Assembly: GCF_000255135.1 (NCBI RefSeq)
Contig: NC_016751.1
Span: 620,001-684,000, forward strand
Direction: 5' to 3'
DNA length: 64,000 nt
From: Marinitoga piezophila KA3
Lineage (GTDB): Bacteria > Thermotogota > Thermotogae > Petrotogales > Petrotogaceae
Position numbers and translations under genes: made by a program. The notes under the pieces were generated by a model, which was not told the DNA's origin, did no database searches, and saw nothing but the letters and a program-made list of their open reading frames with translations. The number at the start of each line of letters is the position of its first letter. Position 1 is the first letter of the stretch. This document shows, piece by piece, positions 1 to 64,000 of this stretch.

Positions 1-1
1 T

Positions 2-1729
2 GCATTATTTGTTGTATATACATTAAAGGATTCAGCAGGTGAAGTACTTAATGTATTTACATACGGGAATTATTCACTTGATCTTGTAACTTCATCATAT
101 GCATGGTTCTTCTCAATTGTAATGGTTATTGTATATGCAATGGTTTCATTCTTTAATCCATACTGGATGGAAAAGGTAATACATCCAGCAGCATATAATC
201 TTTTCTATGTATTATCTTTAGGTGGAACTATAGGTGTATTTTATTCAAAAGACTTTTTAACTTTATTCATCTTCTGGGAATTAGTAGTTTGGTCATCAAT
301 GTTTATTATTCCTTTAGGTAAATCCAGAAGAGCTTCAGTTGTATATTATGGAATTAGTACAATAGGTTCATTCTCAATGTTATATGCAATATTATTATTA
401 AATTCAAAATACGGAACATTTGATATCTCAACAACAGTATCAAAAATGGCTGAAGATCCAAACTTTGCAGTTTTATTCTTCTTCTTAATTGTAATGGCTG
501 GTTTAACAAAATTGGGTATTTTCCCATTCCATACATGGTTACCAATTGCACACGGTAATGCTCCACATACATTCTCACCTGTATTGTCAGGTGGTCTTGT
601 AAAAATGGGTGGTTTTGTTGCATTTTTAATGACAGCTGTATTCCCAACATTTAAAGTATTCTCAAATCATTTCCAGATTATGGGTCACCCATTTGAAAAT
701 TATATTTTAATGTTACTCGGTGGAATTAGTATAATAATTGGAACATTAATGGCTATAAAACAGGACGATGCAAAGAGATTAATTGCTTACTCAACAGTAA
801 GTAATAGTGGTTATATATTAATAGGTCTTGCATTAACAGATCAAACAGCATTTGCTGGAGGTATGATGCACGTATTTAATCATGCTATGGCTTCAGCAGC
901 AATGTTCCTTGCTTTTGCAGCAGTAGCTTACAGAACAGGAACAACAAAGATCTCAGAACTTGGTGGATTAATCAAAAAAATGCCTGTAACATTTGCTGCA
1001 TATCTTATTGCAATTATTTCATTAGCAGGTATACCACCTATGAGTGGATTTGCATCAAAGTGGTTAATCTTCCAGGGATTAATTAGAAAAGGAAACATGT
1101 TCATTGCATTTGCAGCATTCTTTGGAAGTGTTGGATCATTTATGTATGTATTCAGACCATTAGCAGGCGCATTTTTAGGACAATTATCTCCAAAACATGA
1201 AGATGTAAAAGAAGTTCCTTTCTTAATGCAAATACCAATGTTGATCATTTCCGGTTTAACATTGTTATATGGTGTATATCCAGGATTAATGCTAAGATAT
1301 ATAGCTAAAATTCAGGAAGTTGTAGGAATTAAACCTATTGTAATTGATGGTTTTAAAGTTATGACTCCAAATGGTATGTGGGATTCATGGATAGTTACAT
1401 TGGTATTTGGTGCAGGATTTATTGTAGCTACAATACTTTATTTTGTATTGCCAAAATCAAAGTCCGTAGGATTAATGGATACTTATACATCAGCAGAATT
1501 TATTCATGATCCAGATTTATATCACTATTCAGCAAATTACTATGCCCCATTTGAAAGATTATATGCAAATCATCCTTCTGTTGAAAAGTTCTATGATGCA
1601 ATTGCATTAAGGGTAAAAGAACTTGGACAGTTGGTAAGAACATGGTTCTTCAATGAAAATCCAGCATTTACTGTTTTCTGGATTTCAATTGTAATAACTG
1701 CAATATTTATGTGGGGTGATAAAATATGA
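2..1729 (+). CDS. mbxH': Mbx/Mrp-type proton/sodium-translocating antiporter subunit (NuoL/M-like), 5' partial
   Basis: The reading frame is open from base 2, so the gene starts before the window; 575 residues are visible. It is a polytopic membrane protein of the NuoL/NuoM/Mrp antiporter family. The conserved block FPFHTWLPIAHGNAP followed by SPVLSGGLVKMGG is the family's functional core, and a second conserved block around HVFNHAMASAAMF follows. In Mbh/Mbx/complex I-type enzymes this subunit couples electron transfer from ferredoxin to ion pumping. Its stop overlaps the start of the next gene by 4 bases (ATGA), so it is part of the operon. The order H', M, J, K, L, N is that known for Mbx (also called MBS). 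The membrane role is secure. Choice of H' rather than H rests on gene order only. Confidence 0.88.
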   Translation, partial: ALFVVYTLKDSAGEVLNVFTYGNYSLDLVTSSYAWFFSIVMVIVYAMVSFFNPYWMEKVIHPAAYNLFYVLSLGGTIGVFYSKDFLTLFIFWELVVWSSMFIIPLGKSRRASVVYYGISTIGSFSMLYAILLLNSKYGTFDISTTVSKMAEDPNFAVLFFFLIVMAGLTKLGIFPFHTWLPIAHGNAPHTFSPVLSGGLVKMGGFVAFLMTAVFPTFKVFSNHFQIMGHPFENYILMLLGGISIIIGTLMAIKQDDAKRLIAYSTVSNSGYILIGLALTDQTAFAGGMMHVFNHAMASAAMFLAFAAVAYRTGTTKISELGGLIKKMPVTFAAYLIAIISLAGIPPMSGFASKWLIFQGLIRKGNMFIAFAAFFGSVGSFMYVFRPLAGAFLGQLSPKHEDVKEVPFLMQIPMLIISGLTLLYGVYPGLMLRYIAKIQEVVGIKPIVIDGFKVMTPNGMWDSWIVTLVFGAGFIVATILYFVLPKSKSVGLMDTYTSAEFIHDPDLYHYSANYYAPFERLYANHPSVEKFYDAIALRVKELGQLVRTWFFNENPAFTVFWISIVITAIFMWGDKI

Positions 1730-2637
1730 CAACATTCTTTATGGCCACAGGGTTAGTATTATTAGCCTTCTTCTGGCAGGTAACCCTTTCAGGTATTCAA
1801 AGAAAAGTAGTTGCTAAAATACACATGAGAGTTGGTTCTCCATGGTACCAGAACTTTATTGATTTATTCAAAGCTTTCAGTAAAAGTTCAATTTCACACG
1901 GTTTTATATATGATTTCGGTGTTTTAATGGCTTTGGGAGGAACAATAGCAACTTTAATTTTCGTTCCAGCGGGAAATATCGTTGTATTTAAAAATCTCGA
2001 TAATTTCTTTGTTATTGTATATCTTTTAGCAGTTGGTTCATTGGGTATGGCTATGAGTGCTGTTGGTTCTGGAAACCCATGGGCTTCAATAGGTGTTATG
2101 AGAGCTTTAACTCAGATGCTCGGTTATGAATTACCATATATAATGACAGTATTTGGAATTATTTTTGCAAATAAAACTGCATCTATTTCTGCTATTGCAG
2201 CAGCACAACAAGGTATGGGCATTTTAGGTTGGAATTTATTTAGAATGCCTTTAGGAACAATAGTTGGATTTATATCATTAATGGGTATGCTTGGTAAAAA
2301 ACCATATGATACACCTGTTGCACCTGCAGAAATTGCTTCAGGTCCATTGGTAGAATATGGCGGAAAACATCTTGGTATGCTTATGCTTCAACACGACTTT
2401 GCAACATTTGTTGAAGTTGGATTATTTGTAAATTTATTCCTTGGTGGTGGAACAATTGTAGAATTTTTAATCAAATATTTTGTAGTATATATTTTTGCAA
2501 CAATGATTTCTTCAGTAGTAGCAAGGTTTAAAATTGATCAATTAGTTGCATTTTACTATAAAGTACCTCTTGCATTAGCCTTTATTCAAACAGCAATTAT
2601 AATCTTCACCGGTTTGGGGGTGAGCATATGGCTTTAA
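1726..2637 (+). CDS. mbxM: Mbx membrane anchor subunit M (NuoH-like)
   Basis: A 303-residue polytopic membrane protein of the NuoH/HycD family. The N-terminal GIQRKVVAKIHMRVGSP matches the family signature around the cytoplasmic loop that contacts the NuoB- and NuoD-like subunits, and VAPAEIASGPLVEYGG is the conserved acidic loop. In complex I relatives this subunit links the peripheral arm to the ion-pumping arm. Its start overlaps the previous stop by 4 bases. Its last 10 bases overlap the next gene, whose GGGGTGA ribosome site lies inside this coding region, so translation is probably coupled. Confidence 0.92.
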   Translation: MTTFFMATGLVLLAFFWQVTLSGIQRKVVAKIHMRVGSPWYQNFIDLFKAFSKSSISHGFIYDFGVLMALGGTIATLIFVPAGNIVVFKNLDNFFVIVYLLAVGSLGMAMSAVGSGNPWASIGVMRALTQMLGYELPYIMTVFGIIFANKTASISAIAAAQQGMGILGWNLFRMPLGTIVGFISLMGMLGKKPYDTPVAPAEIASGPLVEYGGKHLGMLMLQHDFATFVEVGLFVNLFLGGGTIVEFLIKYFVVYIFATMISSVVARFKIDQLVAFYYKVPLALAFIQTAIIIFTGLGVSIWL

Positions 2638-3221
2638 ATGAAAATGAAAAGATAAATGAAATAGACGTTAATGAAATGGATTGTACTGATACATTAACTT
2701 TCTGGGAAAAATTTGGAAATATATTCAGAAGCAAATCAATCTGGATGCTTCACTACTGTACAGGTTGTGGAGCTATGGAATTGCCTCCAACTATGACTTC
2801 AAGATTCGATATGGAAAGAATTGGTATGGCACCAATGGCAACACCAAGACAGGCAGATGTATTATTAATTACAGGATATCTAAGTGTAAAAACATTAAGA
2901 AGAATTATATATACATATGAACAGATGCAGAATCCAAAATATGTAGTAGGTTTTGGTTCATGTACATTAAATGGTGGAGTATATTACGATTCATATGCAG
3001 TTATTTCAAGGCTTGATTACTATATACCTGTAGATTTATATATTGCAGGTTGTATGCCAAGACCAGAAGCTGTAATGAGTGGATTTAAAAAACTAATGGA
3101 TTTAATTAAAAAGGGTGAAGCTGTAGGATGGAAAAGATATCAAAAATATTATGATTGGTATAAAAAGAATCAGATTCGCGCCCTTGGGGAGGTGTATGTA
3201 AAAGATGAATTCCATGAATAA
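2628..3221 (+). CDS. mbxJ: Mbx iron-sulfur subunit J (NuoB-like)
   Basis: A 197-residue protein of the NuoB / [NiFe]-hydrogenase small-subunit family that carries the proximal [4Fe-4S] cluster. The four expected cysteines are all visible: C44 and C47 in YCTGCGAME, C112 in GSC and C142 in GCMPRPE. It should receive electrons from the N subunit and pass them to the L-subunit site. The ATG has GGGGTGA five bases upstream. It overlaps the NuoH-like gene by 10 bases and the NuoC-like gene by 17 bases. Confidence 0.93.
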   Translation: MALNENEKINEIDVNEMDCTDTLTFWEKFGNIFRSKSIWMLHYCTGCGAMELPPTMTSRFDMERIGMAPMATPRQADVLLITGYLSVKTLRRIIYTYEQMQNPKYVVGFGSCTLNGGVYYDSYAVISRLDYYIPVDLYIAGCMPRPEAVMSGFKKLMDLIKKGEAVGWKRYQKYYDWYKKNQIRALGEVYVKDEFHE

Positions 3222-3720
3222 TATAATTGAAGATATAAAAGCAAAATTTAATCCAGAATTTCATGAAATACCAAAGAAAAATCAAATATCCTTTGATTTT
3301 AAAAGCGATCAAATCCATGCAGTATTATCTTACTTAAAATCAAAAGGCTGGAAGCAATTAACAATGCTTACATGTGTAGACTGGATAAAAGAAAATAAAT
3401 TCCAGTTAGTATACCTTCTTTTCAACTGGGATGAAGGTATTACAATTCAGGTTAGAACAAAAATAGATAGGGATAAACCTAATTTCAGAACTATAATAGA
3501 CATCTTCCCTGGAGCAGAATATTACGAAAGAGACGTTCATGAATTCTTTGGTGTAACCTTTGAAGGTAATGAAAATGCAAATAAAGAACTATTCCTCGAA
3601 TTATGGGATGATATACCACCTATGAGAAAAGATTTTGATCCACTTGCATATTCAAAGAAAAAATTCGATGTAAGAGATTATAAAGTTGATTTTATTCCGA
3701 AAGAAGGTGAAGCAGAATGA
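3205..3720 (+). CDS. mbxK: Mbx subunit K (NuoC-like, 30 kDa family)
   Basis: A 171-residue soluble protein. Residues around 110-150 hold the NuoC signature (FPGAEYYERDVHEFFGVTF, then PPMRKDFDP). It has a structural role in the peripheral arm beside the NuoD-like subunit and carries no cofactor. The first ATG of the frame was chosen. Its Shine-Dalgarno (GGGGAGGTG) is 10 bases away, longer than the usual five, and a second ATG lies three codons downstream, so the start is uncertain by a few residues. It ends in an ATGA overlap with the NuoD-like gene. Confidence 0.91.
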   Translation: MNSMNNIIEDIKAKFNPEFHEIPKKNQISFDFKSDQIHAVLSYLKSKGWKQLTMLTCVDWIKENKFQLVYLLFNWDEGITIQVRTKIDRDKPNFRTIIDIFPGAEYYERDVHEFFGVTFEGNENANKELFLELWDDIPPMRKDFDPLAYSKKKFDVRDYKVDFIPKEGEAE

Positions 3721-4829
3721 AAAGACAGGTAAAGTTATTCTTAGGTCCTAACCATCCAGGTATGCATGGTAACTTCAGTGTTCATCTATACGTAGATGGT
3801 GATATAGTTGAAAAAGCAAGACCATTACCTGGTATGCTTCATCGTGGATTTGAAAAATTAATGGAAAGAAGACTATGGATGAATAATCTTGCTTTAATAC
3901 CAAGAATCTGTGTTCCTGAACCAGATATTAATGAAATGGTATATGCTCAGGGTGTTGAAACTCTTGCAAATATAGAAATACCTGAAAGAGCACACTGGAT
4001 CAGAATGATAATTCTCGAATTAGCAAGAATTGCAAATCACTTAATGGCTTTAGGTGGAATTGGTGGTCCTACAGGATTGTATACAGGTCCTAACTGGGCT
4101 ACATCAGATAGGGATTTAATACTTGATATGTTTGAAGAAATTACAGGTGCAAGGGTATACCATATGTATATTGTACCTGGCGGAGTTAGAAAAGATCTTC
4201 CAAAAGGGCTTGAAATGAAATTAGAAAAATACTTAGATTATTTAGAAAAGAGATTGCCAGAATATGAAGATTTAATTCTTAAAAACCCAATGGTTCAGGC
4301 AAGAACAAAAGACAATATAATCCTTCCAGAAGAAGTATGTTGGGAACTTGGTGTAACTGGTATTGGATTAAGGTCTTCATCAGGAAAACCATATGATATA
4401 AGAAAAGTTGATCCATATGCAAGATATGATGAAGTTGAATTTGACGTTCCAACAGCAACATATTCTGATGCATATACAAGGTTAACAATAAAATACAAAG
4501 AAATACAGCAGAGTATAAGAATATTAAGACAGGTATTGGATAAAATGCCAAAAGAAGGTCCTGTAAGAGTTAGTTTCTCAAGAGGTAGCGCACTAAGATG
4601 GAGAGTCCCAAAAGGACAGGTATTCAGCCATATTGAATGTGCTCGTGGAGAATATGGTTATTATATAGTATCAGATGGTTCAAATAAACCATACAGAATT
4701 GCGGTTAGAGGAGCATCATATCCACAGGGATTGCTTGGAATTGAAAAATATTTACCAGGAACAAGAATTGATGACGTTGCAATATGGTTAGATACTATGG
4801 GCGTATGTGCTCCAGAAATCGATAGGTAG
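3717..4829 (+). CDS. mbxL: Mbx catalytic-type large subunit L (NuoD-like, lacks hydrogenase ligands)
   Basis: A 370-residue protein of the NuoD / [NiFe]-hydrogenase large-subunit family (GPNHPGMHG near the N-terminus, HRGFEKLMERR following). In hydrogenases the nickel-iron site is held by two CxxC motifs. Here both appear as CxxE: C65-V-P-E68 after RI, and C364-A-P-E367 before IDR at the extreme C-terminus. The protein therefore cannot hold a normal [NiFe] centre, which places it with Mbx/MBS (sulfur or polysulfide reduction in archaeal relatives) rather than Mbh hydrogenase. There is no C-terminal extension of the kind removed in hydrogenase maturation. The actual acceptor cannot be read from sequence. 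Confidence 0.9.
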   Translation: MKRQVKLFLGPNHPGMHGNFSVHLYVDGDIVEKARPLPGMLHRGFEKLMERRLWMNNLALIPRICVPEPDINEMVYAQGVETLANIEIPERAHWIRMIILELARIANHLMALGGIGGPTGLYTGPNWATSDRDLILDMFEEITGARVYHMYIVPGGVRKDLPKGLEMKLEKYLDYLEKRLPEYEDLILKNPMVQARTKDNIILPEEVCWELGVTGIGLRSSSGKPYDIRKVDPYARYDEVEFDVPTATYSDAYTRLTIKYKEIQQSIRILRQVLDKMPKEGPVRVSFSRGSALRWRVPKGQVFSHIECARGEYGYYIVSDGSNKPYRIAVRGASYPQGLLGIEKYLPGTRIDDVAIWLDTMGVCAPEIDR

Positions 4830-4842
4830 GTGAGGTGAGAAA

Positions 4843-6696
4843 ATGTCTGAAATAAATAAAAGTTTCTTTTCACCAGCAAAGGCTTGGAAATATTTAACAA
4901 AGAAACCTGTTTCAATTCCATTAGAAAATATTATTGATAATCCAAGAGAAGCTGCAGATAATTATAGAGGATTTCATACTAATGATTGGCAGACATGTAT
5001 AGGTTGTGGTACATGTTCAAAGATCTGTCCAGCTGAAGCAATAAAAATGATAAGAATTCCTGAATTACCAGATGAGGAAGGTTCAAAACCAGAAAGACCT
5101 GCTTTTGATTATGGTAGATGTACTTTCTGTGGGTTATGTGTTGATATCTGTACCACAGGTTCTTTAAACATGTCAAAAGAATATGTACATCTTTCTCAGG
5201 ATCCAAACTCATTCTTCTTCTTACCAAAAGAAGATGGTATACATCATATTAAATTCGACAAAGCATATCAGAGAACCGAAGAATCAGAATTACTTGATCT
5301 CGAAAGAGTTCCAATGGAAATACTTGATGCAGATACAAGAAAGAAATCTTTCTTAGAAGTTGTAAAAGGATTCTCAAAACAACAGGCAATAGAAGAAGCT
5401 GCAAGATGTGTGGATTGTGGTATATGTACAAAAACATGTCCTGCACATATGGATATTCCAGATTACATAAGAACAGTATATGATGACAATGTAGAAGAAG
5501 GTATGAGATGGTTATATAAAACAAACCCATTACCTTTAGTTTGTGGTAAAATGTGTACTCATAGATGTGAAACTGCATGTACTATTGGTCATAGAGGTGA
5601 AGCAGTTTCAATAAGATGGTTAAAGAGATATATTGTAGATCAGATTCCTGCAGAAGAATATGATAGAGTATTACAGCACAAACAGCAGATAATCAAGAAA
5701 GTTGACAAAAAAATCGCTGTTGTTGGTGGAGGTCCTGCAGGTTTATCAGCAGCTTATTATCTTGTACTTATGGGATATGAAGTTACAGTATTTGAAGCAG
5801 AAAAGAGACCTGGTGGTGTTTTAAATTACGGTGCACCTACCTACAGATTGCCTCTTGAATCATTTGAAAAAGACTGGAAATACATTGAATCACTTGGTGT
5901 AGAATTTAGATTAAATACAAAAGTTGGCGTAGATGTAACTCTTGAAGAATTAAAGGATAACTATGATGCTGTATTCCTTTCATCAGGTTTTGTTCTTGGA
6001 AGATCAACAGGAGTACCTGGAACAGATCATCCAATGGTAAAACAGGCAATGGTAATATTGAAAGATATGAAATACTATCTCACTGGCGATGGACCAAAAC
6101 CATATATTCCAAAGAAACTGGTGGTAATTGGTGGAGGTAACGTTGCAATGGACGTTGCCAGAACAATGGTAAGATTACAGAACATAGAATATGGAAAATC
6201 AGAAGTGCATGTTGTAAGTTTGGAAAGAACTTTAGATGAAATGCCAGCTGATTGGGATGAAAAACATGAAGGTGGAGAAGAAGGCGTAATCTTCCATCCA
6301 GGTTGGGGTCCAATTGAAATAGTAACAGACGGAGACAAAATTAAAAAGGCAAGATTTAAGAAAGTATTATCTATCTTTGATGAAAATAGAAGATTCAATC
6401 CAAAATATGATGAATCACAGATTCTTGAATTAGAAGCTGACATGGTAGTTGAATCAATAGGTCAAATGCCTGATTATTCATACTTACCAGAAGAAATCAA
6501 AGAAAAAATTGAAATAGTAAGAGGAAGAATTAAAACAGATGAATATAACCAGGTTGTAGGTGTTCCATGGTTATTCGCAGGTGGAGACATTGTTCATGGT
6601 CCTGATATTATCCACGGTATAGCAGATGGTCATAAAGCTGCTCAGGGAATAGATTTCTATTTAACTGGTTATAACAAAGACAAAAAAGAACAATAA
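4843..6696 (+). CDS. mbxN: Mbx ferredoxin-type subunit N fused to a GltD-like NAD(P)/FAD oxidoreductase
   Basis: A 617-residue fusion. Residues about 40-110 form a NuoI-type double cluster ferredoxin (C52, C55, C58, C62 and C93, C96, C99, C103). Residues 189-246 carry the two-cluster N-terminal domain of glutamate synthase small subunit (C189, C192, C195, C199; C234, C238, C242, C246). An FAD dinucleotide fold follows (GGGPAG at 295-300), then an NAD(P) fold (GGGNVAMD near 430), and a C-terminal flavin motif with GGD. The predicted cofactors are four [4Fe-4S] clusters, FAD and pyridine nucleotide binding. The fusion suggests that Mbx exchanges electrons with NAD(P)H as well as ferredoxin. It starts at ATG after AGGTGAGGTGA and is the last gene of the operon, followed by a strong terminator. 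Confidence 0.9.
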   Translation: MSEINKSFFSPAKAWKYLTKKPVSIPLENIIDNPREAADNYRGFHTNDWQTCIGCGTCSKICPAEAIKMIRIPELPDEEGSKPERPAFDYGRCTFCGLCVDICTTGSLNMSKEYVHLSQDPNSFFFLPKEDGIHHIKFDKAYQRTEESELLDLERVPMEILDADTRKKSFLEVVKGFSKQQAIEEAARCVDCGICTKTCPAHMDIPDYIRTVYDDNVEEGMRWLYKTNPLPLVCGKMCTHRCETACTIGHRGEAVSIRWLKRYIVDQIPAEEYDRVLQHKQQIIKKVDKKIAVVGGGPAGLSAAYYLVLMGYEVTVFEAEKRPGGVLNYGAPTYRLPLESFEKDWKYIESLGVEFRLNTKVGVDVTLEELKDNYDAVFLSSGFVLGRSTGVPGTDHPMVKQAMVILKDMKYYLTGDGPKPYIPKKLVVIGGGNVAMDVARTMVRLQNIEYGKSEVHVVSLERTLDEMPADWDEKHEGGEEGVIFHPGWGPIEIVTDGDKIKKARFKKVLSIFDENRRFNPKYDESQILELEADMVVESIGQMPDYSYLPEEIKEKIEIVRGRIKTDEYNQVVGVPWLFAGGDIVHGPDIIHGIADGHKAAQGIDFYLTGYNKDKKEQ

Positions 6697-6710
6697 AAAC
6701 ATTTGTTTAA

Positions 6711-6743
6711 AAACCCGGGAATTAAATTTCCCGGGTTTTTTTT
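6711..6743 (+). terminator. Rho-independent terminator of the mbx operon
   Basis: An 11-base-pair perfect stem (6711-6721 with 6728-6738, core ACCCGGGA), a 6-base loop and a run of T follow the fusion gene's stop. Confidence 0.93.
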
Positions 6744-6756
6744 AGTCTTTATTATG

Positions 6757-6765
6757 TGGTAAAAT
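6757..6765 (+). promoter_or_regulatory. Extended -10 promoter candidate for nnr-rpoN-thiN
   Basis: TGGTAAAAT (TG at 6757-6758, -10 at 6760-6765) lies 45 bases before the nnr start and just after the mbx terminator. No good -35 is seen. The form matches other promoters in this window. Confidence 0.5.
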
Positions 6766-6810
6766 TAAATTGAGACCTAAATTATACCATCCAAAAAGGG
6801 GGCTTTCTCT

Positions 6811-8316
6811 ATGCATGTTTTAACCTCAACTGAAATGAAAGAAATTGATAAAAAAACTTCAACAGATTTTGGAATCACAGAAGAAGTATTAATGGAACAG
6901 GCTGCCATGGCCATTGTTGGTGAAATTCAAAAAGACTTTAATAAAAATTCCCATTTATTATTTATGGTTGGAACTGGAAATAACGGTGGAGATGCTTTAG
7001 CTGCAGCAAGGATTCTACACAATGAAGGATATGAAAACATAGAGGTATGTATTATAGGTGATGAAAATAAAGGTAGTAGATTATTTAAAAAGCAATTAAA
7101 CACTTTAAAACAATTTGGATTCTTAGACTTTTTTGAATTTAATGTTGATTTCAAAAATCATGTTAGCACTGCAGATTGTATAATTGACGGTTTAATTGGT
7201 ATTGGTTTAAATGGAAATACAAATGATTTAATTAAAGGCGTTATTGATATAATAAACACATTTAAACGTGGAAAGGTATTATCTGTGGATATTCCTTCCG
7301 GGATTAATGCAAATACTGGAGAAATAATGGGAAACGCTATTTTAGCCGATAAAACTATTACTTTTGGCAGTGTTAAATTGGGACATATATTCTTCCCAGG
7401 CAGAGAATATTCCGGAACTATAAAAGTAGCTCCGCTTTCTTTTCCAAAAAGTTTATTCAATATTTCCCATAGGGAATTAGTAACACCAGAAATGGTAAAA
7501 AAATTACTTCCCAAAAGACCTAAATTTTCTCAAAAATATGACTATGGAAATGTATTAATTTTAGCCGGTTCTTCTGAATTTCCTGGTGCATCTATTTTAT
7601 CTGCAATTGGAGCTCAAAAAGTTGGAGCTGGACTTGTTAAATTAATTACTCCTACACCATTATCTTCATATGTATTAAATCATGAACCGGGAATTATATA
7701 TAAATCATTAATGAAAGACAAATTCTCTTTAAAAGATTTTGACTTAATCTCTAAAGAACTCAAAAAAGCTTCTGTTATTGTTATAGGTCCTGGTCTTGGA
7801 CGCTCTGATGAAACCATGCAATTTGTAAGAAATGTAGTTGAATATTCAAGAGTACCTATTGTCGTTGATGCTGATGCATTATATGCAGTTGATTCATTAA
7901 GTTTAAGAAAAAATATAGTATTAACTCCTCATGTTGGTGAAATGAAAAGAATTGTAAGAACAGATGAAATTAATATAAGACAGAATTACGAATACACAGA
8001 AAAGTTTGCAAAACATAAAAGAGCCACTATAGTATTTAAAGATGCTACAACAATTATTACTAACGGCGAACGAACATATTTCAACATTACAGGTAATACA
8101 GCTTTAGCAAAAGGCGGAAGTGGTGATCTCTTAACGGGTATTATTGCAGGTTTGGTTTCTCAAGGACTTGATGTAATGGAGGCAAGTATTGTTGCTTCTT
8201 ATCTTTCTGGAAGAACAGCAGAAATTATAAGCGATGAGATTACTGAATATTATGCAACACCTCTTGATATTGCAAAAAATCTATATAAAGCTATATCGGA
8301 GGTACTGAATGTATAA
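6811..8316 (+). CDS. nnr: Bifunctional NAD(P)H-hydrate epimerase / ADP-dependent dehydratase
   Basis: A 501-residue two-domain repair enzyme. Residues 1-210 form a YjeF_N epimerase domain (GTGNNGGDALAAARIL nucleotide-binding motif). Residues 230-501 form a ribokinase-like dehydratase domain (GPGLGRSDE, VVDADAL, LTPHVGEMKR, and catalytic-loop GGSGDLLTGIIAG). Together they convert damaged NADHX and NADPHX back to active cofactors in the cytoplasm. Size and domain order are those of the usual bacterial fusion. The start ATG has AGGGGG upstream. The stop overlaps the rpoN start by 8 bases, which implies co-transcription. Confidence 0.95.
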   Translation: MHVLTSTEMKEIDKKTSTDFGITEEVLMEQAAMAIVGEIQKDFNKNSHLLFMVGTGNNGGDALAAARILHNEGYENIEVCIIGDENKGSRLFKKQLNTLKQFGFLDFFEFNVDFKNHVSTADCIIDGLIGIGLNGNTNDLIKGVIDIINTFKRGKVLSVDIPSGINANTGEIMGNAILADKTITFGSVKLGHIFFPGREYSGTIKVAPLSFPKSLFNISHRELVTPEMVKKLLPKRPKFSQKYDYGNVLILAGSSEFPGASILSAIGAQKVGAGLVKLITPTPLSSYVLNHEPGIIYKSLMKDKFSLKDFDLISKELKKASVIVIGPGLGRSDETMQFVRNVVEYSRVPIVVDADALYAVDSLSLRKNIVLTPHVGEMKRIVRTDEINIRQNYEYTEKFAKHKRATIVFKDATTIITNGERTYFNITGNTALAKGGSGDLLTGIIAGLVSQGLDVMEASIVASYLSGRTAEIISDEITEYYATPLDIAKNLYKAISEVLNV

Positions 8317-9406
8317 AAGCAAATTATTGCAAAAACTTGGCCAAAAACAATTATTAACTCAAAAACAAATTCAAGCTTTACACATAATACAGATGCCTTT
8401 ATCAAAATTAGAAGAAGAGGTAAATAATCTGATTCTTGAAAATGTATTTTTAAAAATTGAAAAAAACGATATGGAATTATATAGTCTCGATCGTATGGAA
8501 TATATAACAGAACAAATAAGCGAAAAAATAAGTTATATTGAAAAAATTAAACCTATATTTCTTGCAATTATACCAGATCATTTAGAAAAGGCTGGAGAAG
8601 AAATTCTTAATTATATAGACAACAAAGGCATTTTATCCGTTACGAAAAAAGAACTTTTTAAAAAACTTAAAATATCTAAAAAAGATTTAAATTTATTATT
8701 GTATACACTAAAGGAATTAGGTCCAACAGGTTTTGCAGAAGAATCATTGGAAAAAGCCATTGAATTACGAAAAAAAAGCGGTGAAATGGGATTGCCGTTA
8801 TCTTCTCTGGAAAATCTGGACAATATTTCATATATTAATTCATCTCCAGATATTATTTTCTATAAGAAGGGAAATAAAATAATCTGGGAAATAAATATAC
8901 CTGAACTTCCAGAAGTTGACGAAATATATTTAAATAATCTAAAAAAATTAAATGACAGAAAAACCCAAAAATATATTGAAAAAGAAATGGAAAAACTTTC
9001 TTTATTAAAAAGCTCATTGAAAAAAAGAAAAGAATACATGGAAATACTGGCACAATTTATTATTGATACAAATAATGAATTTTTATTAAAAAATATTAAT
9101 CCCAGGAAATTTGGAATACGTGAAGTTGCAAATCATCTAAATATTTCACCTTCCACAATGAGTAGAATTGTTTCAACGAAATATTTTATGAATACAAATA
9201 ATATTATATTCCCTTTTTCTGTTATATTTAATACAAAAGACTCCCAGAAAAACACCAGAAAAATTATATTCGATTTTATAAAAAAACATATGAATCTTTC
9301 TGATAGCAAAATATCATCATTATTAAATTCGGAATTAAATATAAAAGTTTCAAGAAGAACAATAAATAAATACAAAAATCTAATAAAAAGAGGTGAAGAT
9401 AATTAA
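8309..9406 (+). CDS. rpoN: RNA polymerase sigma-54 factor
   Basis: A 365-residue protein that is short for the family (usually about 430-480). Region I is recognisable at residues 9-50 (glutamine-rich, two helices, ending LILENVFL). The core-binding domain follows. A helix-turn-helix (GIREVANHLNISPSTMSRIVSTKYF) and the C-terminal RpoN box (SRRTINKYKN at 348-357, usual form ARRTVAKYRE) are present, so -24 recognition should be kept. The missing length is mainly the acidic region II and parts of the middle domain. The gene starts at ATG after GGAGGTA inside the end of nnr. No AAA+ enhancer-binding protein is encoded in the window, so its targets are not visible here. Confidence 0.9.
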   Translation: MYKSKLLQKLGQKQLLTQKQIQALHIIQMPLSKLEEEVNNLILENVFLKIEKNDMELYSLDRMEYITEQISEKISYIEKIKPIFLAIIPDHLEKAGEEILNYIDNKGILSVTKKELFKKLKISKKDLNLLLYTLKELGPTGFAEESLEKAIELRKKSGEMGLPLSSLENLDNISYINSSPDIIFYKKGNKIIWEINIPELPEVDEIYLNNLKKLNDRKTQKYIEKEMEKLSLLKSSLKKRKEYMEILAQFIIDTNNEFLLKNINPRKFGIREVANHLNISPSTMSRIVSTKYFMNTNNIIFPFSVIFNTKDSQKNTRKIIFDFIKKHMNLSDSKISSLLNSELNIKVSRRTINKYKNLIKRGEDN

Positions 9407-10046
9407 CGCATTTATAATTTCAGGTGGAGAACAAAAAAGTGATTTAAGTTATTATAAAAGATTAATAGACAATTCGGATATATTAATAGCTGTAGATAAA
9501 GGCATTGAAATATTTCAAAAACTCCATATTGAACCTGATTATTTAATCGGAGATCTTGATTCTGCATCTCAGGAAAGCATAGAATGGGCTGAATCAAATG
9601 GTGTTGAAATAATAAAATATTTGCCAGAAAAGGATTTTACTGATATTGATCTCGCTTTTAAATTTGCTATTGAAAAAGGTGCTGATAATATTTTTGTTTC
9701 AGCGTTTCTCGGTGAACGTCTTGACCATATATTAGGAGCTTTATTCTTATTATCAAAATACAGGGATATTGGTATTATTTTTGAAGAAGAATTTATCGAA
9801 ATATCCAGAATATCCAAAAAATTCTCAAAAACAGTTTCTATTGGAGAAACATGGTCTATTCTTTCACTTACTGAAAAAAGCAATAATATTACTTTAAAAG
9901 GTTTTAAATATCCTTTAGAAAATGGAATATTATACTTTAATAATCCCATAGGAATAAGCAATATAACAGAAAATGAAAAAATTGAAATTACATATAGCAA
10001 TGGAATCCTAATATATATTCGCTGGAAAACAAAAGATATAAAATAA
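9402..10046 (+). CDS. thiN: Thiamine pyrophosphokinase (probable ATT start)
   Basis: About 214 residues. The ThiN/TPK catalytic motifs are clear: GDLDS, then LPEKDFTDIDLA, then GERLDHILG. The enzyme transfers pyrophosphate from ATP to thiamine to make thiamine diphosphate. The conventional start would be the GTG at 9393, but that GTG is part of the ribosome site AGAGGTGA (9389-9396) and has no site of its own upstream. The in-frame ATT at 9402 sits five bases after the site, the normal spacing in this window, giving a protein that begins MNAFIISGG. The start is therefore ATT 9402 or GTG 9393. The gene overlaps the end of rpoN and is followed by a terminator. Confidence 0.88.
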   Translation: MNAFIISGGEQKSDLSYYKRLIDNSDILIAVDKGIEIFQKLHIEPDYLIGDLDSASQESIEWAESNGVEIIKYLPEKDFTDIDLAFKFAIEKGADNIFVSAFLGERLDHILGALFLLSKYRDIGIIFEEEFIEISRISKKFSKTVSIGETWSILSLTEKSNNITLKGFKYPLENGILYFNNPIGISNITENEKIEITYSNGILIYIRWKTKDIK

Positions 10047-10054
10047 AAGATTTT

Positions 10055-10090
10055 ATAGGGCATTTGTAAAATGCCCTATTTTTTATTTTT
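10055..10090 (+). terminator. Rho-independent terminator after thiN
   Basis: An 11-base-pair stem (10055-10065 with 10068-10078, core AGGGCATT) with a very small loop is followed by T-rich sequence. Confidence 0.9.
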
Positions 10091-10104
10091 AAATTATTAA
10101 ATTT

Positions 10105-10133
10105 TTGAACTATTTTAAAATTTAATAGTCTAA
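10105..10133. promoter_or_regulatory. Imperfect palindrome upstream of the MarR gene, candidate operator
   Basis: TTGAACTATT at 10105-10114 and AATAGTCTAA at 10124-10133 are inverted repeats (8 of 10 positions pair) with a 9-base AT spacer. It lies 40-70 bases before the MarR-family start, upstream of a weak extended -10 (TGATTATAA near 10139). MarR proteins usually bind such palindromes at their own promoter. The site is inferred. Confidence 0.4.
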
Positions 10134-10174
10134 ATAATTGATTATAAAAAATTACAACTATAGAGGTGATTAAT

Positions 10175-10597
10175 ATGCAACTTTCAGAAAAGGATATTTT
10201 AAATATGTTATTTGATCTTATGTCCAATTTCACAAAAATAATATCAAATTTTTCAGAAGCAGAAAAATTAAGAACTATAGAATTTTATATAATTGTTTTT
10301 CTTGGACTAAAAGGACCTCAAAAAATGGCAAAGATAGCTGAAATATTCAGCACAACTAAAAGCAACGTTACAAATATTATAGACAGTCTTGAAGAAAGGG
10401 AATATGTTATAAGAAACAGATCAAAAGATGACAGGAGAGTTATACTAATAGAATTAACAGAAAAAGGGAAAAATGTTTTTAATGAAACAACAGAAAATTT
10501 CAAATTAATTTTCGAAGATTTTATGAAAAAAGTATCTAAAGAAGATTTTGAAATCATTGAAAAAGGATTTGAAAAAATAATAAGTTTATACAGATAG
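10175..10597 (+). CDS. MarR-family transcriptional regulator
   Basis: A 140-residue protein with the winged-helix MarR fold: the recognition helix lies in MAKIAEIFSTTKSNVTNIIDSLEEREYV, and the wing is RNRSKDDRRVILIELTEKG, a strongly conserved MarR motif. The ATG at 10175 is chosen because GAGGTGA lies five bases upstream; the in-frame GTG at 10166 is part of that ribosome site. It is followed after 26 bases by an SDR gene that may be its target and is probably co-transcribed. The ligand is unknown. Confidence 0.9.
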   Translation: MQLSEKDILNMLFDLMSNFTKIISNFSEAEKLRTIEFYIIVFLGLKGPQKMAKIAEIFSTTKSNVTNIIDSLEEREYVIRNRSKDDRRVILIELTEKGKNVFNETTENFKLIFEDFMKKVSKEDFEIIEKGFEKIISLYR

Positions 10598-10623
10598 TTT
10601 TTAAACTTATGGAGGGGGATTTT

Positions 10624-11625
10624 ATGATTTTAATTACAGGAGCCACCGGGCATATTGGAAATGTACTGGTAAAAAAATTATATGAAACGGGAGAAAAAAT
10701 ACGTATCTTCGTTTTACCGGATGAAGATATAAGTATTTTTAATAACATGGATATGGACATTGTCTATGGAGATATTAGAAATAAAGATGATGTGCTAAAA
10801 GCAACAGAAGGAGTCAACAAAATATTTCATCTTGCTGCAATAATTTCCATTTTACCCTGGAAAAATGAAAAGGTATACTCAGTAAATATAGGCGGTGTGG
10901 AAAATATTTTAAATGCTATGAAATTTCATAATATCAAAGACCTGATTTATGTAAGTTCTGTTCATGCATTTGCAGAAATAGAACGTGGAGCTACGATAGA
11001 CGAAGAAACTCCCATTTCGCCTAAATTAACCACAGGAGCATATGGAAAGTCAAAGGCTATCGCTACGCAAAAGGTTATTGAAGCAGGTGAAAAAGGAGAA
11101 ATTAATTATAAAATATTATTCCCAAGTGGCGTTATTGGACCATATGATTATAAGCTTTCAGAAATAGGAAAAGTAATAAAAGACTTTTTAGATGGAAAAA
11201 TTAGATATTGTGTTGATGGAGTATTTGACTTTGTAGATGTTAGGGATGTAGTTGATGGGATTATTGCTGCATCAAAGCTCAATAAAAAAAATGAAAAATT
11301 TATTCTAAGTGGTGAAAATATAAGCATGAGAAGATTTTTTAAATATCTAAACTCTATTACGGAGAAAAATGAAAAAATTAAATTTATCTCCCCTGTGAAT
11401 TCTTACATTATTTCATACGGAAGTGTTTTGCATCATCTATTTTCCAATAAAAACCTCATTTTTAGCCCTTATACAGTTCATACATTAACTGGATATTATA
11501 AATTTTCCAGTGAAAAAGCAAAAAAAATTCTACATTATAATCCTCGAAGTATATATACTTCACTGAAAGATACAATAAACTGGATAAATAATTATTATAT
11601 ATTGAAAAACAAAGTGGCTCTCTAA
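10624..11625 (+). CDS. Extended SDR-family NAD(P)-dependent epimerase/dehydratase
   Basis: A 333-residue Rossmann protein with the N-terminal glycine motif TGATGHIG (residues 5-12), an HLAA motif, SSVHAF before the active site and the catalytic YGKSK. It resembles dihydroflavonol reductase-like or NAD-dependent epimerase proteins, whose substrate cannot be read from sequence. The ATG at 10624 follows GGAGGGGG; an upstream in-frame ATG at 10609 lacks a ribosome site. It lies behind the MarR regulator. Its stop codon lies inside a terminator hairpin shared with the converging gene. Confidence 0.85.
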   Translation: MILITGATGHIGNVLVKKLYETGEKIRIFVLPDEDISIFNNMDMDIVYGDIRNKDDVLKATEGVNKIFHLAAIISILPWKNEKVYSVNIGGVENILNAMKFHNIKDLIYVSSVHAFAEIERGATIDEETPISPKLTTGAYGKSKAIATQKVIEAGEKGEINYKILFPSGVIGPYDYKLSEIGKVIKDFLDGKIRYCVDGVFDFVDVRDVVDGIIAASKLNKKNEKFILSGENISMRRFFKYLNSITEKNEKIKFISPVNSYIISYGSVLHHLFSNKNLIFSPYTVHTLTGYYKFSSEKAKKILHYNPRSIYTSLKDTINWINNYYILKNKVAL

Positions 11626-11640
11626 GAGAGCCACTATATT
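11613..11640. terminator. Bidirectional terminator between converging genes
   Basis: AGTGGCTCTCT and AGAGAGCCACT form an 11-base-pair stem with almost no loop. T-rich sequence follows on the plus side, and A-rich sequence precedes it, giving a T run on the minus side. The stop codons of both flanking genes lie in or at the edge of the hairpin. Confidence 0.85.
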
Positions 11641-12485
11641 TTTATATCTTTTATCTTTTTTTGCATCATTAAAACATTTTTTATAACTGAGTTTAGCATA
11701 GAGATAGTATTTATAAGATCCATAATATCTTCTTTTGACATATTAAGATTTCCTATATTATCCTCCAATATTAATGTATTGGATTGAAGATTATTAACCA
11801 GCTCTTCTAAAAATCTCTCATTTTTTTCAAGAATTTCAAGAGAACCTTCGGTAACCCCTGCTACCACACCAAACAATTCTGCAATATAATTAATCTTTTC
11901 CAAAACATTCTTTATCTCCTGAGAAAGATAATTAATCTTCTCATTTATCTGTTTGGCACTTTCATTTGTTTCCTGCGATAATTTCTGAATTTCTTCTGCA
12001 ACCACTGCAAAACCTCTTCCATGTTCTTTTGCCTTTGCAGCTTCAATTGAGGCATTAATAGATAACATATTTGTTTTTCTGGCAATTTTATTTATATTCT
12101 TTGTTATTTCCATTACTTCATCAAAACTGCTTAATGCCTCTGATACCATATTTATAGATTCATTTACATCTGTTTTTACCTGTTCAAGGTTTCCACCTAT
12201 ATTCTTTAACTTTTCTATTATACTCTGATTCAGTTTAGATATTTCCTCTTTTTCATCGAAACTGCGTTTAGACATTTCTTCAATCTCATGAGCAATATGA
12301 TTGGTATTTTCAATTGTTTCTATAATCTTATTACCAACCTGTTCAGTTACGTCCTTTGCTGTTTCAAATCTGTCTCCCAATACCTCGTCAAGGTTTTCTA
12401 TAAATGATGTTAAAACATTTTCATGATATATTCCCTGGGCTAATTTTTCAATTGTATTTTTTAAGGATCTATTGTTATCCGACAT
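11634..12485 (-). CDS. Soluble methyl-accepting chemotaxis protein-like signalling protein
   Basis: About 283 residues, almost wholly helical, with no membrane segment or periplasmic domain. The MCP signalling hairpin tip is clear ([35 protein letters not shown], given here only as a landmark near residues 135-170), so it should engage CheA and CheW. Sensing must come from a partner, and the upstream gene, whose end overlaps the region just before it, encodes an ODP-type diiron protein. ATG at 12485 is preferred over GTG 12494 because a GGGATGTGA ribosome-like site lies five bases before it. Confidence 0.85.
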
Positions 12486-12490
12486 AACTA

Positions 12491-13258
12491 TCACATCCCG
12501 TATATATCATCTATTAAATCTACTCCACATTTTAAATTCTTAAACCAATCAAGGAATTGCTCATATTCCCTCTTTTTAAACAATAATCCATGTTGAGGTG
12601 TCATCATTTCTACATCAAGTTTTGATACAATGGACACCCATTTTTTTGCTGCAATATTTGAAGCCATGTATCTTTGATGGAAGCCTACCATATGTTTTGA
12701 GTAGTCATCAAAATTCTCTACAAAATACTTACTTTCAGATGGCTGAACAACTCCAACACCAATATCTCCAGAAAATAATATTTTTGCAATAGGATCATAT
12801 ACTATAAAATTACCAAGAGAATGCAAGAAATGTGCAGGGATTATATCAAGATAAGCACCATCTGGAAATTCAATTTTACCCCCTTTATCTTCTAAAGGCA
12901 CCAGAGACGATGAATCAAAAACACCAAAATGAGGTAAAAATCTTTCCCACAATGCTGAAACATAAAATCTTGCATTATTTAATGTAGAGCTCCACAACGC
13001 TATACCAGAGGATACATCTGGATCCTGATGTGAATAAAATACACCTATAATATCATCTGTATCAATATATTCTGATACATTTGCCAGCACCCTTGGAAAA
13101 ACATGAACTCCTCCAGGATCAAGCAAAACACCTTTTCCCTTGTGAATTATTAAAAACTGATTTGTAAATATCCCTTCAAGGTTATTCTTTTCTACTCCAA
13201 GATATATATATTTGTGGTCATCATTTTCAAATAACACTATAGCTTTTGAGTTATCCAT
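12491..13258 (-). CDS. ODP-type (oxygen-binding diiron) metallo-beta-lactamase-fold sensor protein
   Basis: A 255-residue protein related to the diiron domain of flavodiiron proteins but without a flavodoxin domain. Metal-ligand motifs are visible: H77, D79 and D81 in SHQDPD, H143 with H146 in HFLHS, D165 in FSGD and H223 in PQHG. SHQDPD is typical of ODP proteins, which in spirochaetes act as iron/oxygen sensors for cytoplasmic chemoreceptors. Here the gene directly precedes and is coupled to a membrane-free MCP, which strongly suggests the same role. The oxygen-sensing function is inference from family and context. A GGGGG ribosome site precedes the ATG. Confidence 0.82.
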
Positions 13259-13282
13259 TGTTATACCCCCTCAAACTAATTA

Positions 13283-15259
13283 TTAATTTATATTACCAAA
13301 TGTCATCCAGAAAATCTTTTTTACAAATACAGGATTACCAGGATTTGTAATATTAAATATCATTAAACCATTTTTCCCATCTGCTACATATAGGTAATCA
13401 TCCTTTACAAATAAATCCTTTACTATTCCAGGTGTATTAACTCTGGAAATTATATTACCATTTACTGTATCAAAAATAACAAATCCATTTTCACCTAATG
13501 CTGCAAACCCTATATTATTAAAGATTCTAACTTTATTCACACCCTGATTATTAAAAGAAAATACCTTCTCAATTGATACATTTTCAGGATTTGAAATGTT
13601 TATTTTATAAACGCCTGGATTACCAGCTGGAATAACTGTTGAATTTGACAATTTATATTTCCAGTCAACAGCCACATATGCATAATCTCCTGAAACTTCT
13701 ATATCTTTTGCAAAACCATTTATTCTAAATTTTGGTTTTACTCTTTCAGCTGCTTTACCATCAAACTTAAATACTTCAAATCCAACATCATCTGTTGCAA
13801 GGAATATATAATCATTTACTTTAGCAACATCCATGCTTCTTCCTGTTACTCTGTTAATTGATAAAATCTGAGGTTTCTCTTTATTTGTTATATCAAGAAT
13901 TACAAGATCTTTATATCCATCTGCTATAAATGCTTTATTTCCTTCAATGATAAAATTATTTGTATAGCCAAGAATTACATTGTTATTTTCTTTAACGTCT
14001 ATATAATTGGATAATACTTTAGGTTCCTTTAAATTTGAAATGTCAAAAATTGTAAAACCATTTTGTCTATCTGCAATATAAGCATAATTATATTTTGAAA
14101 ATACATTTACTGCATCATTTAATGTTTTTTCAAGACGTCGAGGCAAAAATTTAAGGTTTAACGTCTTCTTCGATGAAATTTCAACAGGATTTTCAGGATT
14201 GCTTATATCAAAGATAATCAAACCATCTTTTTTATCTGATGCATAAAGATAATTACCTGATACATAAAGCCCTTGAAGGTCTGTATGATTATTATATATC
14301 TTCACAAGTTCAGGCTTTGCAGGATTGGAAAGGCTATATACTTCAAGACCACCCCAGTTATCTGTAACTACTAAAAAGTCATTATCAACAATTTTAAGAT
14401 CTATAGGTGTATCAAGTGTATAATGCCTATATATAGGTTGAATTTTATCTTTCTTATTTTTATTAACTGCTGGACTGTTTATATCGTTTAGATTGTATAC
14501 TTCAAGACCATACCATCTGTCAGTAACGTATAAATAATTTCCATGTTTTAATATTGCATTAGCTCCTCCACCTGTATCAACACTCTTTACTAAAAATGGT
14601 AACAATTTAAAGGATATATCAAATATTGAAATACCACTTGCACCATCAAGAGTATACAAGTGCTCACCATCTATGTAGATCTTTTGAACATCTCCACCTG
14701 TTTTTAAATGCCTCATATATTTATATATACCATTACTCTTTGAATATATTGCCAACCCTTTTATTCCATCAGCAACATATAAATAATTTCCTGCAAATGC
14801 AAAATCATATGTTTCACCAATTGAATTTATTCTTAATTCCTTAACCACTTTATTTTCTTTTATTTCAAAAGGTATAATCTCATTTTTATATACAGAAACA
14901 TATATTTTTCCATTATACTCCTTAATTTGTGTTGGATAATCCTTTAAAGAAAATACTTCTGAATTTCCATTGGTTAAATTAATAAAATAAACTTTTCCGG
15001 ATTTTAACCCAATGATTATATATTCGTCATTTTTATAAAACGTAGTTACTTTAGAATCAAAGAAAACAGGAATATTTTTTGACTTTATAATACTTGGGTA
15101 TGAAGCTATTAATTGTGGAGCCATTGGATTTTCAAAGTTTATTACACTTACCCCTTCTTCAAAACTGTTTATAAACAGCGGTTTTGTTGGATTTGCTATT
15201 ACCAGTATAGATAATAATAGCATTAACGCCATTGAGAATGTTAGTTTTTTTATTTTCAC
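13283..15259 (-). CDS. Exported LVIVD-repeat beta-propeller protein
   Basis: About 658 residues with an N-terminal signal peptide (KIKK, then a hydrophobic stretch ending near residue 22). The rest is a string of roughly 40-50-residue LVIVD repeats of the form YLYVADGKNGLMIFNITNPGNP, about a dozen in all, expected to fold as one or two beta-propellers outside the cytoplasmic membrane. No enzyme motif is seen. The GTG start at 15259 lies six bases after AGGGGG; the in-frame ATG upstream overlaps that site. A second protein with the same repeats is encoded at 19459-21474. Confidence 0.85.
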   Translation of the reverse strand: MKIKKLTFSMALMLLLSILVIANPTKPLFINSFEEGVSVINFENPMAPQLIASYPSIIKSKNIPVFFDSKVTTFYKNDEYIIIGLKSGKVYFINLTNGNSEVFSLKDYPTQIKEYNGKIYVSVYKNEIIPFEIKENKVVKELRINSIGETYDFAFAGNYLYVADGIKGLAIYSKSNGIYKYMRHLKTGGDVQKIYIDGEHLYTLDGASGISIFDISFKLLPFLVKSVDTGGGANAILKHGNYLYVTDRWYGLEVYNLNDINSPAVNKNKKDKIQPIYRHYTLDTPIDLKIVDNDFLVVTDNWGGLEVYSLSNPAKPELVKIYNNHTDLQGLYVSGNYLYASDKKDGLIIFDISNPENPVEISSKKTLNLKFLPRRLEKTLNDAVNVFSKYNYAYIADRQNGFTIFDISNLKEPKVLSNYIDVKENNNVILGYTNNFIIEGNKAFIADGYKDLVILDITNKEKPQILSINRVTGRSMDVAKVNDYIFLATDDVGFEVFKFDGKAAERVKPKFRINGFAKDIEVSGDYAYVAVDWKYKLSNSTVIPAGNPGVYKINISNPENVSIEKVFSFNNQGVNKVRIFNNIGFAALGENGFVIFDTVNGNIISRVNTPGIVKDLFVKDDYLYVADGKNGLMIFNITNPGNPVFVKKIFWMTFGNIN

Positions 15260-15298
15260 TAAACTTCCCCCTTTCAAAATTTTTATTTCTTATTATAT

Positions 15299-15307
15299 AG
15301 TATACCA
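15299..15307 (-). promoter_or_regulatory. Extended -10 promoter candidate for the LVIVD-protein gene
   Basis: On the minus strand TGGTATACT lies 40 bases before the GTG start. A TATAAT a few bases further downstream is an alternative. Confidence 0.45.
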
Positions 15308-15322
15308 GAAAAAAGCTAAAAT

Positions 15323-15352
15323 TTGACGATTTTATTTTAAAAATGGTAAAAT
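15323..15352 (+). promoter_or_regulatory. Promoter of chrA-acyP-phosphodiesterase operon
   Basis: TTGACG (15323-15328), an 18-base spacer and TAAAAT (15347-15352) with an upstream TG (extended -10) lie 38 bases before chrA. Confidence 0.75.
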
Positions 15353-15389
15353 ACTATGGCAAAATATATATTAATTTCAGGAGGTATTT

Positions 15390-16556
15390 ATGAAAAAACA
15401 TCACAAAGAGATTTTAGAATGGATGAAAATCACATTATATCTTGGAATAATTGGTTTTGGTGGTTTTTCTGTTTTAGCTTATGTAAAAAAACTTCTTGTT
15501 GAAGAAAAAAAATATATCACACAAAAATTTTATTTAAATGCAGTTGCTTCTATCTCTCCTTTACCAGGAGCTATGGCCGTGAACATGATAACTTTTGTTG
15601 GAGCTGAGTTATACGGTTTCTGGGGCGCAATACTTGGTGTAATAACCTTTATAACCCCCTCATTTCTTTTAATGATTTTACTTGCAAAATGGTATATCAA
15701 ATACGGAAATACGCCATATATTGAATTTCTAACAAATATGTTTATTCCTTTAATTCTTGTATTTATTACCAATGCACTTTTTAAAATCTCTAAAGGTGTT
15801 TTTAAAGAAAAAATCTCATATGTTTTCACCATCTCAGCATTTTTAATGTTATTGTTTTTAAAGATAAATGTTATATACGTAATCTTATTATTTGGATTAT
15901 TGGGTATGATTTTAAATAAAGAAGAAGGACATGTAGAAGATATTCATTTAAGACGTGTCCCAAAAAGCAATAAACTATATGTGACTTTGTTTTTAATTTC
16001 CATTGCAATAATAAGCATATATGTATTTTATAAAAATCCATTTATATTTAAAATGTTCTATAATTTTTTCCTTTTAGGTGCAACAGGATTTGGAAGTGGT
16101 TACTCTGTAATAGCTGTCATGGACGAATTAATTGTTAGGAAATTACAATGGCTAAATGTAAAGGAATTCACAACAGCTCTAATTGTTGGACAAATAACTC
16201 CAGGACCTGTAATGATTACAGCAACTTTTGTCAGTTATTATTTAAAAGGCTTTCTTGGAGCGTTATATGGAACATTAGGAATTTTTCTAACTCCCATGAC
16301 ATTGGCGTTTGTTTTAAGCAAATATCAATCAAAAATCCGTGATAAAAAATGGTTTGTTGGATTTGTAAAAGGAGTTAATCCTGCTTTAGTTGCAATTTTA
16401 TTGAGGCTTATAGTAAAATATTCTATGATATTACCTTTAAATATATTTTCTATTTTAATATTAATATCGTCTATAATCTTTATTATTAAATTAAACAAAC
16501 CTCTTTATGCTGTTTTTAGTACCATCGCTCTGGGAACCATAGCTTATTTTATTTAA
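15390..16556 (+). CDS. chrA: Chromate transporter family (CHR) membrane protein
   Basis: A 388-residue membrane protein made of two CHR domains in tandem, the long-chain form. Each half begins with a glycine-rich segment (IIGFGGFSVLAYV at 20; LLGATGFGSGYSVIAVMDEL near 230) and has the conserved proline-glycine motif (ASISPLPGAMAVNM; GQITPGPVMITATFV). Family members export chromate or take up related oxyanions; the substrate here is unproven. The ATG follows AGGAGGT. It is the first of three closely spaced genes with acyP and a phosphodiesterase. Confidence 0.88.
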   Translation: MKKHHKEILEWMKITLYLGIIGFGGFSVLAYVKKLLVEEKKYITQKFYLNAVASISPLPGAMAVNMITFVGAELYGFWGAILGVITFITPSFLLMILLAKWYIKYGNTPYIEFLTNMFIPLILVFITNALFKISKGVFKEKISYVFTISAFLMLLFLKINVIYVILLFGLLGMILNKEEGHVEDIHLRRVPKSNKLYVTLFLISIAIISIYVFYKNPFIFKMFYNFFLLGATGFGSGYSVIAVMDELIVRKLQWLNVKEFTTALIVGQITPGPVMITATFVSYYLKGFLGALYGTLGIFLTPMTLAFVLSKYQSKIRDKKWFVGFVKGVNPALVAILLRLIVKYSMILPLNIFSILILISSIIFIIKLNKPLYAVFSTIALGTIAYFI

Positions 16557-16575
16557 ATTCCAAGGAGGTATTAAA

Positions 16576-16848
16576 GTGATAGCTAAAAAATTCAAAGTAT
16601 ATGGAAGAGTGCAGGGTGTTGGATTTCGATGGTTTGTAAATCACACAGCAGAATCGTTAGGCATAAAAGGCTATGTAATGAACATGCCAGATGGAAGCGT
16701 TGAAATTATTGCTGAAGGAACTTCAGAAGAATCATTAGAAACCTTCAAAGACTATATAATTAAAGGAAACGGCTTTTCCGATGTAGAAGATATAGAAGAA
16801 GAAAACATTCCTGTTGAAAATTACCCTGATTTTTCAATAAAATATTAA
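16576..16848 (+). CDS. acyP: Acylphosphatase
   Basis: A 90-residue protein with the full family signature: GRVQGVGFRWFV, holding the phosphate-binding loop and catalytic Arg, and GYVMNMPDGSVEI, holding the catalytic Asn. It hydrolyses acyl phosphates such as 1,3-bisphosphoglycerate or carbamoyl phosphate. It starts at GTG with AAGGAGG six to seven bases upstream. It lies 19 bases after chrA and 13 bases before the next gene. Confidence 0.96.
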   Translation: MIAKKFKVYGRVQGVGFRWFVNHTAESLGIKGYVMNMPDGSVEIIAEGTSEESLETFKDYIIKGNGFSDVEDIEEENIPVENYPDFSIKY

Positions 16849-16861
16849 AAAGGAGACTATT

Positions 16862-18082
16862 ATGTGGAGAGATATTTTAAAGGAAATATACAATAATAAA
16901 ATAGAAGGTTTAGGCATTTTGCCTCATTATAATAATTATTCAATAGTTAATATTTCAAATTGGATTATTAAAAATTTTGACGGAAAACCTTTTCACAAAC
17001 CTTATCCTATACCAATTTCACCAAAAAAACACGTAATTTTAATTTTAATTGACGCTATGAGTTATGATACCTTTAAACTGGTATTAAAAGAAAAAAAGCA
17101 TGAACTTTCTTTAATTAATAAAAGCCATTTTTTTCCTGCAACTTCTGTTTTTCCATCAACAACAGCAAACGCCATAACCTCCATTGTCACAGGCAAAACA
17201 CCTGCTGAACACGGTATTTTAGGATATATTTTATACTTTAAAGAATTGGGTTCTTTGGTAAATATGATTGATTTTTCTCCTTTATATGGTGGAAATAGCG
17301 TATATGAACCATATTTCATAAACAATTTGCTTAATGTTTCAACTATATATGAAGAGTTAAATAAATTAGGCGTTAAAACCTTTACACATACACATTCAGA
17401 TATAGTCGGTAGTGGATTAAGTAAAATTCATAATAAAGGAAGCAACATAAAAGGATATAAATCGCCTATTGAATTATTTGGGATGATATATGATAAGTTA
17501 CAGGAATACAGAAAAAACAACGATACTTCGTTTCAATTTGCATATTATGCATATGTGGATAGTATTGGACATAAATATGGAGCAAGAGATCATAAATATA
17601 AATCACAAATTTTCTGGTTTTTGAAAATGCTTCAAGAAGAGTTGCTAAAAAAATTATCTCCAGAAATAAGAGAGGATACTGTTATATTAATAACTGCAGA
17701 TCATGGAATGCTAGAATCTCCCTTACAAAAAGAAATAAGATTCTCCAACGAAGATGAAATTTCCAATTATTTATGGGCTCCACCTGGTGGAGAAATGCGA
17801 ATGATGTATTTTTATACCAAAAGCAAAAAAGAATTTATGGAATATTTTAATTCAAATTATAAAGATTATGGAAATCTTTTATCTATTGAAGAAAGCGAAA
17901 AAATTAATCTTTTTGGCGGTTCTCTTAATAATGATTTTAAAAAAAGAATTGGCGATTTTACAATGATTGCTAAAGATAATTATAGCTTTGTTTTTAAATA
18001 TGGAAATTCTTTTGTTCATCTAAAAGGGAAACACGGTGGTTTATCGTATAGAGAAATGATAGTTCCTCTAATTGCTTTTTAA
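16862..18082 (+). CDS. Alkaline phosphatase-superfamily phosphodiesterase / nucleotide pyrophosphatase
   Basis: A 406-residue protein of the type I phosphodiesterase family. Metal and nucleophile motifs are visible: LILIDAMSYD (first Asp), FPSTTANAITSIVTGKTPAEHG (nucleophilic Thr), YVDSIGHKYG, ITADHGM and a C-terminal KGKHGG. There is no signal peptide, so it appears cytoplasmic, which is less common for this family. The substrate is unknown. It is the last gene of the chrA operon, and its final 15 bases overlap the end of the converging gene. Confidence 0.85.
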   Translation: MWRDILKEIYNNKIEGLGILPHYNNYSIVNISNWIIKNFDGKPFHKPYPIPISPKKHVILILIDAMSYDTFKLVLKEKKHELSLINKSHFFPATSVFPSTTANAITSIVTGKTPAEHGILGYILYFKELGSLVNMIDFSPLYGGNSVYEPYFINNLLNVSTIYEELNKLGVKTFTHTHSDIVGSGLSKIHNKGSNIKGYKSPIELFGMIYDKLQEYRKNNDTSFQFAYYAYVDSIGHKYGARDHKYKSQIFWFLKMLQEELLKKLSPEIREDTVILITADHGMLESPLQKEIRFSNEDEISNYLWAPPGGEMRMMYFYTKSKKEFMEYFNSNYKDYGNLLSIEESEKINLFGGSLNNDFKKRIGDFTMIAKDNYSFVFKYGNSFVHLKGKHGGLSYREMIVPLIAF

Positions 18083-19174
18083 ACTGAATTTAAAAGCTAT
18101 TATAAAAACCATAGAAATAATCATAATAAAAACAAACATATATCTTTCTATTTGAGGATATAAAAGATATGAAACAAATGAAGCAAATAATCCACCAAAA
18201 ATACTCATATGAAAGGCATACAAATAATTTTCCACATCGTCTTTTATACTTTCAAATTGAGAAATAAAACTCCATGAGATACTCTGAAAAACAAAAATCA
18301 AAAAGGTTACAAGTATTATAAGCAATTTATCAGATGTATAAAATCCTATAATAGAAAAAAAGATAAGCAAAAGATTCAACGTAATAATAATCTTAAAGAC
18401 GCTAAAAAAACGAAATATATACTTTGAAAGTTTTATACCTATTAATAATAATACTGTCAATATAAAAATATGAAGATTTGTTAGATACAAATCAGAAAAC
18501 ACATTAAAATATATTAATTTTATATTGGAAATTAATATATAAAAATCAAAGCCGGACAAAAAGAAAAAGAAATTTAAACATATTTTACATTCTTTATTGT
18601 TATCAAAATAGCTAATATTTGTATCAAGATACTTATTAAATGGAAATAACAAAAAACCAGAAAAAAGAACTAAAAATCCTGCACTCCAACCCAGTTGCGG
18701 AACAACAATTAAGTTTATCATTGCAGCAAATACATATCCAAGAACAAGTCCAAGTGTTCCAAAATAAAATTTTATTTTTGAATACTCAGATAAAAATGAT
18801 GTTTTTATTCTGACATAAATCCAGAAAACCCCCAATCCCATACCTGCTAAAAATCTTAAAAATAGAAAATAATCGTAATCAGGAGCAAAAAAAGAAAATG
18901 CATTTAATAACACAACCAGTGTAAAAAAGAACCTTCTAACTACTTTATTCATATTTAAAATAATTCTAAACAGCAAAATTCCAAAATTAAAACCAAAAAA
19001 AGTAGTAAAATTAATTACATAAAATTTTTTCATTTCAATATTATACTCACCAAGGATCTCAAAAGATATGAAGTTAGGCAATACTAGACTATAAGATATA
19101 TATAGCATAGAAAAAAATATAAAAGCCAGAGATATATTTAATTTAGAATTCAAAAATATATTCTTATTTTCCAT
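18068..19174 (-). CDS. Polytopic membrane protein, MFS-like
   Basis: A 368-residue protein with about 10-12 hydrophobic segments and no soluble domain. An MFS-like loop lies near residues 105-130 (FLRFLAGMGLGVFWIYVRIK), resembling the segment around helix 4 of major facilitator transporters. Charge and motif conservation are weak, so substrate and direction are unknown. Very AT-rich codons and many Phe and Ile are typical of membrane genes here. It converges on, and overlaps by 15 bases, the phosphodiesterase gene, with no terminator hairpin between them. Confidence 0.65.
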   Translation of the reverse strand: MENKNIFLNSKLNISLAFIFFSMLYISYSLVLPNFISFEILGEYNIEMKKFYVINFTTFFGFNFGILLFRIILNMNKVVRRFFFTLVVLLNAFSFFAPDYDYFLFLRFLAGMGLGVFWIYVRIKTSFLSEYSKIKFYFGTLGLVLGYVFAAMINLIVVPQLGWSAGFLVLFSGFLLFPFNKYLDTNISYFDNNKECKICLNFFFFLSGFDFYILISNIKLIYFNVFSDLYLTNLHIFILTVLLLIGIKLSKYIFRFFSVFKIIITLNLLLIFFSIIGFYTSDKLLIILVTFLIFVFQSISWSFISQFESIKDDVENYLYAFHMSIFGGLFASFVSYLLYPQIERYMFVFIMIISMVFIIAFKFSLKSN

Positions 19175-19233
19175 TTTACCTCCTCCTTTTGAATAATTAT
19201 ACCAGAATTTTAAATCTTTTAAACCTTCTATTA

Positions 19234-19262
19234 TTGACTCATTTAATAAAATATGTTATAAT
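19234..19262 (+). promoter_or_regulatory. Strong promoter of tRNA-Pro
   Basis: TTGACT (19234-19239), exactly 17 bases, then TATAAT (19257-19262) with an upstream TG. The predicted start is close to 19269, seven bases before the mature tRNA. Confidence 0.88.
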
Positions 19263-19275
19263 TATGTGCGGATTT

Positions 19276-19351
19276 CGGGGCGTGGCGCAGATGGGAGCGC
19301 GTTTGCATGGGGCGCAAAAGGTCGCTGGTTCAAGTCCAGTCGCCCCGACCA
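19276..19351 (+). tRNA. tRNA-Pro (anticodon GGG)
   Basis: A 76-base cloverleaf. The acceptor stem is CGGGGCG paired with CGCCCCG, followed by A73 and an encoded CCA. The D stem is GCGC/GCGC. The anticodon stem TTTGC/GCAAA holds the loop ATGGGGC, giving anticodon GGG, and the T arm is GCTGG-TTCAAGT-CCAGT with one G-T pair. It reads CCC and CCU. It is a single-gene transcript with its own promoter and terminator. Confidence 0.95.
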
Positions 19352-19352
19352 T

Positions 19353-19392
19353 AGAACTCCGGTAGTAAATACTGCCGGAGTTCTTATTTTTT
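19353..19392 (+). terminator. Terminator of tRNA-Pro
   Basis: A 15-base-pair stem (19353-19367 with 19370-19384, one T-G pair, core GAACTCCGG) is followed by a T-rich tail. Confidence 0.92.
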
Positions 19393-19458
19393 AGGGAATA
19401 ATCAGTTGTTTATAGAATAATTCATTGAAAAAAAAATTAAAATCCAGGGGTGAGGAAC

Positions 19459-21474
19459 TTGAAACTAAAATTGATTATAGCTGCCGCTTCAGCATTTGTA
19501 ATATTGATGACCGCAATTGTTGTTATTCCTATAATAATGAAAAACGAACCACCATCTATACCTGAATTATTCACACCAAAAAACGGATCCATTGATCTGC
19601 CTGTAAATATTGTTTTTTCATGGGCCGGGAATGATCCTGATGGTGATTCCTTAAAATATGATTTATATTTATCAACAGAAAAGGATAATCTCACACCCAT
19701 TGCAACAGATTTAGTTGAAACTTCATTCTCCAGAGTATTAAATTATAACAAAACATATTATTGGAAAGTTGTTGCAAAAGATAAAAAAGATTCCACAGAA
19801 AGTGATATATGGTTTTTTTCAACAGAAAATTCTATTCCTTTAAAACCATATAATCCCACACCAAAAGATGGAAGTTCTAATGTTCCTGTGATTACCACTT
19901 TATCCTGGCAATGCGAAGATCTTGATGGGGATAAAATATATTATGACGTATATCTTGGCAGATCAATTGATACTTTAAAACTTTTAGCTTCAAACACTAC
20001 AGAAAATTCTTTAGAAGTTAACTTAAAAGAAGATGCAAGATATTACTGGAAGGTTGTCGCCAAAGATGAACATGGCGGAATTACCTATGGGGAAGTATGG
20101 GCTTTCCAGACAAAATCTTTAAAAGAATTAGGAACACCTTTCAACCCAAAACCAACAAATAACGCAACTAATATAGAAACAAATGTAAAATTAGAATGGC
20201 AATACGCAGGTAAAGAAGCTTTATTTGACGTTTATATGGGATTAAACCCAGACGATTTTACACCAGTAGCTCAAAACTTAGGATACCAATTCTATGAATT
20301 ATCTTTAGATCCAGGAAAAACATATTACTGGAAAGTTATTGCAAAATCTGATAATGAAGAAAAAGAAAGCTCTATCTGGAATTTTACAACCAAACCTCTG
20401 GAAAACTCTGAAATAATTACCGAAAACGCTACAGAAACACAAAGTGAAGAAGATATTACCATTGAAAGCACCACTATTATAACCAATGAACCCACCTCTA
20501 CATTAGAAGTAATAGAAACAACAGAAGCAACAGAAAAATTAGAAACTATTCCACAAAAAGAAATACAAAAAGAAATAATTGAAAAGAAATATATTCATAC
20601 AACAGGTAGCGGAATGGGAATGTTTATTATAGATGTAACAGATCCTAAAAATCCAAAAATTATAAATCATGTTTATACAGAAGGCTGGGCTGTAGGACTT
20701 TATGTAAAAGAAACACATGCATATATAGCAGATTGGATAAATGGTTTTGTTGTTGCAGATATCACCGATTTAAAACATCCGAAAAAAGTTGCTAAACTAA
20801 AAACCTTTGGAAAGGTATATTCAATATTTGTAAAAGGAGATATTGCATATATTCTTGAAGGAAACTCTGGAATGGAAGTTGTAAAAATAAATAAAGATTA
20901 TTCTTTAGAATCATTAAGTTATCTCGATTTAAAAGGAACTTCTGGAAGAATTTTTGTAGAGGATAATTATGCATATATTTCAATGGGATATGATGGATTT
21001 GTAATTGTTGATGTTTCTGATCCAAGAATCCCAAAATTAGTAAGCTTCTTTGACGCTGATGGTTTTGCATATAATATTGTAGTTCATAATAACATAGCTT
21101 ATCTTGCTGATGGCGATCACGGGTTAAAGATTATAAATGTAAAAGATAAAATACATCCAAAATTAATTTCAAAACTAACTATAAAATCAGAATGGGGAAG
21201 AGTATTTTATGATAATAACATTGTATTCTATGCCAAAGGAGAAAAAGGGTTTGCTTTAATAGATGTATCCAATCCTGAAAAACCTGTATTATTATCTCAA
21301 ATAGACACAAAAGGATTCTGCTATGGAGGATATATTTATAAAAATTATTTATACGTTGCAGACGGAGAAAATGGATTATTAATTTATGATATTTCAGATC
21401 CTGAAAAACCTGTATTTTTATCTCATCTTGGTAATTTATATCTTCAAAACGTAATATTGGAAATCAGAAAATAA
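19459..21474 (+). CDS. Membrane-anchored protein with three Fn3-like domains and an LVIVD beta-propeller
   Basis: About 671 residues. Residues 3-27 form a hydrophobic anchor without a lipobox. Three Fn3-like domains of about 95 residues follow (roughly 32-128, 129-225, 229-320), each ending in a YYWKV(V/I)AK strand. A Thr/Glu-rich linker (about 320-385) leads to a C-terminal LVIVD propeller (about 385-671) with repeats such as YAYISMGYDGFVIVDVSDP. The Fn3 modules match those of the lipoprotein at 26159-29524 and the propeller matches the protein at 13283-15259. Probably extracytoplasmic; function unknown. TTG at 19459 was chosen because GGGGTGA lies six bases before it; the GTG at 19450 is part of that site. 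Confidence 0.83.
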   Translation: MKLKLIIAAASAFVILMTAIVVIPIIMKNEPPSIPELFTPKNGSIDLPVNIVFSWAGNDPDGDSLKYDLYLSTEKDNLTPIATDLVETSFSRVLNYNKTYYWKVVAKDKKDSTESDIWFFSTENSIPLKPYNPTPKDGSSNVPVITTLSWQCEDLDGDKIYYDVYLGRSIDTLKLLASNTTENSLEVNLKEDARYYWKVVAKDEHGGITYGEVWAFQTKSLKELGTPFNPKPTNNATNIETNVKLEWQYAGKEALFDVYMGLNPDDFTPVAQNLGYQFYELSLDPGKTYYWKVIAKSDNEEKESSIWNFTTKPLENSEIITENATETQSEEDITIESTTIITNEPTSTLEVIETTEATEKLETIPQKEIQKEIIEKKYIHTTGSGMGMFIIDVTDPKNPKIINHVYTEGWAVGLYVKETHAYIADWINGFVVADITDLKHPKKVAKLKTFGKVYSIFVKGDIAYILEGNSGMEVVKINKDYSLESLSYLDLKGTSGRIFVEDNYAYISMGYDGFVIVDVSDPRIPKLVSFFDADGFAYNIVVHNNIAYLADGDHGLKIINVKDKIHPKLISKLTIKSEWGRVFYDNNIVFYAKGEKGFALIDVSNPEKPVLLSQIDTKGFCYGGYIYKNYLYVADGENGLLIYDISDPEKPVFLSHLGNLYLQNVILEIRK

Positions 21475-21532
21475 ATTATATTAAACTTTTTGAACAAAAT
21501 AAAAAATTAAAAGTCTAATAATAAGGAATAAA

Positions 21533-21570
21533 CCTCTTTTGTGGTATAATATTTAAAAACCACAAAGAGG
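21533..21570 (+). promoter_or_regulatory. Sigma-operon promoter inside a hairpin that covers its ribosome site
   Basis: CCTCTTTTGTGGT (21533-21545) is an inverted repeat, with one bulged T, of ACCACAAAGAGG (21559-21570). The -10 TATAAT (21545-21550, extended by TG) lies between the arms, and the right arm contains the AGAGG of the sigma-factor ribosome site. A transcript from this promoter would lack the left arm, whereas read-through RNA from the upstream gene would fold and hide the ribosome site. The inverted repeat might also be a DNA operator. Confidence 0.6.
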
Positions 21571-21579
21571 TGATCTTTT

Positions 21580-22140
21580 TTGACAGAAAAAAAATTAATT
21601 GAAAGATTAAAAGCTAAAGATAAAGAAGCTTTTGAAGAGTTATACAATCAATATGCACCCAAAATATATGTAACCCTCAAAAATTATGTTGGACCAAATG
21701 AGATTGAAGATGCTCTTCAAGAGGTATTTTACAAGATATTTAAAGGAATCCATACATTTAGAGGGGATTCAAAGCTTTCGACATGGATTTATCAAATCAC
21801 TATTAATGTTGGAAAGGATTTCATAAGAAAGAAAATTAAAAACCCTGTGGAAAATATTGATCTTACTGAAAATTATACAGAAGGCGTTGGAATCCAACCA
21901 CATTCTGATGTAAACGTCTCAAATGAAGTTTTTGATGAAATGGAAATGGACAAAATCATTAAAATCATGGATAAATTATCTGAGGAAGATAAAACCCTTA
22001 TTAAATTAAGAGATATTGACGGTCTTAGTTATGATGAAATTGCCAAGAAATTAAATAAACCGCTTGGAAGTGTAAAGAGCCGTTTGCATTATGCAAGGAA
22101 GAAATTCCAAAAACTTCTCAAGGAGGAAGGCCTCTTATGA
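21580..22140 (+). CDS. rpoE: ECF-type RNA polymerase sigma factor (RpoE-like)
   Basis: A 186-residue sigma-70 family protein. Region 2 spans about residues 8-95 (EIEDALQEVFYKIFKGIHTFRGDSKLSTWIYQI). Region 4 spans about residues 125-180 (LRDIDGLSYDEIAKKLNKPLGSVKSRLHYARKKF). There is no region 1 or 3, so it is of the ECF class. It starts at TTG with AGAGGTGA six bases upstream. It is followed in a 4-base ATGA overlap by an RseA-like anti-sigma gene and then by an RseC-like gene, a compact version of the rpoE-rseA-rseC arrangement. Confidence 0.92.
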   Translation: MTEKKLIERLKAKDKEAFEELYNQYAPKIYVTLKNYVGPNEIEDALQEVFYKIFKGIHTFRGDSKLSTWIYQITINVGKDFIRKKIKNPVENIDLTENYTEGVGIQPHSDVNVSNEVFDEMEMDKIIKIMDKLSEEDKTLIKLRDIDGLSYDEIAKKLNKPLGSVKSRLHYARKKFQKLLKEEGLL

Positions 22141-22343
22141 TAGACGAAAAGAAATTAGAATTAATTAATATGATATTAGATGGAGAAAATGTGGACTTTG
22201 ATGAAAACTTAGAAGAGGATATTGCAAAATACAAATCATATGTAAGAGCTTATTTTTTAACTCAGGAAAGTTATATTATTACAGAAAAATATAAAAGTAC
22301 TATTATTTCAAAAATAATAGTAAGCATTGACGCGGAGGAATAA
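22137..22343 (+). CDS. RseA N-terminal-domain-like anti-sigma factor, no membrane segment
   Basis: A 68-residue acidic protein directly coupled to the ECF sigma gene (ATGA overlap). Its pattern (KLELINMILDGE, then a short acidic turn, then YKSYVRAYFLTQESY and a C-terminal ISKIIVSIDAEE) follows the sigma-binding N-terminal domain of RseA (QLSALMDGE, WESYHLIRD, ISSRVMAAIEEE). There is no transmembrane helix or periplasmic domain, unlike classical RseA, and no zinc-binding His-Cys motif. I infer that it binds and restrains the sigma factor. Function rests on this eye alignment and position. Confidence 0.7.
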   Translation: MIDEKKLELINMILDGENVDFDENLEEDIAKYKSYVRAYFLTQESYIITEKYKSTIISKIIVSIDAEE

Positions 22344-22344
22344 T

Positions 22345-22797
22345 ATGCGAGAAGTATTTATGGTTGGAAACATAGAAGACAATAATGTATATCTTATTAG
22401 CAACATGAGTTCCGCATGTGAAACATGTACTCTAAATGGAGCATGTAGTGCTGGAAGTTCACAAAGAACCATGAAAATTAATAAATCTCAATTTGAAAAA
22501 ATGCCTTCAATTGGAGATTATGTTGTAATAGAATTACCGGAATTTTCTGTATCCAAAATTTCATTCATTATATATGGCTTTCCTCTTATAATGTTTATTC
22601 TATTTTTAGTTATTGCATATTTTATTACAAAAAGCGATACTTATGCTTTTGTATCAGGGATAATTGGAATATCAATTTCATATGGAGTAATTGCCTATCT
22701 TGATAGAACCGTCTTTAAAAAGAAATATCAACCAAAAGTTATTGAAATACTTCCAAAAAGAAATAATATCAATTTATCTGTTGGTATAATAAAATAG
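22345..22797 (+). CDS. rseC: RseC/MucC-like membrane protein
   Basis: A 150-residue protein. The N-terminal soluble part has the cysteine cluster CETCTLNGAC near residues 24-33, and the middle has two transmembrane helices (about 74-95 and 100-120). This is the SoxR-reducing-system RseC family architecture. ATG 22345 is chosen because CGGAGGA lies five to six bases upstream. It is the last gene of the sigma operon, and its stop codon lies in the arm of the following terminator. The cysteines may give a redox input to the sigma system, which is inference. Confidence 0.85.
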   Translation: MREVFMVGNIEDNNVYLISNMSSACETCTLNGACSAGSSQRTMKINKSQFEKMPSIGDYVVIELPEFSVSKISFIIYGFPLIMFILFLVIAYFITKSDTYAFVSGIIGISISYGVIAYLDRTVFKKKYQPKVIEILPKRNNINLSVGIIK

Positions 22798-22826
22798 CGA
22801 GCTTGTTTATTCAAGCTCGCTATTTT
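22791..22826. terminator. Bidirectional terminator
   Basis: A perfect 15-base-pair stem (22791-22805 with 22812-22826, core AGCGAGCTTG), a 6-base loop, and A/T-rich ends that give a T run on both strands. It serves the sigma operon and the converging MFS gene. Confidence 0.92.
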
Positions 22827-22830
22827 ATTA

Positions 22831-24081
22831 TTAAATCTCATTATGAGCTGCAAACTTTAAAGAAATAAGAGTCAAAACTATTAAACCAATAGAGACTATA
22901 CTTAATGCATAACCTATTCCTATCAAATCTGCTAAATATCCTATAACAGGAGTTAATATCGCTGTTAAAAGAGTTTTAAATTGCGATTCAACTGAAAGTA
23001 CAGAAGCAAGAATATTATTATCTATATTATTTGAAATATAGGCTACGCTTATAGGCTTCCTTAAATTTTCTATTAAATATATTCCAAGGTAAAAGATAAT
23101 AGAAATTGTAAATAATTTAAATTCATAGGTTATTCCACTTAATATTCCAAAAACAAACCCAAGACTCATTGTTAATACCAGCGGCTTCAAATATGTTTTA
23201 AACTTTTCAGCAAACTTACCAGAACGTCTTGATACAAAAGATGTAAGAAAATATATTACCGAATATACTATACCAATTACCAGCGAAGAGCGTTTATCTT
23301 CACTTAAACTCATAAATATTGGTAAAGATATTGCAAATGATTTCAACATAGGTTGCAAAAAGTCTTTTACTGCAGAATAATAACCTGTATATGATGAACT
23401 TATTAAAATGCTTCCAAATAATCTTGCACTTTTAAATGCCACAGCAAATTCTTTAATTACCTTTTTAAATGAATTGGTAAACTCTTTAAAATCAAATCTT
23501 TCAAGCGTTCCATCTAATTCCTTTGGATAAGTGAGCATTAGAATTAAATCGAAAATATACGGAATTATCGTAAATAAAAATATAGTTTGATACTTTCCAG
23601 AATAAAATACAATACCACCAGCTATTAAAGATGAAATAGCAGATCCCAGCTGTGAACATGATCTTGTATTACCATAATAATGAACCTTCATCTTTTCCCA
23701 GCCTTTGATTTTTAAATATTCAAAAATCATAGCTTTATGCGTTCCTGTTCTAAATGCCTCACCAAAAGCATAAAGGATCATCGCAAATGCAAAAATAGTA
23801 TAACTTTTAGAAAAATAAAAAATAATGAAAGAAATTATATAACTTGAAAAAGAAAATACCATAGATCGCCTTCTACCAACAGAATCAGCAATAATCCCAG
23901 TTGGAATTTCAAGAATATTTGTCGCAATTTTCATTATTGAATAAAGCGTACCTATTTGAAAGAAGTTAAGCCCTTTTTCAAGAAAAAACAAAACAAGAAA
24001 AGGCTCAAAAAATCGCAAATTTTTCAAAAATCCATAAGCACAAAACTTATAAAACTGTAAATCCTTGTACTTTTTATCCAT
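22831..24081 (-). CDS. Major facilitator superfamily transporter
   Basis: A 416-residue protein with 12 predicted membrane segments. The loop between helices 2 and 3 has the MFS signature form (IPTGIIADSVGRRRSMVFS). Helix 4 to 5 contains YAFGEAFRTGTHKAMIFEYL, a motif common in uncharacterised MFS permeases. The substrate is unknown; drug or metabolite efflux is possible. It lies 17 bases downstream of uvrB on the same strand and is probably co-transcribed with it. Confidence 0.85.
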   Translation of the reverse strand: MDKKYKDLQFYKFCAYGFLKNLRFFEPFLVLFFLEKGLNFFQIGTLYSIMKIATNILEIPTGIIADSVGRRRSMVFSFSSYIISFIIFYFSKSYTIFAFAMILYAFGEAFRTGTHKAMIFEYLKIKGWEKMKVHYYGNTRSCSQLGSAISSLIAGGIVFYSGKYQTIFLFTIIPYIFDLILMLTYPKELDGTLERFDFKEFTNSFKKVIKEFAVAFKSARLFGSILISSSYTGYYSAVKDFLQPMLKSFAISLPIFMSLSEDKRSSLVIGIVYSVIYFLTSFVSRRSGKFAEKFKTYLKPLVLTMSLGFVFGILSGITYEFKLFTISIIFYLGIYLIENLRKPISVAYISNNIDNNILASVLSVESQFKTLLTAILTPVIGYLADLIGIGYALSIVSIGLIVLTLISLKFAAHNEI

Positions 24082-24098
24082 CTTTAACCTCCTATCTT

Positions 24099-26072
24099 TT
24101 ATTTTATTCTATATTTTTTCTTTACCCTTTTTATTTCATCTCTATATTTTGCAGCATCTTCATATCTTAATTCTGAAGCCGCTTTAAACATTTCTGCTTC
24201 TAATAATTGAATATATTCTTCCGGTGTTGTTCCTTCTGCTACTTCAAAGATAAATTCCGGTTTTTCTGTTTTTTCCATGAATTGTTCAAAAATATTTTTA
24301 GGTAATTCCTTAATAATACTTTTAGGAATTATATTATTTTTTTCATTATAATACATCTGAATCTTTCTTCTTCTATTTGTTTCATATATTGCCTTTTGCA
24401 TTGCTTCAGTAATTTTATCTGCATATAATATTACCTTTCCATTTATATTTCTTGCTGCACGTCCTATAGTCTGAATTAATGTAGTTTCTGAACGTAAAAA
24501 ACCTTCTCTATCAGAATCCATTATAGCAACTAGCGAAACTTCTGGTAAGTCAAGACCTTCTCTTAAAAGATTAACACCTATTACCGCATCAATTTCACCA
24601 CTTCTTAGTTTTCTAATAACTTCAGCTCTTTCTATTGCATCTAATTCAGAATGAAGGTAGGTAGCTTTTATTCCAAGCAAATTTAAATGATCAGAAAGCA
24701 TTTCTGCATCTTTTTTGGTTAATACAACAGCTATTGCTCTTTCATTTCGAGATATTATTTTCTTTAATTCTGCAATAAAATCGTCCACCTGACCCATTGT
24801 AGGACGAACAATTACTTCTGGATCAATAAGGCCTGTAGGCCTGATTATTTGCTCTACTACTTGTTCAGAATGCTCAAATTCAAATGATCCCGGTGTTGCA
24901 GAAACAAAAATTGTCTGGCGAATTTTCGATATAAATTCATCAAATTTCAGCGGTCTATTGTCAAATGCTGACGGAAGTCTAAAACCGTATTCTATAAGAT
25001 TTCTTTTTCTGGAATGATCTCCTGCCCACATTGCTCTAAGCTGAGGAATAGCTATATGCGTTTCATCTATAAATGTAATAAAATCATCGTCAAAGTAATC
25101 AAGTAATGTCCAGGGCGGTTCTCCAGGTTTCCTCATATCAAAATGCCTTGAATAATTTTCTATTCCTTTACAATGCCCCAATGTTTCCAGTAATTCTATA
25201 TCCATTAATGTTCTTTGTTTTAATCTTTGTGCTTCAAGTAATTTACCTGCTTTTTGTAATTCTTTCAGTCTTTCTTCCAGTTCTTCGCGAATAGACTGAG
25301 TTGCTCTCATTATCTTTTCTTCAGTGGTAACAAATTCGCTTGCAGGATAAATGGTAATTTTATCAAAACTTTCAATCTTAGTTCTGTTTAATATATCAAA
25401 TGAGTATATTTTTTCAACTTCATCATCAAAAAATTCTATTCTAATTCCAAAATCTTCATATGGTGGATATATTTCGAGTATATCCCCTTTAAATCTAAAA
25501 TTACCGCCTGTATGTTTATCTTCTGAGCGATTATAAAGCATTTTTGCAAGTGATTCTAAAATAAATCGTCTATTATATTCTTCTCCTACTTTTATTTTTA
25601 AATTTATATTGGCAAAATCTTCAGGATTTCCAGATGCATATATAGCCGAAACACTGGATACCACTATAACATCCCTTCTGGTTAATACAGATTTTAATGT
25701 GGATAATCGCATTTTTTGAAGAATTTCATTTATACTTGCATCTTTTTCTATATACATGTCTCTTGTTGGTATATATGCTTCTGGCTGATAATAATCGTAA
25801 TAACTTATAAAGAATTCAACTTTATTTTCAGGGAAAAACTCCTTAAATTCTCTGTATAATTGAACAGCAAGTATTTTATTTGGGGATAATATTAAAGTAG
25901 GCCTGTTTAATCTCTCTATTACATTGGCCATGGTAAATGTTTTGCCTGAACCGGTGACCCCTAATAACGTTTGAAATCTATATCCTTTTTTTATTCCTTT
26001 AACTAATTTATCTATTGCTTCTGGTTGATCACCCTGAGGTTTATATTTTGAATATAATTTAAAGTCTGGCAT
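24099..26072 (-). CDS. uvrB: Excinuclease ABC subunit B
   Basis: A 657-residue protein, the normal family length. It has Walker A (GVTGSGKTF), the damage-probing beta-hairpin region ([13 protein letters not shown]), helicase motifs ([48 protein letters not shown]) and a C-terminal UVR motif that binds UvrC ([14 protein letters not shown]). UvrB verifies DNA damage delivered by UvrA in nucleotide excision repair. An extended -10 promoter lies 40 bases upstream. An MFS gene follows closely. Confidence 0.98.
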
Positions 26073-26111
26073 TATATCACCTTTTTATTTTAAAATTTTA
26101 CTTATATTATT

Positions 26112-26120
26112 ATTATAACA
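26112..26120 (-). promoter_or_regulatory. Extended -10 promoter candidate for uvrB
   Basis: TGTTATAAT on the minus strand ends 40 bases before the uvrB start. No clear -35 is seen; the region upstream is the preceding terminator. Confidence 0.6.
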
Positions 26121-26124
26121 TGAA

Positions 26125-26159
26125 AAAATAACAGGGACCTGAAAAGTCCCTGTTATTTT
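26125..26159 (-). terminator. Terminator of the Fn3-repeat lipoprotein gene
   Basis: A 14-base-pair stem (26125-26138 with 26146-26159, core AACAGGGAC), followed on the minus strand by a run of T. Confidence 0.9.
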
Positions 26160-29100
26160 CAATAAACACCCATTGAATTTTTGCCTATCATTGGCCAGCT
26201 TGACGAATCCGGTCCTGTTATATTATCATATATTGCATAAATATAACCATTATAAGTAGAAAAATAAATTGTTCCATCATTTGATATTATTGGACTTTGA
26301 AAATATGTATAGTCTCCAGAATCAAGTGTAAATACCCATTTTTCACTTCCATCTCCTGGATTAAATGCATATAATTTTGTGTCAGTTAAAACATAAATTG
26401 TTCCATCACTTCCTACTGCTGGAGAACGTGAAAATATATGATCACCATTTGGTAAGGTTATTGACCATTTTTCAGTAAGATCCGGATTTACTGCATATAA
26501 TTTATCATAATAAACTGCATAAATTGTTCCATCACTTCCTACAACCGGCATTCCCGGATTAAATCCAACTGATGATGGCGGATCAGACATAATTGTATCT
26601 GTAGAAAATTCTGTATCTATATTATAATAAGCAATCGAATAATCATCTCCAGTAGTAAAACTAGTTATAAGATAGTTTTCATTGTTATAATTACTATATA
26701 TCACTCCATATGCTGCTTTAAATCCTTCAGTTGTTTTTTCACCAAAATAAGCATCCAACTTTATTACACCTGGGTTAGAACCTCCAAATGGTATAAACAA
26801 ATAATCTACTCCTTCTATTTTAGCTGAGATTATCCCTGAAACATCCGATGTATTGGCATTAATAGTTGTAGTAGAACAGGAACCACTTTCATATGTTACA
26901 AATAATGTTGCATCAATAAGATTCCCTGCTGTTTCATCTTTGCCTATAAAATACAAATTACCATCTTCTATACTTGTAAAATATGGGAATAAATTAGAGG
27001 CAATATCTGGAATAGACCATTTCACAAATCCCAAATCTGAATCAATTGCAACCATAGAGGAACCGTTTCCTCGTAATGTAGTATAAATATTCCCATCATA
27101 ACCTTTCATTAAACTATACCCCGCCAGAAAATCGTCTATCATACTCCCTTGTACTACAAAATAAACAAGCATTGTATTCCATTCCAAATTACCATTTGAA
27201 TTATACTTTGAAACATATGTTTTTGTATTTTCAGTACTTGAGGATGAATAGGTTATATATATATTTCCTTCATCGTCTATTACAGGATTTGCTGCAATAT
27301 AATTCCCACCTGTATCTATTTTGAACTTTAATGTTCCTGGAACTATATGTCTTATAGTATATATTTCACTGAAGCTTTTAGCTCCGTGTTCGTCTTTTGC
27401 AACTATTTGCCAGTATAGAACATCTGTAGTCAATGAAATAGTATAGGAATTTGTTGTTAAATCCGATGCAGTAATTGCAAGAGTATTTGTAGATACAGTA
27501 CTTGTATATAAATCATAAACTACAGTATCGTTGTCTTTATCTACTACTTCATTCCAGTTTAAAATAACAGAATTTTCATATACTTTTTCCAGGTTATCAG
27601 GAGAAGTTAATACAGGATCTTCTGGTGGTGAATTTGTTTTAAATTTATAAATCGCACTTTCTGTTTCTCCACGATTTCCATCATTTGCTATTACTTTCCA
27701 GTAATATGTTTTATCTTCTTCTAAATTTGATATAGTTATTGTTGTGCTTTCATAACTACTTTCTACCAATGGTGGACTTGATATATCTCCAAAATATATA
27801 TCATATTTTATCTGATCTCCATCTATATCCAATCCATTCCATACCAATACTACTGTATCAGTACTTTCTACTGTTTCATTATTCATTGGATTTACTATAC
27901 TTATTGATGGTACATTGTTTGGTTTTTCGGCAACTGTTACTGAACTTATTCCTGTTTCGCTTATGCCGCCTCGTCCATCATTCACTCTTATTTTCCAATA
28001 ATATGTTTTACCTCTTTCTACTGGAATTATGTAACCTGTACTTTCACTGCTCACCTGTACTAACGGTGGATTCTTTTGTTCTCCATAATATATATCTGAT
28101 TTTACTTCATCTCCATCTTCATCACTTATTTCCCATTTTAATTCTATTTCTGTTGTTTCATAACTATATTCTTCCCCATCATCAGGACTTTCCTTTGTTA
28201 CTACCGGAATATGATTATTTTCTTCCATTTCTTTATTGGTTTTAAATTTATATACTCCACTATCTGTTTCACCATCATTATTATCCTTTGCTATTACTCT
28301 CCAATAATATATTTTATCTTCTTCTAAATTTGGTATTGTAATTGTTGTTTTTTCATATCCACTTTCTATTAATGGAGGGCTTGATATATCTCCAAAATAT
28401 ACATCATATTTAATCTGGTCACCATCTATATCTGATCCTTTCCATTCCAGTACTACTGTATCAGTGCTAATCAATGTTTCACTGTTTAAAGGACTTATTA
28501 TATCTATAGCTGGATCAGTATTTTCCGGATTATCCCCACTATGTTCTATAATAAAATAGTAAGTGTCAGACTCTGTTAATGCACCTCTGGAATCTTTTAC
28601 CTGAATTCTCCAATAGTATTTTTTATTTTCTTTAAGATCTGATATTATTAAGCTTGTTGAATCATAATCCACTTTTATTAAAGAGGGTAAAGGAAAATCT
28701 CCAAAATATACATTATATGTTAATTTATCATTATCCGGATCTTTACTGTCCCAGATTATTTTTACTGTATTTGTACTTTCTAATGTTATATTATTTTCCG
28801 GAGATATTAAGTCTATAGCCGGTGAATGATTACCCGGAATTTCTACCTGTTTTGTATAAAAATATTGCGTTTTTGATTCCACAAATCCACCATCTTCACC
28901 ATAAGATATTATTTTCCAATAATATCTCTTTCCAGATTTTAAATGACTTAAATAAAAATATTTTTCTTTATAATGTTCTTTTACTAACGGTGGAATGGGA
29001 TTATCTCCAAAATATATGCTATATTCTTTAACCTTAAAATCATCTTTATTCATTTTCCATTCCAAGGTTGCTTCATCTGTTTGAGATATTGTTTGACCAT

Positions 29101-29524
29101 TTTCTGGCGTCAAGAAAACGATTTCTAAGTTTTTATAAACATCATTTTCTTTTTCCTTTTCGCTTATTGTTTTAAAATACCATATTGGTCCTTCTGTAAT
29201 CCCTCCTCTATTATCCTTTGCAACAACTTTCCATTTATATAATGTATCTGGATGTAAATTTGTGTATTTTATTTCAGTTTTTGGATAATCCACTTCTACT
29301 GGAGTTAAATTTCCATTGGATTCTGACAGATATACGTTATATAGTAATTTATCGTTATCTGAATCCTGGCAATTCCATTTTAATGTTATTTCCGTTGCAA
29401 CATTTGTTGAATTATTTGCAGGAAATGGTTCATACGGTTTTAACGGTGCTGTATTTCTTAAAAAACATCCTGCTAATAATATCAATATCATACCCAGCCA
29501 TACAATTTTATACAATCGTTTCAT
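26159..29524 (-). CDS. Large exported lipoprotein: seven Fn3-like repeats plus a PQQ-like beta-propeller
   Basis: An 1121-residue protein with a lipoprotein signal (MKRLYKIVWLG, then LLAGC; lipidated Cys near residue 21). Seven Fn3-like domains of about 95-105 residues run from about 27 to 725. Typical landmarks are SDxDGDxIKYDVYFGD in the first half and YYWKVxAxD near the end of each. The C-terminal part (about 730-1121) has repeated DGTIYxxY strands, as in PQQ/quinoprotein-type propellers, with no visible catalytic residues. Repeats 4 and 6 are close copies. It is probably displayed outside the cytoplasmic membrane to bind a polymer or protein partner. Function unknown; architecture is clear. 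Confidence 0.85.
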   Translation of the reverse strand: MKRLYKIVWLGMILILLAGCFLRNTAPLKPYEPFPANNSTNVATEITLKWNCQDSDNDKLLYNVYLSESNGNLTPVEVDYPKTEIKYTNLHPDTLYKWKVVAKDNRGGITEGPIWYFKTISEKEKENDVYKNLEIVFLTPENGQTISQTDEATLEWKMNKDDFKVKEYSIYFGDNPIPPLVKEHYKEKYFYLSHLKSGKRYYWKIISYGEDGGFVESKTQYFYTKQVEIPGNHSPAIDLISPENNITLESTNTVKIIWDSKDPDNDKLTYNVYFGDFPLPSLIKVDYDSTSLIISDLKENKKYYWRIQVKDSRGALTESDTYYFIIEHSGDNPENTDPAIDIISPLNSETLISTDTVVLEWKGSDIDGDQIKYDVYFGDISSPPLIESGYEKTTITIPNLEEDKIYYWRVIAKDNNDGETDSGVYKFKTNKEMEENNHIPVVTKESPDDGEEYSYETTEIELKWEISDEDGDEVKSDIYYGEQKNPPLVQVSSESTGYIIPVERGKTYYWKIRVNDGRGGISETGISSVTVAEKPNNVPSISIVNPMNNETVESTDTVVLVWNGLDIDGDQIKYDIYFGDISSPPLVESSYESTTITISNLEEDKTYYWKVIANDGNRGETESAIYKFKTNSPPEDPVLTSPDNLEKVYENSVILNWNEVVDKDNDTVVYDLYTSTVSTNTLAITASDLTTNSYTISLTTDVLYWQIVAKDEHGAKSFSEIYTIRHIVPGTLKFKIDTGGNYIAANPVIDDEGNIYITYSSSSTENTKTYVSKYNSNGNLEWNTMLVYFVVQGSMIDDFLAGYSLMKGYDGNIYTTLRGNGSSMVAIDSDLGFVKWSIPDIASNLFPYFTSIEDGNLYFIGKDETAGNLIDATLFVTYESGSCSTTTINANTSDVSGIISAKIEGVDYLFIPFGGSNPGVIKLDAYFGEKTTEGFKAAYGVIYSNYNNENYLITSFTTGDDYSIAYYNIDTEFSTDTIMSDPPSSVGFNPGMPVVGSDGTIYAVYYDKLYAVNPDLTEKWSITLPNGDHIFSRSPAVGSDGTIYVLTDTKLYAFNPGDGSEKWVFTLDSGDYTYFQSPIISNDGTIYFSTYNGYIYAIYDNITGPDSSSWPMIGKNSMGVY
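27640..28515 (-). repeat. Recently duplicated Fn3-like repeat units within the lipoprotein gene
   Basis: The segments around 27640-27900 and 28240-28510 encode nearly the same domain (both contain IDGDQIKYD, YFGDISSPPL, TTITI and NLEEDK) and stay similar at the DNA level, for example CTTGATATATCTCCAAAATA in both. A more diverged repeat lies between them. This suggests duplication of a one- or two-domain unit. Confidence 0.75.
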
Positions 29525-29564
29525 AATACCGCCCCCTAAAAATTATTAATACATCTTTAATTCA

Positions 29565-29573
29565 ATTATATCA
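29565..29573 (-). promoter_or_regulatory. Extended -10 promoter candidate for the lipoprotein gene
   Basis: TGATATAAT on the minus strand lies about 40 bases before the ATG at 29524. Confidence 0.55.
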
Positions 29574-29581
29574 CAAAATTA

Positions 29582-29617
29582 AAAAAATGGTCGATTTTTT
29601 ATAATCGACCATTTTTT
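29582..29617 (-). terminator. Terminator of the phosphofructokinase gene
   Basis: A 14-base-pair perfect stem (29582-29595 with 29604-29617, core ATGGTCGAT) with a run of six T on the minus strand. Confidence 0.92.
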
Positions 29618-29629
29618 ATTTATTATTTT

Positions 29630-30841
29630 TTAAATCCTATTTAATTTTAATCGTGCATATAATGGAATACCATTTAAATATGGTGGATAATATTCTCCTT
29701 CTATTAAAGGTAACGCATATTCAATGAATTTTTCATTTACAAACATTCCATCTTCTGTTATAAATTCTGGTGGAACAAGTTTTGTTTCATTTGCCACATT
29801 ATCTAAAGGAATTAACTTTGTTGTGCTCATATATGGAGAATTCATTAATCTTTCAATTCCAACCATATATCCACTTTTGCCTTCTAATGCATATTTAACG
29901 GCCATTGCTCCAACTTCAATTGCTTCATTTACATCTACCTGACTTGAAATGTGTCTTCCACTTCTCTGTAAATAATCAGGCACTGCATAATGTGTTTTAA
30001 TACCCAATTCGCTTCTTATAAGATTAGCAAGCGTTGAACCAATTCCACCTAATTGAACATTTCCAAAATTATCTTTATATCCTCGAGCTGCAACGAATGT
30101 TCCATCTGCATATTTTATTCCTTCTGAAGCTGCAATTGAACAATAGCCGTATTTTTCAATTGTTTTTTCCACTTTTTCAAAAAACTTTTCTTTATTAAAA
30201 GGAACTTCTGGCAATAATATAATGTGTGGTCCGTCACTTTCATGCCTTTTGGCAAGCGCTGTAGAAGCCGCAACCCATCCTGCATGCCTTCCCATTGTTT
30301 CTAAAATAAATACTTTTGTGGAATCTGCAGCCATGCTTTTTACATCTAATGTTCCTTCTAAAATAGCAACAGAAAGATATTTTGCAATAGAACCAAATCC
30401 TGGTGTATGATCTGTTTCAGGTAAATCATTATCTACCGTTTTTGGTACTCCCATTACTTTGATATCATATCCTATTTTCTGTGCGTATTGATGGATTTTA
30501 TTTGCTGTATCCATTGAATCATTTCCACCATTATAAAAGAAGTACTTTATGTTATACCTGTCAAATATTCTAAATATTTCCTCAAATTCACTTTCTTCTT
30601 TTAATTTTCTTCTACATGAACCAAAAGCACTTGATGGAGTAAACTTTAATAATTCTATTTGTTCTGGATCTTCTTTCCCCATATCTGCTAACTCTTCATT
30701 AAACACACCATTAATTCCATTGATTGCAACATAGATATTATCAATTTCTTCTGCATTTAATGCAGCTTTTATTACACCATATGCTGATGCATTTATTACA
30801 CTGGTAACTCCTCCTGATTGTGCATATATAGCATTTTTCAT
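29630..30841 (-). CDS. pfp: Pyrophosphate-dependent 6-phosphofructokinase
   Basis: A 403-residue PFK-A superfamily protein. PPi specificity is read from two sites: GGNDS at 105-109, with Asp108 where ATP enzymes have Gly (GGDGS), and PKTVDNDL at 133-140, with Lys134 where ATP enzymes have GTIDND. The active-site aspartates are retained, and METMGRHAG is represented by LETMGRHAGWVA. It phosphorylates fructose 6-phosphate with PPi, and the reaction is reversible. A PPi-type enzyme is typical of Thermotogota. A good AGGGAGG ribosome site precedes the ATG. It is transcribed alone. Confidence 0.93.
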   Translation of the reverse strand: MKNAIYAQSGGVTSVINASAYGVIKAALNAEEIDNIYVAINGINGVFNEELADMGKEDPEQIELLKFTPSSAFGSCRRKLKEESEFEEIFRIFDRYNIKYFFYNGGNDSMDTANKIHQYAQKIGYDIKVMGVPKTVDNDLPETDHTPGFGSIAKYLSVAILEGTLDVKSMAADSTKVFILETMGRHAGWVAASTALAKRHESDGPHIILLPEVPFNKEKFFEKVEKTIEKYGYCSIAASEGIKYADGTFVAARGYKDNFGNVQLGGIGSTLANLIRSELGIKTHYAVPDYLQRSGRHISSQVDVNEAIEVGAMAVKYALEGKSGYMVGIERLMNSPYMSTTKLIPLDNVANETKLVPPEFITEDGMFVNEKFIEYALPLIEGEYYPPYLNGIPLYARLKLNRI

Positions 30842-30871
30842 ACTAAAACCTCCCTCTCTATGTCAATAAAA

Positions 30872-30903
30872 ATAATAGGCTCACCTTTAATGGTAAGCCT
30901 ATT
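30872..30903 (-). terminator. Probable terminator of the phosphate-transport operon
   Basis: AATAGGCTCACC (30874-30885) pairs with GGTAAGCCTATT (30892-30903) with one mismatch. T-rich sequence follows on the minus strand. Its base overlaps the predicted pfp promoter. Confidence 0.65.
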
Positions 30904-30909
30904 TTATCA
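30901..30909 (-). promoter_or_regulatory. Extended -10 promoter candidate for pfp
   Basis: TGATAAAAT on the minus strand, 60 bases before the pfp start. The predicted transcription start lies inside the hairpin that ends the upstream operon. Confidence 0.45.
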
Positions 30910-30968
30910 CATCTATAATTCAAAATTTTTAAACAGTATTAAAATTTGACGTCATATTTATTATGTAT

Positions 30969-32183
30969 TTACATAAACATCGCAAATAATTTATACATCA
31001 AAAATGAAACTACTGCTGCCGCTGGAACTGTAAGGAACCATGAAACAAATATATCTTTTATAACTCCAAGATTTATTGAACCAACACCCCTTGCAAGTCC
31101 ATTACCTATAACAGAACCAACTACAGTATGTGTTGTGGAAATTGGCATTCCCATGTTTGACGCTATTAATACTGTTGTTGCTGTAGAAAAGTCTATTGTA
31201 AACCCTCTTGAATTATTTAATTCTGTAATTTCTGTACCTACTGTTTTCATAACCCTCTGGCCCCAGATTGCAACACCAATTGCTATACCAAGCCCTCCCA
31301 TTGCAAGTATATATCTTGGAATTTCTGCTTTTGCACCTACTGTTCCTGTTACAACAGCTGCATATATTGCAGCTACTGGCCCTATTGCATTTGCAACATC
31401 ATTTGCGCCATGAGCTAAAGCAACATAACATGAAGTTACAACCTGAGATTTTCTAAATATTTCTTCGACATACTGATATGGATCATCTGTAACGTTTTTC
31501 ATTTTGGCTATTATATAAATCATTATTATTACAGAAATAAATGCACCAAATAATGCGGCCCATATTATAGTTTTTAAAGTAATTGACATATGAAGGGTTT
31601 TTACAATAAATGAAAGTCCTATTATAAATGCGGCAAGGCCAAGAAAGAAAGGTATCCAGATTTTCGAATTTCTTTTTATGTCTTTACTGTGGAGAATAGT
31701 TGCAGAGATAGCTTTAAACATAAAGAAGGAAACCAGCAAACCAACAAGAGGTGAGATAATCCAGCTCAATGTAATGGTTACTATTTTACCCCAATTTACA
31801 ACTGCTAGACCACCTGCGGCAATTCCATAACCCACCATACCTCCAACAATGGAATGAGTGGTTGAAACTGGCCATGAGAAATAGGTTGCTATCATTAACC
31901 ATATTGTAGCCCCTATTAAAGCAGCCATTGACCCCCAGATAACCACTTTTGGATCAGCAAGTAAATCAAGGTGCAATATTCCCTTTCTTATTGTTTCAGT
32001 AACCTGTTTCCCAAAAAATGTAGCGCCAACAAATTCTAAAACCCCTGCAATTAATACAGCCTGTTTTGGTGTAATAGCCTTTGCACCAACAGCAGTAGCC
32101 ATCGAATTAGCAACATCATTGGCACCAATTGCAAGTGCCATTCCAAATCCTATTAATAATCCTATAATTAATATTGTAGTCAC
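30969..32183 (-). CDS. pit: PiT-family inorganic phosphate transporter
   Basis: A 404-residue membrane protein with about 10-11 helices and the two inverted PHO4 signatures: GANDVANSMATAVGAKAIT near the N-terminus and ALAHGANDVANAIGP near residue 260. It co-transports phosphate with Na+ or H+. It starts at GTG (reading MTTILIIG) after GGAGG. It lies 14 bases downstream of the DUF47/PhoU-like gene, the usual partner of PiT carriers. Confidence 0.94.
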   Translation of the reverse strand: MTTILIIGLLIGFGMALAIGANDVANSMATAVGAKAITPKQAVLIAGVLEFVGATFFGKQVTETIRKGILHLDLLADPKVVIWGSMAALIGATIWLMIATYFSWPVSTTHSIVGGMVGYGIAAGGLAVVNWGKIVTITLSWIISPLVGLLVSFFMFKAISATILHSKDIKRNSKIWIPFFLGLAAFIIGLSFIVKTLHMSITLKTIIWAALFGAFISVIIMIYIIAKMKNVTDDPYQYVEEIFRKSQVVTSCYVALAHGANDVANAIGPVAAIYAAVVTGTVGAKAEIPRYILAMGGLGIAIGVAIWGQRVMKTVGTEITELNNSRGFTIDFSTATTVLIASNMGMPISTTHTVVGSVIGNGLARGVGSINLGVIKDIFVSWFLTVPAAAVVSFLMYKLFAMFM

Positions 32184-32197
32184 GGATTTATCCTCCT

Positions 32198-32866
32198 TTA
32201 CTCATTTATTAATATATGTACTCTATCACATACGTTTTGAGTAACATCAGCTATACGAGCAAGTAATAATATTAATTCCCTTAAGTAAAGGAAATCAATA
32301 GGATTCATTGTATTTTTCTGGGAATAAAGCCATTTCCCAAATTTAAATAATTTATTATCTACATCTTTTTCAAACCATTTCATTTCTTTTATATCCTGCT
32401 CTTCTATTGAAACTGTTTCTTTAGAAAAGTCAGAACTTAAGATTATTTTTAGATATTTTATGGTTTTTTTGAAATGATCAAGCATTTTTTCTATTTCATT
32501 TACAACAGAAAAAATAATTTCTTTATGTTCTTCTTCTAATTCTATTTGATTAAATGTCATTTTTTTCGCTACATCTTCAATGAGATCGATTATTGAATCC
32601 TGTAAATCTATAAATTCCAGGAGTTCAATACGTTCAAATCTGTAAAGATGCCCTTTTTTTAATAATTGCCTGAAATTTCTTTTAATGTCGTCTGCATCGT
32701 CCTCAAGTTTATCAATTTTTTCGACGAGATCTTCGATATTTTCCTGATTTAAATATCTTTTAAAAAGTTCAGGAAGATAATCCGATGCCTCTTCTACAAT
32801 ACGGGCATGTTTTATGATCTCATCAATAGGATTAAAACGTTGAAATACCTTTCCCCAGATAGTAAT
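32198..32866 (-). CDS. DUF47 / PhoU-like protein (probable ATT start)
   Basis: About 222 residues, all helical, of the DUF47 (TIGR00153) family that pairs with PiT transporters and probably modulates them (FNPIDEIIKHARIVEEASDYL, then IDKLEDDADDIKRNFRQLL). The in-frame GTG at 32875 is embedded in the ribosome site AGGAGGTGA (32872-32880) and has no site of its own. An in-frame ATT at 32866 lies exactly five bases after that site and gives MTIWGKVFQRF. If ATT is not used, the GTG start adds three residues. The operon order is J-domain gene, this gene, pit. Confidence 0.85.
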   Translation of the reverse strand: MTIWGKVFQRFNPIDEIIKHARIVEEASDYLPELFKRYLNQENIEDLVEKIDKLEDDADDIKRNFRQLLKKGHLYRFERIELLEFIDLQDSIIDLIEDVAKKMTFNQIELEEEHKEIIFSVVNEIEKMLDHFKKTIKYLKIILSSDFSKETVSIEEQDIKEMKWFEKDVDNKLFKFGKWLYSQKNTMNPIDFLYLRELILLLARIADVTQNVCDRVHILINE

Positions 32867-32886
32867 GGGAATCACCTCCTGTATGA

Positions 32887-33381
32887 TTAATTATCTCTTG
32901 CATATTTAGACAGGAATTCATATGCTTCGTTAATCTGTTTAAACTTTTCTTCGCATATTTCTTTTCCATCTTTACATCTATCCGGATGATATTGCTTTGT
33001 TAAATCCCTGAATCTTTTTTTCAATTCATCTTTTGTGAAGTTTTCCGATAATCCAAATATATTTCTATAATAATCAAATTTTTGTCTTAATTCATAATAA
33101 TTTTGAGAACCATAATATTGTCCTGAATCAGAAGAATTGCTGGTTTGTCTATATTGCCTGTAATTTCCGCCATATGTATTTCTCCTATACGGCCCATATC
33201 TATAGTATCTAACTCTTACATTTTTTGATAAAATATAGATCCCCAAAACAACAAAAAGCAATAATATAGGATTTCTCAGTATTAATACAAGAATTGATAT
33301 GAAAAGTTTGAAAAAAATTGAAATTACAGAGAAAAAGCCTATTATTAATAATATTCCCAATATAAGCAGTATTCTGTCCAT
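32887..33381 (-). CDS. Membrane-anchored J-domain protein
   Basis: A 164-residue protein. Two hydrophobic segments occupy residues 3-26 and 29-48. A basic Tyr/Arg/Gly-rich linker (about 52-95) leads to a C-terminal J domain (about 95-160) with the essential YHPDRC (HPD) motif. J domains stimulate Hsp70 ATPase, so this should recruit DnaK to the inner membrane surface. It lacks the zinc-finger and substrate domains of DnaJ. It sits 11 bases before the DUF47 gene; a functional link to phosphate uptake is not obvious. Confidence 0.88.
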   Translation of the reverse strand: MDRILLILGILLIIGFFSVISIFFKLFISILVLILRNPILLLFVVLGIYILSKNVRVRYYRYGPYRRNTYGGNYRQYRQTSNSSDSGQYYGSQNYYELRQKFDYYRNIFGLSENFTKDELKKRFRDLTKQYHPDRCKDGKEICEEKFKQINEAYEFLSKYARDN

Positions 33382-33464
33382 TTTTACCCTTCTTTCATAG
33401 TTCTTTTACAACAAGATAATAACATATAATTTTTGAAAGTTTATTGCTTTTATTTTTCAAAGAG

Positions 33465-33497
33465 AAAAAGGCATCAGAAAAATCTCTGATGCCTTTT
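33465..33497 (-). terminator. Terminator of pyrG-CPBP operon
   Basis: A 13-base-pair stem (33466-33478 with 33485-33497, core AGGCATCAGA) with a T run on the minus strand. The CPBP stop codon is inside the hairpin. Confidence 0.9.
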
Positions 33498-34076
33498 ATT
33501 ATATATTCTGTATAATGCCGGAAAATCTATTAAAAAATGTAATAATATAGCATTTATAATTCCGTATTCAAAATAAATATAGGAAAAAAACAATCCAAAA
33601 CCAAAACGCAAAGGAAAAGAAATAAAAAAATATTTTTTCTTTTCCATACCATTTATTACATTAAATATATGAACCATTGCAAATAAGAAAGAAGAGATTA
33701 AGACGCTATAAAATTCCATATTTAATATTTTTATTAAATATGTATTTAATATTCCTCTAAATAAAACCTCTTCTGTAATGGCTGCTGATAAAGGAATTAA
33801 AAAGACAAGATTTTTGTTTAAATATATTCTAAGTCCATCACTTTTTATTATTTTTTCTGGCAAAGTTATAATCGCTATTCCATAAACCACGAACACACTA
33901 AGCAATTTTAAATATTGCAGATTAAAAGTATATAATTTTAATCCCGCAATAGGAATTAAAATTAATGAAAATATTATTTTTATAGTCGAAGCTCTTTCTA
34001 ACGGATACTTTTTTTCTATTAAGTATATAAATAAAAAGTATGCTGCTAATATTATTGCAAGAATTAGTATTTGCAT
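33474..34076 (-). CDS. CPBP-family intramembrane metalloprotease (Abi/Rce1-like)
   Basis: A 200-residue membrane protein with about six to seven helices. The catalytic motifs are in order: EEVLFRGIL near residue 103 (EExxxR), FAMVHIFN near 130 (FxxxH) and HFLIDF near 187 (HxxxD/N). Relatives process prenylated or other membrane proteins, or give bacteriocin self-immunity. The substrate is unknown. It begins 8 bases after pyrG, with a long 12-base gap from its AGGAG site. Confidence 0.88.
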   Translation of the reverse strand: MQILILAIILAAYFLFIYLIEKKYPLERASTIKIIFSLILIPIAGLKLYTFNLQYLKLLSVFVVYGIAIITLPEKIIKSDGLRIYLNKNLVFLIPLSAAITEEVLFRGILNTYLIKILNMEFYSVLISSFLFAMVHIFNVINGMEKKKYFFISFPLRFGFGLFFSYIYFEYGIINAILLHFLIDFPALYRIYNKRHQRFF

Positions 34077-34083
34077 GTATGAA

Positions 34084-35667
34084 TTATTTCTCCTTCAATT
34101 TTATTATTGTTTCAACAAATGATTTAAATATTGGGTGAGGCACCCCAACTTTTGATTTTAATTCTGGATGATATTGAACGCCTATAAAGAATGGATGATT
34201 TTCTATTTCAACAGCTTCAACAAATTCAGATTTTGAGGATATTATTAATTTGTTTTCTTTGTTTTCTTCGTCTGGATATGCAAATAATTCTTTGAATTTT
34301 TCTAAATTAACTTCATATCTATGTCTATGTCTTTCGCTGATATTTTCTTTTTTATAAATTTCATATAATCTGGTATTTTTAAATACTTTTGTATCCTGAG
34401 CTCCCAATCTCATTGTCCCGCCTAATTTTAATACTTTTTTCTGTTCTTCCATTATGTCTATTACAGGATATGGGGTTTCAGGATTAAATTCAGAAGAATT
34501 TGCGTTTTCTAAATTTCCCACATTTCTTGCAAACTCAATTACAATAATCTGCATTCCAAGACATATTCCAAATAATGGTATTTTGTTTTCTCTTGCAATT
34601 TTTACCGCTTTTATCTTTCCTTCTATTCCTCTTTTTCCAAATCCACCCGGTATTATTATACCATCATATTTTAATAATAATTCCTTTGCTTCTTCTTCTG
34701 ATAATTCTTCGAGTATTTGTGAATCTATAAGTTCAGGTTTTTCTGCTCCGCTTAAGAATATACTTTCTATTATGCTTTTATATGCATCATCTGTACCAAG
34801 ATACTTACCAACCATGGCTATTTTTATTGGTGCAAATGTTTTTGGATAATTCCAGTTTAATGTGTCTTTTATTTTTAAATTTAATTTCTCTGCTATTATT
34901 TTTTGAATTCCCATGTAATATAATTTTTCCGGTACTTCATATACGTTATCTGCATCTGGAAGGTTTATAACATACTTTCTATCTATTCCAGCAAATAATG
35001 CTATTTTATCTAAACTCGGTGAATCTATTGTTTTTTCAGTTCTGATTATTAGCATGTTTGGATGAATACCTATTTTTCTTAATAATTGAACTGATTGTTG
35101 TGTTGGCTTCGTTTTAAATTCATTGGTAACTCTCAAATATGGTACAAAGGTTACATGAATAAAGAAAAAGTTTTCTATTCCTTCTTCAAGAGATAATTCT
35201 CTCACTGATTCAAGGAATATTTCTCCTTCAATATCCCCAACTGTTCCGCCTATCTCTATCATTAACAAATCAGCATCTATGCTTTTTATTCTATTTTTTA
35301 TTTCTTCAGTTACGTGAGGTACCATCTGTACTGTTGCACCAAGATATTTACCTTCACGCTCTTTTTCTATTATTGATTTAAATATCTGTCCTGCTGTAAT
35401 GTTATTAAAACGTTTCATATCAATTCCTAAAAATCTTTCATAATGTCCAAGATCAAGATCTGCTTCATATCCATCTTCAGTTACAAAAACTTCTCCGTGC
35501 TGATTTGGATTCATTGTTCCAGCATCAACGTTTAAATATGGATCAATTTTTAAGGAATTAACCTTTATTCCAGCATCTTTTAAAATTCTTCCTATGGATG
35601 CCGAAACAATTCCTTTACCTATTCCACTAAGAACTCCACCTGTTACTACAATATACTTTTTCGCCAT
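34084..35667 (-). CDS. pyrG: CTP synthase
   Basis: A 527-residue two-domain enzyme of normal length. The N-terminal synthetase domain has GGVLSGIGKGI and the ligand region IEIGGTVGDIE. The C-terminal glutaminase domain has the oxyanion loop PGGFGKRG, nucleophile Cys in GICLGMQ and the His-Glu pair in QYHPE. It makes CTP from UTP using glutamine and ATP. The ATG follows AAGGAGG. It heads a two-gene unit with the CPBP protease. Confidence 0.98.
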   Translation of the reverse strand: MAKKYIVVTGGVLSGIGKGIVSASIGRILKDAGIKVNSLKIDPYLNVDAGTMNPNQHGEVFVTEDGYEADLDLGHYERFLGIDMKRFNNITAGQIFKSIIEKEREGKYLGATVQMVPHVTEEIKNRIKSIDADLLMIEIGGTVGDIEGEIFLESVRELSLEEGIENFFFIHVTFVPYLRVTNEFKTKPTQQSVQLLRKIGIHPNMLIIRTEKTIDSPSLDKIALFAGIDRKYVINLPDADNVYEVPEKLYYMGIQKIIAEKLNLKIKDTLNWNYPKTFAPIKIAMVGKYLGTDDAYKSIIESIFLSGAEKPELIDSQILEELSEEEAKELLLKYDGIIIPGGFGKRGIEGKIKAVKIARENKIPLFGICLGMQIIVIEFARNVGNLENANSSEFNPETPYPVIDIMEEQKKVLKLGGTMRLGAQDTKVFKNTRLYEIYKKENISERHRHRYEVNLEKFKELFAYPDEENKENKLIISSKSEFVEAVEIENHPFFIGVQYHPELKSKVGVPHPIFKSFVETIIKLKEK

Positions 35668-35712
35668 TTTAAACCTCCTTCAAAATTTTATATTAATTTA
35701 AATTTTCTTTTA

Positions 35713-35747
35713 CAAAAAAGAACAGGGGAAGCGACTGCTTCCCCTGT
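35713..35747 (-). terminator. Terminator of acpP
   Basis: An 11-base-pair GC-rich stem (35722-35732 with 35737-35747, core CAGGGGAAGC) with a GACT loop and a run of six T on the minus strand. Confidence 0.93.
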
Positions 35748-35753
35748 GAGGTA

Positions 35754-36008
35754 TTATTCTTCGTCTATATTTAATTTTTCTGCAAGTGAGTTAACAACAT
35801 CTTCTACAGTTCTTATATTTTCAAGTTCTTCGTCTTCGATAGATACTCCAAGTTCAGATTCAAATGCCATTGTTAAGTCAACAAGTTCTAATGAATCTGT
35901 ATCTAAGTCGTCTGTAAAAGATGCATCGAGAGTTACGTCTTCTTCATCAACATTAAGTGTTTCAACTATAATTTCTTTTACCTTTTCAAAAAGTTCATCT
36001 CTTGTCAT
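35754..36008 (-). CDS. acpP: Acyl carrier protein
   Basis: An 84-residue, highly acidic protein with the phosphopantetheine site DTDSLELVDL; Ser39 is the attachment residue. It carries acyl chains in fatty-acid synthesis. It has a strong GGAGGT ribosome site, a consensus promoter about 60-90 bases upstream and its own terminator, so it is a highly expressed single-gene unit. No other fab gene is nearby. Confidence 0.97.
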   Translation of the reverse strand: MTRDELFEKVKEIIVETLNVDEEDVTLDASFTDDLDTDSLELVDLTMAFESELGVSIEDEELENIRTVEDVVNSLAEKLNIDEE

Positions 36009-36068
36009 TTTTATACCTCCTTGATTGTTTTCACAAGACAGCCATTTTTTTAAGACTAAATCGGTATT

Positions 36069-36097
36069 ATTATATTAATAATTTCAAAACATGTCAA
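36069..36097 (-). promoter_or_regulatory. Consensus promoter of acpP
   Basis: On the minus strand TTGACA (36092-36097), 17 bases and TATAAT (36069-36074): a perfect match to the sigma-70 consensus. Confidence 0.92.
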
Positions 36098-36120
36098 GTA
36101 AATTTTTTGTAAATATAATT

Positions 36121-36975
36121 TTAAAATAATTTTTTTATCTTTTTAATATCTTCATCATCTATAATATCCTGATTTTTTAATTCTGATAATATTTTAAATT
36201 TCTCTGTTATATCAAGTTTTGAGATTTTTGAAAAGATATAGCTTAATAATTCATTTTTATTTTCAAATTTAATCTTCTTTATTTCTGAAACTATATCCTC
36301 TTTTTTACCTGTTGTTTTTTCATAATTATTATCTTCAATTGTTTTATTTTCGAATGATTCTTTTTTATATGTTTCACTTAATATATATAATGTGTTTGTT
36401 TCTTTTATTAAGGACAATAATAAAAACCATTCATAAAGATTAAAGGTTACTATTCTTAATATTACAACGGCATTGGCATCTCTATATTTTAATGGAGCTT
36501 TATCAATTAAGTTATGCTGAATCTCAAAGTTCTGCAATATAAACTGATCTCTTATTAATCTGTTAATTATTTTTATATAGGTTAGCCATAATAATAACAG
36601 AAATAAAACAAATAAAAATATTTCGCTATCAGGAATATATACATCTATATTTTTTAACTCTTCAATATTATGAACGCTTGCATACAATTTCTCAAACCTA
36701 TTTGATATTTTTATAAAGATCAGTGTAAATCCAAGATAAGACAGTAGATATGCAATTAGATAAGATATAGAATTGTTTGTTTTTATTCTTTTTATATCTT
36801 CATTATCTATATTTGAGTTTTTAAAATATGCTTTTATTCTTTTTACATGTACATCCCTGTTTTTTAAAAGTATATGATATATAAACATTGTTATGGCAAA
36901 GCTTAATGGCCATAAGTATGGAATGATATACATTATCATCCCTAAAAAAACTATCATTGGGTTTAAAAGTATCAT
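36121..36975 (-). CDS. Membrane protein with C-terminal SHOCT-like segment
   Basis: A 284-residue protein that I do not recognise as a named family. Four hydrophobic stretches (about 5-33, 68-90, 113-135, 180-200) are followed by a charged linker. A C-terminal 30-residue segment (ILSELKNQDIIDDEDIKKIKKLF) resembles the SHOCT domain found at the ends of many bacterial membrane proteins. It overlaps no gene but starts 4 bases after hisS and uses a GGAGTGA site within the hisS end. It is the last gene of the hslU-to-hisS run. Confidence 0.7.
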   Translation of the reverse strand: MILLNPMIVFLGMIMYIIPYLWPLSFAITMFIYHILLKNRDVHVKRIKAYFKNSNIDNEDIKRIKTNNSISYLIAYLLSYLGFTLIFIKISNRFEKLYASVHNIEELKNIDVYIPDSEIFLFVLFLLLLWLTYIKIINRLIRDQFILQNFEIQHNLIDKAPLKYRDANAVVILRIVTFNLYEWFLLLSLIKETNTLYILSETYKKESFENKTIEDNNYEKTTGKKEDIVSEIKKIKFENKNELLSYIFSKISKLDITEKFKILSELKNQDIIDDEDIKKIKKLF

Positions 36976-36979
36976 TGAA

Positions 36980-38245
36980 TCACTCCATAGTATTTTTTTC
37001 TTTTAATATTTGAGGAACCCAATACCTTTCAACTTCAAATTGTTCCCCGGTTTTCATATTTTTTATTGAAACTGTTTCTTCATCTCTTTCTTTTTCTCCT
37101 ATTATTGCTACAAATGTTGCTCCCATCTTATTTGCATGTTTTAATTGATTTCTTAAACTTCTATCTGAAATATTAAGGAAAACCCTCAAGCCTTCTTTTT
37201 TTAAGTTTCTTGAAAGTTTCAATGCTTCAATATCTGTATTTTCTCCGGAATATGCAACATATACATCGATTTCTTCTGGATTTTCGACTTCAACTTCTTC
37301 GCTTTTTAATGCAAGTATTATTCTTTCAACTCCCAGGGCAAATCCTATTGCTGGAGTTTCTTTTCCTCCTAATTCTTCAACAAGAGAATTGTATCTTCCA
37401 CCACCAAGTATAGCAGATTGAGCTCCTAATCCATAATGAACAATTTCAAATGCTGTTCTTGAATAATAATCCAATCCTCTAACGATTTTTGGATCTATTT
37501 CATAACTAATTCCCATTTCATCAAGGTATTTTACTACACTTTCAAAATGTGATTTACATTCATCGCATAGATAATCTAAAATAGATGGGGCATCTTTTGA
37601 TATTTCTCTATCTACTTTACAATCTAACAACCTCATTATATTGGTATCGTATCTAGTCTGACAATCCTTACACATATTTTCAAGATGTGGTTTAAAATAT
37701 TTTTTTAATGCTTCCCTATATTTTGGACGGCATTTTGGACATCCTATACTGTTTATTTTTATTTTATAATTTTTCAACCCAAATGCTTTTAACAATTCAT
37801 CAGCCAATATTATTGTTTCCGCATCAGAAATTGGTGTGTCTGTACCAAAAATTTCTACCCCTATTTGATGAAATTGTCTTTGACGTCCTGCTTGAGGTTT
37901 TTCATATCTAAACATTGGCCCCATATAATATAGTTTTATCGGTGAACCAAGATTTATCATGGAATTTTCTATATATGCTCTTACAACAGAAGCTGTGCCT
38001 TCTGGCCTTAATGTAACTGACCTTTTTCCTTTATCTTCAAATGTATACATTTCTTTTTTTACTATATCTGAAGTTTCACCTACACTCCTTGTAAATAATT
38101 CTGTTGGCTCTATTATAGGTGTTCTAATTTCTTTAAATCCATACTTTATAAATGTATCCCTTGCAATCTTTTCTATATAATACCAGTACTTTGTTTCATC
38201 ACCAAATATATCCTGTGTTCCTTTAAACCGCTTATACTTCGCCAT
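36980..38245 (-). CDS. hisS: Histidyl-tRNA synthetase
   Basis: A 421-residue class II synthetase. Motif 2 is in RYEKPQAGRQRQFHQIGVEIFG. The histidine-specific loops are GLDYYSRTAFEI and the motif 3 region is AIGFALGVERI; a C-terminal anticodon-binding domain follows. Four cysteines at the insertion (CPKCRPKY and CKDCQTRY) could bind zinc, as in some HisRS proteins. The gene lies between trkH and a membrane protein. Confidence 0.96.
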   Translation of the reverse strand: MAKYKRFKGTQDIFGDETKYWYYIEKIARDTFIKYGFKEIRTPIIEPTELFTRSVGETSDIVKKEMYTFEDKGKRSVTLRPEGTASVVRAYIENSMINLGSPIKLYYMGPMFRYEKPQAGRQRQFHQIGVEIFGTDTPISDAETIILADELLKAFGLKNYKIKINSIGCPKCRPKYREALKKYFKPHLENMCKDCQTRYDTNIMRLLDCKVDREISKDAPSILDYLCDECKSHFESVVKYLDEMGISYEIDPKIVRGLDYYSRTAFEIVHYGLGAQSAILGGGRYNSLVEELGGKETPAIGFALGVERIILALKSEEVEVENPEEIDVYVAYSGENTDIEALKLSRNLKKEGLRVFLNISDRSLRNQLKHANKMGATFVAIIGEKERDEETVSIKNMKTGEQFEVERYWVPQILKEKNTME

Positions 38246-38255
38246 AAACTACCCT

Positions 38256-39761
38256 TTAAAAGGATTCACCTCCTCGAAATTCCTGTATCTTTATTTCTAT
38301 TATATCTTTAATATCTCTTATCATTTTTATAATTGCAAAATATATTACAAAGAACTCAAGTCTACCTAAATACATACCTATTGTCTCAATCCAGATAACT
38401 CCAAGCGGAGAATCTGGAGTTGTTATTCCAATTGATAGTCCAACTGCTGATAATGCTGATGCATATTCAAAAAGAGAATCTTCCATTGAATAGCCGTATC
38501 CCAATAATACCATTACACCTATTGTATAAACAATAAAATACATAAATACAACCGCTATAACATCTTTTAATGTGTCATAGGAGATTCTTTTTTTGGATAT
38601 TCCTTTGTAAACTTCTATATGAAATATGCTTCCTTCAGGTTTAAAGTATGTTTTAATTTGATGTACTATTATCTTCCATATAACAAATACCCTGAATAAT
38701 TTCAATCCACCTGAAGTTGAATCCATCATACCACCAAGTATCATTAATATTGTCATAATCAATAATCCCATATTATTCCAGTTATTAAAGGTCACAGTTG
38801 AAAAACCTGTTCCCGTTAATGCCGAAATAGCCTGAAACGCAGAATGTCTTATACCATTTAAAGGGCCGTATAATTTATCTGTTGTAAAATAGGCTATCAT
38901 GGGAATTGAAAATAATAAAATAAAAAACATTGTTTTGGGTTCCGGATTCTTTTTAAATAAATCTCCTCTTCTTAATGCTGCATAATGAACACCAAAGCCT
39001 GTTCCACCAGCTATCATTAATACCATTATTATTATTTCTGCAACAGGATTATTAAACTCTCCTACACTATCTATTTTTGTCGAAAATCCTCCTGTTGCTA
39101 AAGCTGTTAATGTATGATTAAATGCATCAAAGAAACTCATATGAGCTAAAATTGTTAATAATATTATTCCTATTCCAGCCCATGAAAGATAAATTCCAAA
39201 AATTATCTTTGCTGAATCTCGCAAATTCGGAACAACGTTATCCGTTCTTCCTTCCGCCTGGTATAAACCGACGCCAAGTGCTCCAGTTGCTATAACCATT
39301 ATCAATGCAAAACCTGCACCACCAAAATATTGCATTAAACTTCGCCAGATAAGAAATATTTTGGGAATTTTTGTCACATCTACAAGGGTTAAACCTGTTG
39401 TGGTCCATCCGCTCGTAGATTCAAATATTGCATGATGTATATTTAATATTCCAGAAAATACAAATGGCAATGCTGAAAAGAATATTGATAATGTCCACAC
39501 AAGAAATATTATTACTATTGCATCCTGAATGTTTATTGGTGCGTTTTCTGTTCCCCAGCTAAGCAATATAAAGAATGCACCTGTAAAAACAGTTATTAAC
39601 CCTGTTTCAAAAAAACTATAAAATGATGGAAGATCTTTATATAAGATTATCGCTAATGTTCCAAATAACATCAAGGCTATCCCAAAGTATATTAGCATAG
39701 TGCCTGTGTTTTTAAATATTAATTTATATCTATGTTTTAGATTTGAAAGGTATTTTGGCAT
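38256..39761 (-). CDS. trkH: Trk/Ktr-type potassium uptake membrane subunit
   Basis: A 501-residue protein of the TrkH/KtrB family with four pore-loop repeats. Recognisable filter segments include STSGWTTTGLTLVD, ALATGGFSTKI, ALTGTGFSTVTF and SALSAVGLSIGIT, each with the single conserved glycine expected. It imports K+ and is gated by cytoplasmic RCK proteins, which are the two genes immediately upstream. Confidence 0.95.
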   Translation of the reverse strand: MPKYLSNLKHRYKLIFKNTGTMLIYFGIALMLFGTLAIILYKDLPSFYSFFETGLITVFTGAFFILLSWGTENAPINIQDAIVIIFLVWTLSIFFSALPFVFSGILNIHHAIFESTSGWTTTGLTLVDVTKIPKIFLIWRSLMQYFGGAGFALIMVIATGALGVGLYQAEGRTDNVVPNLRDSAKIIFGIYLSWAGIGIILLTILAHMSFFDAFNHTLTALATGGFSTKIDSVGEFNNPVAEIIIMVLMIAGGTGFGVHYAALRRGDLFKKNPEPKTMFFILLFSIPMIAYFTTDKLYGPLNGIRHSAFQAISALTGTGFSTVTFNNWNNMGLLIMTILMILGGMMDSTSGGLKLFRVFVIWKIIVHQIKTYFKPEGSIFHIEVYKGISKKRISYDTLKDVIAVVFMYFIVYTIGVMVLLGYGYSMEDSLFEYASALSAVGLSIGITTPDSPLGVIWIETIGMYLGRLEFFVIYFAIIKMIRDIKDIIEIKIQEFRGGESF

Positions 39762-39767
39762 TTACTT

Positions 39768-40451
39768 TCATCCCTTCAAGAGTTTTAATTTTACTTCTGG
39801 AACTTTGTGTTTTAATGAGAATATAACAAGCTTATCTCCAGGTAATATTTCTGTATTTCCCTGAGGAACGAATATTTCTTCATTTCTTATTAGCATACTT
39901 ACAATTGAGTTCTCTGGCAAATGAACATCTTTTAATTTTTTATTGGCTATATAATCCTGCTTTTTTATTCTAACTTCTATTATTGCCAGTTTATCTGCAT
40001 ATGGATTGAAGAAGCTTAAATTTGTTTGATACTCAATTGATGCCTCTATTAATTTTTCAATCCAATTTGTAATACTTACCGTTTCAATATGATTATTTAA
40101 AAATAGTTTTTCATTTTCTGGATAATTTACAAGAGATATTACTCTGATATCTTCATATAGGTTTTTTATTACCCACGAAACAACAAAATTAAGCGCATCA
40201 TCATCAGATAAGGATATTACGCCTCCAACCCTATTTGGCGCCATATCAAGGCTTTCCAGAAAGCTAACTTCTGTTGGATCGTGCAAAATACCTTCAAGAT
40301 TGGCATAATAGGCTTTTAAAGATAATATTCTATTAACATTTTGAGGTTTTGAGGATATATAATAAACGTTATGTCCCTGATATAAAAGATTTCTAACAAT
40401 AGAATAGGCTATCGTATTTCCTTCAATTATATAAAAGATTTTGTTTTTCAT
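39768..40451 (-). CDS. trkA: RCK-domain potassium uptake regulator (TrkA-like, with RCK_C)
   Basis: A 227-residue protein. The N-terminal part is a Rossmann-like TrkA-N domain with a degenerate glycine motif (EGNTIAYSIVRNLLYQG). The C-terminal RCK_C domain is about residues 150-225 (LPENSIVSMLIRNEEIFVPQGNTEILPGDKLVIFS). The weak nucleotide motif suggests that it works with the neighbouring TrkA-N protein as a split gating ring. It overlaps that gene by 4 bases and trkH follows after 6. Confidence 0.88.
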   Translation of the reverse strand: MKNKIFYIIEGNTIAYSIVRNLLYQGHNVYYISSKPQNVNRILSLKAYYANLEGILHDPTEVSFLESLDMAPNRVGGVISLSDDDALNFVVSWVIKNLYEDIRVISLVNYPENEKLFLNNHIETVSITNWIEKLIEASIEYQTNLSFFNPYADKLAIIEVRIKKQDYIANKKLKDVHLPENSIVSMLIRNEEIFVPQGNTEILPGDKLVIFSLKHKVPEVKLKLLKG

Positions 40452-40879
40452 AATGCAACACCTTCATTTCCTATTAATTCATCAACAGCATGTTCTATAG
40501 GACAGAATATATTGAGTCCTGCTTTTTCAAAAAGATTTTTTTTCTGCGGATCATTAACCCTTGCTATTATTTGAAGATTTGCATTTTTTGATTTGTATAA
40601 TGTATTACATGCATTGGCAAGCATAAAGTTTAAATTATCATCAGGAGTTACTATATATATCAAATCTGCTTTTTCTGCTTTTACCTGTTCTAAAATAACT
40701 ATATCAGAACTATCTACAACCATTGAAAATCCTGTAAAGTTGTATTTTTTTAATCTTTCCAATGCTTCTGGATCTTTGTCAACAACTATTACATTGTGTT
40801 CTTTAGAAAACTTTCTCGCTAATTCGGATCCCAATCTTCCACAGCCTATTATTATTATATATTTCATTTTATTTTTCAT
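40448..40879 (-). CDS. TrkA-N (RCK N-terminal) NAD-binding protein
   Basis: About 143 residues, a single Rossmann domain with the classical motif IIGCGRLGSELARKF and the acidic residue after the second strand (VVDKD) typical of NAD(H) binding. It has no RCK_C domain of its own. ATG 40879 is chosen because GGAGG lies nine bases upstream. Its first codons overlap the end of the receiver-domain gene. With the next gene it should form the regulatory ring of the TrkH channel. Confidence 0.88.
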   Translation of the reverse strand: MKNKMKYIIIIGCGRLGSELARKFSKEHNVIVVDKDPEALERLKKYNFTGFSMVVDSSDIVILEQVKAEKADLIYIVTPDDNLNFMLANACNTLYKSKNANLQIIARVNDPQKKNLFEKAGLNIFCPIEHAVDELIGNEGVAL

Positions 40880-41555
40880 TTTCAAAATCCTCCAAAACAC
40901 TTTCTATAGTATTTTGCAAATCTTTATCCTTAATAACCCCATCTGATAATGCCAATGCTGCTTTATAATGTTTTCTTAAAAGAGTTATGTTTTTCAATTT
41001 CTTCCAGTACAAAAAACCCAATAACATATGACTTTCATATCTATTGGGATTATCTCCCATTAATTTACTTATTTTATCTTCAAGGATAAAAAATTCAAGA
41101 TTACTGTTTTCTGGAGAAAACTTCATTATTTCTCCTCTTAATTTTCTGTATTTCGATTCAAATGTTTCTCCTTGAAAGATAGATTCTGCCAGCATTATTG
41201 AAAATTCTTCGGGTACTATAGGCTTTTCTATCCAATCAACAACCCCTATTTTAAATGCCGATTTAATATAATTAAGATTCATTTTATTACTTACAACATA
41301 TAATGGCGTTTTAGGTTGATATGCCCTTAATATTTCAAGGGAATTGACAATATTTTCACCGTGTAATTCTATTTCGCTAATTATAAGTGAAAATCTTTCT
41401 TTGAAATTTTCTTCTTCATTAATAAATTTGTTTAATTCTTCTGTGGTGTAAATTATCGTATTAATATATTCATCATCGCTTAAGAAGCTATGTATCATTT
41501 TTTCATACAACATAACAATTTCTGGCGAGTCGTCAATAATAAGAATTTTATGCAT
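40869..41555 (-). CDS. Atypical response-regulator receiver protein with Glu at the phospho-site
   Basis: A 228-residue protein. Residues 1-125 form a receiver fold with the acidic pair (IIDDS, D8-D9) and the conserved Lys (EKPIVPEE). The expected phospho-acceptor Asp position reads LIISEIEL, placing Glu61 where Asp should be. Glu there often mimics the phosphorylated state. The C-terminal 100 residues are helical and TPR-like (ESHMLLGFLYWKKLKN), with no DNA-binding domain. It lies between hslU and the Trk genes. Phosphorylation-independent action is inference. Confidence 0.75.
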   Translation of the reverse strand: MHKILIIDDSPEIVMLYEKMIHSFLSDDEYINTIIYTTEELNKFINEEENFKERFSLIISEIELHGENIVNSLEILRAYQPKTPLYVVSNKMNLNYIKSAFKIGVVDWIEKPIVPEEFSIMLAESIFQGETFESKYRKLRGEIMKFSPENSNLEFFILEDKISKLMGDNPNRYESHMLLGFLYWKKLKNITLLRKHYKAALALSDGVIKDKDLQNTIESVLEDFENEK

Positions 41556-41581
41556 AATATTCCTCCTCTGGAATCATAAAA

Positions 41582-42976
41582 CTATAAAACAAATTCGCTT
41601 AAATCCTTGTTATCTGCTAATTCTCCTATTCTCTGCCTTACATATTCTTTGGTTATCTGAATTTCAACTTCTGTTTCAAGTGGAGCTTCAAATGATACTT
41701 CTTCAAGCACTTTTTCAACTACTGTATATAGTCTTCTCGCGCCAATATTTTCAATTCTTTCGTTTAAATCAAAGGCAATTTTTGCAATTTCTTCAATTCC
41801 TTCTTCTGTAAATACAAGGTTCACTCCATCTGTTTCAAGCAATGCTTTGTACTGTTTTGTAATTGCATTTTCCGGTTCTACTAATATTCTTATAAAGTCT
41901 TTTTCTGTTAAAGCTTCAAGTTCTACTCTTATTGGAAATCTTCCCTGTATTTCCGGTATTAAATCAGATGGTTTTGCAACATGGAAAGCACCTGCTGCTA
42001 TAAATAACATATAATCTGTTTTTATTGGGCCATGTTTTGTAATAACTGTAGTACCTTCTACTATAGGCAATAAATCTCTTTGAACACCTTCTCTTGAAAC
42101 ATCGGGTCCTGATCCACCTGATCTTGCCGCTATTTTATCCATTTCATCAATAAATATTATACCTCTATTTTGAGCTCTATCTATTGCTTCCTGAATCATT
42201 TTTTCTTTATCTATTAATTTTTCTGCTTCAAGAGGTAATAATAATTTTCTTGCGTCTCTTATTTTTACTTTTTTTCTTTTGATTTTTTTAGGCATCATAT
42301 TTGAGAACATTTCGCCAATTTGAATTCCCATATCTTCAAATTCAGGCCCCAATCCAGCAAACATAGGAGCTGGAGCTTCTTCAACCTCTATTTCTATTTC
42401 TATATCTTCTAATTCACCATTTCTTAATTTTTGTCTTAATGCTTCCCTTCTTTCAAAATTATCTACTGGTTCTTCTGGCTCTTCTCTTCTTGGCTGATTT
42501 TGACCAAACATATTAAGTAAGTCCATAAAATTACCTGCATTCATATTTTTCTTCTTTTTTACACCCATAATAGAGTCAAGAATAATTTCTTCAACCATTT
42601 TTTCTGCTTTATCCTGAACATTTTCCATCATTTCATTTCTGACCATATTTATTGAAACATCAACAAGTTCCCTTATCATTGATTCAACATTTTTTCCTAC
42701 ATATCCAACTTCTGTAAATCTTGTGGCTTCAACTTTTATAAATGGCGCATTTGCTATTTGAGCTAATCTTCTGGCTATTTCTGTTTTACCAACACCTGTT
42801 GGACCTATCATAAGTATATTTTTAGGCATAATTTCTTTTCTCATATTTTCTTCTAATTTTAATCTTCTATATCTGTTTCTTAAAGCAATAGCTACTGATT
42901 TTTTCGCTTCATTTTGCCCTATAATATATTTATCTAATTCTTTTACAATTTGTTTTGGGGTTAATTCAACTGCCAT
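41582..42976 (-). CDS. hslU: ATP-dependent protease ATPase subunit HslU
   Basis: A 464-residue AAA+ protein. It has Walker [10 protein letters not shown] near 58, the pore motif GYVGKNVE near 92, an I-domain with acidic Met-rich segments (about 110-240), Walker [12 protein letters not shown] and sensor 2 GARRL near 405. It unfolds substrates for HslV. The usual hslV neighbour is absent both upstream and downstream; hslU heads its own operon, with an extended -10 promoter 40 bases before the ATG. Confidence 0.96.
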
Positions 42977-43016
42977 TTAATCCACCTCTTTCCTTAAATT
43001 AAAATTAATCAAGATA

Positions 43017-43025
43017 ATTATACCA
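43017..43025 (-). promoter_or_regulatory. Extended -10 promoter of the hslU operon
   Basis: TGGTATAAT on the minus strand, 41 bases before hslU. No good -35 is seen. Confidence 0.65.
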
Positions 43026-43067
43026 TAAATATATTGTATTAATGGTAAAGAAAATATGAAAGTGGAT

Positions 43068-43096
43068 GAAAAAAATGCCCGCAAAACGCGGGCATT
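43068..43096 (-). terminator. Terminator at the end of the aspS-SLBB run
   Basis: A 9-base-pair GC-rich stem (43074-43082 with 43088-43096, core TGCCCGC), an AAAAC loop and a T run on the minus strand. Confidence 0.9.
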
Positions 43097-43106
43097 AAAA
43101 TCATTT

Positions 43107-45998
43107 TTACTTTCCTTGGATTATATTATTGATATTTGAATATGTTGCATAACCATTATTAAAGAAGCTCATAAAGTTGTTTACTATACTCATTACACCT
43201 AAAACATTTGTCATTGCATTTTTTGGAACAAAGATGATGTCTCCTGGTTCTAATAATTTATTCATTTCTTCTGGAACGTTTGATCCATTATAAAAATCTT
43301 TAAGATTTAATACAATCGGTGGTTGATCTGGACCATCTGTAAATAAATATACATTTGAAAGTTCTGCTGTTTGTTTATTAACCCCAGCTTTAAATAAAGC
43401 TTCTATAACATTTAATCCTTTTGTATATGGTATCATTCCAGGTTTTAGAACCTCACCAAAGATATATACTACCTGATTGTGTGTACTTGGAATATATACT
43501 ACTGTTCCTGGTTCCACTAATATTTTATTTAAATTTTCTACGGAATCTAAATTAATTTCTTTAACTTCTCCAGATTTCAAATACAATTTAATGACTTCTT
43601 GACTTCTCCAATCAATAGAAATTTGACCCAATAATTCTGTTAAAGGTATTGAGACCTCTGTTTTTATACTTCTTGGTGATGTATTACCAAGAATAGTTAT
43701 ATAATTTAGATTAACATCTGTTTCAACAGTTACATATGTTCCCATTGGAATTTTTGCCATTGGATTGTTAATTACGTCAGAATTTGTATATTCAGCTATT
43801 TTTTCATTGTTTTGATATATTGTTATAGTACCAGTTCTTGAAGGTGAGAACCCATCTACAGCACTATATAAATTAATTAGCGTTACATAATCTTGATTCT
43901 TAGGGGTTAATGTTTTTATCATACCATTTTTATATACAATTATGTTATCGTTTTGTGTTTTTACCACGTTTATATAAATAGGTTTAATAACAGGAATTAT
44001 ACTTAACTTTTCTTGAGCTTCTGCTCCATTTAATTTGTATACACCATTTTCATCCTTTATCACAATTTCATATTTTTTAGATGGAATAAATCCTGATTTT
44101 AACAAGATATCCCATATTGATTCACTGTATTTTGCAACATATGTTCCTGGAACTACACCTTCACCTAATATATATACATTTCTCTTAGAAGTTTCAGCTA
44201 ATAAGGTCATTCCAGAATCTATAATATCGTTATATACTTTATTTTCTTCAATATAATATGTTTTAGAATAATTATCTCCCAATACTATTATTCTTCCGCT
44301 AAAATCGCTTCTAAAACCCCTTGCCCTTGCTATAATAGCTGATAAAGTCATTGGCTCTGAAAGGTTGAAATCCAATTTTCCATTATAATTAAATGCACCA
44401 AATAAATATACATAATTCTTTTTTATCTTTATTTTTATAATTGCTCCTGCTTTTAATTCTCCATTTTCAACTTCAAATGTTTTTACGTTATCCTCTAAAA
44501 TACCAAGTTTTGCTAAGATTGTTTGTTTATCTATTTTTTCGTTTTTTGAAAATCTCATTGTTCTTGCAATATCACCTGTTATATATACAACTTTATCTAT
44601 TGTTGTTACATCCACAAACATTCCTGGTTTAAAATCTATATTTTTTGTAGCTTCAATAGTTTCTTTTGTTTCAGGGTCAAATATTTTTATTATAGCTGAA
44701 TCTTTATCTATTCCATATTTACCTATTAATGTATCTAAATCAAATTTTTCATTTTTTCTAAATACTATTTTTCCTCTTCCAGTCATATAAATATATTTTT
44801 CCTGAGAAATAAATTCTATGGACATATTATTTTTTAAATTTATATTTGTTGTAGCTTCAAAGGTTTCTTTTGTTTCTGGATCGTATATTTTAACCTTTGT
44901 TGTATCTTTATCAATACCTAATTTTCCAATTAATGTATTTAAATCAAATGATTCATTTGGTTCAAATATTATTTTTCCTCTTCCATTTACAAAAACATAA
45001 TTTTCAATAGGAGTAAATTCTACAAATTGTCCAGGTGCAAATTCATAATTTTCTGTAACTTCTATTGGTTTTCCGGTTTTTTTATCATAAACTTTATATA
45101 AAACCTTTTTTGGATCTATTCCTAATTTTGCCATTAATGTTTTCAAATCAAAACTTTCATCTTTTTCAAATAATACTTTTCCACCTTTTTCATCAATTCC
45201 AAAAACATATACATATTTATCAAGCTTTTTTATAACAACTGTATCGCCTTTTTCAAGCATTATTTTTTTCGTTTTTAGCTCATCAAATGTTATGTTTAAG
45301 ATATTATTTCCTCTTAAAATCATTATATTATTATCAAGCATTTGTAAATTTACTTCTGTTACAGATATTGCTTCAGAAATAATATCATTTAAAGTTATTC
45401 CATCATAAAATTGCAATGTTTTTATTCCAAAATCTGTATAAACAGTTATATCGTTATTATATTCAAAAGGAACAAGAATTGTAGAATTCTCTGGAATCAT
45501 TGGATCGTCCTCAAGTAATAAACCTTTGAATAAATTTGTTATATCATATTTTTCTATCTTTCCATCAGGATATTTTACAATAACTTTAGAACTTTTCCAT
45601 TCTACAGCAAATCCACCAGCTAACGCCAATACCTTTGAAAGACTTAACTGAGGTAAAGGCATTTCAACAATTCCCTGTTCTTTTACATTACCAATTATTT
45701 GAACTCTAAATGGAGCGTAATTGGTAATACCCAAAGTTATATTAGGTGATTTTATATAAATGGCCATTTTTTCTTTAATTTCATTTTCGAGCTGTGATAT
45801 ATCTTTACCTTCTGCTTTCATTCTTCCTATTGGTGGAACTGTTATCATGCCATCAGGACCAACAAGTATTTGTTGATTGGAATATTCTGGATATCCAAAA
45901 ACCCATATTCCAAGAACATCTCCTTTTCTGATAGTATATTCTGAAAATGCAACTATAACCAATAATACAGTCAATAAAAGAACGAGTTTCTTCTTCAT
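43107..45998 (-). CDS. Large SLBB-domain polysaccharide-export-type protein
   Basis: A 963-residue protein with a cleavable signal peptide (MKKK, then a hydrophobic stretch to about residue 18). An N-terminal Wza-type export domain follows (YTIRKGDVLGIWVFGYPEYS, VGPDGMITVPPIGRM, about 20-100), then an SLBB domain (GNVKEQG...LALAGGF). About ten further SLBB-like units reach residue 930. Four of them, at about 255-535, are close tandem copies. Typical Wza proteins have 350-400 residues, so this is much larger and may span a wide space such as the Thermotogota periplasm. It has no lipobox. It is the last gene after two secreted/TPR genes. Confidence 0.85.
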   Translation of the reverse strand: MKKKLVLLLTVLLVIVAFSEYTIRKGDVLGIWVFGYPEYSNQQILVGPDGMITVPPIGRMKAEGKDISQLENEIKEKMAIYIKSPNITLGITNYAPFRVQIIGNVKEQGIVEMPLPQLSLSKVLALAGGFAVEWKSSKVIVKYPDGKIEKYDITNLFKGLLLEDDPMIPENSTILVPFEYNNDITVYTDFGIKTLQFYDGITLNDIISEAISVTEVNLQMLDNNIMILRGNNILNITFDELKTKKIMLEKGDTVVIKKLDKYVYVFGIDEKGGKVLFEKDESFDLKTLMAKLGIDPKKVLYKVYDKKTGKPIEVTENYEFAPGQFVEFTPIENYVFVNGRGKIIFEPNESFDLNTLIGKLGIDKDTTKVKIYDPETKETFEATTNINLKNNMSIEFISQEKYIYMTGRGKIVFRKNEKFDLDTLIGKYGIDKDSAIIKIFDPETKETIEATKNIDFKPGMFVDVTTIDKVVYITGDIARTMRFSKNEKIDKQTILAKLGILEDNVKTFEVENGELKAGAIIKIKIKKNYVYLFGAFNYNGKLDFNLSEPMTLSAIIARARGFRSDFSGRIIVLGDNYSKTYYIEENKVYNDIIDSGMTLLAETSKRNVYILGEGVVPGTYVAKYSESIWDILLKSGFIPSKKYEIVIKDENGVYKLNGAEAQEKLSIIPVIKPIYINVVKTQNDNIIVYKNGMIKTLTPKNQDYVTLINLYSAVDGFSPSRTGTITIYQNNEKIAEYTNSDVINNPMAKIPMGTYVTVETDVNLNYITILGNTSPRSIKTEVSIPLTELLGQISIDWRSQEVIKLYLKSGEVKEINLDSVENLNKILVEPGTVVYIPSTHNQVVYIFGEVLKPGMIPYTKGLNVIEALFKAGVNKQTAELSNVYLFTDGPDQPPIVLNLKDFYNGSNVPEEMNKLLEPGDIIFVPKNAMTNVLGVMSIVNNFMSFFNNGYATYSNINNIIQGK
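44500..45235 (-). repeat. Four tandem SLBB-like units of about 69 residues in the export protein
   Basis: Copies begin near 45170, 44965, 44760 and 44555 (minus strand), about 205 bases apart. They share the core (E/K)xFDLxTLIGKLGID and a following DPETKETxEAT segment. The two middle copies are nearly identical and the outer ones more diverged. Confidence 0.82.
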
Positions 45999-46018
45999 AA
46001 AAAAACCTCCCGCTATAT

Positions 46019-46477
46019 TTATTTTTTTATTTTAATTATTTGCTCTATAAGATTTAATTCCTGATTGGAAAAACCATTTAATTTTAACAAATTCAATATT
46101 TCACTGGCTTTAGAAAATTCCTTTAATTTTAAATATGATCTTAATAATAACATGTTCATTTCCATAAAATACATTTCATTAACCTTTATTTTAATGCATT
46201 CTTCATATTTTCCAGATTCAAATAATGCTTTCATTAAATAAAAATTTGTCTCTTCAGAGTTAAAACCATTATTTATAGCTTTTCTAAAAAAATCGGCCGC
46301 TTTGGAATATTCATTTTTCATTAAATAACATACACCCAGATTATGTAAGGCTATTATATTATTCGGTTCATCTTTTAACACCATTTCATAATTTTCAATG
46401 GCAAAATCCACATTACTTTCTTTTAATGCCATATTGGCTATACTGATATAATAATTGATTTCTTTTTTATTCTGCAA
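46019..46477 (-). CDS. TPR-repeat protein
   Basis: About 152 residues made almost wholly of tetratricopeptide repeats, with canonical spacing in IALHNLGVCYLMKNEYSKAADFFRKAI. No signal peptide is seen, so it is probably cytoplasmic. TTG at 46477 is preferred because GGAAGGTG ends six bases before it; the in-frame GTG at 46486 is part of that site. It overlaps the end of the upstream secreted-protein gene and precedes the SLBB protein. It is presumably a scaffold for a cell-envelope system. Confidence 0.78.
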   Translation of the reverse strand: MQNKKEINYYISIANMALKESNVDFAIENYEMVLKDEPNNIIALHNLGVCYLMKNEYSKAADFFRKAINNGFNSEETNFYLMKALFESGKYEECIKIKVNEMYFMEMNMLLLRSYLKLKEFSKASEILNLLKLNGFSNQELNLIEQIIKIKK

Positions 46478-48221
46478 TTCCAACACCTTCCGAATAATAA
46501 TACATAGTATCTGTTATCACTTTATTCCCAATATGTAAAAAGATTCTTACCGGTCTAATACCCGGTGCAATTGGAGGGAATATTTTATAATTTATTTTTT
46601 GAATAATCTTTTTTGAGTCTTTTATGTATTTTTCAAATAAACCAAAATCTTCTTTAGGAATAATTGCTCCACCTGTTAATTTTACCAAATTTTGAGTTTG
46701 TTCTGTTATATATTGATTTTTTACTATATATAACGATGTATTTGTAAATATAAACGGTATTATACTTGTTATATTAACATATTTATTTATGTCTGAATTT
46801 TCTTCATCATTTAAAATTACCACAGAATCATTTTTTATTTTTGGTAACATTTCAAGAAATAGATGTTCTGTATTATCAAAATAATAAAAATTCGGTTTCT
46901 CTAAACTTTTATTGTAATTAAACGCATACCTTCCCTCTGAATCGGTAATATAAATCTTTTTACTTATAAATTCTATAAAGTTATTTCCTGGATAAACAGT
47001 ATTAATTTTTAAGTCTATTTTCATTTTTTCTGTATTAAATGCTATGCTATATATAAATATGTAAAACGGTAATGTTTCACTTTCAAAATCCACCATATCA
47101 AGCGAAGCCTGAAATTTGGTATAGTCAAATTTGGTTATTACACCATTTTTATATTTTAATAGATATGGAAATTTATAGAATTCTTTTAATTTTCCATCTT
47201 CAAATAAATATGTCTTATCATTCATAAAAGATATCAAAGTTATATTAAACGGCAAAGAGGCTATACTATATGGAAGGTGCTTGTTTTTTAAAATATATTG
47301 TTTTACAATCTTTTTTTCAAAAATAGAAAAATATAGCAATTTTTTGTTTTTTATATCTAAAAGCTTAATCTCACCATCAAATAATGAACCTGAAGTAATA
47401 AATTCATCATGAGACATTTTGAACTCTTCAATAACTTTTCCAGTATAATCTAACTCTAAAACACTATTTTTCTCATTTGAAAATACCCAGAACCTTCCCA
47501 CTTTATCAATTCCAAACAATAATAGATTCTTTAAGGAACTAATTTTTGTAAACACATATTTATTCGATTTGGAAAAATTCTTCATTAAATATAATCCTGT
47601 ATTTCCTGAAATATAAAAATAATCTGTTCTATCATCATAATATATATTTATCGCTTCAAAATCATCGGAAATTATTTCATTTAATTTTATCCAGCCTTCA
47701 ACTGTATTATTGGCATTTGTATAATATATCAATTTATTTTGAACATCAAGAAGATATATATACTCATTTATTATTTCAAAATCGTTTATAATATAAAACT
47801 TTTCGTTCGAATTAATTATATTTTTTACCTTAAATAATTCTTTTACTTTTAATTCAGGATGCTCTGCTACGCCAAATGTTTTAAGAGACGATATAAATTT
47901 GTTAAGCGATATTGTTTCGCTATTGGAGGGAGCAAAAAACAAAATATTGTTTAAATCTTCCTGTGCTTTATCAATCTGTCCAAGCAATAAATCTAATTTT
48001 GCTGCGTAATACCAGAAATATGGAACATCATTTAAATAAATTTCATTGGTCATTGCTTCAGATAACTTTAATCTTGCTTCATATCTATTACCAGAAAAAA
48101 AAGCCTGAAGGCTCTCCGAAAATAATTTTCGAGCCATTTTTTCGCTTTCTGTTAAATTTTGAGAATATGCAAAAATAGTTAGTACAATAAGAAATACCAG
48201 AACAATAAACTTATTTTTCAT
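46467..48221 (-). CDS. Secreted protein with N-terminal TPR-like and beta-propeller-like regions
   Basis: A 584-residue protein with a clear signal peptide (MKNKFIVLVFLIVLTIFAYSQ). Residues 22-115 look like two or three TPRs (SLQAFFSGNRYEARLKLSEAM, KLDLLLGQIDKAQEDLNNIL). The rest is beta-rich with repeated short Tyr/Phe strands (YIYLLDVQNKLIYYTN, GRFWVFSNEKNSVLELDYTG), like an NHL or Kelch-type propeller. I do not recognise a named family. Its ATG overlaps the plsY stop as TAATG. Position suggests a part in the same envelope/export system as the SLBB protein. Confidence 0.72.
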   Translation of the reverse strand: MKNKFIVLVFLIVLTIFAYSQNLTESEKMARKLFSESLQAFFSGNRYEARLKLSEAMTNEIYLNDVPYFWYYAAKLDLLLGQIDKAQEDLNNILFFAPSNSETISLNKFISSLKTFGVAEHPELKVKELFKVKNIINSNEKFYIINDFEIINEYIYLLDVQNKLIYYTNANNTVEGWIKLNEIISDDFEAINIYYDDRTDYFYISGNTGLYLMKNFSKSNKYVFTKISSLKNLLLFGIDKVGRFWVFSNEKNSVLELDYTGKVIEEFKMSHDEFITSGSLFDGEIKLLDIKNKKLLYFSIFEKKIVKQYILKNKHLPYSIASLPFNITLISFMNDKTYLFEDGKLKEFYKFPYLLKYKNGVITKFDYTKFQASLDMVDFESETLPFYIFIYSIAFNTEKMKIDLKINTVYPGNNFIEFISKKIYITDSEGRYAFNYNKSLEKPNFYYFDNTEHLFLEMLPKIKNDSVVILNDEENSDINKYVNITSIIPFIFTNTSLYIVKNQYITEQTQNLVKLTGGAIIPKEDFGLFEKYIKDSKKIIQKINYKIFPPIAPGIRPVRIFLHIGNKVITDTMYYYSEGVGIAE

Positions 48222-48817
48222 TATCTTACCGATTTCTTAATTATCTCTATGATATCTGTTTTTCTTTCATTTCCATTAATTAATCTCTGAATATTAGCTT
48301 TATGCATATATACACTTAACCCTGCAAGGGTAAGATTTAATATTCCCAATTCTTTTGAAAAAAGGAAACTAACAAATCCAAGTATTGTTAATGTAACTAT
48401 AGAGGCCAGCGATACATATTTTGTAATTAACGTTATAGGAAGCCATATCATAAAAAACAACCATCCAATTGTAGGATTTAATGCAAAATACGTACCAACA
48501 GTGGAAGCCACTCCTTTACCACCTTTAAATCTTAACCATATCGGAAACAAATGCCCTAATACAGCAGCTAATGCCACTAAATAAGCTATACTTCCAGAAA
48601 ATTTAAAGGCTAAAAATGTTGGACAAAATGCCTTAGCTGCATCAAGAACCATGCTTAATATTCCAGGCAAAGCCCCTGCACTTCTTAAAACATTTGTTCC
48701 TCCAACATTTCCACTTCCAACTTTGGTGATATCTATACCTTTTATTTTTGCCATAATATAACTAAAAGGTATAGAACCACATAAATATCCAAAAATTATC
48801 CATAATATCAAAGACAA
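48221..48817 (-). CDS. plsY: Acyl-phosphate:glycerol-3-phosphate acyltransferase
   Basis: A 198-residue membrane protein with the three PlsY motifs: GSIPFSYIMAK near 13, GSGNVGGTNVLRSAG near 35 and HLFPIWLRFKGGKGVAST near 90. It makes lysophosphatidate, the first step of phospholipid synthesis. TTG at 48817 is preferred because GAGGTGA lies five bases before it; the in-frame GTG at 48826 is within that site. It lies 5-14 bases after der. Confidence 0.95.
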   Translation of the reverse strand: MSLILWIIFGYLCGSIPFSYIMAKIKGIDITKVGSGNVGGTNVLRSAGALPGILSMVLDAAKAFCPTFLAFKFSGSIAYLVALAAVLGHLFPIWLRFKGGKGVASTVGTYFALNPTIGWLFFMIWLPITLITKYVSLASIVTLTILGFVSFLFSKELGILNLTLAGLSVYMHKANIQRLINGNERKTDIIEIIKKSVR

Positions 48818-48830
48818 TTTAATCACCTCA

Positions 48831-50162
48831 TTATTTCTTACGGTTTTTAAATTTTATAAATACAGGGGATCCAATAAATGGATCTATATATCTACGTATC
48901 ATATTTTGAATAGCTCTTTGATATGATTTTGGTATTTCATGAGGCATATTGCTGAAAAATGTAAATACCGGTGGTTTTACATCAACCTGAGTTCCATAAT
49001 ATATCTTTATTCTTTTTCCTTTTCTAACTGGTGGTGGAGAAACCATCATAAATCTTTCCAATGCCGCATTTAAAGCGCTTGTTGGTATTCTTCTTGTATA
49101 TGATTCATATGCGGTGTTAATTGCATCCATAAGTTTTTCTATTCCCCAATGTTTTACTGTAGAAGTGAATACAACAGGACTATAATTTACAAAATATAAT
49201 TCTTTTTCAAACATTTTTAAATATTCTTCCACTCTTTTATCGTGATACTTTACTAAATCCCATTTATTAAATGCTATAACTGTAGCCTTACCTCTATTTT
49301 CAGCAGTTCCTATTACTTTTTTATCCTGTTGAGTAATTCCCTCTGTTGCATCAATTAAAAGAACCACCACATCTGAGTTTTCAATTGCACGTATAGTCCT
49401 AACAGTACTATACATTTCCACACTGCCGTATTTGGTTTTTGATTTTCTCTTTAATCCTGCTGTGTCAACAAAAAGATATTTCTGTCCATTTATTTCCACT
49501 AATTCATCTATTGTATCCCTTGTTGTCCCCGGAACATTTGAAACTATTGCTCTTTCAATACCTGTAATTGCATTAAATAATGAGGATTTACCGGCATTTG
49601 CTCTCCCAATTAGAGCAACCTTTATAATATCTTCATCATTTTCTTCTAACTCTTCCATATGCTCTGGAATTTTTTCAAATAATTTTTCTATTAATTCATC
49701 CAGATTTTTATTATGTTCAGCAGATATTGGAATTGGCTCTCCAAATCCTAATTTATAAATTTCTGGCAATACGTTTAATTCAAACTTTTCATATGATTCA
49801 ACCTTATTTGCAACAAGAATTACTTTATCCTTTATTTTTCTAAGTGTGTTTGCAAGATAATAGTCTTCTGCGGTTAATCCATTTCTTCCATCAATTACAA
49901 ATATTATTGAATCCGCTTCTTCAAGCGAATTCATAACTTTTTCTTTTGCAATAGCTTCTAATTCATTGGTAGGCTCTTCAAAAATACCGCATGTATCAAC
50001 TAAGGTGAAGGCACGCCCATCGTAGCGTGCCTCACTAAATATTTGATCTCTTGTTACACCTGGCATATCCATTACTATTGCTTTTTTTTCTTTTATCAAC
50101 CTGTTAAATAAAGTTGATTTGCCTACATTTGGTTTCCCAATGATTAGTACAACTGGTTTCAT
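48831..50162 (-). CDS. der: Ribosome-assembly GTPase Der (EngA)
   Basis: A 443-residue protein with two tandem GTPase domains: GKPNVGKST with DMPGVTRDQ and DTCG in the first, and GRANAGKSS with VPGTTRDTID and DTAG in the second; NKxD motifs appear as NKVE and NKWD. A C-terminal KH-like domain follows. It is needed for 50S subunit maturation. The NKVE in the first domain deviates from NKxD (Glu for Asp), which may change guanine specificity slightly. Confidence 0.97.
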   Translation of the reverse strand: MKPVVLIIGKPNVGKSTLFNRLIKEKKAIVMDMPGVTRDQIFSEARYDGRAFTLVDTCGIFEEPTNELEAIAKEKVMNSLEEADSIIFVIDGRNGLTAEDYYLANTLRKIKDKVILVANKVESYEKFELNVLPEIYKLGFGEPIPISAEHNKNLDELIEKLFEKIPEHMEELEENDEDIIKVALIGRANAGKSSLFNAITGIERAIVSNVPGTTRDTIDELVEINGQKYLFVDTAGLKRKSKTKYGSVEMYSTVRTIRAIENSDVVVLLIDATEGITQQDKKVIGTAENRGKATVIAFNKWDLVKYHDKRVEEYLKMFEKELYFVNYSPVVFTSTVKHWGIEKLMDAINTAYESYTRRIPTSALNAALERFMMVSPPPVRKGKRIKIYYGTQVDVKPPVFTFFSNMPHEIPKSYQRAIQNMIRRYIDPFIGSPVFIKFKNRKK

Positions 50163-50177
50163 TTATTTAATCACCTC

Positions 50178-51737
50178 TTATTCTTCTAATAAGCTAACAA
50201 CCATACTTCCTTTTTGATCTTCAGCTTCAAATTCTATTTTAATTATTTTACCATTTACTGTACTTCCAATTTCCAATACATCTTTTATATCCTGATTTTC
50301 TTCAAGATTTATCTTTGATTTTGGAATAAATGCTTCTACTTCATATTCATCAACGATAATTACAGCACCTTTTCCAACATATTTTACCACTTTACCTGAA
50401 ATTTCATCACCATTTTTTAATTCATTTGATACCTTTTTCCATGGATTTTCTTTTGCCTGTTTTACACTTAATTTTATTTTCCTATTTTCTTTATCTACAT
50501 GTAAAACCTTTACTTTTACTTTATCTCCTTCTTTAAATAAATCTTCAACATTATCTACAAAATTCCAGGATAATTCTGAAACATGGGAAAATCCTGTTAA
50601 TTCATTATCGAGTTTTATTATCAAACCATTTGGTAATATTTTTTCTACCACTCCATCTACAATATCGCCTTCATGCAATTTTTCATCAATATCTTTCCAT
50701 GGATCTCCTAAAACCTGTTTATAGCTTAATGTGATTTTCTTTTTGTCTTTATCAATTGAGAGAACTTTTACTTTCACTTTATCTCCAACTGATACAACAT
50801 CCTCAATTTTCCTTTTACCTGACCAGAAAATTTCTGATTCATGTACCAATCCTTCAATACCTTCACCTAATTTTACAGCAAATCCAAATGGGAATATTTC
50901 TATAACTTCCCCTTCTACAATTGAATCAACTGGATAATCTTTTTCTACTGTTTCCCATGGATCGTCTTTTAATCTTTTTACTGATACAGAAATTTTTCTA
51001 TTTTCTTTATCAAGTTTTATAATTATACCTTTTACTTTGTCTCCTATTTTATACATTTCATTTATATCAACTTTTTTATCCCAGGAAATTTCGCTTTTTG
51101 GAACCAATGCTGTAATGTATGGATTTAAACTTATAAATAATCCAAATTCTTTTATTCCCGTAACTACACCTTCAACAAGTGTATTTAAATTATGTGTATT
51201 GAAAAATTCCTCGATATATTTATCTACCAATCCTTTTCTTGAAACTACAATATTTAATCTTCTTCTTCTTTCTTCTCTTTTAATTACAAGAAAATCCATT
51301 TCTTCTCTTGGAAATGGTTCATTTGGATTTAACATTGCAAGAGAGCCTGGCAAAAATGCTCTTACAACATTTTCAAGTTCTACTATATATCCTTTTTCAA
51401 CTCTTTCTTTGATTTTTCCCTTTACTACTTTACCTTCTACAATTTCATCAATTATTTCGTCTTTCTTTGCAGCTTTTTCAGAACCAAAAGCCTGTCCTTC
51501 TGCATCATTAATTTTTAAAAGCTTTACCTTTATTTTTTCACCTTTTTTATATTCATCAATATTTTTTAATAAATAATCCTTTCCCACATAAACATCAAAT
51601 GCTTTCCCTGGCGCAGAAACGTATACTCCATCAGAACTAATGGAAATAATCTCACCAGTTAATGTTTCCCCCTTTTTTATATGAAATTCACTTACTTCAT
51701 CAAGCATCTTCTCAAACTCGTTTTTGTCTTCAACCAT
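50178..51737 (-). CDS. rpsA: Ribosomal protein S1-type multi-S1-domain RNA-binding protein
   Basis: A 519-residue protein with about six S1/OB-fold repeats. The later ones are typical (GEVIEIFPFGFAVKLGEGIEGLVHESE near 275, and GVVEKILPNGLIIKLDNELTGFSHVSELSW near 360). S1 brings mRNA to the 30S subunit. ATG 51737 lies five bases after GGAGGGG. It overlaps the end of ispH by 8 bases, an arrangement related to the ispH-rpsA fusions of some Firmicutes. Confidence 0.93.
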   Translation of the reverse strand: MVEDKNEFEKMLDEVSEFHIKKGETLTGEIISISSDGVYVSAPGKAFDVYVGKDYLLKNIDEYKKGEKIKVKLLKINDAEGQAFGSEKAAKKDEIIDEIVEGKVVKGKIKERVEKGYIVELENVVRAFLPGSLAMLNPNEPFPREEMDFLVIKREERRRRLNIVVSRKGLVDKYIEEFFNTHNLNTLVEGVVTGIKEFGLFISLNPYITALVPKSEISWDKKVDINEMYKIGDKVKGIIIKLDKENRKISVSVKRLKDDPWETVEKDYPVDSIVEGEVIEIFPFGFAVKLGEGIEGLVHESEIFWSGKRKIEDVVSVGDKVKVKVLSIDKDKKKITLSYKQVLGDPWKDIDEKLHEGDIVDGVVEKILPNGLIIKLDNELTGFSHVSELSWNFVDNVEDLFKEGDKVKVKVLHVDKENRKIKLSVKQAKENPWKKVSNELKNGDEISGKVVKYVGKGAVIIVDEYEVEAFIPKSKINLEENQDIKDVLEIGSTVNGKIIKIEFEAEDQKGSMVVSLLEE

Positions 51738-52581
51738 CAAAACCCCTCCTTAGATATTCAATGACTTCTTCTAATGATTTATTTGGTGTGGAAGTCCCTG
51801 TAAGAATTCCCACCCTATTATATTGTTTTGTAATCTGCATTTCTTTTAACTCATTAACCGAATCAATATGAACCGTATTTTCATTATATTTTTTTGAAAT
51901 TTCATATAACTTTCGCGTATTGGAACTATGCTTTCCGCCTATTATTATAACAAATTCTGCCCAAATTGCAATATCTTTTGCTTCATTTTCTCTGATTTTC
52001 GTTTCATAACAAATTGTATCTTTAATTAAAATCTCATTATAATCGCATAATTTTACCATTTCTGAGGAAAAATTTTTGAAATTATTATAATCCATGGTTG
52101 TTTGAGTAATTATACATATTTTATCGCTTTTAACATATGTAGGTTCTCTTAAAATAATAACTTTTTCTTCATCTATGTTTCCTTTTAATCCTATCATTTC
52201 AGCATGTTCTTTTTTGCCATATGCAACTATAAAATATCCTTTTTTCTGCATTTCATATGCATATTTAAAAACATTTTCAACAATAGGGCAGGTTAAATCA
52301 ACTATTTTTTTAAAATTCTTTTCTAAATATTCTTTATCTTTTTTGGGAACACCATGAGCCCTGATAATACAAATTGCTTCTCCGGAATCTTCCGGTAAAA
52401 CATCCAAAGATTCAAAAGATAAAATTCCCCTATTTAACAAATCTTTTTTTACTTCATTATTATGAACAAGATCTCCATATAAATATACCTTTTCACCACT
52501 TTTTGAAAGCTCTACTGCTTTTTCGTATGCTCTTTGAACACCATAACAAAAACCTATTTTTGAGGCTAATTTTATTTCCAC
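51730..52581 (-). CDS. ispH: 4-hydroxy-3-methylbut-2-enyl diphosphate reductase
   Basis: About 283 residues. The three cluster cysteines are visible (GFCYGV, LTCPIV, TICYET). Substrate residues lie in RAHGVP, GKKEHAE, TQTTM and GGKHSSNT, and the C-terminal GTSTPNKSLEEV is present. It catalyses the last step of the MEP isoprenoid pathway. GTG at 52581 (MEIKLASKIGFCYG) is preferred with AGGAG eight bases upstream, and it matches the usual family N-terminus; GTG 52590 lies inside the ribosome site. Confidence 0.96.
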   Translation of the reverse strand: MEIKLASKIGFCYGVQRAYEKAVELSKSGEKVYLYGDLVHNNEVKKDLLNRGILSFESLDVLPEDSGEAICIIRAHGVPKKDKEYLEKNFKKIVDLTCPIVENVFKYAYEMQKKGYFIVAYGKKEHAEMIGLKGNIDEEKVIILREPTYVKSDKICIITQTTMDYNNFKNFSSEMVKLCDYNEILIKDTICYETKIRENEAKDIAIWAEFVIIIGGKHSSNTRKLYEISKKYNENTVHIDSVNELKEMQITKQYNRVGILTGTSTPNKSLEEVIEYLRRGFDG

Positions 52582-52586
52582 AAAAT

Positions 52587-53255
52587 TCACTCCTGATTTA
52601 TTTTTTTATTTATTATTTTACTAATTTCATCAACTACGGTTTTAATATCTTTCCCAGTAGTATCAACGGTTATTGCATCTTCAGCAGGTTTTAATGGAGC
52701 TATATCTCTTGTGGAATCAGCAATATCTCTTTTTTCTATTTCTTTATAAATTTCCTCATAATTTACATTTTTCCCTTTTTCAAGTAATTCTTTATATCTT
52801 CTTCTGGCTCTTTCTTCAATTGATGCTGTAAGAAAGATTTTCACGTCAGCATCAGGTAATACCACTGTTCCAATATCTCTTCCATCAATAACAACATTAT
52901 GTATTTTCGAAAGTGATTTTAATATTTCATTAACCTTATTTCTTACTTTTTCATTTTTAGCTACTATAGAAGCTGCTTTTCCAATTTCAGGCGTTCGAAT
53001 CTGCATTCCAAGCTTTTCGTCACCAAGATAATATTCACCATCAATTATTTTTATATCAAAGTCTTTCAATGCTTTTATTATATCATCTTCATTAAATAAA
53101 TCAAAATTCATTTTTTTTACGAAATACCCAAAAGCTCTATATAATGCACCGCTATCAAGATAATATAAATTAAATATCTTTGCTATTTCCTTTGCTATAG
53201 TACTTTTTCCTGAACCCGCTGGTCCATCAATTGCCACTTTGAATGTTTTGCTCAT
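52587..53255 (-). CDS. cmk: Cytidylate kinase
   Basis: A 222-residue P-loop kinase: GPAGSGKST, then DSGALYRAF, IDGRDIGTVVLPDADVKIFLTAS and RRRYKELLEKG. It phosphorylates CMP and dCMP. It sits between aspS and ispH with gaps of 11 and 5 bases. The cmk-ispH-rpsA-der order is common in bacteria. Confidence 0.97.
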   Translation of the reverse strand: MSKTFKVAIDGPAGSGKSTIAKEIAKIFNLYYLDSGALYRAFGYFVKKMNFDLFNEDDIIKALKDFDIKIIDGEYYLGDEKLGMQIRTPEIGKAASIVAKNEKVRNKVNEILKSLSKIHNVVIDGRDIGTVVLPDADVKIFLTASIEERARRRYKELLEKGKNVNYEEIYKEIEKRDIADSTRDIAPLKPAEDAITVDTTGKDIKTVVDEISKIINKKINQE

Positions 53256-53266
53256 TCCATGTCACC

Positions 53267-55027
53267 TCATAAATCTAATTTTATCTTTAATTCGTTTAAT
53301 TGTTTTTCAGAAACTTCCGATGGAGCTTCTGTCATAGGATCTGAACCACTTGCTGTTTTCGGGAAGGCTATAACCTCTTTTATTGAATCCTCTCCTGCCA
53401 TTACAGCAATTAATCTATCAAATCCTATTGCGGCTCCTCCATGTGGTGGAGGACCATATTTAAATGCTTCAATCAAGAATCCGAATTTTTCATTTATTTC
53501 TTCATCACTTAAACCTATCATTTCAAAGATTTTATTCTGAAGATCTTTTCTGTGAATTCTTATACTACCACTTGCCATTTCATACCCATTTATAACAAGA
53601 TCATAACATTGAGCTCTTATTTTCAATGGATCTGAATCTGCATATTTTTCAAAATCATCAAGTTTTGGCATTGTGAAAGGATGATGCTCCGCAACAAGTC
53701 TGTTTTCTTCTTCATCCCATGCAAACATTGGAAAGTCTACAACCCATAATACATCAAATCCATCTTTCTTTTCCATCTCTTCTTTTATTAATTTAACCCT
53801 TATATGACCTAAAATCTTATTCACTTCTTCATTTTCTCCAACAATTAAGAAAGCTATATCGTTATCTTTTATAAGACCTTTATCAAATATATTTTTGATT
53901 TCATTTTCAGCTATTTTCTTAATTGAAGATTTTACTTCTCCTTTTTCATTTTTTATCCAGATAAGTCCACCTGCACCAACTGATTTTGCAAATTCTGTAT
54001 ATTCATCTATTCTTTTTCTTGAGAATTTATCTGCTTTTTCAGATAAAACTATTCCTTTGATTTTTCCACCATTTTCTATCACTTTTCTTATGAAATCTGC
54101 TTTTGTTTCTTTAAAGTCTTCGCTAAAATCATTAATTTCAAGGCCATATCTTGTGTCTGGTTTATCACTGCCATATTTATTCATCACTTCATCGTATGTA
54201 AATCTTCTTAAAGGTGTTTCAAGATCATAATCTAATAATTCTTTAAATAATTTTTTTAATAACCCTTCTGTAAGTGTTAAAATATCATCCATTTCAACAA
54301 ATGACATTTCAAAGTCTATTTGTGAAAATTCAGGCTGTCTATCTGCTCTAAAGTCTTCATCTCTAAAACATCGTGCAATCTGGAAGTATCTATCAAATCC
54401 AGAAACCATTAACAATTGTTTAAACAATTGTGGTGACTGAGGTAATGCATAGAAATTACCTGGTTTTAATCTTGATGGCACTAAAAAGTCTCTTGCACCT
54501 TCAGGGGTACTTTTAGTTAAATATGGTGTTTCTATTTCCAAAAAGTCATTTTCAGAAAGGTATTGCCTTACAATTTGTAAAGCCTTATGCCTCATTACAA
54601 GATTTTTTTTCATTCTATCCTTTCTTAAATCAAGATATCTATATTTTAATCTTAGATTTTCTGAAATTTCCTCATCTTTATTTACATAAATAGGCGGAGT
54701 TTCTGATTCTGACAATACTTCCATATCATTTACGTCAATTTCAATTTCACCAGTTGGCATATTTTTATTAATCGCATCGTCAGGTCTTTTTCTTACAACA
54801 CCTTTTATAGCTATTACATATTCATTTCCTATTGTTTTTGCAATTTCATAAATTTCTTTATTTTCAGGATCTATAACAAATTGAACCTTTCCAGAAATAT
54901 CTCTCAACAATCCAAATTTAATTCCTCCAAGATCCCTTATTCTTTCAACCCAACCATTCAGGATAACTTCCTGACCTATATTTGATGAATTTAAATTCCC
55001 ACACTTATGTGTTCTTTTTAATTTCAT
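53267..55027 (-). CDS. aspS: Aspartyl-tRNA synthetase (bacterial type)
   Basis: A 586-residue class II enzyme. It has an N-terminal OB anticodon-binding domain (1-100), motif 2 FRDEDFRADRQPEFSQID, a bacterial-type GAD insertion (about 290-420) and motif 3 GAAIGFDRLIAVMAG near 535. Length and GAD insertion show the bacterial rather than archaeal form. It heads the minus-strand run that ends with the SLBB protein. Confidence 0.97.
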   Translation of the reverse strand: MKLKRTHKCGNLNSSNIGQEVILNGWVERIRDLGGIKFGLLRDISGKVQFVIDPENKEIYEIAKTIGNEYVIAIKGVVRKRPDDAINKNMPTGEIEIDVNDMEVLSESETPPIYVNKDEEISENLRLKYRYLDLRKDRMKKNLVMRHKALQIVRQYLSENDFLEIETPYLTKSTPEGARDFLVPSRLKPGNFYALPQSPQLFKQLLMVSGFDRYFQIARCFRDEDFRADRQPEFSQIDFEMSFVEMDDILTLTEGLLKKLFKELLDYDLETPLRRFTYDEVMNKYGSDKPDTRYGLEINDFSEDFKETKADFIRKVIENGGKIKGIVLSEKADKFSRKRIDEYTEFAKSVGAGGLIWIKNEKGEVKSSIKKIAENEIKNIFDKGLIKDNDIAFLIVGENEEVNKILGHIRVKLIKEEMEKKDGFDVLWVVDFPMFAWDEEENRLVAEHHPFTMPKLDDFEKYADSDPLKIRAQCYDLVINGYEMASGSIRIHRKDLQNKIFEMIGLSDEEINEKFGFLIEAFKYGPPPHGGAAIGFDRLIAVMAGEDSIKEVIAFPKTASGSDPMTEAPSEVSEKQLNELKIKLDL

Positions 55028-55118
55028 TTAAACACCTCCAGATAGATTTTTATATAATAAATTTAGGATTTTTCTTATATTTACAGGGAAAATAACAGTG
55101 AAGAAATTTTTCTTTATA

Positions 55119-55127
55119 AGTATATCA
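55119..55127 (-). promoter_or_regulatory. Extended -10 promoter candidate for the aspS operon
   Basis: TGATATACT on the minus strand, 92 bases before aspS, in the divergent region shared with the toga-protein gene. Confidence 0.4.
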
Positions 55128-55179
55128 TAAAAATATGTCTAAAAATACCAATTTATTTTACCATTTTTTTTGATTTTTG

Positions 55180-55188
55180 TGGTAAAAT
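55180..55188 (+). promoter_or_regulatory. Extended -10 promoter of the toga-protein gene
   Basis: TGGTAAAAT (-10 at 55183-55188), 48 bases before the ATG, preceded by a T-rich tract but no clear -35. Confidence 0.6.
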
Positions 55189-55236
55189 AAGATATGAGAC
55201 TTAAGAAAATAATAAAATTTTTTGGAGGTGTATAGG

Positions 55237-56418
55237 ATGAAAAAACTATTAATCATTCTTATGGCGTTAGCATTGGCAGTAGCATCATTTGCTGCAACAA
55301 CATATAAAGATGTCCCTGTAAATCACTGGGCATACGATTCAATTGAAAGGTTATCTTCACTTGGAATTATAGAAGGCTTTCCAGATGGAACATATCAGGG
55401 ATTATCTCAGGTAAACAGATATCAGTTAACTGTTGCTTTAGATAGAGCATTAAAGTATGTTGAACAACAGTTATTTGCAACTCTTGCTGAAAAGGTTGTT
55501 GAATTAGATAAAAAGGTTAACGAATTATCAAAACAACAGGGATTATCAAAAGATGAAATCAATGCAATGATAAAAGCTCAATTGTTAAATATGGATACAA
55601 AAGAATTCAACTCAAAAATTACACAACTCGAAAATTCCGTAAATGAATTAAAAAGTGCGTATGACGTATTAAGCTTTTTAAGTTCAAAAACAGATGCTGT
55701 AGAAAAAGAAGTTTCAACTTACGATGCAAGAATTAAATCTTTAGAATCACAGGTTGCAGAATTAAAAGCTCTTTATTCTTCAGTTGAAAGCGTTAAAAAA
55801 GATTTATCAGCAAATAAGTCAGCAATGGAAACTTTAGGAGTTCTCGCTAATAAAGTTGCTGCTTTAGAAGAAAAATATAATAATGAAATAATGAATTTAA
55901 ATGACAAATTTGCAACGAAAGATGATGTTGAAGCAACAGTAAAAGAATATCTTTCCGATTACGCAAAAATTTCTGATTTAGAAACCAGATTTGTAAAATC
56001 AGAAGATTTCAAAGCTTTAGAAATGGAATTATCTTCTTTAAAATCAAAAGTTGATGAAAATGCTAATTCAATAAATGCATTTAATACAAAATTGGATAAT
56101 TATGTTACTAAAGATACATTGAAAGATTATGCTATGCTTTCTGATCTTAAAAAATATGCAACTTTAGGAGACTTAAAAGATTATGCATTAAAAACAGATT
56201 TAACAAGATATCTTGAAGTTTCTGCTTTAGATACAAAATTATCAAATTATGTAACTGCAAAAACATTTAACGAAAAAATCGAAGAATTAAAAGCAGATAT
56301 TTCAGATAGCACAAGCAATAATGATCAATTAAAGAAAGACGCTGGATTTGCCAAGACATTAGGAATTATCTCTGTATTAATTTCAATTGGAGCTGTTGTT
56401 ATCGCTTTTACATTGTAA
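55237..56418 (+). CDS. Omp-alpha-type toga outer-sheath tether: SLH domain, coiled coil, C-terminal anchor
   Basis: A 393-residue protein. A signal peptide (MKKLLIILMALALAVASFAA) is followed by one SLH domain (about 21-75: YKDVPVNHWAYDSIERLSSLGIIEGFPDGTYQG). A long heptad-rich coiled coil (about 80-365) with several YVTKDTLKDYA-like repeats comes next. The C-terminus is one hydrophobic segment (about 370-393) ending the protein. This is the exact plan of Thermotoga Omp-alpha, which spans the periplasm and joins the outer sheath (toga) to the cell wall. It has a strong GGAGGTG ribosome site and its own promoter and terminator. Probably a major envelope protein. Confidence 0.93.
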   Translation: MKKLLIILMALALAVASFAATTYKDVPVNHWAYDSIERLSSLGIIEGFPDGTYQGLSQVNRYQLTVALDRALKYVEQQLFATLAEKVVELDKKVNELSKQQGLSKDEINAMIKAQLLNMDTKEFNSKITQLENSVNELKSAYDVLSFLSSKTDAVEKEVSTYDARIKSLESQVAELKALYSSVESVKKDLSANKSAMETLGVLANKVAALEEKYNNEIMNLNDKFATKDDVEATVKEYLSDYAKISDLETRFVKSEDFKALEMELSSLKSKVDENANSINAFNTKLDNYVTKDTLKDYAMLSDLKKYATLGDLKDYALKTDLTRYLEVSALDTKLSNYVTAKTFNEKIEELKADISDSTSNNDQLKKDAGFAKTLGIISVLISIGAVVIAFTL

Positions 56419-56428
56419 TAAAAAAATA

Positions 56429-56458
56429 AAAAAGCCGTGTTTCACAACACGGCTTTTT
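56429..56458. terminator. Bidirectional terminator
   Basis: A 13-base-pair stem (56429-56441 with 56446-56458, core AAGCCGTGTT) with a TCAC loop. The T run on plus and A run on the other side serve the toga gene and the converging HD-GYP gene. Confidence 0.93.
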
Positions 56459-58187
56459 CATTTTTTATTTTCTGGATTATATTTATTATTTCTTCTTTTG
56501 ATTCAAGAAACACATCAACCAATTCCGGATCAAATTTCTTTCCTTTTTCATACTCTATTATTTTAAATGCTTCAGAATATGTATATGCTTTTCTATACGG
56601 TTTTTCTGTAATTAACGCAACAAATGTATCTATTATACTCACTATTCTACTTTCTATTGGAATACTCTCTCCTTCTATTCCATATGGATATCCCTTTCCA
56701 TCCCATCTTTCATGATGAGAAATAATAATCATTGCAGCTGTTGAAAAAGGCTTTAAAGAAATTTCTTTTATCAATAAAAATCCTATTTTAGGATGTTTTT
56801 TTATTATTTCCCATTCTTCATCTGTTAGTTTTTCTTTTTTTAATAAAATGCTATCTGGAATATAGCTTTTTCCAAGATCATGTATTTTTGCACCTAAATA
56901 CAGATTTTTTAATTGTGGCTCTTTCATTTTTATTTTTTTTCCTATTAAAATAGAAATTTCTCCCATTAATTCCACATGCTTATAATTATATTCTTTTATT
57001 TCAGCCAAAACACCAAGAACGCTAAACAAAATTTCCAGTTGTTCAAAATAATTTCTTTTTAAATTTTCATTTTCAATTGTTTTTATACTTAAATCATTAA
57101 AAAGAAAATTTAATGATTCTTTTAAAGGTTCAGATTCAAATGTCATATCTTCAATTATCTTTTTTACTTCAAATTTAAAATTTTGATATGTAATCTTTCC
57201 ATATGAAAATTTTTTAAATGCCGATAAAAAGTTTATTATCCCTGCATTTTCTTTATATAATTTTTCATTTTCATTTCTTAAATACTTATTCTCTTTTAAA
57301 AGATTTTCAATAGGTTTCTCAAGCAAATAAATCTTCTCGTTAAATAAATTAAATATTTCATCAAATTCTTTTACTTTTGATGGTTCAAATTCATTTTTTA
57401 AAATTTTACCCGTATTATAATTTATATGTATCTCACTTATTTTTTTTACATTATCCTTAAAAACTCCTGTAATATATTTATAAATAATATAATGAAACAC
57501 AAGTGCAAATAAAAATGCCAGAATAAAAGTATACAAAATAGTTTGTGCATAATCTCTTATAAACCCAAAAATATTCGGTTTATAAAACGTATAAATCTTT
57601 AATAAATTTTCATTTTTTAAATTAAAAAATTCAAAATCACTCAAATAAGTTCCATCTCTTCTACAAATTTTTTTTACACAAATTTCTTTTTTATTTTTTT
57701 CATATAAATCTCTGTTTCCATATATAAAATTTCCATAATTATCAACTATATAATAATCAAAAAACAGATTTATATTGAGAAATCTGTTATCAAATAACGT
57801 TTCAAAATTTAAACTAATATACTTATATGTATTTTTATATATTAAAAGAAATATAGGTTTAGGGTTTTCAGAAACTATATAATATAAATTAACATCATAT
57901 ATATTTTTAAGGAATTTTGTTTTTTCTATTCTTTCTGGTTTTTCCACTTCTTCAATAATATTTGTATTCTCTTGTGAATAAACAAAATCAATTATTTCAT
58001 TTTCAAAATCATTTATAATTATGGAATCTACCACTTCTATTGTTAATTTGATATTTTCATAAAATTTATCTATTTGCTCCTTTTGTTTCAAAAAAGATGA
58101 TATGATAAGGAAAGAGGAGAAAATTAAAATTAATAATGCGAGAATATATATAATCGTTATTTTATACATGGTCAATTTTTGTTTCAT
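56442..58187 (-). CDS. Membrane-bound HD-GYP domain protein
   Basis: A 581-residue protein. The N-terminal membrane segment (about 10-30), an extracytoplasmic sensor region (about 35-205) and a second segment (about 212-235) are followed by a coiled coil. The C-terminal HD-GYP domain (about 400-560) has HDLGKSYIPDSILLK with the HD pair, HPKIGF and HHERWDGKGYPYG. The HHExxDGxGYP core is intact, so cyclic di-GMP hydrolysis is likely. The input signal is unknown. There is no receiver, GGDEF or PAS domain. Confidence 0.92.
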   Translation of the reverse strand: MKQKLTMYKITIIYILALLILIFSSFLIISSFLKQKEQIDKFYENIKLTIEVVDSIIINDFENEIIDFVYSQENTNIIEEVEKPERIEKTKFLKNIYDVNLYYIVSENPKPIFLLIYKNTYKYISLNFETLFDNRFLNINLFFDYYIVDNYGNFIYGNRDLYEKNKKEICVKKICRRDGTYLSDFEFFNLKNENLLKIYTFYKPNIFGFIRDYAQTILYTFILAFLFALVFHYIIYKYITGVFKDNVKKISEIHINYNTGKILKNEFEPSKVKEFDEIFNLFNEKIYLLEKPIENLLKENKYLRNENEKLYKENAGIINFLSAFKKFSYGKITYQNFKFEVKKIIEDMTFESEPLKESLNFLFNDLSIKTIENENLKRNYFEQLEILFSVLGVLAEIKEYNYKHVELMGEISILIGKKIKMKEPQLKNLYLGAKIHDLGKSYIPDSILLKKEKLTDEEWEIIKKHPKIGFLLIKEISLKPFSTAAMIIISHHERWDGKGYPYGIEGESIPIESRIVSIIDTFVALITEKPYRKAYTYSEAFKIIEYEKGKKFDPELVDVFLESKEEIINIIQKIKNEKAVL

Positions 58188-58216
58188 ATTATCACCTCAT
58201 AATAGTCTCAATATGT

Positions 58217-58225
58217 ATTATATCA
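58217..58225 (-). promoter_or_regulatory. Extended -10 promoter of the HD-GYP gene
   Basis: TGATATAAT on the minus strand, 30 bases before the HD-GYP ATG, in the 60-base region shared with the divergent amylase gene. Confidence 0.6.
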
Positions 58226-58247
58226 TAAATTATGAAAGGGGATTTAA

Positions 58248-59699
58248 ATGATTTTCTATGAATTATTTGTTCGTTCATTTTTTGATTCAAATGATGACGG
58301 AATTGGAGATTTAAATGGTATAACTCAAAAATTGGATTATTTACAAACACTAGGAATAGATGGAATATGGTTATTACCAATTATGAAATCAGCTTCTTTT
58401 CATGGCTATACTATTATTGACTTCTATTCGATAAATCCTTTATACGGTAATTTTGATGATTTAAAAAAATTAATAAAAATAGCACATGAAAAAAATATAA
58501 AAATTATTTTAGATATCCCAATTAATCACACTTCTGTAAAATGCCAGTGGTTTCAAAAAGCTATTAATGGAGATAAAAAATATGTCGACTATTATGTATG
58601 GCAAAATGAAAAAACAGATATAAACGAAAAGAGACATTGGGACAACAGTCCAATATGGTTTAAATACAAAGATAAATATTTCTATGGTTTATTTGGCTCT
58701 TCCTCGCCAGATTTAAATTTCGAAAATCCTGAGTTATGGGAAGAAATGAAAGGTATTTTTAAATTCTGGTTAGATCTTGGAATTGATGGATTCAGACTGG
58801 ATGCAGCAAAACATATCTTTGATTACAATATAGAAAAAGGAAAATTTGAATATCAACATGAAAAAACCATTAAATTCTGGAAGGAAATGGTGGATTATAT
58901 AAAATCTATAAATGAAAATTCCATTATTGTTAGTGAAATCTGGGATTCACCAGAGGTGGTTAAAAAATATCATGGACTATTTGATATCGAATTTAATTTT
59001 CCATTATCCTATGAAATAAAAGATGCTGTAAAGTTTCAAGATCCCCATTTATTGGTAAAAGGCATTAAAAATACATTATCCCATTATATAAAGGGGAATG
59101 TTGAATCTGTTTCGGGCAACTTTTTAACAAATCATGATATGAATCGCCTTGTTTCAGAATTAAATAACGACATCAATAAAGTTAAATTAGCTTATTCAAT
59201 ATTATTCACGCTTCCAGGATATCAATTTATATACTATGGCGAAGAGCTAGGAATGAAAGGATTAAACTTAGATGTAAACTTTACAGAAGATTCTCAAGAA
59301 CCATTTCAATGGTATGAAAACGGATTTGGACCCGGTCAAACGGAATGGAAAGGTTGTAAATATAACCCGCCATATTCAAATATTTCATACGAATCAGAAA
59401 GAAATGATATAGACAGTCTTCTCAATTATATAAAAACATTAATTAAATTTAGAAAAGACAATATCTGGCTTTCTAATGCCAGAATAGATAATATAAGAAA
59501 CAACAGATACTTTATTTCGTATTCATTAATAGGTAAAAACAACAAATTTGATGTTTATCATAATTTTAAAAATCAACCTATAAATATAAACATCAAAAAT
59601 ACCGAAATACAGCTATTAAATGGTTCTTTTGTAAAAAACAAAAACATTATAAAACTCAATGGACATTCTACAATAATTATAAAAAATATAAAAAATTAA
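58248..59699 (+). CDS. Cytoplasmic GH13-family alpha-amylase-type glycosidase
   Basis: A 483-residue protein. GH13 regions are in order: region I DIPINHT, region II DGFRLDAAKHI (Asp nucleophile), region III IVSEIWD (Glu acid/base) and region IV FLTNHDMNR (Asp). The N-terminus FYELFVRSFFDSNDDGIGDLNGI resembles maltodextrin-active amylases of the GH13_36 type. There is no signal peptide, so it acts inside the cell, probably on maltodextrins or glycogen fragments. The glycogen branching enzyme gene follows 2.3 kb downstream. The ATG follows GAAAGGGG. Confidence 0.9.
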   Translation: MIFYELFVRSFFDSNDDGIGDLNGITQKLDYLQTLGIDGIWLLPIMKSASFHGYTIIDFYSINPLYGNFDDLKKLIKIAHEKNIKIILDIPINHTSVKCQWFQKAINGDKKYVDYYVWQNEKTDINEKRHWDNSPIWFKYKDKYFYGLFGSSSPDLNFENPELWEEMKGIFKFWLDLGIDGFRLDAAKHIFDYNIEKGKFEYQHEKTIKFWKEMVDYIKSINENSIIVSEIWDSPEVVKKYHGLFDIEFNFPLSYEIKDAVKFQDPHLLVKGIKNTLSHYIKGNVESVSGNFLTNHDMNRLVSELNNDINKVKLAYSILFTLPGYQFIYYGEELGMKGLNLDVNFTEDSQEPFQWYENGFGPGQTEWKGCKYNPPYSNISYESERNDIDSLLNYIKTLIKFRKDNIWLSNARIDNIRNNRYFISYSLIGKNNKFDVYHNFKNQPININIKNTEIQLLNGSFVKNKNIIKLNGHSTIIIKNIKN

Positions 59700-59714
59700 A
59701 CGGAGGTGATGTTT

Positions 59715-60299
59715 ATAAAAAAACATCTTATTATCATCTTAATACTTGTAGTAAGTATTCTCAATTTTGGAAATGATAAGAATTATAACCTTACAAACGA
59801 AACAAATTTAAAAATCTTTTTAATGGACTTTATGAACCGAGAATACAAACTTACTACAGGAAAAGAATTAAAACCAGAAAGAAAAGTAGCATTAGCAGAA
59901 GGCATTTTATTAGCATCAAAGGAATTTAACATTTCACCAATTCTCATAGCCTCTATTATCGATATTGAAACGAGTTTTAGAAACGTTATAGGAAAATATG
60001 GAGAGATTGGATACATGCAAATTCGTGCTGAAACAGCTAAATATATTATTGAAATGTATTATGATAGATTTGAAAAATACGGCTACAAATCCACAGATTT
60101 AAAATGGATAAAGGATAGATTATTATTTGATCCTAAATATAATATTCTTGTAGGAACTGCTTATTTATCTTATTTACAGGAAATACACGGTGATATAACC
60201 CATGCTGTAGGATGGTATAATGGCGGAGGTAATTCCTATTACTTAGAAAAGGTAGTATTTAAAATTGCACAAATTACAATAGAATATCCAATTATTTAA
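59715..60299 (+). CDS. Lytic transglycosylase (SLT domain) with signal anchor, probable ATA start
   Basis: About 194 residues. A signal peptide (KKHLIIILILVVSILNFG) is followed by an SLT/goose-lysozyme-like domain. The catalytic Glu lies in IASIIDIETSFRN, and YGEIGYMQIRAETAKYI plus AVGWYNGGGNS complete the family pattern. It cleaves peptidoglycan glycan strands. The ribosome site GGAGGTGA (59702-59709) contains the GTG at 59706 and touches the ATG at 59709, both too close to use. An in-frame ATA at 59715 is five bases after it and gives the standard start M-KKH. Start uncertain among ATA 59715 and ATG 59709. Confidence 0.85.
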   Translation: MKKHLIIILILVVSILNFGNDKNYNLTNETNLKIFLMDFMNREYKLTTGKELKPERKVALAEGILLASKEFNISPILIASIIDIETSFRNVIGKYGEIGYMQIRAETAKYIIEMYYDRFEKYGYKSTDLKWIKDRLLFDPKYNILVGTAYLSYLQEIHGDITHAVGWYNGGGNSYYLEKVVFKIAQITIEYPII

Positions 60300-60302
60300 A
60301 CA

Positions 60303-60330
60303 AAACCCTGCAAAAATGCAGGGTTTTTTA
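60303..60330 (+). terminator. Terminator after the lytic transglycosylase
   Basis: A 10-base-pair stem (60303-60312 with 60317-60326, core CCCTGCA), an AAAA loop and a T run. Confidence 0.9.
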
Positions 60331-60336
60331 TTATTA

Positions 60337-60345
60337 TGTTATAAT
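60337..60345 (+). promoter_or_regulatory. Extended -10 promoter of the glycerate kinase gene
   Basis: TGTTATAAT (-10 at 60340-60345), 23 bases before the start codon and right after the preceding terminator. Confidence 0.65.
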
Positions 60346-60367
60346 AAAGATGAAAGGGGGAATTGCT

Positions 60368-61618
60368 ATGGCCGAGAAAGAACTAAGAGAAATTATTTCC
60401 CATACCATTAATTCTGTATTACCCGAAAATGCCGTAAAAAAACATATAAGTAAATTTTCAGAAATTCAAAACAATAATAAAATATTCTTATTATCAATTG
60501 GAAAGGCTGCATGGAGAATGGCTAATGCTGCTAAAGAAATATTAAAAGATAAAATAAAAGATGGTATAGTTATTACAAAATATAAGCATAGCCTGGGAAA
60601 AATCGATTCACTTGAAATCTTTGAAGCAGGACACCCAATACCAGATGAAAACAGTTTAAATGCCACAAAAATCGCAATTGAAAGAATTAAAAAGTTACCA
60701 GATGATTATATTATTTTATTTTTAATATCCGGTGGTGGTTCAGCGTTATTTGAAATGCCAGAAGATAATATTACATTACATGACATACAGAATATTACCG
60801 ATCAACTTTTAAAATCTGGTGCTGAAATTAATGAAATAAACATGATAAGAAAAAGACTTTCCAGGGTAAAAGGTGGAAAATTTGCTAATTTAATTTATCC
60901 AAAAAATATATATGCTCTTGTATTGTCCGATGTACTTGGCGATAATCTTGAAAGTATTGCTTCCGGTCCAGCCTATCCTGATAAATATACATACAATGAC
61001 GTGTTAAATGTAATAAAAAAATATGAGTTAAATATTAATGATAAAATACTTTCACTCCTGAAAAAAGAAACACCAAAAAATATTCAAAATGCCAAACATA
61101 TAATAATTGGAAGTGTAAGACTCGCCTGTGAAGAAGCTATAAAAAAAGCTAAAGAATTGGGATATAATACATTATTGCTTACTTCCATATTAAATGCCGA
61201 AGCAAAGGAAGCTGGAAAAATCTTTGCTGGAATTGCCAAGGAAATAATTACAACGGGAAATCCCTTAAAACCTCCTGCTGCAATAATCGCTGGAGGAGAA
61301 ACCATAGTTTATGTTAAAGGAACTGGTTATGGCGGAAGAAATCAGGAATTATCATATTCTTTTGCTATTGATATAGAAGGTTTTGAAAATGTTTATTTTT
61401 CTTCCTTTGGAACAGATGGAACAGATGGTCCTACAGATGCAGCAGGAGGAATTGTAAACGGAAAAACAATAACTAAAATTCGAAAAAAAGGGCTTGATCC
61501 TGAAATTTATTTAGAGAATAACGATACCTATAATGGGTTAAGTGAAGGTGAGGCTCTTTTAAAAACCGGTCCAACAGGAACCAATGTCAATGATATAATG
61601 ATATTACTTGTTGATTGA
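60368..61618 (+). CDS. gck: Glycerate 2-kinase (MOFRL/GckA family)
   Basis: A 416-residue two-domain protein. The N-terminal DUF4147 part has LSIGKAAWRMANAA, EAGHPIPDENS, LISGGGSALFE and NMIRKRLSRVKGGK. The C-terminal MOFRL part has GGRNQELSYSFAID and SFGTDGTDGPTDAAGG. It phosphorylates glycerate at C2, feeding glycolysis or serine degradation. ATG 60368 follows AAGGGGG. Its stop TGA lies at the edge of the large inverted-repeat element, which may act as its terminator. Confidence 0.95.
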   Translation: MAEKELREIISHTINSVLPENAVKKHISKFSEIQNNNKIFLLSIGKAAWRMANAAKEILKDKIKDGIVITKYKHSLGKIDSLEIFEAGHPIPDENSLNATKIAIERIKKLPDDYIILFLISGGGSALFEMPEDNITLHDIQNITDQLLKSGAEINEINMIRKRLSRVKGGKFANLIYPKNIYALVLSDVLGDNLESIASGPAYPDKYTYNDVLNVIKKYELNINDKILSLLKKETPKNIQNAKHIIIGSVRLACEEAIKKAKELGYNTLLLTSILNAEAKEAGKIFAGIAKEIITTGNPLKPPAAIIAGGETIVYVKGTGYGGRNQELSYSFAIDIEGFENVYFSSFGTDGTDGPTDAAGGIVNGKTITKIRKKGLDPEIYLENNDTYNGLSEGEALLKTGPTGTNVNDIMILLVD

Positions 61619-61879
61619 AATATAAAATCCTCTGAAGAATATATTATTTTTACAGTGTCCAATAATTTAAAAAAGCGAAAACTCGCAGATTGCCTGAAAA
61701 AATAGCGAATGGAACCGGTCAAAATCACATGGATGTGATTTTGAGTGAAGACGAACATGGACGTGAGTCTGCAACGACCGGTGGGAATGAGCTATTTTTG
61801 AAGATTTGCAATCAAGGTTTGAGCGTTTTTAATTATTGGACACTCAAATATTATTTTCAGAGGATTTTATATTTTTTTT
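61618..61879 (+). ncRNA. Rod-like structured element with two CsrA-type GGA hairpins (candidate sRNA, giant terminator or MITE)
   Basis: The outer arms 61618-61636 and 61856-61874 are perfect 19-base inverted repeats followed by T residues. Further inward, 61655-61667 pairs with 61831-61843 (13 of 13), 61698-61706 with 61791-61799 (9 of 9), and 61714-61720 with 61776-61782 (ACCGGTC/GACCGGT). The tip holds two hairpins. The first (61721-61742) has the motif ACATGGATGT at 61727-61736, and the second (61749-61770) has ACATGGACGT at 61755-61764; both match the CsrA-site consensus (A/U)CANGGANG(U/A) with GGA in the loop. The T tract suggests transcript ending. No promoter is obvious, so it may be processed from gck read-through. 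This element and the glgB leader fill the 388-base gap between gck and glgB. Confidence 0.6.
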
Positions 61880-61899
61880 AATATTTTTTATACTTTCTA

Positions 61900-61927
61900 T
61901 TGACAGCGCAAAAAAATGTGTTATAAT
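61900..61927 (+). promoter_or_regulatory. Promoter of glgB
   Basis: TTGACA (61900-61905), 16 bases and TATAAT (61922-61927) with an upstream TG. The predicted leader is about 73 bases and contains an AAAAGGAAAAA stretch but no strong hairpin; the ribosome site is AAGGGGG. Confidence 0.88.
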
Positions 61928-62006
61928 TAAAGAAAGACAAGTAAAAGGAAAAATCTTCTTTTTTCTTTGATTTTCTCAAAAGCTAACCGTGTAAGGGGGT
62001 ATTAAT

Positions 62007-64000
62007 ATGGGAAGCATGCTTAATGATGAAATGTTAAAAATAGTAAAAGCTGAGCATCATGACCCGTTTTCAGTTTTAGGAATTCATAAATTAAATGAAA
62101 AGGAAATTGTTATAAGAACATTTCACCCTTTTGCTGAAAAAATAGAAATAATCAATTTAGATACAAAAACAAAAAGAAAATACAAAATGGAAAAAATACA
62201 TCCAGATGGATTATTTGAAAAGGTTTTAAAAAGAAAAACATTCTTTAAATATGAATTTTTATACACTGATTCAATTGGAAATAGCTGGAAGTCACGGGAT
62301 CCATACAGTTTTCTACCTGTTCTTACAGACTATGATCTGTATCTTTTTAATGAAGGAAATAATCATAAGATTTATGAAAAGCTTGGTGCTCATCCAATGG
62401 AAATAGATGGTGCAAAAGGAACATATTTTGCAGTATGGGCACCAAATGCTAAGAGAGTAAGCGTAGTTGGTAATTTTAATAATTGGGATGGCAGAGTTCA
62501 TCAAATGAGAGTTCTCGGAAGTTCTGGAGTCTGGGAAATTTTTATTCCATTGGTTCAAGAAGGAGATATTTATAAATTTGAAATAAAAACACAAACCGGG
62601 GAATTATTATTAAAGGCCGATCCATATGCAACATATACTGAATTGCGTCCTAAAAATGCTTCCATTGTTTATGATTTAAATAATAAACACAGATGGAATG
62701 ACAAAAAATGGATGGATAAAAGAAGAGAAACAAATTGGTTTGAAAAACCTATTTCTATTTACGAAGTTCATCTTGGTTCATGGAAGAAAAAAAATAATGA
62801 TGAATTCTTAAATTATAGAGAACTGGCACATCAGTTGGTTGAATACGTAAAAAAACACGGATACACTCATATTGAAATTATGCCAGTTTTAGAACACCCT
62901 CTTGATGAATCGTGGGGATATCAGGTAACAGGTTACTTTTCACCAACAAGTCGTTATGGAACACCTGAAGATTTTATGTACTTTGTTGATTATATGCATC
63001 AACATAATATTGGAGTTATACTTGATTGGGTTCCAGGGCATTTTCCAAAAGACGCACATGGCTTAGGAAAATTTGATGGAACAGCCTTATATGAACATAT
63101 GGATCCTCGATTAGGAGAACATCCAGATTGGGGAACATATATATTCAATTATGGAAGAAATGAAGTTAAGAATTTCCTTATATCCAATGCACTTTATTGG
63201 CTCGATAAATTTCATATAGATGGCTTAAGAGTTGACGCTGTGGCTTCTATGTTATATCTTGATTTTAGTAGAAAAGAAGGAGAATGGATACCAAATATTT
63301 ATGGCGGTAGAGAAAACCTTGAAGCTATAGAATTTTTAAAATACTTTAATTCAATTACTCATAAATACTTCCCTGGAATATTGACTATCGCTGAAGAATC
63401 AACTGCATGGCCAGGAGTATCTAAACCTGTAGATCTTGGCGGTCTCGGTTTTTCCATGAAATGGAATATGGGATGGATGAATGATTCATTGAGATATATG
63501 GCCAGAGATCCATTATTTAGAAAACATCATCAAAATGAATTGACTTTTTCACTGGTATATGCATTTTCGGAAAATTATATACTCGTTTTATCTCATGATG
63601 AAGTTGTTCACGGAAAAGGTTCTATGATAAATAAAATGCCCGGGGATTACTGGCAAAAATTTGCTAATTTAAGGTTATTCTATTCTTATATGTTCGCACA
63701 TCCAGGAAAAAAATTATTGTTTATGGGCAATGATATAGCTCAATTTAATGAATGGAATTGTAAAAAAGCACTTGATTGGAATTTGTTAGAATTTGATTCT
63801 CATAAAAAGATGTTAAAATTAATCGATGATCTTAATAGGTTGTATAAAGAAAACCCCGAATTATATGAAGTTGATTATTCGCCTGAAGGATTTGAATGGA
63901 TAGATTATAATGATGCTGAAAATAGTGTTATTTCATTTATTAGAAAGGGTAAAAATCCTGATGAATTTATTGTTGCAGTATTTAATTTCACACCTGTTGT
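62007..64000 (+). CDS. glgB: 1,4-alpha-glucan (glycogen) branching enzyme, 3' partial
   Basis: The frame is open from ATG 62007 to the window end, giving 664 residues; the family usually has 630-760, so little is missing. An N-terminal CBM48 module (about 20-110) and a second beta module ([23 protein letters not shown] near 140) precede a GH13 barrel. Its motifs are [24 protein letters not shown] (Asp nucleophile), TIAEEST (Glu acid/base) and [13 protein letters not shown]. It makes alpha-1,6 branches in glycogen. It has its own promoter. No other glg gene is visible yet. Confidence 0.96.

Follow-up and report, generated by a model that had tools for sequence, protein, structure and literature searches.

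What is the long palindromic segment that separates a glycerate-kinase-like gene from glgB in Marinitoga piezophila KA3, and does it have anything to do with the RNA-binding regulator CsrA? In the window (the whole stretch of 64,000 nucleotides analyzed here), an earlier note had described positions 61618-61879 as a rod of nested inverted repeats and had read it either as a CsrA-sequestering RNA beside glgB or as a mobile, MITE-like repeat carrying CsrA sites. The rod itself was borne out: the segment is present at these positions, and its RNA folding energy of -102.1 kcal/mol lies far beyond that of 100 dinucleotide shuffles (mean -55.5, sd 4.6, z -10.1), none of which was as stable. Both strands fold, as with any palindrome. 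The perfect 19-bp outer stem followed by a T-run was confirmed as well, with 61618-61636 pairing with 61856-61874.

Two hairpins on the + strand, each with a predicted CsrA site, form the tip of the rod. Hairpin 1 (61719-61744; TCAAAATCAC-ATGGAT-GTGATTTTGA) presents the hexaloop AUGGAU on a C-G closing pair and a stem of 10 perfect pairs. Hairpin 2 (61750-61769; GAC-GA-AC-ATGGAC-GT-GA-GTC) presents AUGGAC on a stem with only 2 Watson-Crick pairs beneath the loop (the closing C-G included), then a tandem G.A step and 3 further pairs. Both hairpins had been called perfect, which is correct for the first, while the stem of the second is interrupted by the G.A step. Both loops match the CsrA form (A/U)CANGGANG(U/A), and the additional GGA triplets that had been mentioned are three in number on the + strand of the element, at 61711, 61784 and 61838. 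The alignment of copies further delineated a conserved purine-rich internal loop on the + strand, the left side of which (GAATGGA; 61707-61713) is of the tandem-GA type and shows the excess of purine-purine mismatches given below, the right side being GGGAATGA (61783-61790).

The rod is two nested things, namely the terminator of a host gene and a 197-bp element inserted into it. The element occupies 61651-61847, with its GGA strand on the + strand, and is bracketed by an exact 10-bp direct repeat, ATATTATTTT, at 61641-61650 (p 0.02 against random flanks) and 61848-61857, the left and right copies of a target-site duplication. Its inverted ends, located by an end-pattern search and common to other copies and to an insertion sequence (IS), are TACAGTGTCCAATAATT on the + strand (61651-61667) and TTGAGTGTCCAATAATT read on the - strand (61831-61847). 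Outside the element are the left arm of the host terminator with part of its loop (61618-61640, +) and the right arm with the T-run (61856-61880, +). When the flanks are joined at one copy of ATATTATTTT, they give a clean hairpin followed by 8 T, with -30.3 kcal/mol. Because the joined flanks restore a terminator hairpin, the outer 19-bp stem is host sequence and not part of the element. The restored hairpin likely serves the upstream glycerate-kinase-like gene (60350-61618, +; a 422-aa ORF with PF13660 and PF05161) as its intrinsic terminator, and the sequence shows that the element was inserted into the loop of this terminator, duplicating 10 bp of the target. In six congeners, no element follows the corresponding gene, and the neighboring genes are arranged differently. 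Elsewhere in the window, the perfectly matching 20-bp arms of another inverted repeat enclose a loop of 6 nt (ATAATAAAATAGCGAGCTTG; 22786-22831), probably an ordinary bidirectional terminator.

The neighbor on the other side, glgB (62007-63998, +; PF22019, PF02922 and PF00128; running off the listed frame), stands outside the finding. Its predicted promoter, TTGACA-16-TATAAT with 12/12 sigma-70 consensus letters (61900-61927, +), lies downstream of both the element and the terminator, which places the element outside the leader of glgB; its absence from this site in the congeners likewise speaks against the leader idea. On the same two grounds, the link to glycogen genes proposed in the earlier note found no support, and the adjacency to glgB is incidental. 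Just upstream of the element, no convincing promoter was found on the + strand.

The identity of the core came from Rfam. At the gathering threshold, the window gave only a tRNA, and it was in the E-value mode of cmscan that 61681-61820 on the + strand appeared as a match to the full TwoAYGGAY model (RF01731, model positions 1-168) with 32.5 bits and an E-value of 0.0027, the gathering score being 43. Sibling copies in the same genome scored 50.8, 48.0, 45.5 and 43.4 bits. We regard the window copy as a member of TwoAYGGAY through its family, its own score being below the threshold. The traits of the motif are found in the window, namely the terminal loops AUGGAU and AUGGAC and tandem GAs in both the internal loop and hairpin 2 (GA/GA). 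Weinberg et al. (2010; PMC2864571) listed TwoAYGGAY among probable RNAs, with occurrences in gut metagenomes, gamma-Proteobacteria and Clostridiales, and its binding by CsrA was later proposed, without a test, with mention of the tandem GAs (Gardner and Eldai, 2015; PMC4333381). The motif itself is therefore already known; what is new here is TwoAYGGAY as a mobile, MITE-borne cargo.

The element proved to be multicopy. DNA and covariance searches combined yielded about 43 family matches in this genome (G000), at least 54 in G005, 41 in G003, 25 in G002, 5 in G004 and, as the highest number, 73 in the related genome G046, while G001 and G006 share one and the same syntenic copy. Two congeners hold a single relic copy elsewhere, one of them with the GGA lost. 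The ends, TAnnRTGTCCAA, match those of a decayed IS of about 1 kb with a DDE transposase in G001. The end-pattern search in this congener retrieved a 1031-bp element with TAGAGTGTCCAAAAAGT at both ends and a broken transposase, which matches DDE_Tnp_1 (E 5.6e-7) and, below the cut-off, the NCBIfam models for IS982, IS5 and IS4; G004 contains sequences whose ends are related to these and which have an N-terminus like that of IS5. Direct repeats of 9-13 bp lie 3-5 bases outside TGTCC in 18 of the 21 copies of this end type, each with p <= 0.05 against random flanks. Since its ends are common to the IS and a target-site duplication is present, the window copy belongs among the MITEs of an IS with a DDE-type transposase. 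Altogether, the copy number, the duplications, the IS-type inverted ends and the absence from this site in six congeners favor the MITE-like alternative of the earlier note, and the element is almost certainly a mobile MITE carrying a TwoAYGGAY core.

Other copies carry other ends (TTGATTGAG.., TTGGAAAAAAT.. and GAAAAC..), for which no duplications longer than 6 bp were found. Several of them are nested next to the tip of another copy, and the GATTGAGAAAAATAAAA... end type adjoins the broken tip hairpin of another copy (L090, L094, L099, L103, L104 and L110), which suggests that the elements insert into each other's tips and build concentric mosaics. The family as a whole is a mosaic around one conserved core with different outer ends. 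Copies with GTTGACAAAATAAAATAA ends (L033, L038 and L039; G003 and G002) have the same terminator hairpin on both flanks, as if the terminator had been duplicated or inverted upon insertion. Mobilization in the manner of REP/RAYT was ruled out by the lack of the Y1 transposase in element-rich relatives; PF01797 was absent from G000, G002-G005, G010 and G046.

The core is found well beyond this genus. At least 119 stretches in public genomes match the loop-pair pattern, where about 11 are expected by our own estimate, and Proteobacteria, Clostridia, a Spirochaetota MAG and others are among the matches listed. RF01731 matches numbered 62, 29, 28 and 13 in four Pseudomonas genomes, 32 and 18 in two Lachnospiraceae, 21 in a Clostridia MAG and 13 in Saccharospirillum; with so many matches per genome, TwoAYGGAY is a dispersed repeat in these hosts too. 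The copies in G000 often form inverted pairs, head to head and separated by a few hundred bp (C2, for example 1465667-/1466076+, 1499308-/1499718+ and 1620089-/1620382+). Such pairs also occur in Lachnospiraceae, Ruminiclostridium and Pseudomonas, where G116 has five of them with an identical spacing of 236 bp. In a Lachnospiraceae contig, a gene for an IS91-type Y2 transposase (PF04986 and PF14319; L316:2679-3878) lies between inverted TwoAYGGAY copies 3 kb apart. We considered this pair as a general autonomous form, but two other wide pairs (L320 and L321) enclose ordinary genes, and the arrangement was treated as chance.

The loops at both tips keep the form C-A(N)GGAX-G. In alignment columns taken with no loop filter, 62 of the 65 loops at either tip conform to it, although N, X and the stems are variable, and distant relatives in other families present the same loops on unrelated stems. 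The loops are likewise kept in copies from Pseudomonas, Saccharospirillum, Stenotrophomonas, Cellvibrio and Clostridia, which are not independent evidence, as these copies were found by the loop pattern or by a loop-rich model. The earlier note had named loss of the GGA hairpins among relatives as an outcome against its CsrA reading; most copies keep GGA, while 6 of the 130 loops in high-scoring copies of the genus do not fit and an extra hairpin module in G046 is often without it. In this third module, GGCAC-NNGAN-GTGCC, which lies beside the rods of G046 (L128-L147), the loops are AGGAC, AGGAU, ACGAC and AUGAC, and the stem is kept where GGA is lost. In one variant of the core in G000 (the L104 and L110 type), the usual hexaloop of the second tip is replaced by CAGGAGGTGATGT, which is a complete Shine-Dalgarno sequence.

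The stems covary. Across 36 aligned cores, 95.1% of the cells pair, against 35-49% in slid alignments, and 24 of the 33 pairs change on both sides, one-sided changes being rare. Stem segments may have been swapped or copied from arm to arm as DNA, and because such copying could give paired changes, the covariation shows a kept palindrome and not RNA as such. The loops described above are more telling. As for the strands, the GGA strand is more stable than its complement in 138 of the 141 copies, and its symmetric loops hold 1028 purine-purine against 176 pyrimidine-pyrimidine mismatches, both counts being of related and hence not independent copies. These point to the GGA strand as the putative functional strand. 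It also folds better under DNA parameters in most copies.

The host has the partner that such loops would need. A csrA gene, the presence of which the earlier note had left to be checked, was found by a PF02599 match adjoining fliW, and among the solved chains that its product matches are those of CsrA/RsmE, with the 2jpp group. In the high-affinity site as defined by NMR of RsmE (PMC4005645), the hexaloop ANGGAX is placed immediately on a stem and its N and X are looped out; the hexaloops of both window hairpins have this form and sit immediately on their stems. Between the starts of the two GGA motifs there are 28 nt, a distance within the 10-63 nt over which a CsrA dimer can bridge two sites (PMC7652899). 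In the set of relatives, all 11 element-bearing genomes have csrA and none of the 16 csrA-less genomes tested has the element, an association that is weak as the latter are mostly of one family. The loop conservation, the csrA-fliW pair and the Rfam match together make recognition of the core by CsrA probable, while a sponge effect on cellular CsrA is a more tentative prediction that we would not count on. Literature searches that combined CsrA with MITEs or REPs brought up no link of this regulator to mobile elements.

The orientation of the copies bears on how the RNA would be made. At co-directional intergenic sites, with genes called by a simple ORF script, the GGA strand is sense/antisense at 15/12 sites in this genome, 7/19 in G003 and 1/16 in G046; in the stretches with the antisense bias (L128-L147 of G046 and L148-L167 of G003), it is mostly antisense to both flanking co-directional genes. 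In G003 and G046, read-through would thus mostly yield the wrong strand, which argues against simple read-through there, nor could a promoter inside the element be established for its GGA strand. If the RNA acts at all, the bias would mean either that it is made in another way, or that sense insertions harmful through CsrA docking on mRNA were purged, or that the insertion mechanism sets the orientation.

The explanation that we consider probable overall, and the best on the sequence evidence, is a non-autonomous transposon (MITE) with a TwoAYGGAY RNA payload bearing CsrA-type docking loops. At the window locus, transcripts of the upstream gene would read through into the + strand of the element before they terminate, the RNA would present the two ANGGAX loops, and one CsrA dimer could bridge both. 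The outcome would be either titration of CsrA or a host transcript placed under CsrA control, and the payload might persist by making insertions tolerable or by many copies jointly buffering CsrA. Against this stands an inert or selfish palindromic repeat, the CsrA-like loops of which are leftovers or serve transposition at the DNA level, for instance in a single strand whose fold a recombinase recognizes, with CsrA making no contact. The high copy number, the intergenic positions, the insertion into a terminator and the decayed single copies would all suit such a repeat, as would the paired changes with few one-sided intermediates that DNA copying predicts, the antisense orientation in two genomes and the better folding of the GGA strand with DNA parameters. 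Against it, A and GGA remain constant across several end types and families in which N, X and the stems differ; the end type studied here moves with a DDE-type IS, which needs terminal repeats only, and the transposase that reads hairpins, Y1, is absent from the element-rich genomes named above. We therefore hold the inert repeat to be unlikely, though it is the most serious of the alternatives.

Two further readings are far less probable. The twin CsrA-type loops, the presence of csrA and the adjacent glgB would fit a dedicated RNA gene like CsrB or RsmZ, controlling CsrA and hence glycogen genes from the window locus, but the copy here has dozens of siblings and is bracketed by a target-site duplication, the locus is not conserved (six congeners have no element at the site, and the lone relics of two congeners, one without its GGA, lie elsewhere), and glgB has its own predicted promoter downstream; this reading is very improbable. 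Equally hard to credit is that the rod serves mainly as an enlarged terminator or an RNA-stabilizing 3' end of the upstream gene, in which the loops are irrelevant. The element does sit within the terminator of that gene, and the combined stem is extremely stable, but copies elsewhere occupy divergent intergenic regions and occur in either orientation, and the conservation of the loops is left unexplained.

In the preferred reading, that of a MITE with a TwoAYGGAY payload, the transposon cargo with exact ends and duplications explains the unrelated intergenic positions of a motif that has been an orphan since 2010. We put forward more speculatively, as a proposal with the odds against it, that transposons of several unrelated end types in several phyla picked up a CsrA-docking RNA and carry it in tens of copies per genome as a sponge or a passport for CsrA. 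If true, the CsrA pool would be set in part by the load of mobile elements, or binding by CsrA would let the elements persist; if CsrA binds the copies, mobile elements would place a direct load on a regulator with global control over carbon metabolism, motility and virulence. The question can now be tested in tractable hosts, such as the four Pseudomonas genomes with 13 to 62 matches.

Compared with known systems, the element shares with TwoAYGGAY (RF01731) a full-length covariance match, twin hairpins of the AYGGAY type, a three-way junction over a long stem and tandem GAs. The published motif is a sporadic RNA, whereas here it is a high-copy mobile repeat in Thermotogota with known element ends, and the loops AGGGAU, AAGGAU and AGGAX go beyond the published AYGGAY. 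With the sRNAs CsrB, RsmY and RsmZ, it has in common the hairpins with GGA loops, two of which could dock together on one CsrA dimer; those are single-locus genes with many sites, whereas the element here is dispersed, has two main sites and lacks an established promoter. Like the MITEs of DDE-type IS (IS5/IS982-like), it has IS-type terminal inverted repeats, 9-13-bp duplications and no coding capacity, but it differs from them in carrying a conserved structured core that is also found under other ends and in other phyla. Finally, the dispersed mosaic palindromes, often in inverted pairs, resemble REP, BIME and REPIN sequences, and are distinguished from those mobilized by RAYT in that the element-rich relatives have no Y1 transposase and the units are 190-260 bp with conserved twin tips.
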